Below, piece by piece: positions 1-64,000 of a stretch of 64,000 nt of DNA. Source of the stretch: Magnolia sinica (taxonomy: Eukaryota; Streptophyta; Magnoliopsida; Magnoliales; Magnoliaceae); the NCBI RefSeq assembly GCF_029962835.1, contig NC_080588.1, positions 67,190,501 to 67,254,500 of the forward strand. Reading direction: 5' to 3'. The notes under the pieces are model-generated. The model was not told the DNA's origin. It did no database searches and saw only the letters and a list, made by a program, of their open reading frames with translations. How positions within the stretch are numbered: the stretch's first letter is position 1; the number at the start of each line of letters is the position of its first letter. The translations under genes and the position numbers were made by a program.

Positions 1-306
1 ACATGGAAATTTGGCCTTTCTTTTGCAGTCCATGTTTCCGTACATGTGGCCCACCTGATTAGTGGACTCACTTATTTTTTAGGCCAGATCATCTACATGC
101 AATGGCCCCTTGATGGGTCACCTCTCAAAATAACACTAAATGGATAGAAAGAGATGAGATGAATATCAATCAAGAAAAAGATACCTAATGAATCTTGAAG
201 TAAATGTGTCAACTTGGAATTCCTGGAAATACCCACAAGAATCAAATTAGAAAAATCAAAGATTGGGCTGAATTGTTCTCATGGGTCCCAGTAACTAGAA
301 TCAAAC

Positions 307-3300
307 CTATATGGAATGTGACTGCTTTTAGATGCCAGGGCTGATATGACATCTCCAAGGGCTGAGAGCGATCTGTTGATGTTCTGAGCTTCCTTGAGCC
401 GCTCCCCTTGTGCATCCGTCTTTGCAAGCCGCTCGCTGCCTGCCAAGTCCACAAGCCAAAGCTTGCTCTTCGTGCATTCTCCATTCATCAGATTCTTGGA
501 TTTTACCATTATGCAAAGCATGCTGAGTAAACAAATGCGAGAAGAATAAAACTCCGAAATGAATTGAACAGTAGGATTCACAAAAATATCACTCTCCTCA
601 TACCTACCAACATGAAGGATCTTATTGTTCATCAGTTGGGGTCCCAGTCCCACCATGTCAAGGCCCAAACACCAGGCTACCCCCAATCGTCGGTTGGGCC
701 ATACCTGTATGCAAATTGGACCATTCTTTTATTTATTTTTATTGGTATACATGAATTGGAACATTGTGGCCCACCTGATGACCTGACATGCCTATTTTTC
801 GGCTGAAGGACAGTGATCCCAACCTCATGAGCAATGCAACATTGGTGAATAGCCATTATTCTCAGAATAGAATGCTAGAAGGGCACACCAACCAGTGAGA
901 TCGGCTACTATGCTCATTGACATTATTAGATCCAACGGCCCTGGCGTTGCTTCCTGCCTGCAACACATCCCAGACCTCCTTTATGTTGTTAACTTTGGCC
1001 TCAACAATTCCCGGCACGTGATGAGATCCTTCAGCTGCTTGTCTTATTTCCAATCTAAAATACAGTCATAAACCACGTTAAAACTGAAAAAAAAAAAAGA
1101 AGAAAAAAAAAAGAAGAAGAAGAAGAGAGAGATTGCCGACATCTATTTCTTAACAGAAAGGTTGCAACAGTAGGATCAAATCCTACTCAGGTCTGAATCA
1201 TTCATTGGGTGGGCCCCAACAGTGTTTTTTTAGAAAGGTACCCCACCAGTGTATTTACAATGAACCTTACATGAAAATAGGCTGATCCAGTCATCAAGTG
1301 GGCCACACATGTACATTGTATGTGAATTTGTTCATGGGCGACTCCACTGATGACTAACCATCCTGAGTTCGGATCCACACGGCACTTTGGTGGGGCCTAC
1401 CTAATGAATGGTACGGATCTTACACAAACGTGCCATGTTGCTAGAGTAGGGAATGTGGCCAGAAAATACTAAAGATTCAGATGCGAGCCGTACTTCTTTG
1501 ATGAAGGAGATGTGGCTAGCAAGTCTCTGATCTGCTCGTTATATACTTCAAGTACGCTAACAGATATGTTATAGGCAAAAGTCTCCTGCCTTTCCTTTGA
1601 AAATTTGAAAAGCTCCTCTAAAGTCCGATAATTGACTCCCCTGTTGTGCTCATTGCCCTCCATCGTGAAGGTTTTTCCGGTCCCCGTCTGCCCATATGCA
1701 AAGATGCAAACGTTGTATCCATCTAGGACTGAAACCACCATAGGAGAAGCATCCGCAAACACATCGACTGTTCACAGTAAAATAAATTCCAATTCAATAC
1801 CATTGGTCCATCATAGTAGAAGACTCTCATGCATCATTGGTCCACCATATGCATAATTTGGATCACCCACAAGGTGGGCCCCAGATGTTGCTTGACCAGA
1901 AACTGTATTTCCTTTTATATCTGTCAACTTAATCATGTTATATAACTATACTTTGTATCGATCACAGATTGATGGTATCCACATACCTTGATTGTCCTTT
2001 GGAGTATAAACACGGTCGAATTTGAAGGTTTTCTTTGAAGACCCGCCTGTCAATAGCCCAAGTTCGCCGTCCTTGGCAGCATTGAAGTCCACTATAGTTG
2101 CACAGCCAGATGTGACCTCCGCCTTGCTTAATGGGCGGCACCTACAAAACACCCTTATATTCCCTGAAATATAAGTATAAGGTCAGATCACTCCGATTCT
2201 TGTGTTAAACAGCATAATACACATAAAGAATGCATACCCTTTATTTCCTGAACTTGATTATGGAGCTTCTTCCTCTTCGCAAGCTCTTCTCCATACTTGG
2301 CTTTAAGGTCTTCGCACTGTGCAACTACAAGGTGATACACACCATGTTATATGATGAATGATGCCAAGTCATCTGTATTGTACATGTTGCACTAATTCAT
2401 GGTCATCATTACAGTCGACTTGGTCAATGGCCCACAGGACCATGGCAGGTAAAAGGGAAAATTCACTCAAACCTGATCAATGATCCACATTCGACTAGCA
2501 ACCCAAAGAGTTGGATGAATAAATTTCGTATGACAAATGCTAATATGATGCAAGGACTTCATGGAGATACATGAAGTGTGCACCAAAACATCTCTATGGT
2601 ACATGTCACATTAGCACCTGATCATCATGACATTTGATTTGGTTAAGGCCCACATCCCATGGCGGGAAAAGGGGACAATTTACTCAAACGTGATTAGCAA
2701 TCCACACTTGACTTTGAATTATTTATCCTATTGCTGCAATGTTTTTAGCCTTCAGTTGGGATGCATACTTCATAGAGCTTCCATGAGGCATGCATCATAA
2801 TAGCATTTCGTATCTGATATTGGTTACAGATCAGTGAATTCAAACTTACCTAATGCTTGGACTGCAAATGCCATTTTATTCAATTCGGGAATCGAATCGG
2901 CGCAGTTGTGTGCTTCCTTAGATAGTTGGCCATGCTCATGTTTCATCGCCTAAGAAGAATATCAATAAAGAAATACAATAAGAAACTACATTTCCAAACT
3001 AATCAAATAACGGATTTGTAGGAATATTACCTTTATTTTTCCTTCTAAATCATTTACTGATGCCACCCAAAACTTCTTATCGTGTTTATATCTATCAGAA
3101 ACATCCCTTAATAGTGCTGCTTGTTTATCCATATCTCGATCTAAAATGAATAAAATCAGAGGTGCAATGTCCTTTAGAGAAAGAGCCTGTGCTAACTACT
3201 GCTAAGGAATCCGCAAAAGAATTGTCATCGCACAGAAACATCAACATGGCACACACGAGCAAGATCCAGGAAGCCCACGAATCAGATGGGGCAGCCCAAA

Positions 3301-4113
3301 AATAGGCCGGTCTTCACATTGGGTGGACCACACCACACTGTACATTGAATATGGACCCCTTTGTAATTTTTATTAACTGCCCATTTTTCTTATATACGTG
3401 TGGACCTGCCTAATGAGTAGAGCAGCCTCATTTTTGGGCTAGATTTCATGGTGGACCCACATGCTCCATGAATCACCTTGGCTACGATTTCTTACCGAGC
3501 AATTCAGCTCGAAAGAACTTATTGTCAAGTTCCATTTTGAGCTTCTCTAATTGATCATTTGTGGCTGCCAGAGACATCCAAGCTTCGTAGCACTCGTCGT
3601 TTTTAAGTTGGCATTGACTTGTCAGCTCCTGTATCTTCTTCTCATACTTGACGATATCTTTTGCAGTTCTAGCCCTATTCTGCAAACCATAAGGCAAAAT
3701 AAACATAGTGTACTTCTATCGGGATGTTTTAAAGTTCAAATTTGAATCATAAATTTCTGACCCAAGTCGGAGAAACTTCCATCTTGGTAGAGCAGTTGTT
3801 ACAAACGCGATACTCAGGCTTCACCAAGGCTGCTGAAATTCAAGTAGCAAGACAACTCAAAATAAAAATCTGCGACTGGTAGATCGATGAAGGAATTTGG
3901 ATGATGAATTGAATTGAATTGTAACATTGTCATTTAATAAAAACATGGGCTCATTTGGATGTACCCCAATTCACAAGTGGTTTGAACATTTTGACGGAAT
4001 GGATGGTTTTTCATTAGAAAGAGAAGACCATGCTAGGTGTGGGATAGTTTCTTTTTCTTTCTTTCTTTTTTTCTGATTTTCGTTTTATATTGAATTGGAT
4101 CATAGTAATTTGG

Positions 4114-4176
<63 letters not shown>

Positions 4177-6740
4177 TGATGGCTTTGATGCATTTCTGAT
4201 GCAAATTCCACAAACGACAGCGCTTCCGCGAATCGCCTTAAACCTTATAACCATTGCCCCATTGTCTACGATGGGAACCCTGACATCGACCAGCTGCAAA
4301 GGCTTATTGGCTCCAACGACAGAATATATATCGAGTTCAGACACAACCTGCAGCTTCTCACATGGAGACATTTCAGAGATTTGCTTATGATTCATAAGGT
4401 ACACAGAAACATATCTATTGTACAGGTGATCAGGACCATTCATATGATGGCCACCAAGCAGATAAGCCATGTCTGTAAAGTCAAGTGATCGGGCTACAGT
4501 AGCCATCCAATCAGTTGCCTAGAAAGGTAATAATTAAGTCATAAGATGGGCGATGGTCCACATTCACAGCGGCAGAACTTACTGCAAGTGGATGGTCAGA
4601 GTTGTCACAACCATTTCTAGCCTAGAGCGCATCCATGTGGTGGCCCACCAGACCAATGTTCCTGATTACCGATACCATACAATTTGCCACAGAGAACTTA
4701 GATGAAACTTGTTTCATAGTAGCATTGCTATGCAGTGATTACAGAAGATTGTCTCTTGCCTTCTCCTCCTGCACAAAGACGTTAAAGACTCTCATTCCTT
4801 TCGGCCCGTTCGTGTTCACGATCTCTGCGAAATGCAAATCGACGAGATAATCCCCAGGAAGAAGATCATCAAACTGGTAATAGAAATCTCCATAACGTGC
4901 GGATTGATAAACCAATGGGTAATCGCCACCATTGATTATACTCTCATCTGTTCTTATTATATCCCCTCCTTGAAAACAAAAATCACCCTTGAGATTCAAT
5001 CTGGAATCTAATCCCTTAATAGCCCCACCTCCAGCATTCACAAACAGCACACAATCCCCTGCTAAACAAACGCAAAATCCCAAAATCTCAGAGGAAATAG
5101 AAAATACAAAATACTAAAAAATCAAATTCTAATAGTATTTGGAGGGGGGGTGGGGAGGACTGCCCAAGAGCTAAAAGAACCCAAGCAAGAAAAATCAACA
5201 AAATTTCGATATCCGAAGACCCAATGAAAGTGGCCCACGAGCGGACAGTTGTAAAAGGAACTACACATCCAATGCTCCATATGCAATGGATATATCCACC
5301 AATTGGATGGCTGGGATTGTTAGATGAAGGAGATTGCTTGACCATCACTCATCCAAGGTGGGGCCCAGAAGACAAATGAACTGAATCACTAAATGCTAGG
5401 CTGCCTGTAACTAATGCTGGTCCTAATGAAAATGCCCATAACTTGAGCCAAGGATAGCATAATACCTTAAATTTCAAACAGTAAGACCCAACAATGCTCT
5501 GGAATTCTCTACAACATCCATTTTACATAGTGTGCAAAACCAGTCTATGGGGCCCACGATGTTGTATATGCAAACCCACACCGTCTATCAGGTTCTATTG
5601 TCAATGTTAAGCCATAAGACCAAAAATCAGCTAGACCCACTACTCAGATGGGTACAAAACATGGAACAACAGCGATGGGATGCCAACCATAGGTCTGTGT
5701 GTGGAGCCACCATGGTGTGTATCTTTCATCAAACCCGTCAATCAGGTGTACCTCACCAGGATGAAGAGAAGATTAAAAAAAGATCAGCCCGTTAAAAGAA
5801 AAAAAAACTCAGGTGGGCCACACCGTGTGAACTTAGCGGTTCTGGGAGCAATTTTACAAGTTTCCAACGTTGTGGCCCATATGAGTTCTTAATCAGGCTT
5901 ATCTTCTGCATTTACAGTCCAAATAATAGTCTAACCTGATGGACTGAGTGAATTTTACATACTACAACAAGGTAGACTCCACAGTTTGAGTGTTTTATGT
6001 ACTGCATAAAACAGGTGTTGTAGATTATTCCGGTTCCCCCAATAATCTGAATGGACGGACAGAGGCAGGAAACCTCATGATCTGAAGATTCCAACCCACA
6101 TGAACAGAGAACAGAAGAAAAAAACAAACACCACAAGATCAACAAAAGTCAGATTCAAATCAATGCATTTCAAGAAAACAAATCCCTATTCCAAGAAAGA
6201 AAATAGAAAAACCCCAACACTTAAAAACCCAATTCGAGTTACTGCATTTTTTAACAGTTTTCCCAAAATCAGACCAGAGAGAACTGAAAAAAAAATCCAA
6301 GATCTTGAAAACCCATTTCATATTAACACGGAAAAAAGATAAAGATAATGAAAGAAACACAAACCCCTGAAATTCATTTGATTAAACCCGGTAGGAACTA
6401 GCCTCGAACCAGAAAGACATTGCGGCGAATCGACAGAAACTCCATAATCACCACCACCACCGATGCGAACACCTGAAAACGCATCTTTTTTGTGAGAAGG
6501 CGATGAGAAATTCTGCAAATCTTTCTCCCAATCGCAGATCCTGGGAAAACAAGAATCATGGTTCTCTTCCATGAGATCGACGGTTTCTCTTTTGATATCG
6601 TCGGAAATTTCGAGATCTTTGCACGCAAGAGCTTTTTTCTGGCAAGATTTCTGTGCTTTGGAGGAAATGAAATTTTCTCTCTTTTGCTCTCCGCTCTTTC
6701 GAATTTCGAATTTACATGACCGTTTGAATCCGCCGACCAT
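307..6740 (-). CDS. Kinesin-14 with N-terminal malectin-like domain (3' end outside window)
   Basis: Microtubule motor of the plant kinesin-14 group that carries a malectin (di-glucose-binding-like) domain, the type of Arabidopsis At1g72250 and At2g22610. Twelve exons join in phase: 6740-6365, 5058-4760, 4347-4176, 3832-3762, 3679-3496, 3140-3031, 2949-2850, 2324-2238, 2163-1987, 1767-1494, 1054-893 and 522-307, giving about 742 residues. Order: a unique N-terminus (1-125); malectin-like domain (about 126-282, with LFVNAGGG and LHFAEI); a short segment with C293 and C296 (VCNNC); coiled-coil stalk (about 306-465); motor from [10 protein letters not shown] (about 468). P-loop GQTGTGKT is at 551-558, switch I NEHSSRSH at 663-670 and switch II DLAGSE at 696-701. 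The remaining motor exons (NSKLTHLLQDS in relatives) must lie left of base 1. No frame break is seen. Intron 2 uses a GC donor. The start is the first ATG of the open exon 1. Family certain; exact orthology and substrate direction inferred. Confidence 0.95.
4118..4172 (+). repeat. (GA)n microsatellite at an intron donor
   Basis: An uninterrupted GA run of about 55 bases. On the gene's strand it reads (TC)n and starts within a few bases of the donor that ends kinesin exon 3 at 4176 (CAA|GTCCTC). The intron therefore opens with a long pyrimidine run instead of a normal GTAAGT-like donor. Confidence 0.95.
4758..4760 (-). other. GC-type splice donor of kinesin intron 2
   Basis: On the minus strand exon 2 ends at 4760 with AAG followed by GCAAGA. 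This is the only junction I found that keeps phase with exon 3 (starting at 4347 after CTGCAG) and gives the [18 protein letters not shown] join expected from relatives. The nearby GT at 4741-4742 would break phase. GC-AG introns with AAG|GCAAG donors are a known minor class spliced by the U2 machinery. Confidence 0.75.
5059..6364 (-). other. Kinesin intron 1
   Basis: A 1.3-kb first intron separating the unique N-terminus from the malectin exon. It holds scattered pieces of the GGGCCCAC / TGGGCCACACC repeat vocabulary (about 5550-5890) and AT-rich sequence. No exon-like reading frame is supported inside it. Confidence 0.7.
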
Positions 6741-7078
6741 TACATTCTATGATGTTTTGCAGTCGGAGTCGTCTAATGACGAAAGTACCCTTGGAATTTT
6801 AAAAGTAAATCGATACGGTAGAGCCGTGTCTATCGTAATACGATACAGACATCCTTTTCACAGTCCACGTGGCAGGGTAAACTATAGAAACGGGACCTTT
6901 CATTTAGTGGACCCCACCATGGATGGCTGACGATGAACAGTTCAGATAAAACGGTTGTTTGTACACATTCAATTAGTCATCTTAGAATGGACGGTAGAGA
7001 TGGCTCTACCATTTTGCGATAGATATGCTCGATCAGATCGTCTTCCATACTGGCAAGTGCACGTGCCAATACACACAC
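6741..7078. other. Upstream region of the kinesin gene
   Basis: About 340 bases between the kinesin start codon and the first complete MITE. It should contain the minus-strand promoter and 5' UTR. I see no convincing TATA box and no other gene. The MITE at 7088 therefore sits only about 350 bases upstream of the start codon. Confidence 0.4.
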
Positions 7079-7087
7079 GTGCTAAAC

Positions 7088-7545
7088 GGGAGCGGATTGC
7101 TGTGTGGCTCCACAGAGATTTCCGTGACAAATCCACTCCGTTCATCTGTTTTGAAAGACCATAATAGTGCAGGATTATAAAAATCGGGCCCATCCAAAAC
7201 TCAGGTGGGCAACACCAATAAAATAGTGGACCGTTGAAACCTTCCTGGAGCTGACCATTATGTTTATATGCCATCCAAACCGTTCATAGAATTATTACCA
7301 CTCAGATAAACTGTAGGAACAAATATCGTCCTGATGCAAAACTTCTGTCACCGCCAACCGTTCAATCTGTTTCGTGTGGTATGGCCCACATGAGCCTTGG
7401 ATCTGCCTTATTTTTAAAATATTGTCTATTAGGATCTTTTAAAACATATGGACGGAGTGGATTTTTCACGAATATCTCTATGGGTCCCACACAGCCCCGG
7501 CCACAGATATATCTCTGTGCCCGGGGTCACAGGCAATCCGCTCCC
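7088..7545. mobile_element. Mutator-like MITE, family B, copy 1
   Basis: Starts GGGAGCGGATTGC and ends with the inverse GCAATCCGCTCCC; the internal arms are also inverted (CCACAGAGATTTC against ATATCTCTATGGGTCCCA). The flanks 7079-7087 (GTGCTAAAC) and 7546-7554 (GATCTAAAC) agree at 7 of 9 positions, which suits the 9-bp target duplication of Mutator-type elements. No transposase is encoded. Confidence 0.75.
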
Positions 7546-7726
7546 GATCTAAACTGTATATCTGATGGGCCCTACCGTGGATGGGGTATGCTTTGAAGAA
7601 GATCTTCCATATCAGAAGATCCTGACCCTTTAATTAATGTCCTGAAAATAAACGGTTAAGGGGAAATACAGCACTCGTCCACATTTTAAGGATGAGGACT
7701 GCCCTAACGCGACTTGGGTATGCTGG

Positions 7727-8251
7727 GGAAACGGATTGGCTACTCCCCCTGCCACCAGCCCCGTGGCTGATGGTCGGTGCTCTGTGGGCTCCACCATGAT
7801 GTATGTGTTTCATCCATTTTTACAGATCATTTTAGGCATTGATCCCAAAATTGAGAGGGATATAAATCTCAGGTTGACCACACCAAAGGAAAACAATATT
7901 GATTGGACATCCACCATTAAAATCATCCTAAGGCTCACTGTACTGTTTATTTGACATCTAATCTGTTGATTAGGTCATACATGCCTAGATGATGGGAAAA
8001 AACAAAAATAAGCTTGATCCAAAACTTTTATGGCCCCCAAAAGGTTTTTAATGGTTTACGTTCATTCAAATTTTTTTCCTATAATGTGGTCCACTTGAGA
8101 TTTGGATATACCTCATTTCTGGCCTTAAAAAATAAAATGATCTGGAAAATTTGATGGATGGCATGGATGAAACACATACATAATGTGGGGCTCACATACC
8201 ACCGACCATCAGCCATTGGCTGGGGGGAGGGGGGGTAGCCAATTCGTTTCC
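7727..8251. mobile_element. Mutator-like MITE, family A (long-TIR), copy 1
   Basis: Long hairpin-like element. The left end AAACGGATTGGCTACTCCCC mirrors the right end GGGGTAGCCAATTCGTTTCC, and the arms continue through the CTCCACCATGATGTATGTG motif toward the centre. Flanks GGTATGCTG (left) and GGCATGCGG (8252-8260) match at 7 of 9 positions. It is the same subfamily as the copy at 53594-54136. It is non-coding. Confidence 0.8.
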
Positions 8252-8335
8252 GGCATGCGGGTTGACTTAACTAGTCCGTAGTCCCATATCAGGGGGGACC
8301 CATCCCGGTAGACATCCAGGATTAAAACGCACCAA

Positions 8336-8640
8336 TCCTTTCACTGTTTGAGGTGTGTTTGGTTGCACAAATATCGTGAAATATCATGATATCTCATCAT
8401 TAATCAATCTGATCTGGTCAAAATATCAGGAAAACTCATGATATTTGGTGCGACCAAACACTCCCTAGCTCTTTTACAGTTGCATGTGGACCGTCCTTTC
8501 ACTGTTTAGGGTGTGTTTGGTTGCACAAATACAGTAAAATATCATGATATGTCATTATTAATCAATCTGATTTGGTATAAAATATCATGAAAACTCGTGA
8601 TATTTGGTGTGACCAAACACACCTGGGTAATTTTTACCAC
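8336..8640. repeat. Two tandem copies of a small inverted-repeat element
   Basis: Two units spaced about 157 bases apart both begin CCTTTCACTGTTT, then GTGTGTTTGGTTGCACAAATA, and end GATATTTGGTG plus GACCAAACAC, so each unit is itself an inverted repeat. The linker (CTTTTACAGTTGCATGTGGACC) recurs in diverged form near 8890-8925. This suggests local tandem amplification of a MITE together with some flank. Confidence 0.7.
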
Positions 8641-9439
8641 ATGTGACCTTTCATTCACTTAATTTATTTTGTTTTTGACTTGAACAAGCTTACTTATCAA
8701 TATAGATCTCTACTTATATGGACAAACTAATAAAGATAAAAGTACTCTTACTTTTTCAACTGCTTTAATCTGAAAATTAGAGATATTTTTATTTAAAATT
8801 CTTTTTGAGTACCTAAAAATCTATCTTCATAACATAAGTTTTCGGTCGGAAAATAAAAAGAAAAAGCATATGATAATTTTTTCAACACACCCTAACTCGT
8901 TTACAGTCGCATGTGGACCGTTGACTGTAGTACAATATGGTGGACTTGTGCTAATATGTGGGTAACGACTCTATGTGTAGGAGATCGATACCGTCCATCA
9001 GAAGCCTTACCCTACGTTTTGATCCTGGTCCTTAAATTAGTTCGATCAAAAACTTAGGCAGCCCACACCACAGGGAAAAGTTGCTATGGGAATAACCACC
9101 ATCAAAACCTTCCACATTGTTTGGGATCAACATGGTTTCTATGTGCGATCCAATCCATTCATCTTACGTATCCCACAAGGACGAATGGATGTACAGAATA
9201 TCAGGCTATTCCGAAGATCGGATGAGCCACGCCACGTGAATTTGGAAGTTTTATGGATGAGTTTACACTGTTCCTTGTGTTGTGACCCATTTGATTTCTG
9301 GATCGGCCCGGTTTGTTACTAATACGTGAAAATGAGGTGGAACTCCTGATGGATGGCGTGGATCTCATTCACCCTCCCCCACGTGGCGCTCGGTCATGGG
9401 ATTAGATGCGGCCCCATCCTCACCAAACATGGTGCGGCC
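8641..9439. other. Intergenic, AT-rich then diverged repeat
   Basis: AT-rich sequence to about 8880. Then come diverged fragments of the GGGCCCAC/CCGTCCATC repeat vocabulary (about 8930-9380), including a GCCACGCCACGTGAATTT segment typical of these elements. No gene is supported. Confidence 0.4.
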
Positions 9440-9873
9440 TTGACGGTGGGCCCTACGTTGATGTATTTATTTTATATCCACGCTGTCCATCCGTTTTTTC
9501 AAAGCATTTCAGGATACGAGCCCAAAAATAAAGTAGATCCAAATCTCAGGTGGACCACACCACTTGAAACAGTTGTAATTGACCATTAAAATCTTCTCGT
9601 GGGACATTAAAGTTTTGGATCAAGCTGATATTAGTTCTATCCCTTCATCCATGTTTTTATGACATTATTAACAGATTGGATGGAAATTAAACATTAAAGC
9701 AGGCATTAAGGTGGGCCCTAATAAGTTTTTAAAGGTGGATCTCCAATTAACGCTGTTTCTATACTGTACTGAGATTCGGACCTACTTCATTTTTGGGCTA
9801 ATGCCCTTAGATGAGCTGAGAAAACAGATTGACGGCATGGATATACAATACACACGTCAAGGTGGGCCCCACG
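9440..9873. mobile_element. Family A MITE
   Basis: The left arm TTGACGGTGGGCCCTACG mirrors the right arm ACGTCAAGGTGGGCCCCACG. The interior has the usual order: CCGTCCATCC, GAGCCCAAAAATGAAG, AGGTGGACCACACC, then the inverse set. It is non-coding. Flanking target duplications were not resolved because another family member starts about 15 bases later. Confidence 0.65.
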
Positions 9874-9888
9874 GGATGAGCGAGTGTG

Positions 9889-10306
9889 GGGCCCACCTTG
9901 ATGTCTAAAAAATGAAGTAGATCCAAATCTCAGGCGGACCATGGTACTTAAAAATAGTAATTAGCTATTAAAAATATCTTAGGGGACATACAAGTTTTGG
10001 ATTAAAATTATATTTGTGTGGGCTCTTTATATTGGTCTTTGTAACCTTATCAACAAGTTGGATGGAAAATAAACAATCTAATGGACTCATGAAGTTTTTA
10101 ATGGTGGGGATTCAATAACTTAAAATGAGTTTATGTTTCGGTTTTTGAACCATAATTTAAAATGAGTTTTCATGTACTATCCGTCTATAATCCACTTGAG
10201 ATTTATATATGCTTCAGTTTTTTAACCATAACTTAAAATGAATTTATGGATGGACGGCGTGAATGTAAGGCACATACATCACGGTGGGCCCCACAGTAAG
10301 GGATCC
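9889..10306. mobile_element. Family A MITE, left arm incomplete
   Basis: Begins GTGGGGCCCACCTTGATGTC but jumps directly to AAAATGAAGTAGATCCAAATC, so most of the left arm is missing. The right arm ends GTAAGGCACATACATCACGG then GTGGGCCCCACAG. The GTAAGGCACATACAT end also appears at about 32720, defining a subfamily. Confidence 0.55.
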
Positions 10307-10734
10307 CACCCACCCCTTGGAGATTGAAAAAGCATAGCCCTTCAATGAATGGCTGATAAAAAGATTGTCAACGTAATCTTAAAATAGCCATGGTTAGGAT
10401 CCACCCAACTTTACACATTGCACAGGTGCCAAACTGGAAGGTTGTGATAAATCCCAGCCGTGTATAAGGTGGAAGGTGGGCTCTAATGGTGGAGACTATG
10501 TGGCACAAAAATCTGGCTGGTCCACTCATCGCGGGCCATTGCTGTAAGCAGACAATGACCAAAAAAATCCAACGATCCACGGTCAACGTGTAATGAAGCC
10601 TTTGGTGGCTCGCGGAGAATAGGCGCCACATCAGGCGGTGGTCAGATGTCTACAACTTCCGTACTATCGAGGTCTACGGTTTACCTACCTGCCTTTCGTC
10701 ATCAACCTAATGAATGCTCGCAGAAATCAAATTG
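10307..10734. other. Intergenic, no feature seen
   Basis: Contains isolated repeat words such as GCGGGCCATTG and CGGTCAACGTG but no element with two ends, no exon-like frame and no RNA gene that I can recognise. Confidence 0.3.
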
Positions 10735-11500
10735 GTTCATCCAGGCCGTCTGTACATTTTTTCAACTCATCTTAGGAGCCGTTTGGCACCGTATACGAGA
10801 CGGGATTGCAGGGGGTTTCCAATCCCCTCTTTGAGGAGGTTTGCAATCCACGATGAGAGCTTGGATTACACGTAAAATCATTTCAATAGTTACAGGTGGG
10901 ACATGAGTTTCACTGTACACTATCGTTCTAATGGGCAGATAGCTCACAAATGATGATCAGCACCGTCCAAACATTCTCCATGTAAATTAGCACTGTCCAG
11001 CACCATCCAAACATTGTCCATATTAATTAACAATTAAAAATCGTTGGTTCATCACTCAAACATGATCTTGTGCTTACGGTCCATCCGAGACTTGGAATTT
11101 CATCATTTTTAAACAAAGCATATATTTCAGCGGGCTTATCACAACCATAGCGTCAAAAAATATATATCTCACTAATTAGAGATATTAAAGTTAATTTAGT
11201 AATTAAATTGAAACCCTTATAAATATACCTTGCACAGGTATTTTTGAATTAAAGTTAATTCACACTCTAGGGTGCCAAACACGTTGTGAGGATTGCAAAT
11301 CCAAGGGGTTTCCAATCCTAGGGCTCCGAATCAAGGGGGTTCCAAATCCACGACTCCCAAACAGGCCCTTAGTTGAACCTAAAATTGAAGCACATCCAAA
11401 GCTCAAATGCATGATACTATAGGAAACAATGAGAATAATGATTTCCACAGTTGAAACCTTCTTAGGTCCCACAGTGACATCTTCATGAGATCTCACGGAA
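10735..11500. mobile_element. Family A MITE split by an inserted hAT-like element
   Basis: The left piece (about 10735-10771) carries CGTCTGTACATTTTTTCAAC and the CTCATCTTAG core. The right piece resumes at about 11371 with GAACCTAAAATTGAAGCACA, the continuation expected for this family. The roughly 600-base block between them has different ends and composition, so a second element landed in this copy. Confidence 0.6.
10771..11371. mobile_element. hAT-like non-autonomous element nested in a MITE
   Basis: The left end GGAGCCGTTTGGCACC and right end CTCCCAAACAGGCCCTTAG are imperfect inverted repeats of the GGGGCCGTTTGG type common in plant hAT elements. The subterminal motif GGGGTTTCCAATCC occurs near both ends. 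It has no transposase. The 8-bp target duplication could not be fixed unambiguously. Confidence 0.55.
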
Positions 11501-11834
11501 AGGGATAAAGGGAAAACACAAATATCAGCCTGTGTCCAAAACCTATGGCTCTCAAGAATTTTTCAATGGCAGATGAGGTTGAATATCACTCATTGACTTT
11601 AAGCGGGGCTTTAGTCAAAGCACCTGCTACAATTAAGAGCAAGTTTTAGAGACTGTTATTAAGTTGGATCCACTGATGAGATGTACAGATGTTAGGTCAA
11701 GGAGGAGCATTATCTCAAGCACACCTGTATAAACAGAATTCCTAAGGTATAACAAGTCTATGCAAGATTGGGACCAGTAGACCGACTCTAGGTTTATGAC
11801 AGTGTACAAATCGTAGGCCTTGTCACAGTGTCAC

Positions 11835-12200
11835 TGCTCGAGGTCTTCTCATGTTTATTTAAAGTCACTCATTGCAAACCAAAAAATGGAGAGAAAAAGG
11901 AAGGAAACAAGGAGAGCTAGAGACAGAGATCGAGGAAGTGAGAGAAGGTCTAAAGAGGGCGAGGGTGGAATCGGCATGGTGCAAAGGTTCTGCCAAATTT
12001 TCAGAGCTAATCTTCATTGCATTCAGTGTTTTTTTTTTTCCACATATTTGATGTTTATGTGACCTTCCACCGCCTCTGAAAATTCTTCATCGCTAGACTA
12101 CCTGTCAATTAAAGGCAAAGTCAAAAGATACTGAAGTCATTGAATATGGTTGTAATTTGGGACATCTGATCATCTCTTTTAATCAAAAAGGGTGTCTAAT
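11835..12200 (+). repeat. Dispersed repeat, copy 1 (pair with 16480-16850)
   Basis: Shares a long collinear match with 16480-16850: TTATTTAAAG-CACTCAT, a purine-rich block, GAGGAAGTGAGAGAAGGTC, ACCGCCTCT-AAAATTCTTC and AATTAAAG-CAAAGT. The TATTTAAAG box followed by a purine-rich leader resembles a promoter and leader, so this may be part of an LTR or a captured 5' gene end. Nature unresolved. Confidence 0.5.
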
Positions 12201-12247
12201 TTCTCATTTTCTTCTTATATTCTGAATTAAATTATATTTCATTTTGC

Positions 12248-12313
12248 ACATACCAGAATACCAGTAATTCACGCACTTACACATACCAGAATACTAGTAA
12301 TTCACGCACTTAC
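12248..12313 (+). repeat. Tandem duplication, 33-bp unit
   Basis: Two adjacent nearly identical units beginning ACATACCAGAATAC and ending CACGCACTTAC. Confidence 0.85.
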
Positions 12314-13117
12314 TTTTTTATTTTATTTATTCAATACTGTTTTTTAATTATATGTTTTTCATTTTGCGTGCTTACATGGAGTCTTAAATTCTATAAAATA
12401 AAGTTAAATTTTATTTTCTTTATTTCACCTATATAGGGTCTTATAACTCAGTGCAGTATAACTTAACTCTTTTATTTTAATACTGATTTTACTATTATTT
12501 ATTTCGTCTACTCATGCTCTGAAGCCTAGTTAGTATGGCTTAACTTTATGGGGTTGGAAGTCCACGTGAACCCTCTCAAAAATTATATAGTCTTGTAAAG
12601 TAGAAACCGTGTATTGCACAGGTAAAAAATGGTGCTTAATCATTTACTTTTCGTAACTGAGATCATTACTCAGAATTTACGATGAAAACCAACCCAGGAG
12701 TCATTTGAGTAGAGAAATCTTCTGATTTCTAGTCCTTTAGGCCATTATATGGGTTCTGATCAAATATAGATTCTGAAGTCGTATTTGACTAATGACGATT
12801 CCAAGTCAAATACATTTTTACTTCTGAATCAATCCCATATTTAAATTAAATCAAACAAAAAATGCCTGACAAAGAAAGCCAAAAAAGTGAGGGTATAATT
12901 CCATACACTTGTTCATAGGACGGCATTTACAACATTATTATCAATGTTATATCTTGTGCTGTGGTCTGCTTGAGTCTTGAATTTGCCTTATTTTTTAGGA
13001 TTGTACTTTAAAATGATACGAGAACATAGATAAATGAAGTGAATAAAACCCATACATCATATGGGCCCCTTACGAGCCCTTGAATGGTCCCTCCTATGCT
13101 AGTATTAAGTAACTTAG

Positions 13118-14290
13118 TATGATATGAGTCCACCATAGATGTATGTGTCTTATCTATGCTATCAATCCATTTGTTCTCCCGGCTCATTTAACAGCATCAA
13201 TCCAAAATTAAAGCATAGTCAAAACTCAAGTGAACTACACCACAGAAAAAAGTGGGGATAATGACGTCCACAGCTGAAACCTTCTTAAAGCCCACAGTAA
13301 TATTTATTTATCATACAACCGGTTTATACGGTCACATCAAACCCGTTCATTCGATAAAATGATCCAAAAAACAAATGGACGGCTTACATAAGACATATAC
13401 ATCAGGGTGGGCCCCACTGAGTTTTGAATTACTCAGTACGCAATCGCATCCGTAGGAAGAAGTTCGGGTGCAGGCAATCCACGCCCTTCAGGTATACAGT
13501 ATACTCCCACGGACGGGGATGGCGTACTAACTCAAGCACGCCATAAAGTGCTGAGTAAACTTTGTATGACATGGGGCACACTGTGATACATATGTATCAT
13601 CCACGCCGTCCATCTGTTTTTACAGCTCATTTTGGTACATGAGTCCAAAATTGAAGTATATCCAAATTTTAAGTAAACCACACCACATTGAAACAGTGGG
13701 ATCCACTTAAGCTTTGGACATGCTGCAATTTTGGTCTAATGGGCTAAAATGAGTTGAAGAAACGTGTGGAAGCGACACATCACGGCGAGGCCCACCGTAG
13801 GAAAAAGTTGAGATGGGACATCCACCGTCGGTTTTGTCTATAGCCTATGATCATATGCCATCCAAGGATAAAATAATTGCTCTAAAACTAACAGATTCTG
13901 AAAAGCAGGTGGGCCAAACCACGTGAAGTTAGAGGCTTTTAGGAATAATTTTCTGAGGTGGCCCACTTGCGTTCGATCAGCTTGTTTTTTGAGATGAAAA
14001 CAAAACAATGAATGCTGTAGCTGATGGACGGTGGATTTCATCCATTTTGGGCAGTTGCCTGAAAGTTGGATGCAATTTTGGTGGATCCTAAACCATTGAG
14101 ATCAATGGTCACATGACTGTGTATGTTTTTTTAAATATCTATGCCGTCCATCCATTTTTCCAGCTCATTTTAGGATATGAGCTAAAAGATGAAGCCAATC
14201 AACATCTCAAGCATGCTACACCATAGGAAACGGTGGTGATTGAACGCCCACCATTAAAAACTTTTTAGGTAGAATCAACAATCTAATCCA
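13118..14290. mobile_element. Cluster of three decayed or shortened family A MITEs
   Basis: Three copies can be told apart: about 13118-13430 (from GAGTCCACCATAGATGTATG to CAGGGTGGGCCCCACTGAG), 13566-13800 (internally shortened, from GGGGCACACTGTGATACAT to GGCGAGGCCCACC), and 14095-14290 (left arm only, AAATATCTATGCCGTCCATC onward). None codes for protein. Confidence 0.5.
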
Positions 14291-14428
14291 TGTATTTGTT
14301 AGAGACGCCATGAATTGCTTGTGATTGTAAGGATCAATTTTGTTAGGCAATCGTAACCATTGGCTAAAAAAGAGGCCAAATTAAGGATGCACTGGATCAT
14401 CCGATCAACTAAGAGCACGGCTTATCTC

Positions 14429-15471
14429 TAGGGCAGTCAATGGGCCGTGTAGTCCCGACGGGCCTTTGGGCTTAGCTTGTATTGGGCCAGGTTTGGGGTG
14501 GTGTACAGGCCCAACCGTCGAGCTCGAGCTTAAAATAGAAGCCCCTTGTAAATCGGGCCAAACTCGGGCTTAGCACTCCAAAAGCCCATAAACCCGACAT
14601 GGCACGGTGGGTCTTTTCTAAACCTAATTTCCCTTTCGTTCTCTCCCTCTCTCTCTCACACATGAGTAGGGTTGTACATGAACCGAGTCAGATTAATTAG
14701 CTCACTCGACTGACTCGAAAAAGCTTGATTCGGCTTGGTTAGAAACTAAATTCAAGCCAAGTTGAGCTAAATTTTTGAGCTCGAAAAATTTTTGAACTGA
14801 GTTCGAGCTTGCCCGAGCTTGACTTGACTCAACTCGGATCGAACCCCAACTTGAATCGAACTCGGATCAAACTAGTTCGGTGACTCAGTTACATTGATAT
14901 TGATGTTGCTCATCAAGTGTTTGATGAAATGGCATAACGACAGCATGTGGCAAGGAAGGTATGTATATGAAACAAATAATCTTTTTTCTTGGTTTTGATG
15001 TTGCCTACATGGTGCTTGATGAAATACTTGTAAATAGCTGCTACTGTTTTACATACACTAAGAAATTGAAAGTGCACTTCATGTGTTTGTGAAAATGCCG
15101 TATAGACTCGATCTTGGCTCGAACTGGCCTGAGTTGCTAACCAAACCGAGTCGAGCTGGCCAGTCATGCTTGAGGACCGAGCCGAGCCGAGCTCTAGTTG
15201 GGGTCAGCCAGTGGCCGAGCCGAGTCGAGTTGTGTCAATCTCAACTTGGTTCGACTCGTGTACACCTCTATACATGAGGCATACCAAAATGTCATTTATC
15301 CACAAAGATATTTAGGGCTTGGGTCACGCTTTGTGTGAATGTCCTGAGTCGAACGCGGGTTGGACTATTTCAACGTATCATGGGCCTGAGCTGGATATGG
15401 GCTTAGCTTTAGAATTGCGGGCCATGCTTGGGCAGAGCTCGACCTGACCCTAACCTAGCCCATTGAGAGCC

Positions 15472-15474
<3 letters not shown>
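14429..15474. mobile_element. hAT-like element (outer), interrupted
   Basis: The left end TAGGGCAGTCAATGGGCC and right end GGCCCATTGAGAGCCCTA are imperfect inverted repeats. Subterminal sequence is rich in GGGCTTAGC and CTCGGGC words. It is interrupted by the element at 14667-15270. The right end abuts a (CT)n run, which hides any target duplication. Confidence 0.6.
14667..15270. mobile_element. hAT-like element (inner, nested)
   Basis: Ends TAGGGTTGTACATGAACCGA and TTCGACTCGTGTACACCTCT plus A form terminal inverted repeats. The 8-base flanks CACATGAG (14659-14666) and TACATGAG (15271-15278) match at 7 of 8, the target-site size of hAT elements. The interior is packed with GAGCTCGA / CTCGAGC-like words on both strands. 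It is non-coding. Confidence 0.75.

Positions 15475-15504
<30 letters not shown>
15475..15504 (+). repeat. (CT)n microsatellite
   Basis: Uninterrupted CT run of about 30 bases directly at the right end of the outer hAT-like element. Confidence 0.95.
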
Positions 15505-15505
<1 letters not shown>

Positions 15506-15631
15506 AAGAGAGACTTTTGCATCAAGGCTATCTACTTCATGGCCCTACTTGATGAACGACTACAATATGAGAGGATGGGACCCAGGTGGAGACATGATGA
15601 CCAATCCTCCAATTCACTGGTGACCCCTATG

Positions 15632-16045
15632 ATGTTGTAGGCCCCACCATGATGTATGTGTTTTATCCATACCTCCCATTCCCATTCATTTCTACAACTC
15701 ATTTTAGGGAATGAACCAAAAAACGAGAGAGATCCAAATTTCAAGTGGACCACACCATAGGAAAATAGCAGTGATTAAATGCCCAAAGTTAAAAACTTTA
15801 GCCACTGTAATGTTTATTTGCCATCCAACCTAAGGATTAGGACACACATACCTATACAAAGGGAAAACAAAAAGTTATAAGCTTGATTCAAAACTTTTGT
15901 GGCTCTCAATGAGTTTTTAATGGTAGCCATTTAATCAACAATTTTTCATGTGCCATGGTTTGCCTTAAATTTGGATATGCCTCATTTTTGGGCAAATGCC
16001 TTAAAATGAGCTGGACAAATGGATGGTGACTGCAGACACACCACA
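15632..16045. mobile_element. Family A MITE, right end decayed
   Basis: Starts GGCCCCACCATGATGTATGT plus GTTTTATCC and follows the family order through the inverse arm (CATTTTTGGGCAAATGCC, AAATGAGCTGGACAAATGG). The last part of the right arm no longer mirrors the left. Confidence 0.6.
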
Positions 16046-16479
16046 CTAAATCTCACCTATCGATTTCAAGTGGGCCCCTTTCAAAGCACCTATACAGCTA
16101 AGGTTAAGCTCCAAAGATCAGATCGGCCGACACCGAGGCGTACAAGTGGTGGGATAAAGAAGGATAACCGTTTCAAGCGTACCCCGCAGAGTGAAATCCC
16201 CTTCTTTTTTTTCTTTTCTTTTTTTAAAGTACGAAAGTTATAAATGTCCATGACCAGTTACAAGCAAACTAGTCTATTGAGGACTGGTTGTACTTGTAAC
16301 CGGTCCATGAATAACCGGTTATACGCAAAACTAGTCATTGGTCAACTGGTTTTGGGTGTATGATTGCTTGACCAATCATAAGCCCGGCCACTGCGCTTTC
16401 ATTTGTTCGAGCCTGCTATTTTTCCAACGCTGCAGTTGCTTCGGATTGTCCGATCCTCCCTCAGCCCCTATTGGTCACC
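16046..16479. other. Intergenic; inverted GGTTACAAG-type motif
   Basis: Contains a loose palindromic patch at about 16250-16345 (CCAGTTACAAG, ACTTGTAACCGGTC, AATAACCGGTTAT). No gene is supported. Confidence 0.35.
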
Positions 16480-16850
16480 ACTCGACATCTTCCCATGCTT
16501 ATTTAAAGACACTCATCTAAAAAATAAAAAAAATAAGAAAGGAGAGAAAAACGGAGGGAGACGGGGAGAAGCTAGAGATAGAGAGACAGAGGAAGTGAGA
16601 GAAGGTCCAGAGAGGGTGAGGGTGGGATTGACTCGACGCGAAGGTTATAGGATTCTTCGGAGATAGTCTAGGTTGCGGCGTGCGTTCTTTTTTTAAATTT
16701 GCACGTACTCAATGTCCACGTGGCCCTCTACCACCTCTTAAAATTCTTCCTTGCCAAACTGTCTTGTTAATTAAAGTCAAAGTTAGAGGATACAGAAGTT
16801 AACGTGTAGAGTCGGAATTCAGGATATTCGATCATCCCTTTTGACTAAAA
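16480..16850 (+). repeat. Dispersed repeat, copy 2 (pair with 11835-12200)
   Basis: Second copy of the TTATTTAAAG-CACTCAT plus purine-leader repeat, ending just before the copia LTR that starts near 16885. The adjacency may be chance or may mean that the copia element inserted beside it. Confidence 0.5.
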
Positions 16851-16884
16851 AAAACATTTATTTTTTTTCTCACGCTTCAAATCT

Positions 16885-17493
16885 ATTGTAGTCAGATGTC
16901 TTAAATCTGTAATTCCCGTACTGCTCGACCAGTCGAGGGGGCTGCTCGACTAGTCAAGGGGGCTGTCGACTAGTCAAGGACAGTTCGACTCGAAGTCCAG
17001 CGTGTTTTTTCTTTTAGGTGTACGAGCCGCTTGACCAATCGAGGGTTAGACTTGATCGGTCGAGGGTGCCCTTCGACTGATCGAGGACCTGACTTCACTA
17101 GTCGAGGGTTATACAGATAGTGCGCGGATTTTGCGCGGACTGCGTAAATTTGAGACGGTTTTGTAGAGGTGCGGAATGCGAGTTTCCTAAACTATAAATA
17201 GGGGTCCCTATGGCTATTTTAAGGAATACTAAGGCTTCCTAAAGGGTTTCTAGAAGGGGTTTTAGGGTTTTAAAGGGTGTAGCAAGGGTGAGATTTAAGG
17301 TTGTTTGAATCGGGTAAATCTTCTCTCTTTGTAATTTATGTTTTCATAGTGGAATTCTTTTACTTTGTGTCATGATTTTTTTCCCAAAAGGGTTTTCTAC
17401 GTTAAATCTGCGTGTTCTCTTGTATGTGCTTGGTGTCATTGAATTGCTATACTAGATCTAGATCTGTGTAATTCTGCAACATAAATCCCCAAC
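16885..17493 (+). repeat. 5' LTR of the copia fossil
   Basis: Matches 19424-19953 in the same orientation. It carries a TATA-like box (CTATAAATAGGGGTCCC) and, upstream, a run of near-palindromic CTCGACTAGTCGAGG motifs. The end is placed at CCCCAACA before the primer site. Confidence 0.75.
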
Positions 17494-19423
17494 AAGTGAT
17501 ATAAGAGCAATCGTTGGGGCACAGATCTGAATCTGAGGAATTAGTAATAATGGCAAGCACTAGGTATGATATTGAGAAGTACTTATAGAAAAATAATTTT
17601 GAGTTATGGAAGATCAAGATGATCAGTTTCTTAAACAAGCAAGGCGAAGATGGTGCTTTTGAGGAGCGAAAGTCTACTATGACTGATGATGAATTAAATA
17701 CTTTTGATAAAAATGTTTTATCATCGATCCGTTTATGTTTCACGGATGAGGTTCTCTACAATGTCATGAGAGAGAAAATTACGGCTAAGTTGTGGGCGAA
17801 GTTAGAGGATGTTTATGTGAAAAAATCCTCTGAAAATTGCCTACATTTAAAGTGGCAGTGGTATAACTTCATGATGACAGATGGTAGAGATCTGGAGGCT
17901 CACATCAACAACTTTAATAAATTGGTTTGCAAATTACTAGATATAGAGGAAGTAATGAAAGATGAAGAATAAGCATGTATGTTGCTAAATTCTCTTCCAG
18001 CGTCGTATAAGTCATTCAAGGACACAATGTGCTCCATGAATAAAACCCTGAGTGTCGACACCGTTATTTCAACCCTTCAAGGGAAGGCTATAAGAAAGCT
18101 TAACGTCGACATAGGGATATCTTCTGATGCATTGCTTACAAGGGGTAGAAATTCTGAATAAGATACAAGTTCTTCAAGTTTTAGATCCAAATCCAAGGGC
18201 AAGGGCAAATGAAATGTAAAGTGCCGGAACTGTGGGAAGGAAGGACATATGAAGAAGGATTGTATGAATTCTAAATCTAAGAGAGAAGATTCTAAGGCTT
18301 CATATAGGGAGGCCAATGCTACCACATCAAATGGATCGAGTGGACAGGGCAGGAAGGCTGAGACGCGTAGACAGGGACACAGAGCAGGTGGAGCAGCCAC
18401 CTATGAGAAGAATCACACAGCATAATCGTAAGATATCGGCGAGGTACATGGATGACTCTAATATCATAGGGGATTCATCTTTTATTCAGATTGATTTCTC
18501 AGAGATATTCATGCTGACGGTATAGCAGATGTCTATTAAATTCGTGATTGGCGCTAGTTGGCCAATGTGATTTTAAGCTGAAAGGATAGATGTAGACTCT
18601 GCACTTCTGTAAGAGAAATTGAAAGAACAGATCTACATGAAGCAACTAGAGTAATTTGAAGTTAAAGGGGTTAAAAAATTTTTTTGCAGGAGGTCGTGGT
18701 ACGACCTATCACCTAGGCAGTGATATAAAGTTTGATTCATTCATGGTGGGTCAGGTATTGTATGTTTATGACATGTAGATTGTTAATTATGGCATGTCTG
18801 ATATCAATATACTGAAGACTCGGTTAAGTAGTATATTCAAGATGAATGATCAATGAGTTGCAATGATGGTTCTCAGCATTGAGACTGGAAGAGGAGTTGG
18901 CTTTGGTTATCTCAGGCAGAGTACATTAGTTAAGTATTAATCAAGGATGTGATGGACCAGGCAAAGCCGGAGAGCGTTCCCCATGCGTCTCTCCTCAAGT
19001 TTTCCTCAAAACATGTCCCAAAATAGATGAGGAAAAGCAGGATATATCTCATGAGCCTTATTCAAATGTTGTTGACAATGCATGTCATGGTTTGAATTAG
19101 ACTGATTATTTCATGGGCTATCAGTATTGTAAGCAAATACCCCAGTAATCAATATTGGGGTAGTAGTGAAATGGTAAGAAGACTACGTCTTTCTTTTTGA
19201 GAAGATAAGAGTAAAGGTAGTTGGGCACGTGGATTCTGATCCGACAGACATGCTCACCTAGAACGTTCCTGCAGAGAAGTTCAAGTTCTGTGCAACTTCT
19301 CTGGGCTTGGCGATGGCGGAAAAGAAGGACGGAGTATGCACAAGAAGCTATGATGTGATGGATAGATAAGAGAACAGGTCAAAAAGCTACACGGTTGAAG
19401 ATTGAAGACATGATGGAGATTGT

Positions 19424-19953
19424 TGTAATCGGATATCTTAAATCTATAATTCTCGCGCTGCTCGACCAGTCGAGGACAGCTCGACTCGAAGTCCAGCATG
19501 TTTTTTCTTTTAAGTGTCGGGCCGCTCGACCAATCGAGGGTCAGACTCGACCGGTCAAGGGTGTCCTTCGACCAGTCGAGGACCTGTCTCGACTAGTCGA
19601 GGGTTACACAGATAGTGCGTGAATTCTGGGTGGACTGCGTAAATTTGAAGCGGTTTCATAGAGGTGCAGAAGAGAAGTTTCTTAAACTATAAATAGGGGT
19701 CCCTAGGGCTATTCTAGGGTATGTTAAGGCTTCCTAAATGGTTTCCAAGGGTTTCTAGAAGGGGTTCTAGAGTTTCAAAGGGTGTAAGCAAGGGTGAGAT
19801 TCGAGGTTGTTCGAATCGAGAAGTCCTCTCTCTTTGTAATTTATGCTTTCATAGTGAAATTCTGTCGCTTTGTACCGTGGTTTTTTCTCGAAAGAATTTT
19901 TCACGTTAAATCTGCGTGTTCTCTTGTGTGTGCTTGGTGCCATTGAATTGCTA
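19424..19953 (+). repeat. 3' LTR of the copia fossil
   Basis: Second LTR copy with the same CTATAAATAGGGGTCCC box and fewer palindromic CTCGACCAGTCGAGG motifs. Similarity to the 5' LTR ends near GAATTGCTA. Confidence 0.75.
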
Positions 19954-20481
19954 ACCAAGTATAAATTCTAAAGCCATATCCTGCTTAGTGAACTTTAAAT
20001 TAAATACAATTTTGCCTTTGAGTCAACCCAATTTTCAAGTCAAATCAATCCCAAACTCACGTATGAAGAAGGATAAAAAGTGAAAGCATCATTTTGCATA
20101 TTCGTGGGTGGCAAGGTGTTCACATATGCACACGGTTGAATCCTTTCTACGACATTTATTTGCCACCTAACCTTTTTATAAGGCAACATAGACATAAATG
20201 ATAAAACACAAATATTAGCTTGATCCAAAACTTTTGTAGCCCTCAATAAGCAAGCATTTTATCTCCCTGGACGGTCCACTAACGCCTTGGATTGGGCTTA
20301 TACTCTAAAAGTAATATTATATGGCAAAATGAATGGACAGTGCAGATAAAAACCATTGATCGTGGTGGTCCCTCAAAGGCCTTGCCTGTGTCGAACTCGA
20401 ACAGTAAGAGGTAAGTATACCCAATCCACGTCATCCGATACCACTGTGATGTTTGATAGAAGTATACCCCGTCCTTCTGTT
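19954..20481. other. Intergenic
   Basis: Holds short pieces of family A MITE interior (ATTAGCTTGATCCAAAACTT at about 20213 and the GGTGGTCCC words near 20360). No gene and no complete element. Confidence 0.35.
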
Positions 20482-20997
20482 GGGAGCGGATTGCATGTGC
20501 CTTAGGGCATAAAGACATCTCCGTGCCGGGGCTTGTGTGGGGTCCACAGAGATTTCTGTGACAAATACAATCCGTCCATCAGTTTTGAAAGACTATAACA
20601 GGACATGATTCTAAAAATCAGGCAGATCAACAACTCAGGTGAGCCACACCAACAAAACAGTAGGAAAGCAACGTCCACCATTGAAACCTTTCTGGATCTG
20701 ACCATGAAGTTTATATGCCATCCAAATCGTTCCTACAATTATTCCCACTCAGATAAACTCTAGAAACAAATATCATCCTGATACAAAACTTCTGTCACCG
20801 TCGAGTGTTCAATACCCACTATCTCGTGTGGTATAGCCTACATGAGTTTTATATCTGCCTGATTTAAAATTTTGTCCTATTGTGGTCTTTCAAAACAGAT
20901 GCCCGTAGTGGATTTGCCACAAACATCTCTATGGGCCCCATATAGCCCCGGGCATAGAGGTATCTATCTCTGTGCCCGGGTCACAGACAATTTGCTG
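20482..20997. mobile_element. Mutator-like MITE, family B, copy 2
   Basis: Same order as 7088-7545: GGGAGCGGATTGC, CCACAGAGATTTCTGTGAC, CCGTCCATCAGTTTTGAAAG, then the inverse arm with ATCTCTATGGGCCCCA and a decayed right end (GACAATTTGCTGTCC). This copy has an extra CGTGCCGGGGC stretch near the left end, mirrored on the right. The target duplication is not clear. Confidence 0.7.
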
Positions 20998-21044
20998 TCC
21001 TTTCCGTTTTGCCAGTGGCTCATGTTAGGAGATGGGAGCAGATT

Positions 21045-21480
21045 AGGTAGGCCCGGCCTCACCCAACACGATACGACCACTTTAATATGAGTCTTGTATA
21101 TCCACTACGTTCATCCATTTTTTCAGCTCATTTTAGAGCATGAGCCCAAAAATGAAGCAGATCCATATCTCAGGTGGACCACACCATAAGAAACAGTAGT
21201 AATTGAACCCCACCATTAAAAACATATAAGGCCCATAGTAATGCCCCCTAATGTTTATTTTCCATCTGATCTATTGACAAGGTAACACGGACTGAAATGA
21301 AGGAAAAAAAACAAATATAAGCTTAATCAGTACTTTTATGGCTCACAAAAAGTTTTAAATGATTAATTACCGTTATTTCCTATGGTGTGGTCCACCTGAG
21401 ATTTGGATATGCTTTATTTTTAAGCTCATGCCCTCAAAATGAGCTAGAGAAATGAATATATAATACACATATCAAGGTGG
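21045..21480. mobile_element. Family A MITE, ends decayed
   Basis: Family order is visible: TATATCCACTACGTTCATCC, GAGCCCAAAAATGAAGCAGA, AGGTGGACCACACC, TTGACAAGGTAAC, then the inverse arm to ATACACATATCAAGGTGG. The outermost ends no longer mirror each other. Confidence 0.55.
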
Positions 21481-21539
21481 ATATGTTTTACCAATGCTCC
21501 TTGCTACTAGAGCATAAGTATTAAAAAAATCAATACATT

Positions 21540-24170
21540 CTTTTTGTGTAAATCTTCTGGCCAGTAATCTGGTCTTAAATTTTTCTGTGGTTTCATTTGC
21601 TCTTAGTTTTCTTTTGAAAATTCATTTACAACTTATTGATTTTGATCATGCGAGCAGATCAACAAGTTTCCATGTTCTATTTTGCAATATAGAATTCATC
21701 TCAACGTTTATAGATTCCTTTAAAAAATAAGCATCATGAGATGTAAGGGCATCATCTATTGTTATCGGATCATTTTATATGTTATATATCAACATGATTT
21801 TCTTTGTTATGTTATCTTTATTTACTTCTATTAGCAGAAGGTATAAGTCGGGTTCGAAAGATGTACTTGTTATGATATTTTTGGTCCTTTTAGGTTCTAT
21901 GTCCACTATATCGAGACTACTAATATCTTGATCAGGTATCTGAGAACTACTACTTGTATTAGGATCTTAATATCTTATCTTTCTTTTTTTAGTTATAGAA
22001 GAGAATGAGTTTTCATAAAACTTGGCATCTCTAGATTTTATTATGATATTTACCGGAATCACATGATTAGATTCTATAACTAGAAACCAATAAGCCTTAT
22101 TATTTTGTCCATATCTTATGAAAATATACTCAAGAGATCTCAACCCTATCTTGAACTTTTTGGGATCAGTAAGTCTAATTAAGGCTCTACAACCACATAC
22201 CTTGAAGTATGAGATGTTAGAAATCCTATTCATCCATAGTTCATATGAAGTCTTATGAGTCTTTGAGTGAGATATCATATTAAAGATATGATAGGCAGTC
22301 AATAGGGCTTCTCTCCAAAATCTTGAACTTAAACCTGCATTATTTAGCATAGAGTTTACCATGTCTATGAGAGACTTGTTTTTCGTTATGTTATCTCAGT
22401 TTGTTAGGGTAAATAGGAAGTTGTAATTTTGTAAATTATACCATGAGTTTTGCAAAACTCTGGGAATTCTAAAAATAAATATTCTCCTCCCTCGTCCGAC
22501 CTTAAAATTTTGATCTTATGGTTTAACTAGTTCTCAACTTATGTCTTATATATTTTAAATTCTTGTAGTGCCGCGTCTTTATTTTTTAATAGGTATACTA
22601 AGGTATAACGGGAGAAATCATCTATAAAAGTTATGAAGTACCTCTTTTCCCCTATTGTCATTAAACCGCTCATTTCACATATGTTACTATGAATTAGGTT
22701 TAGAAGTTGTGATTCTCTTTCCACCATTGGAAACGGTTTTCTAGTTATTTTGGATTGTATACAAATACTACATTTGTCATTAGGTTTTATATACTTAAGG
22801 TTAGATTAAGATTAGATATATTATCCATACTATAATAACTAATATGTCCTAATCTAGCATGCCAAAAAATATATGAATCAAGCATATAAACGGAAGAAGA
22901 ATTTTCATTTATAAGGTTTAATTTGAACATTCCATTGGATAGCCCTTCCTTACATATACCTCATTTTTAGACACAATCAATTTATCGGATTCAAATAGGA
23001 GTCTGTATCCAAACTTAGTAAGCAGACTACTTGGTATAAGATTTATTCTAATATCCAGTACATGCAGCACATCGTTTAGAGTAAGGACTTTTTCGGAAGT
23101 TAGATTAAGACGTACTTTCCCATTTCCTACAACCTTGGATGTGGAGGCATTCCTCATATGTATAGTTATTGATTATCCCCTACCATTTCGTAGGAATTAA
23201 ACATGTTGTAATTTTTACAAACATGTCTGGTAGTACCAGAATCTATCCACTATTGAACATCCTCATTTACCATATTAACTTCAAATACGACAACTGTCAG
23301 ATTCATGTTTTTCATTATATTGACTTGCTATTTCTTTTCTTGCATTTTTTTTTTCTCTTTTCGGTAGTTTTTCTTAAAGTGATCAGGGATTTTGTAAAAG
23401 AAGCATGAACCCTTCTTGGATGTATTCTTCTTGAACCCTTGGTTATTAGGTTTGGGCCGATCATCTTTCTTGAAATGTGACTTCTCTGATTCCTAATTCA
23501 TACTATTATCGACTACATTAGCGTTACTTAGGACCTCATATTGTTCTTCTTTTTTGTCACGGAGTTTAAATTCTTCTTTTATTCGAAGAAACATTAAGAG
23601 GTTCTCTAAAGACTTTTTTTTTTTTTTTTTCTGTTTCAATGATTTTTTAATATCCTTTCATTTAGGTGGAAGTTTAGTAATAATAATGGATACTTAGAAG
23701 GATTTATTGAGATTAGTGCCATCGGCAATAATCTGTTGGATGATGACCTGTAACTTATGTACTTGATCAATGATAGGTTTTTCATCCAACATTTTGAATA
23801 AACTGACTTATAAAGAATTTTTTGTTGCATTCATCCTCTGATTTGTTTTTGGTGAGCAACGCCTGCCATAAATCTTTAGAACTCCTTAACGGTCTTTTTT
23901 TGACGATAAACAACATATAATGAGTCAGAAAGCGCGTTGAAGATATGACATTTGCATAGGTAGTCGTTATGCTCCTAATTTTGTCTCTTTCGAAATTATT
24001 CTTACGTATCATTATTAGATGATGATGAATGAGGATATTGAGTGAACACGTGATCTAACTTGAGTGATGTAAGGAAGAAATGGACCTTCAATTGTCATCG
24101 AAGAAAATTTTAACCGTCGAACAGTGTAATTCGAACAAAGTCAGGATGACCTATAGAAGAGGCCATAATG
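21540..24170 (-). mobile_element. Ty1/copia fossil, internal region, broken
   Basis: On the minus strand, from high to low coordinates, I recognise a gag-like region (about 24010-23640), a zinc-knuckle-like patch near 23400, a GAG-pre-integrase-like segment (about 23160-22900), integrase core (a TFIDDFSRY-like stretch near 22620) and the integrase tail (FWREALLTAYHIFN-type stretch near 22320). It is broken in several places. The reverse transcriptase half is not recognisable. Unrelated in sequence to the 16.9-kb element, judged by its gag. Confidence 0.8.
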
Positions 24171-24259
24171 TCGTTTTAAAATTATTATGAGTTAGGAGAA
24201 AATATAGAAAATAAATCACTTAAAGATAGGCTTAGGGCACGTTACGATGTCGCCATTTT

Positions 24260-24960
24260 TAAGGCGATATTCGCACCCTACTAGTAATTAAATCCATTTA
24301 GAAGAGGGTCACATCAAATCTGCCTCCAGGATACAGTAAGCCTCTTCTCCAAGACCAGAGAAATGTGGGTTTTGACTTGTAAAATCGAAAACTGCACTTC
24401 AAACACACTTTTACAGCGTACACTCCTGACTTCTATGCTATTACAATTTACCTGCTGCAAACTGTTTGCAATTTACTGCCTAAAAAACTATTTGCAATTT
24501 AGCGCCTGAAAATTATAACTTTTCAAAAACCATCTAAAAACGAAAATGGAGAAGATGAAGAAGATGAAGAGGAGATTGTTGAAATTATGATTTGGATTGA
24601 CCCAAAGATGGGTTTATATAGAATTACAAAAGATGCTTAAAGACCCTTTTCATGAAAAGATATATTATTCAATGGTGTCTTTTCAACAATGGCATTCCTT
24701 CATTTCAAATTCAAATAATGATTTCTTTACCAAGAGGCACCACCATTCACAAAATGAATGGTCACCAACAATCACTAAAGCCACAAATCTTTTTTCAAAA
24801 TCCTTTATAAATTAAAATTTCTTTTCTTCTTATTTTGAAAAAACCCAACCACCCCACCCAAGGGTCAAAAATTCCTTATTTTTGGCCAAAAAATACATAT
24901 TTCAGTGGACTTGTTATAATTATCATGTTAGATGTCACGTAACGGGAGTGTTTGATTTCT
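24260..24960 (-). repeat. Probable LTR of the minus-strand copia fossil
   Basis: The region just upstream (minus strand) of the gag remnant carries a TATATAAACCCATCTTTGGG box and an A/T-rich leader, as copia LTRs do. The exact ends and the partner LTR were not found. Confidence 0.4.
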
Positions 24961-25059
24961 TATTTTTTCCCATTTCATAGCACATCTACCTTTGAAAGTG
25001 ACGAGCATTTTCTCTTCTAAAAGTGGTTTGAAAAGTAGCTACTTAAATTTGTAGGCTCA

Positions 25060-25470
25060 CCAAGATGTATGTGATATATCCAACGTTGTCCATGTATTTT
25101 ATCAGAATATTTTAGGGCATGAGCCCAAAAATGATACAAATCCAGAGCTCAAGTGGCCGACAGATCATAGGAATCCGTAATCATGAAATGTCTATTGTTG
25201 AAAAGATTTTTCTTCTCATGGCCGGAAAGATTGTTTATTTGCCACCTAAGCCAATCATAAGATAACACATACATACATAAAAAGGAAAACACAAATATTA
25301 GTTTGATGCAAAACTTCTATGACCTCTAAAAAGTTTTTAGCCGTGGGTATTTAATTCCTACTGTTTCCTGTGACGTGACCCACTTGAGCTTTGGATCTGT
25401 CTCAATTTTAAGATCATGCTATAAAATCAGCCCACAGAATGGATGGACGGGGTGGGTAACCTACATATAT
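25060..25470. mobile_element. Family A MITE, diverged
   Basis: Order runs from GGCTCACCAAGATGTATGTG through CATGAGCCCAAAAATGATAC to the inverse arm (GCTTTGGATCTGTCTC, GAATGGATGGACGGGGTGG). Ends are diverged and no target duplication was seen. Confidence 0.5.
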
Positions 25471-25677
25471 TACTGTTGGCCAGTACGAAATTTGCACCCT
25501 ACCTAGAGATTTGAATATGCCTCATGTTTGAGCTCGTGTCGTAAAAATGGACTGAAAAAGGGATGGAGAGATCGATATAACACAGACAGTACGGTGGCCC
25601 CCACAGAGCCCGGCGATGCTGTGGGATTCTTTCAGGCGGGGATTGGGTACCTCACGCACAGCGACCTAGAAACGGAC

Positions 25678-26141
25678 GGTGCTGTCAGGGGATTTAAGGG
25701 GCACAAAGTGATGTACGTGTTTTATCCACGCCATTCATCCATTTTGAAAAATCATTTTAAATGATTCATCCAAAAATTAGTTAGAATGAATTCTCAAATG
25801 GACCACACCACAGGAAATAGTAGGGATTAAATGCCTACGGCTAAAAACCTCTGGGAGTCACAGAACTTATGATCAAGTGGATATTTATGTTTTCCATTCA
25901 TCCATGTCTATGTGAGCTTATGAACAGGTTGGATGTAAAACAAACATCACGGTGGGCCCTAAGAAGGTTTCAATGGTGGTGGTCATCGTATCTACTGTTT
26001 CCTGTGGTGTGGTCTACTTGAGCCTTCTAGATATGTAATTTTTGGGATAATTTCCTAAAATGATGTTTAAAAATGGATTTATGGCTTGGATAAAACAAAT
26101 ATATCATGGTTGGCCCCACATAGCCCCCCCTGTCAGGACCG
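25678..26141. mobile_element. Family A MITE with CTGTCAGGGG ends
   Basis: The left arm (GACGGTGCTGTCAGGGG, then GTGATGTACGTGTTTTATCC) mirrors the right arm (GGATAAAACAAATATATCAT, then CCCCTGTCAGGACCGTC). It lies about 220 bases upstream of the first DRE2 exon, so it may overlap that gene's promoter. Confidence 0.65.
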
Positions 26142-26314
26142 TCCGTCTCTTGCCGTTAAGAGTAAGACGGGTCGGGGAAAAAAAAACAAAAGAAAAAGAA
26201 AAAGAAAAGGAAAGGAAGAGTCTCTTCTGTTAGTTGGGAATGCGGAAGAGTGTGAGAGAGTGGGTGTGCCTGTGTGGGCCCCATACGCCATTTCTGAAAC
26301 TGAAGAAAAATAAA

Positions 26315-26320
26315 GGATAG

Positions 26321-26362
<42 letters not shown>
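26315..26362 (+). repeat. (GATA)n-(GA)n microsatellite in the DRE2 leader
   Basis: About six GATA units followed by about eleven GA units, ending immediately before the DRE2 start codon at 26364. It is therefore probably transcribed as 5' UTR. Confidence 0.9.
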
Positions 26363-26363
26363 G

Positions 26364-28917
26364 ATGGAAATAGAAGAAGGGGTTTTGATAATAACGGATT
26401 CGATTTCGATAAATGCAAGTGTCGTGGTTTGGGCTCTGCAGCATTTCTCAATCTCCTTAAAAGATCTCAGAATCATCACCCAAGCTTCTCTTCTCGGTCA
26501 GACTCATCACTCGAGCTTTTCTCCTTTTTTGTTTTCCTTTAATTTTTTTGGGTTCCTGGAATTTTTGGTTTTTATGGGTTTATTTTGGTTTATTCTCTTC
26601 TTGAATTTTGAGTTTTCTGAGTGAAAATTTGTTTGGTTTTTGTTAATTTTAGTTGGCTTTTCTTTACTTTTCATTTTCAATGCTTTCTACTTTCAATTTC
26701 ATGCTTAATTCTTCTTTGCTTTTGTTGGGTTTGAATTTCTTTTTTCTTTTGTGGGTGTTTTTTTTTTTTTGGCTGCTTAATTCTTCTTCGTCTTCTGATT
26801 ATTGTCGTATTTCTCATTGGGTAATTCCATTGAATTCGATTGTGAATGCTGACCCATTGCCCAATTTTGCTTATCATGTGCTCTTTTTAATCACATGGAA
26901 GCGATATTAAAGAAAATGGCACGACATTTTGATTTTGTATACATTTATATGCCGATGATTAGTTCTTGTTTGTTGGTATGTATATATAATTTCTTTAATT
27001 GAAGTCTGTTTACATAGTTTGAGATGAATTCAAATTATTTTGGCCCGTTTCTTTGTATAGTCTTTATTTGAATTTGATTGTGGTGGCGATACGCTACTTG
27101 TTTTCTTTTCCTTTTGGGGGTTTATGTTGCTGTGTAAGAAGATGAAAAAGAAAATGGTTTCTGGGTTTTGTTTATTTATACATCTATATGCTGATGATTA
27201 GTTCTTGTTGGTTATTGGGCGTTGTGTGGTTCGTTAATTGACGTTCCTGTGTAATAGCTTCTGTACAATGTACTTCAATTTGATTTTAATCTATGACCTA
27301 GTACTCATTTTCTTCTCTATTTTGGGCACTTTCCAACAATCAAAGTAGAAAAGTAAAATGTTTCCTGGTGTTGTGTGCGTAATCAGTTCTTTTTTGTTTA
27401 TGGGTGCGTATAATTTCATCAATTGAGGTTCTTTTACATAGTTTTAGATGAATTCAATTTATTTGGCTTGTTTGTCATTTTTTTTTTTAAAATTCAATAT
27501 TAATTTGTGACCCATTATTCATATTCTTCTTTGTTTCGGGTATCTTTAGTCAAATAGAAAAAATTAAAAAGAAAATGGTTTCTTGATTTTGTATATTTTT
27601 AGATGCTGATAACCAGTACTTCTTTTACATAGTTCTAGATGAATTTGAATTGATTCCCTTTATCCTGCAGAAGGAAATCTGTACTTTAAGTCGGCATCAT
27701 TGTCTGCCGTTGTTTCCATATCAGAGAAGCCCAGTTTCCACACACAGTTATGGCTGCTAGAATTGGCAAAAGTGCTTAAACCAGGTGGCTCAGTATTCTT
27801 ACAAGAGCCTTCTTTCTTCGATGAAAACAAGGAAATTGTAAGTGTCCATGTTAAAATGTCAAGATTAACACCGATTGTTTTTTGGGACATATTTCCCTTG
27901 ATGTGGAGCTCAATTCAGGTTTTGAGGGAGTCAAGAGCTTCAATAGAGCGCAACCTTCTGTTTGCGGGATTCTCTTCGTTGGAGGGTTTCGAATGCCTCG
28001 ACCACTCGGCTGAAATCGATACATCAACTCAAAGTTTTGAGCTTATTGCGGTAACCCATAAATTGTTCTGTTAAGCTTTGCAACTTGCCAAAGTCAATAA
28101 CCCAACCTAACAAATTTGTTTTCCTTCCTAATTTAAGTATTAGATTCATCCCATTTCATCTTTAGACTTACAATTTGGGGCCTGTTTGGAACATCTGCCA
28201 AGTGTGGACTGGGGGAGCAAGGTGTTCTATAATGGTAACGGTGGCTGTATCGTCCACCACCATTACCGTTACAATATGGGCTGCTACAGCTATTATGGCC
28301 TTTTTCTTTCCTTTTTTTTTTTTTTGAAAAACCCTGTTTCGAGACTGTTACGGGATATTACGGTCCGTTATGGGCAATTATTTCTGTAATGGTCATTTCA
28401 GCCCTGTAATGTGTAATGTTTATAGCCTCTACCGTTACGTAACCGTTTTTGTATACCATGCTGGGGAGCCTATCCACTTCTGAATTCTGGTATTGGATTG
28501 AAACTCTAGGAATTGCCCAATTGTGGAAGTGGGTGGCATCCACCCAACCACATTTTGGGGAGGAAAAGCAATCCTGCTTATGAGAAATACACGTGGACAG
28601 AAATGTGCATCTTGCAACCCTCACTCGGAGCCACCCAAACAGGCTCTTCTTTGTTACATGCATATTACTTTGTTTACCAATGAGAGAAATGCAAGTTTCT
28701 GTTCTTATTCTTTTGATAGTGCAGATCAAAGCTAAAAGACCTTGGGATACAGGCACATCCACTCCACTTCAGAAGAAAACAATTGAAAAAGGGGAACTTT
28801 CTGTGGTTGCTTCTGGCAGCAATTTCCAACCGCAAATAGATGACATTGATGACTTGATCGATGAAGACACTTTGCTTTCAGTAGAGGATTTTAAAAAGCC
28901 GCCAGAGTTGCCTCTAG
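26364..28917 (+). CDS. DRE2: DRE2 / anamorsin (CIAPIN1) homologue, C-terminal Fe-S exons missing
   Basis: Cytosolic Fe-S assembly factor; in the family it takes electrons from the diflavin reductase TAH18/ATR3. Exons 26364-26496, 27671-27837, 27919-28050 and 28725-28917 join in phase with good GT-AG borders, giving about 208 residues. Residues 1-145 form the methyltransferase-like N-domain (LAKVLKPGGSVFL); it is followed by IKAKRP and the acidic linker DDLIDEDTLLSVEDF, the hallmark before the Fe-S region. The CxxC-type Fe-S motifs and the CPYKGLP tail that should follow are not found in the next several kb. Exon 4 has a usable donor (CTAG|GTTTG); without splicing the frame runs to 29078. Intron 3 carries an hAT-like insertion. 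The gene is either a 3'-truncated copy or disrupted by later insertions. Family assignment is strong; functionality is doubtful. Confidence 0.8.
28175..28650. mobile_element. hAT-like non-autonomous element in DRE2 intron 3
   Basis: The left end GGGGCCTGTTTGGAAC and right end CACCCAAACAGGCTCT are imperfect inverted repeats. The subterminal region has GGTAACGGTGG / CCACCACCATTACCGTTAC and ACCGTTACGTAACCG words. It ends about 75 bases before exon 4. No coding capacity. Confidence 0.55.
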
Positions 28918-29079
28918 GTTTGTTTTCTACATCCCTGTGGGTTTTTCCAAAGTTTCTGTGGTATGTTTCATGGGATGTTCTGTCATTAGCATGCGTTCTT
29001 CCACTAACATCCAGTAGAATATTTATTGACATGGAAGGAAAGATAGATGTTTCTCCATATGAATATTTGGAAAGGTGAG

Positions 29080-31265
29080 TGAGTGTTAATAGAGAGGGAC
29101 TCTATATGGGGAGTAACTATCCATTGCCTTAATTGATATCTATATTGCTCTTTTCTTTGAAAGAAATTATTTTACAAATCAAAAAACATTCTAGATTTTT
29201 CATGATTTTAGGAAGCCATAATTTTCAAGTTGGACTATGTGGTCCAGTCCTTACCTGTCGAACATTCATGTCAACCCACCAATCATATGGCTAATGTGGA
29301 GAACAAGTGTCCACCATGATGTTTATACTAGTTCTCGAAATACATCTGATGTGAGAAAGGGAATGATTAATTCCTCCCATTCCTGCTGCAATTGATTGCC
29401 CGATGTCTTGAGAAATCTATCATGTGGGTACAAAGTACGAACATTAGCAGTTGTGTTTAAAGAACATGGACGCTACACAAAAAAGCCTTTCTCTTTGTTG
29501 TATTTATGGCTTCCATCAGACACATACTAACCAAATATGAACAAGTGTCATTTGGATCACTAAACACTGCAAATTTGAGATGGTGAGGGTCTCATCCATA
29601 TCATATCCATTGAACTGATTGTAATGCATCCGAGTGGTTGGCCATTATTGCTGCCAACCCCCCATTGGTCATCCTCCCTGAAGAGGTCATCAGCCCTGGG
29701 CTTATGCCTTTGGATCCTGAGAAGTTGGAATTTCATCCTGCTTAGGATTGCCAAGATTGCCACATCTACAGTTGTGCAGCCTTGGCAGAATGATGATCCG
29801 AAGCATAATTAGAACTGCTCTTTGGACACAAAACGATGTGGGTAGTCAGTCCACCTCCTTGAGTATTAACGATGGGTTGACCCTCAAGAAGGTTCAAGGT
29901 TTCCTGCTACAGCCGTGGAAAAAGATTTCCTCGTTTTCCATAGTCTTCTAGCTACTCATCTTGTGAGCGATTGTTGAAATTTCTCGCCCAGCTCATCCAT
30001 GCGCCAAGTAGAAACAATTTGCTCCAACTAAACTAGTAGTGAATCCCACGATGCACAGGGGTGCACATGGACAACTATTCAATGCGTCAATGTAGAAAGT
30101 TCGTGTTAGATCCAAGTTGTTCAATGGGTAGGCCCCACTGTTCTTGTCTTGCGACCCAAAATCAAGATGATCGGTGTTGGAGGGAGCATTTTGTGTAGGA
30201 TCTGGGGCCGGTAACAGGTGGAACAAACTCTCCCGATAATTGGGCCCAAAATTCAAGCAAGCCCACTCATCAAGTGATCACCAATTTGGTACGTGTATCG
30301 CATTGGCATGTGTCTCCATATAGAATACACTCCCTTGAGTAGTTTATGCGATCATCAACCAAATAGCTACGCATCCCAAACAGCTACTAAATGTCTTTAA
30401 AAAAAATTTAAAAATTTTCAGAAAATGCAGAAAATAGAAAGAATTTAAGCTTTCACTTATTAGAAGCAGCAACGAGTTTCAGCATAGTCCTAGATTGTCT
30501 TGACCATTGGTCCCTTGGCCTAGATTCTCTCTCTCTCCCTCCCTCCCTAGCAACCCCAATTGCTGCTAGTGTTAACATCAGCATCGCTGTGGCCCAGTAG
30601 CCGGTCACCACGTTTTTCCTGTGTGCCACCTCACCTTAGCTTCTCTTTCATTCCGTTGTACTGCCGTGATTAGATCCACCACCACCAGGCAGCATTGGAA
30701 ACGGCCAAATTGAAACCCATCAGGTAGTGCTGAAATCAACAGGGGTTATAGATTCACCACCACCTCAAATAAGTGTTGCTTCCTTAAACCAGCGTCTGTG
30801 TCGCTTCTGCCCTGTCTCGCTGCTATTAACAAGTGGCTGAGCCGCCAGCCACCGTCTCACACTGCCACTAGTGCTGCACCAATCAAAAGCATTCAACAGC
30901 TCTCGGTGGCTCTCCAGCCACCAGCTAATGGCATCCAGCTGACCTTAGCAGTGGCTTGAGCACCACCCACCCCACCCAGTGGTGTCCTTGTTGTGTTAAG
31001 TCACCTTAGGCGGCACTCCAGCTCAGGTGTGGCAGTATGCTAATCTCCTACAGTCCTACGCAAGCGGCATTAGATCGCACGCTGGTGGTGATCAGACGCT
31101 TTAAACCACATTGCATGTCACCGTGATCGTGTTCATCATCATCCTCACTATTATTAAGTGGTCTATGTAGGTGGCCTAACCATAAGTATCTGTTTCAGTT
31201 TGTGTTCGTTTAATTTTTGTTTTAAGTTGTAAGTTTCTTAAGCTTTATTCTAGTCACTTGTAATA
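29080..31265. other. Gene-free stretch downstream of the DRE2 exons
   Basis: I searched this stretch by eye for DRE2 C-terminal codons (ACKNC, CGNCGLGDAF, CPYKGLP) and found none. About 30520-31110 is GC-richer with repeated CCACC/AGCC words and no open frame of note. No complete repeat was seen. Confidence 0.5.
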
Positions 31266-32399
31266 TATCATGGATGGTTAGAGGGCTAGCTTCACTAGGT
31301 CAGTTGATCAACATCCTACCCTATGCATTACTACTGTAAAGTTAGACGGTCACAACCACCTTACATGGTCACATTATGTTAAAATATACATTGGAGGAAT
31401 AAGGAAGTTGGGCTTTATATCTGGAGGAAGTTGGCACTACCAGACGACAACCCTTCATGTGATGACTGAGAATGTGATAACTTCAATGTTATGGTTGGTT
31501 GCTTAATTCTATGCAGCCTGATATTAGTGGACCATTAATGATGTGTTCAACAGCTCAACAAATATAGGATACTATTGCAAATATGTTTTCTCATTGTGAT
31601 GACCTAGCCCAAGCATATCATGTAGATAAAGAGATTGTGAATATCTGATAAGGGGAGTGTAGCAGTGGAAGGAGCTTGATCACTATATGCCACAATATGT
31701 TCCGTCTAAAGATATATTCAAGGGGCATGAGAAGTTATGCATTTTCGTATTCCTTGGTGGGCTTACTGATGAGTTTGAAGTTTGAACCCCATAGAGTTCA
31801 AATTTTCGGACAGGAGAGGTTACACTCTTTGAAAATAATTTATAATTGTATGCGGAGCAAGGCCAATTGACGTGCTTCCATGGTGGCATCTGTACCTAAG
31901 AAGTTTGTCCTTATAGTCATGTCCAAACCAAGTTGATGAGGAGACACTGTAAAAAGTCAGATGAGTGAATGGACAGATCACCCACCTCTAAATTCTGCTA
32001 ATTAATTTAGACAGCTTGATTCGCGCTCATCATGGACATCGTTGACAGACTTAGACTGAGTTTGACCCAACTTAGACTAAGTTCGTCCCAGCCACTGGAT
32101 GAATTGGGATGAACTTGGGTGAAATGGACTTGAATGGAGTCAGAAACGGATAGGGTCTCCTACCACTGGGCGAACTGGGATGAATTAGATCAACCTCGGG
32201 TCAAACGGACATGAATCAAGCCGAAATCAGAGAGGGCTTCCTTAGTTGCACTCACCAATTTTTGTACAGTTCCAGGACCATTGGACCCGAGTTAAACTAG
32301 TTTGTCCCAGTTCGACCACTGGACGAATTGGGACGAACCCGAGTAAACAGACTTAGATCGAGCCGCAAATGGATATTTCCTTATACATTGCATTCAATA

Positions 32400-32650
32400 G
32401 AACCCCACGCCCGAAGTCGTCGCCCGAGCATGGCTCCGCCCGAGGCCAGCTCCCAAGCCCACCGCCTTGCCCCATGCATGCCAAGCATGCGCGTTAGTGC
32501 CCTAGCCTGCCTATTTAGCACAACGCCTGTTGCCGTAGCACAACGTCCCTGCTTGCCGCCCAAGCACAACGTCCATGCCCATCGCTCTAGCACGACGCCC
32601 ACGCCCGCCGCCGTAGCATGGTGTCCCTGCACGCTGCCCATGCACGACCA
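32400..32650 (+). repeat. GC-rich patch of imperfect GCC-GCACAACG repeats
   Basis: Repeated words (GCACAACGTCC, GCCGTAGCA, TTGCCGCCC) at irregular spacing of about 30 bases, far more GC-rich than its surroundings. It sits within the copia fossil region. It reads open for about 86-108 codons on both strands, but I do not take this as a gene. Confidence 0.5.
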
Positions 32651-32930
32651 TTGAGATATCTATTTACTTCATTTTTGGAATCATGCCCTAAAATGAGCTG
32701 TAAAAATGGATGGATGACGTGGATGTAAGGCACATACATTATGGTGGGCCCCACAGTCAGGGATCCATCACCTCGGTGGATCTAGGGATCCATTAAAGCT
32801 GCGCCCGGTAGTTGGTGTCAAAACTCTGTGGACCCCACCATGATGTATGTGTTTTATCCAGCTGTCCATCCATTTTTCCAACTTGTTTTAGGGAAGTTCC
32901 TGTGGTCGGAAGCTATGTGGGCCCAAAGAG
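32650..32930. mobile_element. Two family A MITE ends
   Basis: A right arm (to GTAAGGCACATACATTATGG, then GTGGGCCCCACAGTCAGGGA) and a left arm (GACCCCACCATGATGTATGT plus GTTTTATCC) lie about 60 bases apart in the order expected of two elements back to back. Both are partial. Confidence 0.5.
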
Positions 32931-34144
32931 ATTTCTTGGATTGGAGTTCAACTAGTTTTTTCCAGTTCGACCACTGGACGAACTCGGGTCAAACGGACTC
33001 GGATCGAGTAAAAAACGAATATGGCCTCCTAAGTTGCACTCACTAGGACCGTTACTATGACTTGCATCCTCACCTTTGACCTAAGCCCATATGCAGGGCT
33101 AATAAAGGGAGAGGGTCACCCTATTGATACTAGCCGTTTACTTGACTCTCATCTCAATTTAGCATATCGTCCTTGGAGTAAATCTACTGCTGATACATTG
33201 GATTGTTTAGGCATCTCTGCCCATTATGAATTTTGACATGAGTCTCATTCTAATATGCTTTGAATCATTGACTCTGGGGCTAAAAATCACGTGACTAGTA
33301 AGGAAGGCAACTTTTTTACATCTGCCTCTTTCATGATCAAATAAGCTAGCTAACAAATCCTATTCCACAATTTCTGCGAAGGGATCTTGTCAACTCAACT
33401 CATCTCTCACTTTACCATCAGTTCTTTGTGTTCCTTCTTTTCCATCTAAATTGCTTTTTGTTAGTGCTCTAACCAAATAGTTGCATTGCTTTGTTACTTT
33501 TTTTTTCCCCCTCATTCTTATATTGTATAGGATCTGCAGACTATGAGGATTGGTATATGACATAAATATATCTCTAAAGACACTATATTTTTTTTAAGTT
33601 CCCTATTTTGAAACTAATGTTTTTGCTCCATCTCTTCCCCTTCGAGTTTTGGATTATACCACCACAATTGGAAGGGTAAACATTGAGACCCATCGTCCCA
33701 CCACATTTAACTCATCACTTGTAGACCTTGGTGATCCTCGTTCGAATGATCTTCCCATTGTAGTCCAGAAAGCTAAATATACCATCATACATCTATCTTA
33801 GTATGGTATCAATTGTAGTACCGTTCACCCAATTGGTAATCACAATGCTTGATGAGATGGCTGCTCTTGATAGACAAGCGACATGGGAGCTAGTAACTCT
33901 TTCTCAAGGGTATCATGTGGTAGGGGTATAAGTGGGTCTATGCTCTTAAGTACAATCCTGATTGTACAATTGATTGGTACAAAGCTTGCTTTGTTGCTAA
34001 AGGTTTTACTGGTACAAAGCTTGCTTTGTTGCTAAAGGCTTTACTTGAGTCCAAGATTGATTATCATGATACCTTCTCTCCAGTGACTAAGCTCACCTGC
34101 ATCGAATGCTCTTGCCGCTATTTTTTAAGTTCTGCCCCTACTGA

Positions 34145-34522
34145 ATGTGTTTGGTTCTCAAATATCCCGGAATAAATTCGTACTCTTCCAGAATTGTCCT
34201 CAAATCTTCTCTTCTTTCCAAACTAGACGGCAGCTACCAGTTAAGGGAGCGGATACGTGAACGTAACCGTCTTTATCAACGTAGACGGCGGGCACGGATG
34301 ACAGAAGACCAGAGGAAACGTGAAAGGGAGAGGCGGCGGCAGTACATGCAAAGCCGTAGGGTGCAGCCTATCAGCTACGAGATGCCGCTCCCTCTACCAA
34401 TCAGCTACAGTAGGCCGAAGGAATGCGAGCAAGGCCCTCAGTGCGGGCAGCAGCTTCGAGAAACCAGAGGCATTGAAACGGAGAAGAATCCAGGAATGGG
34501 AGAGGCCGGCGAAGCATCATAG
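34145..34522 (+). CDS. Arginine-rich ORF of unknown function, possibly an exon
   Basis: A 125-codon frame whose middle (about residues 33-70) is very rich in Arg and Glu (RERNRLYQRRRRARM, RKRERERRRQYMQ), followed by a Pro/Ser/Tyr segment and a Gly/Glu tail. A plausible splice acceptor (CTACCAG|TTAAGG at 34240) precedes the basic block, so it could be the last exon of a gene or a gene fragment captured by a transposon. Local GC content is higher than in the flanking copia fossil. The basic motif is reminiscent of Arg-rich segments seen in transposon-encoded proteins, but I cannot name a family. No upstream exon was found. Confidence 0.3.
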   Translation: MCLVLKYPGINSYSSRIVLKSSLLSKLDGSYQLRERIRERNRLYQRRRRARMTEDQRKRERERRRQYMQSRRVQPISYEMPLPLPISYSRPKECEQGPQCGQQLRETRGIETEKNPGMGEAGEAS

Positions 34523-34559
34523 CAAGATGTTTGTACAATATGAAAAGTACCATTTCAAT

Positions 34560-36014
34560 GGAGCACACCCAAGTTTCAAGGGTCCCTAAGAACACTACTG
34601 AGGCTGCATTGACCGGGTAACCGAAAGAACTCAATGCCATTCAGCTGCTCTGTACACCATAACGCTGCAACCATTGTTGGTATATAGAAACCTTCACACT
34701 TTTGCGTTAAAGGACAAGCTATGGGACAGATACCCATATCGAAACGGGCAGCATATATCCATGTAAGTGCTACAAGCTCTGCTCATATGCTATGTGTGGC
34801 GCATCAGCTACACCCTTTTTGTGATTATAGTTTTGATATGTTGTATAGATGTCAGACAGGTTATGGGTGTTGGAGATTTTCTTGTGAACCCATGTCCATA
34901 TGAATAAAAGATCAATCCCTGTCCGGGTGTTGTATTGGAATGCCTTATTAGATGTGCCAGTTTCATTGTTTGTGGTGCGTTTGGGTGCTCAATTGAACTA
35001 AATTGCAATAATCCAATTCAATATTAGGAGAAAGATCAAGTTGGGGTGGGCCCATTTTAGCTCAACGTGATCAAACCCCCTCTAATTGTGATTCCATGCG
35101 GTTTTGTGTTCTGATCTGTAACAGTACCGAATGTGGAATGCTAGGCAATTCCCTCTAGTAGAGATCGAAGTGGGAATTTCATGTGTGAGCGATCCAGGAC
35201 AATAGGTGGAGCTGACCTTCAACATGACTTCCCAGCGAATTGGCCTCACATATGAAGAAAATGAACGGTTGAAAAGGAATGTTAACGTCGAGTCCCACCT
35301 GATATATGGTCCGGATCCTGCACGTGCACCATTTTGGCATGTGTCCCAGGCTTCATATGATCAGGAATACATTTCATATCAATGATGTAAGAAGCAATCA
35401 CTAAGGTTGCAACTAGGCCGTACAAGCTTCTGTGGGGTCCAGTCCATGAGTGAAGGACCGTCGTATATTGCAAGAGCTTTGCGAACACTGCTCTTGCTGG
35501 CCCATCTCCACATTGGATGCCTACTTACCAAAAGAGAGGAAAAAGAAGAGCTAATCCCTCTCTTCCTTTTGGGCCCCACACATGGGGCCCATGAGGAATT
35601 TCAGTTTGGTTATATTCTTAATCTTTTTGCACCACTCGTCGGAGCAGTCATGATAAGGGGCCCAGATCTCATGCACGTGTGCTGTGTCGACATGTGTGTG
35701 GCAGCTGTGTTTGGTGGGCAGATGGACGGTGCGTCAAAGACTCAAAACGCAAGTGCTCTGCACTTCCCAATAGGCACGTGCGATATACTGCAAGGACATT
35801 GGACGTGCCTCTTTGATCCTGCCTTTTTAAAAACAGTTTTCTCCGACCGTGTGACTCACTTTTAAGCCATTGTCTCTCTGCCCCTCCAAACTTACTTTAC
35901 CAAACTATGATACTTCTGTTTACCGGAGCAAAATGCCATGCTTTAAAGAAATGTAATTTTTAAAAGCTGTTGTAGTGAAACCTATCGCTACGGATTATAA
36001 CCATAGCCATAGAC
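34560..36014. other. Intergenic, no supported gene
   Basis: A 152-codon frame at 35407-35865 has no recognisable domain and contains family words (GGGGCCCATGAG, GGTGGGCAGATGGACGG) typical of the repeats, so I do not call it. Nothing else is seen. Confidence 0.4.
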
Positions 36015-36300
36015 AAACATGAAATTCACCAAGCCTAACATGGAATTTACCAAGCCTAACATGGAATTTACCGAGCCTAACTTGAAACTGACTGAGCCTA
36101 ACATGCAATTCACTAAGCCTAACTTGAAATTAACTGAGCCTAACTTGAAATTAACCAAGCCAAACATGAAATTGACCGAGCCGAATATGAAATTGACCGA
36201 GCATAACGTGAAATTCACTGAGCCTAACTTGAAATTCACCGAGCCTATTATGAAATTGAGTGAGCTTAACATGAAATTGAGCAAGGCCAACATGAGAGTA
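36015..36300 (+). repeat. 21-bp minisatellite array A (MKLTEPN type)
   Basis: About 13 units of consensus AACATGAAATTGACCGAGCCT, with alternations ATGAAATT/TTGAAATT and ACCGAGCC/ACCAAGCC. The period of exactly 21 keeps one frame (MKLTEPN) open through the block. The antisense reading (KLGSVNF type) is also open. Confidence 0.95.
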
Positions 36301-36374
36301 CTTACCTTCTCTTTGGTATCTCTTGCGTTTATGAATATTATTAAATTGCTTTGATATACATTGGATCCCCTCTT

Positions 36375-36480
36375 TTAACTCAAACTTGAAAACTTTGAAC
36401 CCATGATTCACATCCTCCTACCCATGCATCATGTGAATCGCGGCCTTTAGTTTCTTTAAAGTTTTCAAGTTTGAGTTGAG
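36375..36480. repeat. Short inverted repeat
   Basis: AACTCAAACTTGAAAACTTT (about 36378-36397) and its inverse AAAGTTTTCAAGTTTGAGTT (36458-36477) are perfect inverted copies separated by about 60 bases. Confidence 0.85.
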
Positions 36481-36690
36481 AAGAATGCCAGGACAGCCTA
36501 ATCGAAATAAAACTTAATATTTATAGCAAAAATGAAAATAAAATGGACTTTCTGCCATTGATAGGTTGGTTGGCTAAATTAGCTTCTCCTACTCCAAAAT
36601 CATATATGATATGTCAAAAAACTCATTTCGGTGTGCAACATACAACTGTTTTAAGGTTGGACATGTAGCTAGTCGAGGTCGACCCCGACT
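36456..36690 (+). repeat. Direct duplication, copy 1 (pair with 37786-38030)
   Basis: Shares TTTGAGTTGAGAAGAATGC, AACTTAATATTTATAG, GGTTGGTTGG and ATATGATATGTCAAAAAACT in the same order and orientation with 37786-38030. A block of array plus linker was therefore duplicated as a unit of about 1.33 kb. Confidence 0.85.
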
Positions 36691-36732
36691 GGACCCGGTC
36701 GACCCCATCTTGCTGCCTAACCACCTAGCTGC

Positions 36733-37760
36733 ATGAAATTCAACGAGCCTCAAAGGAAATTGAGCGAGGCTAACATGAAATTCAACGAGGCAAACATCAA
36801 TTTCATGTGAAGCTCAGTGAATTTCATTTGAAGCTTGATCAATTTTATGTGAAGCTCGGTCAATTTCAAGTTTAGCTCAGTCAATTTCAAGTTAGGCTCA
36901 GTCAATTTCATGTGAAGCTTGGTCAATTTTACTCACTTTGCGGTTAAGTTCACTCAATTCGTGGTCAATTTTACTCACTTCACGGTCAAGTTCACTAACT
37001 TCGCGGTGAACTTTACTCACTTCGCGATGAATTTCAATTACTTTGCGGTCAATTTCAGTCACTTCATGGTAATTTTCACTCACTTCGCGGTCAATTTCAA
37101 TCACTTCGCGGTAAATTTCACTCACTTCTCGATCACTTTCACTTACTTCGCGGTCAATTTCACTCACTTCGCAGTCAAGTTTACTTACTTCGCAGTCAAA
37201 TTCACTTACTTCGCAGTGAATTTCACTCACTTCGCAGTGAATTTCACTCACTTCGCGGTTAAGTTCACTCACTTTGCGGTGAATTCCACTCACTTCGCGG
37301 TGAATTTCACTCACTTCATAGTAAATTTCAATCACTTCGCGGTCAATTCTAGTCACTTCGCGGTCAATTTCACTCACTTCTCAGTCAAGTTCACTCACTT
37401 CTCAGTCAATTTCACTCACTTCGCGGTTAAGTTCACTCACTTCGCGGTGAACTTTACTTACTTTGTGGTAAATTTCGGTCACTTCGCAGTCAAGTTCACT
37501 AAATTTCACTTATTGGTCAAGTTCACTCACTTCACGATGAACTTCACGGTCAATTTCGCTTATTTCGTGGTCAATTTCAATCACTTCACGGTCAATTTCA
37601 GTCACTTTGTGGTCAAATTCAATGAGCCTAACGTGAAATTCAACGAGACGAACGTGAAATTCAACGAGCCTAACATGAAATCCAACTATCCTAACGTGAA
37701 ATTTAATGAGCCTAACATGAAATTCACCGAGCTGAACATGAAATTCACAATATTAATATC
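36733..37760. repeat. 21-bp minisatellite array B (mixed orientation; EIDREVS type)
   Basis: Short plus-orientation MKLTEPN-type units at both ends (about 36733-36800 and 37615-37745) enclose about 40 minus-orientation units. Those units begin as AGCTCGGTCAATTTCATGTG and turn into TTCACTCACTTCGCGGTCAA-type units from about 36930 to 37620. The plus frame is open from 36919 to 37809 (VNFTHFA repeats), and the minus frame from 37377 to 36898 (EVSEIDR repeats). Confidence 0.95.
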
Positions 37761-37785
37761 TTCTATAGTGATTAACTATATGGGT

Positions 37786-38030
37786 TTAAAGTTTTCAGGT
37801 TTGAGTTGAGAAGAATGCTAGGGTAGCCTAATTGAACCATAACTTAATATTTATAGTAAAAACAAAAACAAAATGGGCTTTCGGCCATCGATCTAATGCA
37901 ATCTCGCAAATTTGCTAGGTTGGTTGGTTCAATTAGCTTCTCTTACCCCAAAATCAATATATGATATGTCAAAAAACTCATTTCGATTTGCAACATATGA
38001 CTATTTTAAGGTTAGGCAGACAGACAGCAA
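37786..38030 (+). repeat. Direct duplication, copy 2 (pair with 36456-36690)
   Basis: Second copy of the linker, followed like the first by a switch into array sequence. Differences between the two copies amount to scattered substitutions, so the duplication is not recent. Confidence 0.85.
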
Positions 38031-38042
38031 GTCAGGGTTGAC

Positions 38043-38250
38043 CTCGAAATTGAACACGAAGTGAGTAAAATTGACCAAGAAGTGAGTGAGCTTGACCATG
38101 AAGTGAGTGAAATTTACCACGAAGTGAGTAAACTTGACCACGAAGTGAGTGAAATTGACCGCGAAGTGAGTGAACTTGACCGTAAAGAGAGAGAAATTGA
38201 CCGCGAAGTAATTGAAATTCATTGTGAAGTTAGTGAAATTGACTGAAATT
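38043..38250 (+). repeat. 21-bp minisatellite array C (EIDREVS type, plus orientation)
   Basis: About ten units of ATTGACCGCGAAGTGAGTGAA in plus orientation, that is, inverted relative to the bulk of array B. The frame reads SEIDREV/SELDHEV. Confidence 0.95.
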
Positions 38251-38266
38251 CACCGTTGTGGTTGAA

Positions 38267-38336
38267 GTTATTTGGGCCCCATCATGATGTATGTTTTGTA
38301 TCCGGACCATCCATCAATTTGGAGAGATCATGCAAC
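38267..38336 (+). mobile_element. Family A MITE end, copy 1
   Basis: TTTGGGCCCCATCATGATGT, TTTGTATCCGGACC and GGAGAGATCATGCAAC. This is the terminal arm of the MITE subfamily seen whole at 46468-46990, cut off after about 70 bases where array D sequence begins. Nearly identical to 38681-38752. Confidence 0.75.
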
Positions 38337-38344
38337 CCCGTCCT

Positions 38345-38640
38345 AATATAAATTCGAACGAACTTAAAATGAAATTGAACGAGCTTAACTTGAAATTCAC
38401 CGACCCTAACATGAAATTGACCAAGGCGAAGATGAAATTCACCGAGGCGAACATGAAATTGAACGAGGCGAACATGAAATGAGGATACTGACCCTTAAGC
38501 CCAGTCAATTTCATTTGAAGCTCGGTCAATTTCAAGTTGGCTCGGTTAATTTCAAGCTAGGCTCGATGCATTTCATGTGAAGCTCGGTCAATTTCATGTC
38601 TAACATGAAATTGACCGAGGCGAACATGAAATTGAACGAG
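38345..38640. repeat. 21-bp minisatellite array D
   Basis: MKLTEPN/MKLNEAN-type units to about 38482, then a boundary word (GAGGATACTGACCCTTAAG), then inverted units (CTCGGTCAATTTCA) to about 38600, then plus units again. Orientation changes at least twice within 300 bases. Confidence 0.9.
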
Positions 38641-38680
38641 GTCGACCGGGTCCATATGGGGTCGACCCGATTCGGCTCAA

Positions 38681-38752
38681 AGTTGTTTAGGCCCCATCAT
38701 GATGTATGTTTTGTATCCAGACTGTCCATCCATTTGGAGAGATCACGCAACA
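38681..38752 (+). mobile_element. Family A MITE end, copy 2
   Basis: TTTAGGCCCCATCATGATGT, TTTGTATCCAGACTGTCC and GGAGAGATCACGCAAC. Again only the terminal arm is present, running straight into array E. It lies 414 bases from copy 1 in the same orientation. Confidence 0.75.
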
Positions 38753-38754
38753 AC

Positions 38755-39605
38755 TTAATATGAAATTCGAGGTCCCTAACATGAAATTGAACGAGCTTAA
38801 CTTGAAATTCATCGACCTTAACATGAAATTGATCGAGGCGAACATGAAATTGATCGAGGCGAAAATGAAATTCACCGAGCCTAAATTGAAATTGAACAAG
38901 CTTAACATGATTTTGAACGAGCCGAACTTGCAATTGACCGAGCCTAATAAGAAATTCACCGAGCCGAACTTGAAATTGACTGAGCCTAACATGAATAGAC
39001 CGAGCTTAACATGAAATTCACCGAGCCTAATTTGAAATTGACTAAGCCTAAATTGAAATTGACCAAGCTTTACATGAAATTGACCGAGCTTCAAATGAAA
39101 TTGACTAAGCTTGAAATGAAATAGAACGACCCTAACATGAAATTGACCGAGGCGAACATGAAATTCACCGAGGCGAACATGAAAATCACCGATCCAACAT
39201 GAAATTGACCGAGCTTAACTTGAAATTCATCAACCCTAACATGAAATTGACTGAGGCGAACATGAAATTCAACGAGCGGAACATGAGATTCACTGAGACT
39301 AATAAGAAATTGACCGAGCCTAACATGAAATTCACCAACCCAACATGAAATTGACCGAGACGAACATGAAATTGAACGAGCTTAACATGAAAGTGAACAA
39401 GGTGAACATGAAATTCACTGACCCTAACATGATTATTACTGAGCCTAATATAAAATTTACCGAGCCTGTACATGAAATTGACCAAGCCAAACTTGAAATT
39501 GACCAAGCTTCACACGAAATTCACAAAGCCTAACTTAAATTGATCGAGCCAAACTTCAAATTGACCGAGCTTCAAATGAAATTGACCAGGCTTTAGGGTC
39601 AGTAT
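38755..39605 (+). repeat. 21-bp minisatellite array E (longest MKLTEPN-type block)
   Basis: About 40 units of the AACATGAAATTGACCGAGCC type, all in plus orientation. It ends at TTTAGGGTCAGTATCCTCA, the inverse of the GAGGATACTGACCCTTAA word in array D. Both strands stay open for long stretches. Confidence 0.95.
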
Positions 39606-39776
39606 CCTCAATTTAATATTTCAAAGTTTAAACAAAATATACAAAATTTTCATATATTATAAATTTAATATAAAACAAATTGTCATTCACTATAAAATTT
39701 ACACAAAATATCTATTACAAAACAAAATTCATCATTTCACAAAATTTCTCTGTTCCTCCCATGCCTAAGACAAATA

Positions 39777-40440
39777 TCATTTATGAGCAACACTCAAACA
39801 ATCATATGCTATTGAATTCCTCCAAATTGGAGTGAATTTTTGCATATCTGTTCCCGCCAAAGTGTAACCGCTGTACAATATGTCAATATATTTCATTACA
39901 AATAAGTCGCAGTCATAACCATTTGTTTGCTTTGGTGTTGATCTCTCTTCTATGGCGGTCCGGCTCTTCCCGTCGAGCACAAACATGTCACTTGTGGCAT
40001 GAAATATAATGGGGAACCCCTCGGTAATCAACTTAATCTTTTCCTTGTACTTCGTGAGTGTGTTCATATATAAACTATTGTACAGAACGATCTCTCGTTT
40101 TCTTGGGTAGATCACCATAAAAAATCAATGCGCATTATCGTGGTTGATGGGTACATACACCTGTCCACGTTTTAAAAAATAATATTTTATTAAAGATATG
40201 ATAGAAAAAGATACAGTTAGCGTTGATTATTTGGGACAAAAACATTACGACATCCTTGTGCTTATTGGTGTCAACTATCCTTGCAAACACTTCTCCTAAA
40301 TCTTTCTTATAAATTGAATGTTTTTTGAAGTACCTCTCTCGTATTGTATTCATTGTGGGAGGAATTTTCGGTATAGATAGGTCTCCAATCTTAAGCCTAG
40401 TTATAAGGGCGAAGTCCATTTTTGTGAATTTCAAAGGCAT
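39777..40440 (-). pseudogene. DUF1985 + Ulp1-type cysteine protease remnant (Kaonashi-like Mutator element)
   Basis: On the minus strand a DUF1985-like segment (40440 down to about 40160; KFTKMDFALITRLKIG, then NTIRERYF and a KDVVMFLSQIINANCIFF stretch) is followed by the C-terminal half of a Ulp1/C48 protease (about 40150-39777). The catalytic His lies in HDNAH and the oxyanion Gln and nucleophile Cys in KQTNGYDC, but the expected Asp is Asn (VLYNSLY). An in-frame TGA replaces the Trp codon after the His (near 40116), and most of the protein linking the two domains is absent, so it is dead. DUF1985-Ulp1 proteins are carried by Kaonashi-type Mutator-like elements. No mudrA transposase was seen. 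It lies between arrays E and F. Confidence 0.7.
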
Positions 40441-40795
40441 CCCCCGTATTTCAAATACAAGGTTGCCTCTACATCTTGCAAAAAGAATGTGAAATAAAGC
40501 TCATATGAATATAAAGGGTGAAGTGTGCAACAAAAAAGAAAATGGGGACTGCCTAAAAAGATTTAGCCGGCTATCGTCCTTTTCCAACCCACACTTAACC
40601 ATATCAAACCACTATCTAAGTGAACACTTGCATGATAGGTTTGAGACTCCATCAAAAGAATGAACACTTACAAGAATGAATTGCAAAATATAATAAAAAT
40701 AAAGTTTAATAATTAGTTTTGTAAAGCAAGATGTAAAAAATTAAAAATAATTTAAGTCGTTCAAGCACTTCATAAGAATATTGCTAGTCGGCGAT
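40441..40795. other. Flank of the Ulp1 remnant, no feature seen
   Basis: AT-rich sequence between the DUF1985 segment and array F. It may be 5' part of the same dead element, but no codons can be assigned. Confidence 0.35.
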
Positions 40796-40799
40796 CTTC

Positions 40800-42030
40800 A
40801 CCAATGAAATTCATGTTCGGCTCAGTGAATTTCATGTGAGGCTTGGTCAATCTCATGCTACGCGCTGTCAATTTCATGTGAGCCTCGGTCAATTTCATGT
40901 GAAGCTCAGTGAATTTCAAGTGAGGCTCGGTGAATTTCATGTTCGACTCAGTCAGTTTCATGAAAGAAATTGACCAAGCCTCAAATGAAATTGACCACGC
41001 TTAATATGAAAATGACCGAGCCTCACATGAAATTGATCGAGCCTAGCATGAAAATGACCAATTCGAACATGAATGAAATTGATGTCTTCAACTGAGTTAA
41101 ATTGACTGTGAACATCGTGAAATTAACCGAGGACTCAGTTAAATTGGCCGAGCCTCAAATGAAATTGATAGCGATTAACATGGAATGCACTGAGCCTCAC
41201 ATGAAATAGACCGAGCCTAGCATGAAAATGATCGAGCGAAACATGAGTGAAATTGACCGAGGATTGAAAGAAATTGACTAGGCCTCAAATGAAATTGAAC
41301 GCACTTAATATGAAATTCACCAAGCCTCACATGAAATTGACCAAGCCTAGCATGAAAACGACCGAGCTGAACATGAGTGAAATTGATCGCGAACATCGTG
41401 AAATTGACCAAGTTGAACATAAGCCATTGACTGCAAACTGAGTAAAATTGACCGCGAACATCGTGAAATTGACTGAGGACTTAGTTAAATTGACCGAGAA
41501 CTTAGTGAAATTGACCGCAAATATTGTGAAATTGACTGAAGACTCTGTTAAATTGACCAAGCCTCAAATGAAAATGACTGAGAACTTAGTGCAATTGACC
41601 ATGAACATCGTGAAACTAACCGATAACTGAGTGAAATTAACCAAGAACTTGCTTAAGTTGGTGCTTAAGTTGGTGAAATTGACTGATGACTAAGTGAAAT
41701 TGACCGCGAACTGAGTTAAATTGAATGATAAGTGAATAAAATTGATCGAGAACTCGCTCGTGAAGTTGTCGCTTAATTTCCGCAAGTTCTCGGTTAACAC
41801 AATGTCAATTTCAAGTAGTTATCGGTCAATTTGACTCAGTCCTTGGTCAATTTCACACAGTTCTCAGTAAAGATGTCAATTTTAAGCAGTCTTAGGTTAA
41901 TTTCACTTACGCCTCGGTCAATTTAGCTCAGTTCGTGGTTAATTTAGCTCAGTTCATGGTCAATTTAACTCAGTTCACGGTGAATTTTAGTAGTCCTCGG
42001 TTCATTTCATTCGGTCTTCGTTCAGTTACA
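40800..42030. repeat. 21-bp minisatellite array F
   Basis: Minus-orientation units (40800-40965: CTCGGTGAATTTCATGTGAG type), then plus units to about 41760 that include MKLTEPN-like copies (TCACATGAAATTGACCGAGC) and a third type (GAACTTAGTGAAATTGACCG), then minus units again to about 42010. All types share the core GAAATTGACCG and the 21-base step. About 58 units by length. Confidence 0.9.
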
Positions 42031-42990
42031 CTTTGGTATTCGTTCATTGATTAAAAAAAAGCATCAACGTTGGCCATTTGAGCATTAAATTTGCATCGTT
42101 TTTCAACTCATGCCATAAAATGTATAAATAAAATAGCCGAACTATGGACGGTGGAGATATATCATATAAAATATGGTGGGGTCCACATAACGAAGTCGAG
42201 ACATTGAAATATACTTACCATTCATGGCTTCTTTGATGGGAGCACTATTTTTGACCTATCTTGGGTTAACAAAACTCGAAAATGACATATGTGGTAAGTG
42301 TAATTTTGACCAAAAGAAAAATATACTGAAAATTGAAATTTTACTGCTAGGATAGATAATCAGAAAAATGAGAAAAAATTTAAAAATGAAGGTTTTACTG
42401 TGAGGGTGGACAACCACAATAAGAAGAGAAGGATTCGGAAAATGAAGATTTTTTTTTTTTTTTGATGGAATAAACAATCACAGAGAAAAGAGAAAAAACA
42501 GGGAACATGAGAATTTTTCTGTTAAGGTTTAACAATGTGAGGGGAATAGTAGCAAACTGCGTTTCCGATAAGGTGGGGAATTTTGGTCCAGTAAAAAGGC
42601 TTCCGTACAGAAGGACCATAGTTTACTACAGTAAGTTTGGTCGGGCAGAGTACGGTAGGTGGCTTAAATGTGAGGCCTACACCGGAAAAAAGTCGTTAGA
42701 AAATTAGTATAGTCCATTCATCCGGTGGGCCACCCAACATGGAGTGTCGATTGTCGGCTAACGTTTTCTAACCGTTTGTTTCTTTCTGTACACATGAAGC
42801 TTACTTGATGAGCACGTGCTGAGGAGGATTTAGACAGGATCCGCTGATGAATGTCTTGGATCCCATGCACACGTGCGAAGTAGACGTGCAAGGCTCCTGT
42901 GCTAGTAGTGATCCAGCCCATTCATCCGGTGGGGCATGATAAATGAACGAGAACATGCCAATTACAGAGACCCTATCTACAAGCACTAAA
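42031..42990. other. Intergenic, low-complexity A-rich then unique
   Basis: A-rich sequence with purine runs (42260-42500), then sequence containing TGAATGTCTTGGATC and GTGGGCCACCC words. No gene is supported. Confidence 0.35.
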
Positions 42991-42994
42991 ACAC

Positions 42995-43445
42995 AAAACG
43001 CCTCACCATGATGTATGTATTTCATCCATTACGTTCATCCATTTTTAAAGATCATTTTAGGGATTTATTCCAAAAATTAGAGGTATATAAATCTCAGGAC
43101 CACACCACATGAAAACAGTGGTGATTGGATATCATCATTAAAATCCTCCTAAGGCCCAGTGTACTGTTTATTTGACATCCAATCTGTTTATTAGGTCATA
43201 CAGGCCCAGATGAAGGGAGAAAACAAAAATCATCTCGATCCAAAACTTTTATGGCCCCAAAATGTTTTTAATGGTTGACGCTCATTCAACACTGTTTCCT
43301 GTAATGTGGTCCATTTCAGATTGGGATATACCTCATTTTTGGTCTCGTGCCGTAAAATGATCTTTAAAAATAGATGGACGGCATGGATGAAACACATACA
43401 TCATGGTGGGGCTCACGGAGCACAGACCACCGGCCCCAATCCGTT
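42995..43445. mobile_element. Family A MITE
   Basis: From CTCACCATGATGTATGTATT plus TCATCC through the family order to GGATGAAACACATACATCAT and GGTGGGGCTCAC. The two arms are mirror images over most of their length. Closest to the 7727 and 53594 subfamily, but the GGATTGGCTACTCCCC outer ends are missing. Confidence 0.65.
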
Positions 43446-46400
43446 CCCGATCCATGACGCCCAATGTATCAGGTGGGCCACGCATGTACTAAGAGATGGC
43501 GTACATGTGTCACTCACCTGATGAGTAAGGCCGGCAGAAACATGCAGTCAGACACTTTCCTTGTATACTCGGGTTTTCAATTCTCGTAAATGAAGCCAAT
43601 GCTTCAGCAATCCATGCCGCTGGTCTGTTGTGGCCTACTGTGGATAATTGATATTTGAAAGTTCTTTCTCACAGAACGATCATGACCTTCCAATTTGTGT
43701 CCTACAAATAGACGGCTATGGGAGAAATATAGAAATAGTCCACATGATTGGTGGATAGGATTCTCCAATCTGGTAGATTTTCAGGGCATGGTGCATCCAC
43801 GATGGGACACAACAGAACCATGGTCTGGATTACAAAAGCATGCGCTGCACTTCTCTGAATAGCAAACGTGCATATACCATCGAAGGTTCATGTCTCCACG
43901 TGTAATTCCTAGATCACCCACGAGTGTGCCAACTAGCACGTGTGAAGCGTTTGTCTTTGGCCCTTGAAGATGAAACGTGTCGATTGAGCGTGCACTTACT
44001 TAAAACCAGCCATTGATGTTTATTTCACATGTGGTGTGACCCACTTGGGTTTTGGATCAGCCTATATTTTGGGCTGACATCCTAAGAATAAACGATGGAC
44101 GGAGTGGATGTGACACACATCATGGTGGGCCCCACAGATCTTGTTGCACACGCTTGTTGTGGGAAATTAGCTAGAGTGCCCTCTCCTCCGCACATATGGG
44201 AGTGGTGAATGTATGAATCAGGACCGTCCATCTAGTGGACACTACTTGGATGGACATTTGACTCTTTTACAAAATAGTGCAAAAAATCCAACCATCAAAA
44301 CATTACAGAAACGAAAGCATTTGCCTTTCTCTGACGTGGATGGAACGACCTTAGATCCACACCGTCCATCAGGTGGGCCACCATGTGTTTGGAACGGGGG
44401 CTGATGCGCAACACAGGTGGGCTACACTATAGTAAACAATTGAGGTGGTAAATCTCACCATTAAAATCGTAAAGATTGTGTTTAGGGTCCACCATGATAT
44501 GTGTATTCCATCCAGTCCACTCATCTGACATGATACATAAGGATCAATGTATTTATCAAAAATCAGAATATTCTGAGACTCATGCTTTCCACACCACCTG
44601 AATTTAGAGGTTTAAGGAACGATTTTACACTCTTCCGTATGGTGTGGCCCACCAAAGTCATGGATTATAATACTTTTAGGATCCATGGTGAAAATGCAGT
44701 GGCACACATGATTAACGGGGTGGATCTTATTCTTTTTTTGTCCCACGTGTCTCTTAGTTAGTGCAATTCAGGCCGTCCGCGTACATCCCAAAAATTCTTC
44801 AACGGTTTCCATCCAATGGAAAAAATGTGCAAAAAATCAGTAGACACCAACCTCAGATTTTCTTATTTTTCATATTAAAAGCTATCTGAGAAACGTTACA
44901 GAAAACGGACGGTCCCGATCGATCTATACCTCGACCAAATGAATGAAACTCACGCGATTCTACTGTATTTATTCGGTACTTTGTTCTACTGTATAATCTC
45001 CAGCGAAGAGTAAGAAACACGCGAGCTACGATTTTTGGGAAGTCCTCCGACACACCTGCCATTTTTCCTAACCCGAAAAAGCGCTGCTTATTTCCGGCGC
45101 GCATGTGCACGATAGCCTTTTCCATTTCTCTTCTGAATTTTTATACAGCTTTCACCTCTTTTGATTTTTATATAAAAACTCATTCTTCTTTTTTCGGTTC
45201 GGAAAGAAAGGAAGGAGACCCAAACAGAGACAGAGAGAGAGAGAGAGAAGAAATGAAGAAGAAGAAGAAGAAAAAGAAGAAGAACGGAAAATATCGTGAT
45301 TTGAGGAGCTTCGGTTTTCTCCAAACAGGTCAGATTTCTTTCAAAAAAAAAAACCAAAATGAGTTTTTTTATTTTTTATTTTTTTATTTCAGACCATTTT
45401 CATACTGAAAATTGACATTTGCACCCCTTTTTTTGATACCCAAACACCCCTGCAGTTGCTTTGTAGAAGTATAGGGGGTGTAATGTAAAAAAAAGTAGAG
45501 TGTGTATAGAGTCTCTCTTGAATGTTTAACATGCATTGGTGTTTTTATTTTGCGCCTGTCGCGACTGAGGAGCGTGCGTGTGTCGCTTCTCATAGGGGCC
45601 CACATAATGAGAAGGTTCGATGATTTCAGTCATCCATATTCTAGTTGCCACCATAAATGATTATCTGTTCCATAATCATGTTTCAGCGATGATCTTGACC
45701 TTTGATTTTTAAAATAGAATGCAAGCCATTGATAATTCTTTTCTTTGTTCTAAATTCATGTACCGATAGTGTAGTTTCAATCATCTGTTCGGCGTAAATT
45801 TCATGTATTTTCCCGTATATAATAGATTCCACTCCACGGACGGTCCTGATCACTGGATCACTCAGAATATGGGACCCAGTGGAGGGCGACAGACGCTGGA
45901 TCCAGAGTCGCGGCGGAGGTAAAACGAACTCTTTTAGATTGCTGTTGACGTAGTTATAAGACCACAACTGCCACTCGGTTTCTACAAATGGCAAGCTAGT
46001 TATGATGTGGTTACACGTTAATAACAAAACAACACGGGTTTATTTTGGGAAATTAAAAGATGGAATGAAATCGCGTCCGCCACGAGTCGTTTTGCAATAT
46101 GCAGTGTACTTTCATCAGTTCGAATTCGAAACGAGATTTTTGCCGGTCCAGCTTTGCCGGTCCGCACACGAGTGTACAATCAACTAATGCACACGTCACC
46201 AAATATGCCAGCGTGGCATACAAGTAATATATCCAACCCATCCATCAGAAGAACTTCACTACGTTGATTCCCACTCCCAAGAATTAGGTCAGTCCATCAG
46301 TCAGGTGGTCCACAGGACAAATGTACGGTTTCTAACCCATCCACTTATTTCTAAGATCATGGCACAGTTACCGAGTAGACCATCTTTATCTTTCAGCTGT

Positions 46401-46467
46401 AGTATCTACAAGGTAAGGTCCACATGATGGATGGCTTAGATATAGCATCTACGGTCGATTAGCTACT
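43446..46467. other. Intergenic with scattered repeat words
   Basis: Apart from a MITE right arm at about 44040-44140 (ending CACATCATGGTGGGCCCCAC) and the possible gene 5' end at 45165-45330, I see only scattered GACCGTCCATC and GGTGGGCCA words. Confidence 0.35.
45165..45330 (+). other. Possible orphan gene 5' end (TATA box, leader, first exon)
   Basis: A TATA-like box (TTTTTATATAAAAACTC, about 45163-45179) is followed by a pyrimidine-rich start region and a GA-rich leader (45225-45250). An ATG at 45253 then opens a lysine-run peptide ending RSFGFLQTG at a good donor (AAACAG|GTCAG, exon end about 45328). No second exon was found downstream. It could be a gene whose body is gone, a captured promoter fragment, or chance in purine-rich DNA. 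Confidence 0.25.
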
Positions 46468-46990
46468 GACAGGTTGAGTAGCGAGACCCGCTACTGAAGT
46501 GACGTCACCAACTTCTGTGGGCCCCACCATGGTGTATGTTTTGTATCCACACCGTCCATTCATTTTGAGAGATTATTTTAGGGCATGATACAAAGAACAA
46601 GGCAGATCCAAGGCTGGAGTGGACCCCACCACAGAAAGGAGAGAGTGACACCCACCGTTGAAACCTTCCGAAGGTCCACCGTGACGTTTATTTGAGATCC
46701 AACCTGTTCATGTATTAACGCAGACATGAGAGAAGGGAAAACACAAATATCAGCTCTATCGAAAACTTTTGTGGCCCTCAGAACTTTTTAACGGTGGGCG
46801 TCACTCTCCCCACTGTTTTCTGCGGTGAGGCTCACTCGGGCTTTGGATCTGTCTCATTCTTTGGCTGATGGCCTAACATGATCTCTCCAAATGGATGGAC
46901 GGTGTGGATACAAAACATACATCGTGGTGGGGCCCACAGAAGTTGGTGACGTCATTTCAGTATCGAGTCTCGCTGCTCAACCTGTCACTC
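46468..46990. mobile_element. Family A MITE with GACAGGTTGAG ends
   Basis: Complete long-TIR element. The left end GACAGGTTGAGTAGCGAGAC mirrors the right end GTCTCGCTGCTCAACCTGTC. Next inward come CACCAACTTCTGTGGGCCCC and its inverse, then TGTATGTTTTGTATCC arms. This subfamily supplied the truncated ends at 38267 and 38681. The target duplication is not clear. Confidence 0.8.
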
Positions 46991-47071
46991 GCGTACTAGC
47001 TGACTGGTAGAACTGCAACTCATCCTATCAGTCCTTTTATTTTAAATAGTAATTTTCACTAGATGGTTAGT

Positions 47072-47502
47072 GGCTCTGTGGGGCCCACCGTGATGTAAGT
47101 GTTTTATCCACGCCGTTTACCGCTTTTATCAGATCATTTTAAGGTATGATACTAAAAATTAGGCAGGTCCAAATCTTAAGTGGACCACAAAGTGGGGATT
47201 GAACGTCTACCATTAAAAACTTCTTGGGAGCTGGAGAAGTTTCGGATCAAGCTGATATTTTTGTTTTCACTTCATCCACTTCTACATGACCTTATTAATA
47301 GGTTGGATGGTAAAAAAACACATCACGTTGGCCCTTAGAAAGGTTTGGACGGTACGTGTCATTATCGGTACAGCTTCCTTTGGTGTGGTCCACTGGAGCT
47401 GTGGACTTGTCTCATTTTTAGGATCATGCTTTAAAATGATCTGATAAAACCGGGGAACGGAGTGGATAAAATACTTACATCACGGTGGGCCCCACAGCGT
47501 CC
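47072..47502. mobile_element. Family A MITE with perfect 9-bp target duplication
   Basis: Ends GG-CTCTGTGGGGCCCACCG and the inverse CGGTGGGCCCCACAGCGTCC. It is flanked on both sides by ATGGTTAGT (47063-47071 and 47503-47511), a perfect 9-bp direct duplication. Length is 431 bases. This copy fixes the family's ends and places it with Mutator-type elements. Confidence 0.9.
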
Positions 47503-47877
47503 ATGGTTAGTTGGGTTTGCTGGGCCGTCCATTAGCCAAATAAGCCAGGCAATGGTTTTAAATTAGTGGGCCACAGCCAGGGTGGGCCCCACTCAACCTG
47601 AAGTCCACCTGTGGCCCACCATCTAAGCCTCTACTTTGTGATAGATACGCCCTATTTTTCTAATTTTGGTAAAAGAGAAGTACAAAGCTCTACTGTTTTA
47701 TTACCTAGAGCTGTACTAAATTGACCAAACAATGGTAACTGGGTTTTCCTTATTTAACTCTACGTCAAAAGCAACCTATCATGTTTCGCCACGTGTCATT
47801 CTATGTCTCACTGTATCTCGCTATCCGCCACAGTCATTAATGACATCAGCCATATTTTTTTTGTAAGTGCCTCGAGT

Positions 47878-48369
47878 CGGACGCGGATTCGGTGGATACA
47901 GGAGCTAAGTGGATCCGTGACTGTGGGGCCATTTTGATGTATTTGTTTTATATCCACTCCGTTCATCCGTTTTTATAGATCATTTTTTTGGTATGAGCCC
48001 AAAAATTAAGAAGATCCAAATATCAGGTGAACCACACCACAGAAAATAGTAACGCCCACCATTAAAAACCTCCTACGGCCCACTGTCATGTTATTTAGCC
48101 ATCCGACCTGTTGATAAGGTCACACGAACCTGGATGAAGGTAAAAAAACAAATATCAGATTGATCCAAAACTTCTGTGGACGACCAAAAGCTTTTAATGG
48201 GGTTCTCAATCAACACTGTTTCTTGTGGTGTGGTCCACCTGAGACTTGGATTTACTTCATTTTTGGGCTCATGCCGTAAAATGACCTGGAAAATGGATGG
48301 ATGGCGTGGATATAAAACACGTACATCACGGTGGGCCGTACAGTCTCGGATCCACGGAATCCGCTTCCG
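47878..48369. mobile_element. Family A MITE with CGGAAGCGGATTC ends
   Basis: The left end CGGACGCGGATTCGGTGGAT mirrors the right end ATCCACGGAATCCGCTTCCG. Inner arms are TTGATGTATTTGTTTTATAT against ATATAAAACACGTACATCAC. The target duplication was not recovered. It has its own outermost 20 bases, different from those of the other copies. Confidence 0.75.
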
Positions 48370-51300
48370 TTTCAGTCATTGGTGTCCAGTAGTCCATTGG
48401 GCCACTCCAACATGTAGTCCTCTGGCCCTCTCAGTTCACATGGTGCCCGTACATTGCCTTGTAACCGTTCATCTGGTGATCCTCGACACTAGACATGTGT
48501 GGTTCCGATCATTTAACGTTTGGCCCCACACACGCCCCGGTGGAGTACTCAATTACTGGTAGTCCGGCGGAGTGCTCAATCGTTTCATGCAAAATTATCG
48601 CGTCCCCAAACATGACCTCCATGATAAACGGTGATCTTGGTGGGCCCTTCCGTTTGGATGGTTCGGATTTCCTAAAGAAGGGAAAGATTGGCGGAAAAGA
48701 TGGGGCGGCACTTGGTTAGTTGTACTGCCGAGTTGCATGGGACACTGGAGCAGGTGGAAATCGAATGCCGTTTTTGGCAATTCTCAGCCTTTCATTTTAG
48801 TTGCATAAATGCAGTAATAAAATCTAATTTCCGGAAGTGTCCTTTGTGGCAGGTCTTCCACTGCCACACTCAAAAATGTCTCTGCTTTGAACATAGGGTT
48901 ATGATAGTTCATGGTGGTGACTCTTCAACCGTACACATGACATTTGTGTACGAAAATCCAGACCGTCCTAATCTATGACCCAATAATGGATGGATCATAA
49001 CCTAAAGTTAGAACTGAGAAAACGATATAAAACATTTGCTTTTACTGTTTTAATTTTACCATACATTTTGTGGGCCTCAAAAAGATACTTACTATTGCTT
49101 CGTCAGCTTTAATTTTGAAAATTCCCCATCTATAACATGCCCAACAATTTGGATGGCTTGGATAGCCGTTGGTATTTCCATGTGTCAGGGGATGAGTCAG
49201 CACCTTTTTTTTAAATGGTGGTGAACTATTGCAGGAGTTTATCCATATATATACAATGGAGAAACTGAAGGTTTCAAGTCCATCCGGTTGGACTATAAAT
49301 TACAGTACACCCAGTTCTAACCGTTTATTTTTTACGAAATCCAAACCGTCCAATAGGTGGGTCCTATCCTGGTAATCATCTTATCACAAAATCATTCATA
49401 TCCACAGATCCATTGAACCAAACTTGTATTTTTCTATTTCTCAATGGATGGATATTGATTTCTATGGTGTGGTCCACCTGATGTGTGTATATGATTGATT
49501 TTTACTATTAATGTTTCTCGTTGTGGGGCCAACCTATTGGAATGGCTGGATTTCAGGTTCACTTGACAGGTTCGAAATTATCCTCTGGGTGGGCCATACC
49601 TTGCGGTGAGTTGAAACCTCCTCGCGGATAAATGATCTAGTTCGCCATGTTTTCACCTACTTGAATCTGGACCTGAGTTGGCATCCAAATGATCTATCTG
49701 GACCGTCCATTAGGTCAAGGATACTCTTCTTAGGTTTATTGGAAAGATTTATAGTGATCGGATGATCAGGACCATTGAAACAGTAAACAAAATGGTTGGT
49801 AGAGATTTTACATAAATGATAGGTCGGGTAACTACTTAAGACATAGGTGAAGAAGTGTGGAGCGGATATAATGGACGGTCCGGATTGATGATGTGGATGG
49901 CAGTGAATCCACATGCAAGTGGGTGCATGGAAAGATTTACATGCAGCTGTTTTTACTGTAGTATGCAGTGTTATGTCGTCTGAAAACCTGAGACCTGACA
50001 AATGTCATTGAATGCATCTTTCCTCCGCTTCTTTGGGGTCTCTTTCTTTCTTCTCTGCCTGTTTTTGGGTATTTGTAGCTGGGCCCCACCACCCAAATAC
50101 ATTCGGTAGCTCGCGTAACCACTTTAACGCACTTGGGTCTCTTCGTTTCACAATAGTAAGTGGGCCCCACATTTTCGCACTGTCGGAATTAAATGGGCCG
50201 GATTGATCTTAACCGTCCGTTTGTAGACTGCATGATACGGCCCACCATATCTGTATGATCTTTTTTCGCTCTTTGATTTTGCAACATGGCCCACTAGATG
50301 AACGGTTTTGAGGATGGTTAGTGTGTAAGTTTTGGAGTGGTCCTGCGAGTTACTTATGTATTCCTCTTTTCTTTTGAAACACTTTGGGAATGTGGTAGAG
50401 CCATCTCTCCCTAACCATTTACCTTTTTTAAAAAATCTACTGTTACATTGAATAGCAGTGATCGGACGGATAGGAACATTCGGCGCAAATATATTTTTAA
50501 CCATTTTCTATCCACCGTAGGATAAACAAGATGTATGGTCCAAATTTATATATGTCCCTGCCACGTGTTTCATTGCAGAGATGGATGTACCATATTTCGG
50601 TTCAGCCGTCTCTACCATACCGTTCCCACGTACCACTTTTTGGTCGTCGTCTATTTTGTTTGACTTCCGGCACGGCGGGTCAGGAGAGTTAAAAAATAAA
50701 GGATTTTTTATAAAATAGTACCTCGTTATTATAATATTTACACTCCGCCGCCTGTTAAGAACTTTTTCATTAAACTACCCGTTCGTTTATGTAATTATAA
50801 AATTAGCTGATGATTTTTGTAAATGACGTAAATGACCTTGTGATGGAATTTAAAAGGCAAGCATTTCATTCATGTTTAACATATGATTAGGTATAAGATG
50901 GCCCATCGGTAGTTTATGGTTTTAGATGATGATGCCGAGGTTTTAGATTATGAGATTACTAATGATACATCTAGCAAGATGAAATTAAAGAGAGATGCCT
51001 TGAATGAGATCCGGATCATTTACCAAGTGCACCTTATGGTGGATGCTCGAACCCTAGTTGAAAAATATCTTGCGGGTCCACTAATTAGTTGGACAACACA
51101 TGCCCAATAAAATGGATGGTTAAGAATGATATTGACTCTTTATGTATGGTTTAAATGTTGGTACACTTGGTGAGTTGTTGCTTGATTTTCACAACATTGG
51201 ATAAATTAGTTGAGTAGATTGATCATATATGCTTTTAACCTCACATTCGAGTCTTACATCTGACAAGTTACAGCACATTAAATTACAGTGTATAATTGAA

Positions 51301-52690
51301 CTCTCCGTTGATATACATTAATATGTCATATTCTAATGGCTCAAGCTTAATAGATTATGGTCAAGTGTTTGAATCCCGATAATAGCAAATATACCTCCAT
51401 TGATATATTCACAAACTCCGTGAGTATCCCTCGACCCTTGCCTAGTATGTTTCTGCGGGATTCAAACACTTCACCTTCCACTATAATACCGTGTCAAATA
51501 ACCACTTGCTCTCTTAAAGCTCGTGGTTGTTCGACCATCCAAACTTAATTTTGCTATAGACGAACTTTACCATCAAAATCATTGCAATAGGATAACCATC
51601 TAATTTCAAAGTTAAAATTTGACCACTAATTTTTATAAACGTCCATTTTTACGGTCACCAATAAGATGGTTAGATTTTGGGCCATGCTCCATTCACGCAT
51701 ATGATTTCGACAATCTAGATTGGTGTATACATATTCCTAGTTGCATATATAACTTAAAATTCAGAGATTTGGCACCCGGTTCTAGTCATTAGATACTCTG
51801 CCGGAGTGTGAAGTTTGATAAACAGGCAACACGAAATTGTTCTCTTGGCGAGCCCACTGTCCCTAAGCCATGATTCCCTTCAATTATAATCGCGACAATC
51901 TTGTTGGGTCTTGTATTAACTGAATCCGTCTCCATCAATGGCTAAAGTTCGTAAATATAACTTCCCCTTCCCTATTTACTGTCTCCTAAAATAAAATTGG
52001 TTGAACGATCCTAAACTCGGAATAGTATTCACTCGGCATTTTTTTCATTTACAAAAACGATTTTCTTAATCTATAGTGAAAGTATGGAAGTGATAGTTAC
52101 CTCTAATGAGGTAGGTTGATGAAAAGCATTTTTAAAAAGTACTGTAAAGCAAATAGGATAATAAAGTGGTATTATTTTGTAAAAGATCAATTAAAAGATT
52201 CAAATGACGAATCCTGCGTCCACGTTCAGGATCTGGGCCGTTCATCACGGCGGACCCACTTGGCCATAACCTAGCAGTTGCACCATTCCAGGATTGTCGT
52301 TAGTTTAGGAGTGTTTATACGTCAGCTACTATTTTCTAAATGGTACCCCACAATCTATTTAATACCCAAGATGTTCATAAAATGTTAGCATTTCATGTTT
52401 GCATTCATGCATACCACATCGAAGGGCCATCAGATCAACGGCCTAGATCAAGAGAACACGCATCCCACTTAAATAAATATAGAATTTAAGGACACCATGT
52501 TAGGATCTGTGGAGCTTGATCATCTGAGAAGTATTGTTCATCCAACTATTACTGTCATAAGTTAATCTCACAAGGGTTTTTGAGGGGCATTGCCCCTTTA
52601 CTTTGGGGGTATGAGGGTTTTGACGTCAATTTAGAGAGCAATTTTGTAATTTCACAAGGTGTTTTATGTAAACCCTAATTTGTTTGGGTA
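48370..52690. other. Long gene-free stretch
   Basis: Up to about 50600 there are many short GACCGTCCATC, GGTGGGCCA and GGCCCCAC words without element ends. From 50600 to 52690 sequence is AT-rich and mostly unique. About 52560-52690 (GAGGGGCATTGCCCC, then TTGACGTCAATTTAGAG and GTAAACCCTAATTTG) resembles the tail of a copia LTR but cannot be bounded. No exon-like frame, tRNA or rRNA was recognised. Confidence 0.4.
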
Positions 52691-52773
52691 ATATATATTC
52701 TGATCTAAAAAAGAGAGAATGATTATTTGCATTAGGAGCTACTTCTTCATTTCTTATGTTTATTTTTCCTTGA

Positions 52774-53105
52774 AGCATAGTGGTTTGACTCGTGAATCCA
52801 TGGATGTATCAAAAGGAAACCATCTAAATCCCTATGTTATGATTTGCATCTTGTTTCTTTGTCTTCTTTTAATTTCAATATTGCTATGCGTGTGGTCAAG
52901 AATTTTTTTTTTTTCTCCTGACATATTGTCTATCAAAGTTAAAGCATAGTGAATCGGTGTATGAATCCATGGATGTATTGAAAGGGAACCATGTAAATTC
53001 CTGTGTTATGGTTTGCATCTTTTTTCTTTGTTTTCTTTTAATTTTGAAATTGTTACGTGTTTGGTTAATTAAGAAGAAATCCCCTAACATATTATTTGTC
53101 GAGGT
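52774..53105 (+). repeat. Tandem duplication, about 169-bp unit
   Basis: Two units start AGCATAGTG at 52774 and 52943 and share TGAATCCATGGATGTAT, GGAACCATGTAAATTCC-like and TTTGCATCTT stretches. Units differ at many sites, so the duplication is not recent. Confidence 0.8.
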
Positions 53106-53593
53106 TACTTAGGTCAGCTTAACTACTGGCTCTACATAATAGAAAGTAATATTGGTGTTGTCTTTTTGAAAAGACCAAAGTGACCTATTGTTGGCCTATT
53201 TTGCAGGGACAATATGGGAATTTCGTAAAGAGTGACCATGCGTGGAATGAAACTGAAATCCTATTGTCAAAGAAGCTCCTTCCTTCCATTTTAGATATTG
53301 GCGCATGGTGGCTCAATCCTTTTAGGAAACATTGTGTTATTAGGGTTTATCTTCCCAATACATGTTTCTATGCTTCTCTTTAATTTGCAATAATTTCAAA
53401 CTTGATACATAAGGTTGGTGTTGCATAAATTCAAAATACAAGAAATTATAGTGGTACACTTTTATCATAGACTCCCTGTTCCATTCATATGGGGCCCAGG
53501 CTTCTGCAATCTAAACCGTCGGTTCGATGCACCCCGTGGTAGATAAGGATCAAAGATTGAAATCAGTTCCAATGTACCATACCAATCGCCACC

Positions 53594-54136
53594 GGAAACG
53601 GATTGGCTACTCCCCCTGACACCAGCCCCGTGGCCGGTGGTCAGTGCTCTATGGGCCCCACCATGATGTATGTGTTTCATCCATTCTGTTCATCCATTTT
53701 TAAAGATCATTTTAGTGCTTTAAACTAAAAAAGGAAGAAGGATATAAATCTTAGGTGGACCACACCACAGGAAAACAATAGTGATTGGATATCCATCATT
53801 TAAATCCTCCTAAGGCCCACTGTACTGTTTATCTGACATCTAATATGTTGATTAGGTCACAAAGACCCAGATGAAGGTCAAAAACAAAGATCAGCTTCAT
53901 CCAATACTTTTATGGCCCCCAAAAAGTTTTTAATGGTCGACGTTCATTCAACACTGTTTCCTGTAATGTGGTCTACTTGAAATTGGGATGCACCTCTTTT
54001 TTTTTGTGTAATACCATAAAATAATCTAGAAAAATAGATGGACGGCATGGGTGAAACACATACATCATGGTGGGGCCCACAGGGAACCGAACACCAGCCA
54101 TTGGCTGGTGTCAGGGGGAGTAGCCAATCCGTTTCC
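53594..54136. mobile_element. Mutator-like MITE, family A, complete
   Basis: The 20-base ends GGAAACGGATTGGCTACTCC and GGAGTAGCCAATCCGTTTCC are perfect inverses, and the arms continue through TGACACCAGCC and the CCCACCATGATGTATGTG motif. Flanks ATCGCCACC (53585-53593) and ATCACCACC (54137-54145) match at 8 of 9, a Mutator-size target duplication. Same subfamily as 7727-8251, with cleaner ends. Confidence 0.9.
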
Positions 54137-54145
54137 ATCACCACC

Positions 54146-54824
54146 GAAGCCAGTTTAAGGTCGAAACGGTTCATATTGGCGACATGTACTAGTTTTGGAC
54201 AGTTTGGGGTTTAAGATCACAACTTTCAGAAATCTGAACCACTAGGGTTGGATCTTCTAATCTAGGAGATTTTTTGGTGGGGTCCATCAGATCAACGGTG
54301 TGGATTGTGGGACCATGGCCTCATGTGTATAATGACTAGGATTAGGACCACATGACTCATGTACCTTATTTAGAACATGCAGCTGTCACGTAGAATAATG
54401 AGTTTCGGATATTGAGCAAACAGGCCTTGTCCTGTGTAGGTAGAACTTTCATGTGTTTTCTCTCCTGTCTTTCCTATGCTGTGTTGAAGGATTGTGACTC
54501 ACCAACCCAATTCTACCCCTTAAAGCTGTTGACTAGCTATGACTCAGTGACTCAGATTGACTCGTTAGTTCATTACTTGAGTTGGGACTCGTCCGAGTCA
54601 GGGGTGACTCAGTGAGTTGACTCAGTGTGTCAGACTGAATCGACTCTGACTGAATCTCAGTTGACTAGGACGAGTGGAATCAGACTCGTCTGAGTCATTA
54701 AAACCATGTCACGCTCGATCACACACATGCGATAGTCTGACACACGTGAGGTGGCAACATTATTATAGAGGGACGCGGATTGCATCCTACCTCCACCCGT
54801 CTTAGCTGGGAACGGGCAGCGGCT
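54146..54824. other. Intergenic with GACTCAG-rich patch
   Basis: About 54490-54720 is dense in GACTCAG/TGAGTCA/GACTCG words on both strands, recalling the interior of the hAT-like element at 14667 but without definable ends. No gene is supported. Confidence 0.4.
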
Positions 54825-54829
54825 TTGAG

Positions 54830-55172
54830 TGGCCACCATGATGTAGGGGTCTTATCCACACATCCATCCATTTTTTTCCTATCATTTTAGATTATAAGAC
54901 CAAAATGAGTCAGATTGAAGTCTCACGTGGAGTACACAATAGGGATTAAACTATTACCATTGAAAACTTCTTGGGTGCCACAAGTTTTGGATGGAGTTGA
55001 TAATTTTGTTTTCTCTTCATCTAGATCTATGTAACTTTATGAATAGGTTGGATGGCAAATAAACATCACGATGGGCCCTAGAAAAGTTTCAAAGGAGAGA
55101 ATCATTATCACCGCTGCTTCCTGTGGTGTGGTCCACTTGAGACTTGAATTTGCCTCATTTTTGGGCTTATAC
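54830..55172. mobile_element. Family A MITE, right end cut off
   Basis: Starts GTGGCCACCATGATGTAGGG and follows the family order into the inverse arm, then stops at CATTTTTGGGCTTATACCTC, exactly where the 120-bp direct repeat (55175) begins. Confidence 0.6.
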
Positions 55173-55174
55173 CT

Positions 55175-55294
55175 CAATCCTTGGTCCAAACTACTTGCGC
55201 CATCATCAGTGGATCATATCAATAGATCAGACTGATCCGATAATCCTAACCATCTGATTTTGTTTGTTGAATTCCACATTGACCAATTGGATGA
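55175..55294 (+). repeat. 120-bp direct repeat, left of the UGT gene
   Basis: Aligns without gaps to 58071-58190, with about 21 differences in 120 by hand count. Contains AGATCAGACTGATCC and ACCAATTGGATGAT. Together with its partner it brackets the UGT gene. Confidence 0.85.
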
Positions 55295-56476
55295 TTTGGA
55301 ATATTAGGGTTTGGTTTTCTTTATAAATGATGTAATCGGAAGTATGAAGATAATTATTGATTAATAAAATTTCTGAATTTACCTTCTTTTTTTTCCTCAT
55401 GTATTCAAGAATGATCCAGTGAATTCAAGATTTTATACACTTGAGGTAAACAATGATCTTCCTCATCACACACTTCCCTACATCAGCATTTGAGAGACAA
55501 TTTCAAATAAGCTTTGGCTTGAAATCTCGTTGGCTCATATTCTGAGTCCACTCACTGAGTTTTAAGGATGGATTGGTAGGCTTGCGACAAAAATAGTGGC
55601 TTGAAGATGGAGCAGGCCTACCAATTTTATTTTATTTTTAAATGAATGGGCGGGCCCGAGACATCGAGCTTCTCCCCCATTGTGAGTGGACCATACTCAA
55701 AGAAACTTCACAATCAGACTACTCTTAACCTTCCAATTGGCATATGTAATTATTATGCAGAATTCTAAGGACCATTCTGTACATCGGATACGGAGATCCG
55801 AAGAATTATAGGGCATACCTTATTGAGACAACATTGCTGTAGGTCGAATACCGCAGTCTTACTTTACTTGTACCCTTAGAGAATCTTACGGGATTCTTGC
55901 TTATGACAATGTTGTTGGATTGGGGACCCAACTTTGTTTTACGGTTGGTTGTAGAGGGTACATAGAAGAGTTTGAAACCCATCAAAACTCCTCTTTCTAA
56001 GGCTCTATACGAATTTGGTAATCATCCTGTATATGTATCACAGTTGTAGCACATCACTCCTTACACGATTTTAGATACATCACAACTTAGTTGTAGCATA
56101 CCACTCCTTATACGATTTCAGATGCGTCACAACCTGGTGGGTCCACTGGTACACTCAATCACACTATCCAACACTCAAGACAATTCTGACCGTTGATCAA
56201 TAATACCCACGTTATAGAATTCTTACATCACGAGCATATAAATAGCTAAAAAGAGAAATTCGAAGTATCCACATTTGATGGGAAAAAAAAAAAGGCAACA
56301 TCATCTCTCATCATTCATCAATGATGGGGCCATAACATCAACGGCTGGATTAATTAAAGCAACCATGATCCTACAGTAACGAAGTTCACATTCAATGGGA
56401 AAGTACTTATATCAAATGAAAGTAACCAATCCTAACAGCTACTACGTCTTACATTTTATTTCAGATCAGTTGCCCT
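55295..56476. other. Downstream flank of the UGT gene
   Basis: No second gene seen. A short local duplication (CATCACTCCTTACACGATTT and CACTCCTTATACGATTTCAG, about 56052-56120) lies here. AATAAA on the minus strand at 56455-56460 could serve the UGT transcript, but it lies very close to the stop codon. Confidence 0.35.
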
Positions 56477-57859
56477 TTATGTCTTGGAGCTTTTGAGGAA
56501 GTTGATAAATTCATTCATGTAGTTTTCATGGAGTGTCTGATCACTGAAAATGGCCTTCATTTCTATCGATTTAAGCCTAAACCTTTCTCCTTCCTCTTCA
56601 ACCACGGCCAGCCTCAGCGCCCGAGCGATCGCATCCCTGTCGAAGGACCCATCGTTGTTTATCTCAACTTTTATAGCCAGACCCTTGTCCACCAACATCC
56701 TCGCATCCAATGAATGGACGTTCGCAAGCGGCAATACGATGAGCGCATGCCCATACTGGACAGTCTCGATGATGGACGCCCACCCGGAGTGAAACAAAGA
56801 TCCACCGATGGAAGGGTGGGACAGTATCTCCAACTGAGGGGCCCAACCCATATAGACGACCCCACGACTGCCGATCTGGCTCTCGAATCCCGGCGGAAGG
56901 GTTTCGATGTCATTGGTTGCCCATATGGGAGTCCTGATGGCCCATAGAAATGGCAAATTGGAGAGTTGAAGTCCAAGTGCAATCTCAAACACTTGATCTC
57001 TTTTCAATTTACACTCACTCCCGAAGCAAACGAACACCACCGATCTGTTGGGCTGTTCATCGAGCCATTTGAGTGTTTTTGCCCACTTGGGGTCAGTCGT
57101 TTCTCTCTTCTCTGGTGGCGTCGGTGGAAGTAATCCGACTGGAATGACCGGTCTCTTGAGCAATTTCTTGAGTAAGCCCAAGTACACCTCTTGGAACTCA
57201 TTGCAACTCCGAATTGCCATTGCTAAGCACCCTTGGAGTGCTAGCGCTAAACGATCCAAACCCGAGAAGCCTGATGCATCTGGGCTGAAAAACCAACGGT
57301 AGAAACCAGCGGTCTCATGGGGCGAAAAGGCAACGGACGACTCGAATTCAAACCACTCAGGCGGGGACGCCAGACTCTCTGGTGATGGCCATATTTTCTT
57401 TAGGCCGTCTGCGATCGGCGCAAAGAATGCAAACACGTTAGCTGAACCAATAAAGAAGAAGACACGAGGGATGTTGAATTCACTTGCAACATTGCCCACC
57501 CAACTGGGGAAGAAGTCATGGACTATCCAGTCCGGCGATTCTTTGGTAATGAACTTCTTGAAGGCTGGGTAGGAGAGATCGAAGGCCTTCATCAAGTACT
57601 CGTTGCTTCCTTGGAGGATATCGACAGTGGCCTCGGCGCCTTCAGGTAGGCCGTCCACCTTCGCCAAGGGAAGCTCCACCAGATTGATCAGAGCAGTTAG
57701 ATGTTGTGGGATCTTGGGTAGCCTTTGGATGTTTTTCTGAGTGGTGAGGAAGGAGATTCGGATGCCCGCTTTGGCTAAGGCTATGGAGAGATGAAGGAAT
57801 GGGATCATGTGACCAAAAGCCAGCCATGGAAGCATCACCACATGCATGCCTTCACCCAT
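56477..57859 (-). CDS. UDP-glycosyltransferase, UGT91-like, single exon, intact
   Basis: Family 1 glycosyltransferase that would move a sugar from a UDP-sugar to a small molecule or to an existing glycoside, in the cytosol. 460 residues, the usual length, with no break. His17 (WLAFGH) is the expected catalytic base and Asp115 (WIVHDF) its partner. The PSPG donor box starts at W339 (WAPQLEILSHPS) and contains HSGW (357-360), as in UGT91 members. The last two PSPG positions, usually Asp/Glu-Gln, are Val381-His382, and HSGWAS has Ala where Asn or Ser is usual. UGT91 relatives often add a second sugar to flavonoid, triterpenoid or steviol glycosides; the substrate here is unknown. The start is the first ATG, just before the HVVMLPWLAFGH core. 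The gene sits alone, bracketed by 120-bp direct repeats. Confidence 0.93.
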   Translation of the reverse strand: MGEGMHVVMLPWLAFGHMIPFLHLSIALAKAGIRISFLTTQKNIQRLPKIPQHLTALINLVELPLAKVDGLPEGAEATVDILQGSNEYLMKAFDLSYPAFKKFITKESPDWIVHDFFPSWVGNVASEFNIPRVFFFIGSANVFAFFAPIADGLKKIWPSPESLASPPEWFEFESSVAFSPHETAGFYRWFFSPDASGFSGLDRLALALQGCLAMAIRSCNEFQEVYLGLLKKLLKRPVIPVGLLPPTPPEKRETTDPKWAKTLKWLDEQPNRSVVFVCFGSECKLKRDQVFEIALGLQLSNLPFLWAIRTPIWATNDIETLPPGFESQIGSRGVVYMGWAPQLEILSHPSIGGSLFHSGWASIIETVQYGHALIVLPLANVHSLDARMLVDKGLAIKVEINNDGSFDRDAIARALRLAVVEEEGERFRLKSIEMKAIFSDQTLHENYMNEFINFLKSSKT

Positions 57860-57945
57860 GGCTTACCGAATGCAATTGAAGGGTGGGACCCAACTTCTCT
57901 ACAGTCTATACAAACATTTGATCAAAGGGAAGAGAGGAAGCACTT

Positions 57946-57955
57946 GGTTTTATAG
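57946..57955 (-). promoter_or_regulatory. Likely TATA box of the UGT gene
   Basis: CTATAAAACC on the minus strand, about 90 bases upstream of the UGT start codon, where a plant core promoter element would be expected for a leader of about 60 bases. Confidence 0.6.
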
Positions 57956-58070
57956 CTCAAGGAAAACGTTACACTGGTGACATTATTTCACTACCATTTT
58001 TGGATTGTCCAACACAAGCAATACAACACGTAGTGGCGGTGCATGATCTAACGCCCTGAAACAGATTATT

Positions 58071-58190
58071 AATCCTCGTTCCAAAATACGTGCTCCATTA
58101 TCAATGGATCAGATCGAAAGATCAGACTGATCCAACAATCTTAACCATCTGCTTTTGTTCGTTGAATCCTATGTCAACCAATTGGATGAT
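58071..58190 (+). repeat. 120-bp direct repeat, promoter side of the UGT gene
   Basis: Partner of 55175-55294, in the same orientation, 212 bases beyond the UGT start codon. Confidence 0.85.
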
Positions 58191-60469
58191 AACGAGTATT
58201 TAATCCATAAGAATTTTAAGTTGGGGTCCACCCATGATGCGTCCCACGATTTAGATGGTCTAGATTGACATAGATCTACGCCTATTTTACAGTGGATGAG
58301 TCAACGATTATCGCAAAATGGTGGTAAACTATCAGGATATCTATCTATCTACAATTATGTGAAATGCGTGTATGCATGCATATGTACCTCCTTCCAAATA
58401 ATTGGAACGGTGGGCCACTGTATCCAAAATCATATGATCGAAATTCATATTAATGAATATTCTTTTCTTAAATCTGAACCATTAACTGTTTTTCATTTAA
58501 CCATCTTTGTATGGACAGAAAGCGGATGGTTAGGATTCAATTGGATTTTAGTGTAAATTTTCGTTATAAAACATCCATAATTAAAGCCGACAATATAGAC
58601 GGTGCAGATTGAGTTTGTGTAGATTGAGGCTATAAAATCTGCATGATTGGATGTTCATCATGTGATCATATTCGGTGGGTGTATTAAACAATTCCTCGGT
58701 TTGGACTTTAGGATCATGCTTTTGGATGGGGAGGGCTATTTTAATTTTTATTAAGTGAGAACTTATAAGGTACAGCCTAGTGTACGCTGGCCTGTGATCC
58801 TACCCATTCATTCCTGCCTATATTCTACATTTTTAGGAAATCCGTACCATGTAATTGATAGGACTCAATAGGAAGATCGTGTGGGACAAAAATCATTTGG
58901 GCCAGGTTATTAAGTTCGGGGCAACATTGGAATCAATGGACAACCGCCAGTCTAACTCAATATATAGGTGTGGCCCACCTGATGAAAGGACAAACCTCTA
59001 ATTTTTATACCAGGTGATATTCATGATAGGCTTATCCTTTTCGTTGTAAGGATGTCATACACAGCTGTCGTGTTGGGAAAAACCTGATTGGAGTACTCAA
59101 TGATGTACCTGATCCATTCTCATTTTAAAATTAACTCAGCCGGTCTCTTTAAAAACAATAGAAATACGAGAAATTAAAATTAACAAGGAGAGGGGTTTTT
59201 AGGGCCAATAGGCTCAGGGAAGGCGTCTTCAAACTTTTTTTTTTAAATATCGATTGCACTTTCTCATTTTTCTCTTTGCAAAAATGGCCCTCTTAGGGCT
59301 CCTCTTACAGAGGGCTTTTGTCTCTAAAAGAGAAAATGTTTTTCATAATAGGTATGGCCTCACCAAAATTAAGAGTTATACTGACTCTTGGCTGATTTGA
59401 TCAGTTTATTTTAATTGGATAATTGTGAACTCATAAAATGGTTTCTTTCGTTTTCTTTTAAAACTCTTTGCGGCTCTCAACTATATTAATGTTGTGCGTT
59501 AATTTTGAATTATTTCATCCAACGTTGTCTTTTTGTGATAAATTTTACTTTCAAACTTGGGTTTATAATATGAGATTAGAATTTTTTTTTTACGTGAATG
59601 AGTTGTATTTGGCCAGTTTAGCACCGACTCATGTCAATAGTTGCAATCGACTAAGGTTGCAGTAGTCCTACATAAATTCTCCCTCTACAAAATTGTTCTA
59701 ACATCTTCATGTCTACGGAGGACAAGTGTTATCACAAATGGCTCTTATCCCGTGATTAAGACTATTTTTGTATCTTCCAAAGTTTTGGCTCTTAATAGTG
59801 CTATGCATCTGACTAATCGAAGTCGAATTTTGACTTCAGGAAGATGATATTTCAATTCTGCAAGACGACCTTCTCTTCAGATTTAATGTTTCAATATTAG
59901 TACAAGCCTAGAGAGATGTTGGACAATGTACAGGGCATTACAATAATCCCTGCAAAGGACATATACGATGGCTTGGGCAACGTTATTGTCTTCCTACATT
60001 TGTCTAAGTTGTTCTTTTCAAGCTTGATGAGTATGAAGTTGTTGTGTTGTCAGAATGTAAAAGTGTCAAGCCTTGCAAAATTCTTCAAGAATGGCTTGAA
60101 CCAGTCGTAAAACGATGGTTGTTTCTCATGCAATAGTGTATGTATTTTAAAGGGTCAGAGTTATTGGAGAAGTGCAATAATCCCTCCATCCCTCCCTGCA
60201 AGACAAAATCAGTAAATCTAACTTAAAGAGAGAAATCGTAGAAGTAATAGCCCTTCGAGCAATATCAGAGAAATTAATTTATGCAAGAAGATTAAAAGTT
60301 GAACTGATGGGATTAATGAGGCTTGATGGTTAGAAAGCATATATAAGAAGAATGCCGATCTTTTTAAAAAGCCCCTTCATCTTCCAATGTCGATCTTTTC
60401 ATATTTTAATAGACACGTTCGGAAGTTGTAAATGTTTATAACATATTTTCACAGTGAATATCGGTAATA
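58191..60469. other. Gene-free stretch
   Basis: AT-rich sequence with a few GGTGGGCCA and GACGGTGCAGA words. Small frames at 59640-60110 show no domain I can recognise. No element with two ends was found. Confidence 0.4.
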
Positions 60470-61252
60470 CATATTGTAACGTCTCGAAAAAATCCGTACA
60501 AGGACCCGAGTAACACCTCAGATAGAAATCACCCAAGACCAAAACCTTTAGAAATTAAGTTAATATTAGCAAGTGCTAAATTAGAGTACTTATGAAATTA
60601 GCACTAATTACTTTAAATATGATCTGTAAGACCCAAACAGTGCAGAATCATTGACGCTACATTACCCTGAAATCTAGAATCCATACCTAAACCCGGTTGC
60701 TCTTGGGAGCACACCGAAATTCCGTATCGGACCTGGATCGCACGTCGAAAGTTCGATAACCGCAAAACTATACAGCTATGACCGCATTACTGGACTTGAT
60801 AATTTCCTTAAAAATTAAGTCTTAATTGTGTCTATAAATACACAACTTGAGCCCGGAACAAAGTGCGTGAGAAACGTGAATGTCTTTAAAAATAAAATTC
60901 GAATTTAAGTAAACTGAGTCGTGTTGCTTGCAAGTCAAATATAAGGATTCAGACCGTCAAAATCTGACCCAAATACACCCTCGGATTAGGGGACATTTTC
61001 CATACATGGTAATGTACTTATGGCCCTGATCGAATGACGGTGACCGTTGAATTGAAACTGGTCCGTCACGGTTGATTTGTAAACCCGATTGGAGCGAAAA
61101 CTCAACCTGACCTAGATCCATGGTCAGGGAGCCTAAGTCCGACCGCACGTGGAAAGGGGGCCAACAGAAGTATTCCGTTAGGCTGAAACAAATGCCCTTT
61201 GGATATAACCTAAGTATACCTTGGCCCTGGGGCCATTTCCATCAGACCTGGG

Positions 61253-61264
61253 TCTATATAAAGG
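61253..61264 (+). promoter_or_regulatory. TATA box within the solo LTR
   Basis: TCTATATAAAGG, followed by a pyrimidine-rich segment and a purine-rich leader (AAGAAAAGAGAAAG). It marks the probable U3/R junction and the plus orientation of the LTR. Confidence 0.7.
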
Positions 61265-62499
61265 CCTAAACCCACTTCTCTCTCACCACATACGAATTTC
61301 CAAACCCTAGGAAGAAAAGAGAAAGAAAAGAGAAGGAGAAAGTGAGGAGAAATGAGTGAGAGTGGGAGTTAGTTGTCAGGATCTTCCCTTGACGCTCCAC
61401 ATGCTTAACCACCATCCTTGTATCATTATACGGGCAATTCCGATTCCGTACTTAGGTAAGGAATCCTAACCCTAACCTGTTTTAGGATTTCCAACTATTG
61501 TAATAGATGAAATAGCTAACCTATCCCCTGATATAGGTTGTTATGGTGCCGTAGACACAGACTCGGTATACAAACTGAGTTCGATACGCGTTTACTGGCG
61601 TAAGGTGCGGACTATAAACATTTAGGTTATGGTTTTCAAGGCTTTCAATGTCAGTAATGATTTATGACTGACTTGATTGCTATCTCATATGCTTAGACAC
61701 GATGTTTTCCGTATATTACACATAGGTGTAAACTATGTTGATTTTAATGCATTTTAAGTGTTTGTTGAAATGACTGAATGAATATGGATTTATGATTTGT
61801 GCTTGCCATGATTTATGTGTGAGGATATATGATGGTTGTACGTGTGGCAACTCCTATGTGGAAGGATTTGCTACGATGTACGTTTTAACTAATTTATTAC
61901 AAGTACGTAATATGTGTAGTCTTAAGTGTTGGATAAAATGCTTGAGTGAGAAAATGCTTAATGTAATGTGCTTAATGAGGGTATTAAGATAGGATTCTCA
62001 ATCCCCTTATCTAGGGTTACAGTTTCCTTCATGTAGTCTATTTTACTACTATGTGATTTGTGAATTAAATGCTCATGTATATTAACATGTACTCTATGTG
62101 TTCGTTGAGATGCTGATATGGGATCTATATTTAATTGTATTGTTACATGCTGTCTTGGCTATTACATTTGAATGCTATTGATTTGGAGTGTGTTTGGGGC
62201 TACGTAGTAGTCCAGGCAATCGGTAATGATTTACGACCGGTGGCTAAACTGTTTTAACCACGACAGATGCGTTCGATGAATCCGATTCGTACGTCACTTA
62301 TGACAGTGGTTAGGCCACGCAGAATGCTTATGCACTCCATGTCGATTAAGTTCACGTGCGCTTGTACTAGTCGAGCTCGTCAAGTAACCCGATTGACTCG
62401 ATGTATTTTCACCATGTATGAATGCTACTGCTTGAATATAATGTACCAAACTCACTAGTGAAAACTCCTTTAACCTTGGTACCTCAATCCGCTAAGACT

Positions 62500-62790
62500 C
62501 ATGAGCCGGGCATGGTGGTATGAGACACCGTGGTCGAGCTATCGGCCTACGTCGAGGTGAGGAGCCTCCCCGTAGTGACCAGTGAGCAACCCAAACTTGT
62601 GAGCCGAATACGGTGGTATGGGACACTATTTTCGAGCTGTCGGCCTACACTGATAAGGTGACGAGCCATTTGTAGTGATCTCGAGCATACACTAAGACCG
62701 CGTAGAGGCGACGAGCCTTTACTAAGCAACCAGAGTATATATTAGGCCTGTACTGATAAGGTGACGAGCCCTTTGTAGTGACCTAGAACC
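62500..62790 (+). repeat. Imperfect repeats within the solo LTR
   Basis: Recurring words GTGAGCCG, GGTGGTATG, GTCGGCCTAC and GGTGACGAGCC with TTTGTAGTGA at irregular spacing over about 290 bases: two or three diverged units. Confidence 0.65.
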
Positions 62791-63429
62791 GTAACATCAT
62801 ATGATATTTACTAGGACTGACGACCCTAGAATGGATCATCGTTTGAGAATTGATATAAGGGAGGTACCTTAGCTTCCTAATCCTGCTGTATGAAAAGGGT
62901 CTAATAAGAAACTCGGTAACTATGCTCATGCACCGCATTACGTGTGCGTTTGGCGTAACAGGTCAAGCACTGAGAAAGGGTTGCATGCCGCGATCGTGAG
63001 ATGAAGTCGCTGAGGGAGAGTAGGCGAGGGCATGCATCATTATTTCATATCATTCTTGCATTAATAAGAGTATTTAGGGATGTTTGATTGTGTTGCTTTA
63101 TCATTACTGCTTCACTGAATTGATAACAGGTTAACCTTTGCTTTATTGTTCCACTGAGTTGATCACTTACTCCCACATTACGGGAAAGTATTGTACACAC
63201 CAACTAGACTCTGTTGTAGGTTTAGATGATGGCGTAGCCTGTGGGGCAGAGCCGGACTTTGAGGATGATGAGGAGGCATCCTCATATATGCAGTATTCAG
63301 GCGGGTTCTCGTAGATCGTGCTGAATCGATGGGGCTTCTGGGTTCATGCTTGTAAAAGACTACTACTCTTTTGACATTTGCATTTTGAAACAGTACTTAT
63401 AACTATTCGACCTGGCAATGCATTTATGC

Positions 63430-63611
63430 TTTGGGGACTTATAATGATTTGTATATTTTATACTCTGATTACAGTCTTCCGCTTGCATAAATTTAACTGT
63501 CCCTGGAGTATGATCTGGTGTTTGGGGACTTACAATGATTTGTATATTTTATACTCTGATTACAGTCTTCCGCTTGCATAAATTTAACTGTCCCTGGAGT
63601 ATGATCTGGTG
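63430..63611 (+). repeat. Tandem duplication, 91-bp unit, near-identical
   Basis: Two adjacent 91-base units start TTTGGGGACTTA at 63430 and 63521; I see one difference (ATAATG against ACAATG). It lies close to the LTR's 3' end. The low divergence means it is much younger than most repeats here. Confidence 0.95.
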
Positions 63612-63752
63612 TTTTAACTTAATCTCATTCATGTTTTTATGCATTAACATGGACAACATTAAATCATCATTATGTATGTTGCATAAGTGATGCGTTAGAA
63701 CTCGGGAGTTGGGTACCTGCTCAACCCCTGATTTTCAGGGCGTTACACATAT

Positions 63753-64000
63753 GGTCCAAATGCACATCGGTGATCCAAAGTGAATATTGGTAATCTAATG
63801 AAATTGGTTATAACTCCCTCATTACATGTCTGATTTGGATGATCTTATACTCATTCGAAAGATAATTTGATGAACTTTTAAATGGACTTGCATCCATCTC
63901 ATTTGGACAGCATTTGATTATCCAAAAGTGGGCACAAAGTTTATCATAATATGTATTACTGAATGAGATGTCCAAATGAATGAACTTTAGGCTCACTTTT
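63753..64000. other. Right edge, no feature seen
   Basis: AT-rich sequence. AAGTGAATATTGGTAATC at about 63779 resembles CAGTGAATATCGGTAATA just left of the solo LTR (60452), so the LTR may have landed in a short local repeat. Confidence 0.4.

Follow-up and report, generated by a model that had tools for sequence, protein, structure and literature searches.

Two-way arrays of 21-bp units around the remains of a Ulp1 protease gene in Magnolia sinica, possibly a dead relative of the DUF1985-Ulp1 transposon system

Within the 64-kb stretch of Magnolia sinica DNA analysed here (the window), 21-bp units cover 3,895 bp, or about 185 unit lengths, on both strands, and all of them lie in 36,011-42,048. 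They were located by a scan of the whole window with a profile of six models (three unit types on two strands) trained on 34,001-44,000, which made no call elsewhere in the window and called 0 bases in three 10-kb dinucleotide-resampled controls. The profile pieces number 210, of which 170 are 19-23 bp and 157 exactly 21 bp long. Types A, B and C have TGAAATTGACCG in common; their consensus sequences are GAAATTGACCGAGCCTAACAT for type A (mean identity to consensus 0.836, 91 units), GAAATTGACCGCGAAGTGAGT for type B (0.871, 38 units) and GAAATTGACCGAGAACTTAGT for type C (0.765, 28 units). The core GAAATTGACCG occurs exactly 13 times on the plus and 10 times on the minus strand, and with at most one mismatch 56 and 24 times, every one of these inside 36,000-42,030; with up to two mismatches, 96 of 103 plus-strand and 52 of 56 minus-strand occurrences fall there. 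Successive cores on one strand (at most three mismatches, 35.9-42.1 kb) are spaced by 21 bp in 139 cases, the next commonest distance being 20 bp, with six. The initial annotation had thus rightly proposed about 180 units of three related types with a shared core in both orientations, but its six-kilobase patchwork, which does lie within about 6 kb, is array over only 3.9 kb, its strict 21-base step is near-strict, and two of its three unit words were one base short. Literature searched at the level of titles and opening lines of abstracts held no pointer to an element with these units, and papers containing one of five unit words concerned, by their titles, unrelated subjects. The unit-pair pattern had 0 matches in viral and in bacterial and archaeal contig collections, neither of which is meant for plants, and nothing in Rfam matched at gathering thresholds.

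The arrays, as segmented by the profile, form a patchwork. From the left, array a1 (type A, plus strand, about 13.6 units, 36011-36295) is followed by spacer N1 (36296-36731), of which 36455-36700 is duplicated at 37785-38047 with 202 of 234 aligned bases identical. Next come a2 (type A, plus, about 3 units, 36732-36796), a3 (type A, minus, about 6 units, 36797-36919), b1 (type B, minus, about 33 units, 36920-37615) and a4 (type A, plus, about 6 units, 37616-37748), then spacer N2 (37749-38045), which contains the duplicate of the N1 stretch, and b2 (plus, about 9.4 type B units and a short A stretch, 38046-38255), about 200 bp of which are complementary at 76-81% to stretches of b1. A 72-bp piece of a MITE family of the window (plus, 38265-38336) is 90% identical to a second copy at 38680 and 87% to 46944-46877. 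Beyond it lie a5 (type A, plus, 38342-38480), the left arm of an inverted repeat (minus, 38481-38599), which consists of GAGGATACTGACCCTTAAGCC and the 21-bp units of a6, and a7 (plus, 2 units, 38600-38640). The second 72-bp MITE fragment (plus, 38680-38751) precedes a8 (type A, plus, 40 units, 38754-39593), which has a 146-bp super-repeat and is overlapped by the right arm of the inverted repeat (plus, 39491-39609, end word AGGGTCAGTATCCTC). On the far side of a broken gene stand a9 (type A, minus, about 7.5 units, 40805-40962), c1 (mixed A and C units, plus, 40963-41757, with a 130-bp super-repeat in 41117-41412) and c2 (type C, minus, about 14 units, 41758-42048). One orientation gives way directly to the other at six places (36796/7, 37615/6, 38494/5, 38599/600, 40962/3 and 41757/8).

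The gene remains lie on the minus strand, flanked by arrays on both sides. A fragment of a Ulp1/C48 protease domain at 39819-40160 matches PF02902 with E 2.7e-6 in its open piece and with E 9.8e-14 when the in-frame stop that breaks the domain is read through. Upstream on the same strand, 67 bp away, a stretch at 40228-40464 resembles DUF1985 (PF09331, E 0.0013, 19.2 bits, where the curated cut-off is 35.1). Mutator-like elements with each of these domains have been described. The two stretches probably belong to one gene, and the weak match next to C48 may represent DUF1985. In a sequence search of the PDB the C48 fragment weakly matched SENP2 and SENP1 (best E 0.019), while the DUF1985-like stretch gave nothing meaningful (best E 0.41). 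The residue that we take to be the catalytic Asp of the C48 fragment appears to be Asn, in a low-scoring (-4.0 bits) stretch of the SENP1 alignment. Among NCBIfam models, the C48 piece matched only bacterial Ulp1-type families, all below cut-off, and structure models with pLDDT of 37 (DUF1985-like stretch, single-sequence) and 38 were too low for use.

Array blocks were copied as blocks, as is evident from an inverted pair, a direct duplication carrying MITE sequence, and the super-repeats of 146 and 130 bp. The inverted pair, 118 bp long and 88% identical (104/118), is capped by GAGGATACTGACCCTWAAGCC and bounds 38481-39609; the score of its array part alone was reached in 0 of 1000 random unit draws. 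The MITE fragment and a5 (38265-38480 region) recur at 38680-38892, with 184 of 212 aligned bases identical. The repeated orientation flips, the embedded MITE pieces and the embedded protease reported in the initial annotation were all recovered, whereas its claim that blocks end at the same boundary words is true of the end word inverted at 38481/39609 and of the MITE fragment at 38265/38680 but not of the outermost array ends, which have no exact 8-10-mer in common, direct or inverted. The suggestion that the fragment at 38680-38751 and MITE-like sequence at 42069-42190 are halves of one MITE was dropped, the right-hand stretch being only 62-75% like the family members. Arrays a6 and a7 provide inverted arms that match perfectly over 17 bp, with 3 bp between them, and the palindrome score at 38599, 16.25, clearly exceeds the highest value of the null (8.5 over 150 positions); the score at 36796 is level with that highest value, 41757 scores 6.25, just over the 95% point of 6.0, and the remaining three of the six junctions (with 38487 used for the flip at 38494/5) fall below that point. 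Palindromes were set aside as a mechanism of flipping, because opposite arrays create them anyway. Conservation of unit order between arrays was likewise rejected: under a stricter control, none of 200 permutations came as high for 10 of the 45 pairs, but six of these ten involve 36797-37615, where mixing of A and B types inflates the result, and the a8-c1 pair, first under an initial control that was not strict enough for phase-shifted arrays, fell to 1 in 200.

Pooled over the 157 units, conservation is 0.86-0.96 at position 21 and positions 1-6, 0.99 at position 8, 0.73-0.76 at positions 9-11 and only 0.62 at position 7, and 0.42-0.68 at eight of the nine spacer positions. The commonest 9-mers are TGAAATTGA (55/157) and TGAAATTCA (27/157), the latter palindromic save for its central base. 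Within subtypes, divergence is 0.125-0.167 in the core and 0.056-0.164 in the spacer, with the core higher in four of five groups; because the spacer itself defined the groups, its figure is lowered and its variation between groups is a matter of construction. The core shows no sign of present constraint, since it diverges as much as the spacer within subtypes. Transitions are in excess at CG sites in type A (44/182 vs 51/637, p 2.6e-8) and type B (31/152 vs 21/228, p 0.002); in type C the excess is not significant (13/56 vs 22/168, p 0.09). Nonsynonymous/synonymous ratios and stop expectation give the units no clear coding signal.

A possible, uncertain outer inverted repeat pairs 35825-35959 with 42703-42554 (right arm 42554-42703). 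Its score of 44.7 exceeds anything from 200 shuffles (maximum 18.4), but among 388 pairs of regions drawn at random from the window, 8 reach 44.7 as well. At four candidate boundary pairs, the outer repeat among them and all being candidate ends only, a search for exact 8-10-mers gave no target duplication, nor did the outer repeat show an 8-11-mer with at most one mismatch. No transposase domain was detected in the ORF scan, which covered 52 ORFs out of the 67 that have at least 88 aa and lie outside array starts. A single mobile element is thus not established: the scanned ORFs hold no transposase, no target duplication was seen, and the outer ends do not convince. Of the large non-autonomous transposon initially envisaged, the transposon context stands, with C48 and the DUF1985-like stretch between the arrays, as does an internal segment, 38481-39609, with 118-bp inverted ends of 88% identity; the target duplication and the outer ends do not.

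The best explanation, offered tentatively, is that the locus is a dead Mutator-like transposon belonging to the DUF1985-Ulp1 type (VANC/KIU, Kaonashi), and that its arrays once served as docking sites for a sequence-specific anti-silencing protein of its own. A DUF1985-like protein encoded by the element would have bound the near-palindromic TGAAATTSA, in either orientation and on both sides of its gene, with the word repeated every 21 bp, that is, every two helical turns. Binding would have stripped methylation from the element and so allowed its expression, and unequal exchange or slippage, together with inverted duplication, would have enlarged the arrays. This copy looks dead now.

In Arabidopsis, the VANC proteins of VANDAL transposons carry DUF1985 (Hosaka 2017, PMC5735166; Sasaki 2023, PMC10398659), and their targets form tandem repeats of introns, intergenic and terminal non-coding regions, which change by repeat gain and loss. 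The Magnolia locus is similar in its putative DUF1985 gene (here a weak match) and in non-coding tandem repeats that bear a motif and grow or shrink, with a common core as candidate binding motif and no clear coding signal. It differs in that the scanned ORFs hold no transposase or DUF287, the gene is broken, and some 185 unit lengths, on both strands, keep to a 21-bp step. The VANDAL/VANC motifs YAGTATTAY, AGTTGTCC and AGTTGTAC differ from the core; the VANC21 motif is absent from the whole window, and the VANC6 motif has two occurrences in it, both outside the arrays. As no transposase family was found in the scanned ORFs, the locus is not classed as a VANDAL/VANC member, and is possibly a deleted derivative. 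The KIU group, as a review outlines it, comprises VANC genes with Ulp1 that act on motifs in non-coding regions. Kaonashi/KIU MULEs (PMC2528002, PMC13317346) resemble the locus in a C48 domain in a Mutator-like setting, with the DUF1985-like stretch upstream here, and in having no clear TIRs; the scanned ORFs here contain no mudrA-type gene, and large two-way arrays do not figure in the consulted descriptions of these MULEs. It is also possible, though less likely than not, that the locus represents a DUF1985-Ulp1 lineage outside the studied VANDALs with an anti-silencing target code of its own, a 9-bp near-palindrome placed at intervals of two helical turns, in either orientation and in very large arrays, in which spacers were swapped and the word was kept.

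Several observations bear on docking in opposite directions. The DUF1985 match lies below its cut-off, the scanned ORFs hold no transposase, no target duplication or defined end was found, the CG excess of type C is not significant, the known VANC motifs do not occur in the arrays, and within subtypes the core has diverged no less than the spacer, with position 7 at only 0.62. In favour stand the DUF1985-like and C48 stretches, side by side on one strand between flanking arrays, the parallels with VANC and KIU targets, the pooled core, kept while spacers vary, the loss of CG sites in type A and type B units, and the unsupported coding. A real possibility is neutral minisatellite growth, in which a short tandem repeat in transposon debris expanded by slippage and unequal exchange, with inversions, and at no time served for binding. 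Core divergence not below that of the spacer within subtypes, the two super-repeats, block duplications that bring along unrelated MITE sequence, and the missing ends all agree with this; however, plain slippage seldom yields six changes of orientation and so many units on either strand, and pooled over types the core is kept and variation lies mainly in the spacer, a pattern that spacer replacement via core recombination could mimic.

FARE elements are foldback elements with inverted ends of short tandem units. A foldback-type or long-TIR Mutator element, whose arrays would be composite inverted ends with transposase binding sites, is an unlikely source of the locus. The segment 38481-39609, bounded by 118-bp inverted arms of 21-bp units with a common end word, is of this form, the outermost arrays face inward, and the nematode Tm1 (PMC3169594) combines composite TIRs of tandem repeats with a Mutator-type transposase. 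Yet Tm1 has units of 13-15 bp and 9-bp target duplications, against 21 bp and no duplication here, the scanned ORFs lack a transposase, arrays on the same side face both ways, unlike in foldback elements, and the outer inverted repeat is not rare for the window. MULEs with multiple long TIRs (PMC3310237) similarly contain duplicated end modules within one element, but double whole TIRs rather than 21-bp units.

It is quite improbable that the arrays served as a hairpin RNA source, with transcripts over opposite arrays folding to long duplexes that yield small RNAs silencing the family. For 36797-38255 the folding energy is -487 kcal/mol, whereas 12 dinucleotide-resampled controls give -321 (sd 21), and for 38342-39609 it is -321, with controls at -250 (sd 14); the array domain contains eight exact inverted matches of at least 21 nt, and its units show CG decay. 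Any inverted repeat would fold in this way, however, and the folding may be a by-product of the layout.

The subterminal regions of CACTA elements carry short motifs in either orientation, but a CACTA identity, very improbable here, was rejected because no ends fit: CACTACAA is absent from the plus strand, and of four TTGTAGTG the one close to the arrays (35970) would terminate an element on its left, on the side facing away from the arrays. The scanned ORFs hold no CACTA transposase, even though Ulp1 domains are reported from five grapevine CACTA families. Scarcely credible, and rejected, are coding heptapeptide repeats of a coiled-coil protein (21 bp being seven codons), for which open frames of up to 297 aa, generic coiled-coil Pfam matches for one frame and a nonsynonymous/synonymous ratio of 1.57 vs 2.62 expected in the 297-aa frame might speak, since a unit without easy stops explains long frames, open simultaneously on both strands, the 297-aa frame needs no selection for its length with 0.0 expected single-step stops, and stop-containing frames give ratios equally low relative to expectation (type A 2.13 vs 3.16, type C 2.14 vs 3.92).

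Transposon anti-silencing by sequence-specific binding to the element's own tandem repeats has been worked out in Arabidopsis, as the VANC papers (PMC5735166, PMC10398659) and a review set out. If docking is not the explanation, the locus still illustrates the joint copying, within the debris of a transposon, of a short unit, inversions and captured MITE fragments. If the arrays are docking sites, TGAAATTSA would be a candidate target word with a testable periodic layout, and an anti-silencing strategy with a Ulp1 partner would here have been elaborated into large two-way arrays.

A six-model profile, trained on the region 34-44 kb and run over the whole 64-kb window, called six array tracts (36011-36295, 36732-37748, 38046-38255, 38342-38640, 38754-39593 and 40805-42048) comprising 3,895 bp of array sequence; no units were called outside these tracts, and the same scan called zero array bases in three 10-kb dinucleotide-resampled controls. 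A finer map divides the arrays into 210 pieces, of which 170 measure 19-23 bp and 157 are exactly 21 bp long. By summed segment coordinates, about 2.5 kb of array lies on the plus strand and about 1.4 kb on the minus strand, with six direct flips of orientation. Between the arrays, a profile match on the minus strand (40160-39819) corresponds to the C-terminal portion of an Ulp1/C48 protease, with an E value of 2.7e-6 for the open piece and 9.8e-14 when the stop interrupting the frame is read through. Of the catalytic residues, His and Cys are at the expected places and the Asp position is apparently Asn, in a low-scoring stretch of the alignment with SENP1. Immediately upstream on the same strand, a DUF1985-like stretch (40464-40228) gives a weak match (E 0.0013) that does not reach the curated cut-off. 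Domain matches in the window comprise copia gag, integrase, kinesin, malectin, UDP-glycosyltransferase and DUF1985, a combination that suggests a plant source.

VANC proteins, the anti-silencing proteins of VANDAL elements, carry a DUF1985 domain according to the legend of Fig. 5 in Hosaka 2017 (PMC5735166). A 2026 review describes the KIU (Kaonashi) group as VANC genes with an Ulp1 domain and, citing a 2022 paper, as likewise recognising motifs in the non-coding parts of related elements. An element of this type would leave a DUF1985-like and Ulp1 remnant with motif arrays on both flanks. Because such a remnant sits between the motif arrays here, we tentatively prefer to read them as former docking arrays of a VANC/KIU-like element over neutral growth or foldback ends, while giving this reading somewhat less than an even chance. 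Neutral minisatellite growth, with no binding role, has roughly one chance in three, and foldback ends, by which the arrays would be the inverted termini of an element, are unlikely.

The three unit types, A, B and C, have TGAAATTGACCG in common, and the other nine bases differ by type. Among the 157 units of exactly 21 bp, pooled across types, conservation is 0.86-0.96 at position 21 and positions 1-6, 0.62 at position 7 (G in 98, C in 38), 0.99 at position 8 and 0.73-0.76 at positions 9-11; in the spacer it is 0.42-0.68 at positions 12 and 14-20, and 0.83 at position 13. The leading core nine-mers are TGAAATTGA (55/157) and TGAAATTCA (27/157), the latter a palindrome except for its central base. 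Judged from these sequences, the core is retained, or reused, during divergence of the unit types. It appears to be under no constraint at present, since within subtypes it drifts as fast as the spacer (0.125-0.167 against 0.056-0.164, the core faster in four of five groups, which cover 134 of the 157 units and were defined on the spacer). TTGACC/TTGACT, the WRKY W-box core, occurs 75 times on both strands of 36011-42048 (12.4 per kb, versus 1.3 per kb elsewhere) and is lost in 59 of 157 units through change away from G at position 7. A short array at 16921-16990 also has period 21; its unit, CTGCTCGACTAGTCAAGGGGG (2.9 copies at 16921-16979), bears no resemblance to the three types.

That the arrays grew several units at a time is shown by two super-repeats, one of 146 bp (38777-39587) and one of 130 bp (41117-41412). 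A direct duplication (38265-38480 and 38680-38892; 184/212 aligned bases identical) took a 72-bp MITE fragment along with adjoining array, and a second relates the spacers 36296-36731 and 37749-38045 (202/234 identical). The arms of an inverted pair (38481-38599 and 39609-39491; 104/118 aligned bases identical) keep one unit order, with GAGGATACTGACCCTWAAGCC as cap; its array part outscores all of 1,000 random draws of units taken from the same array, and the anchored position is the best in-phase position within that array. In a unit-order test, 10 of 45 array pairs exceed all 200 permutations, six of them inflated by a mixed-type block. An imperfect inverted repeat (36371-36484), a portion of which reappears in inverse orientation at 37814-37780, adjoins the first type A array.

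A diverged inverted pair of 135-150 bp (35825-35959 and 42703-42554) encloses the entire array domain, scoring 44.7 against at most 18.4 in 200 shuffles, but 8 of 388 random region pairs of this MITE-rich window also reach 44.7. The pair may belong to one element or represent two members of a dispersed repeat. Four candidate boundary pairs were examined for a target duplication, and none showed one. Type B arrays in opposite orientation are predicted to form a long RNA duplex (-487 versus -321 kcal/mol for dinucleotide-resampled controls). Many diverged copies of a MITE of about 410-450 bp, with inverted ends around GGGCCCCACCATGATGTATG, are scattered across the window (7771-8208, 43000-43412, 46503-46951, 47064-47494, 53637-54079 and others), and a 91-bp sequence stands twice in tandem at 63430-63614 (98% matches).

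Transitions at CG sites are enriched in type A (44/182 vs 51/637, p 2.6e-8) and type B (31/152 vs 21/228, p 0.002) and not significantly so in type C (13/56 vs 22/168, p 0.09), an excess that fits past cytosine methylation. Nonsynonymous to synonymous ratios give no clear coding signal in the array frames, since the lowest among stop-free frames (1.57 vs 2.62 expected, in a 297-aa frame) is matched by frames containing stops.

The locus is not classed as a VANDAL, since a transposase, one of the features that define that group, was looked for and not found: no transposase family was detected in the 52 ORFs scanned, of 67 of at least 88 aa starting outside the arrays. The literature searched, with most subscription papers outside its reach, yielded no element with such a unit or so many 21-bp units running both ways. 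On the preferred docking-array reading, the locus would have worked like a VANC target array; binding, anti-silencing and family membership of the element are putative, judged from its anatomy.
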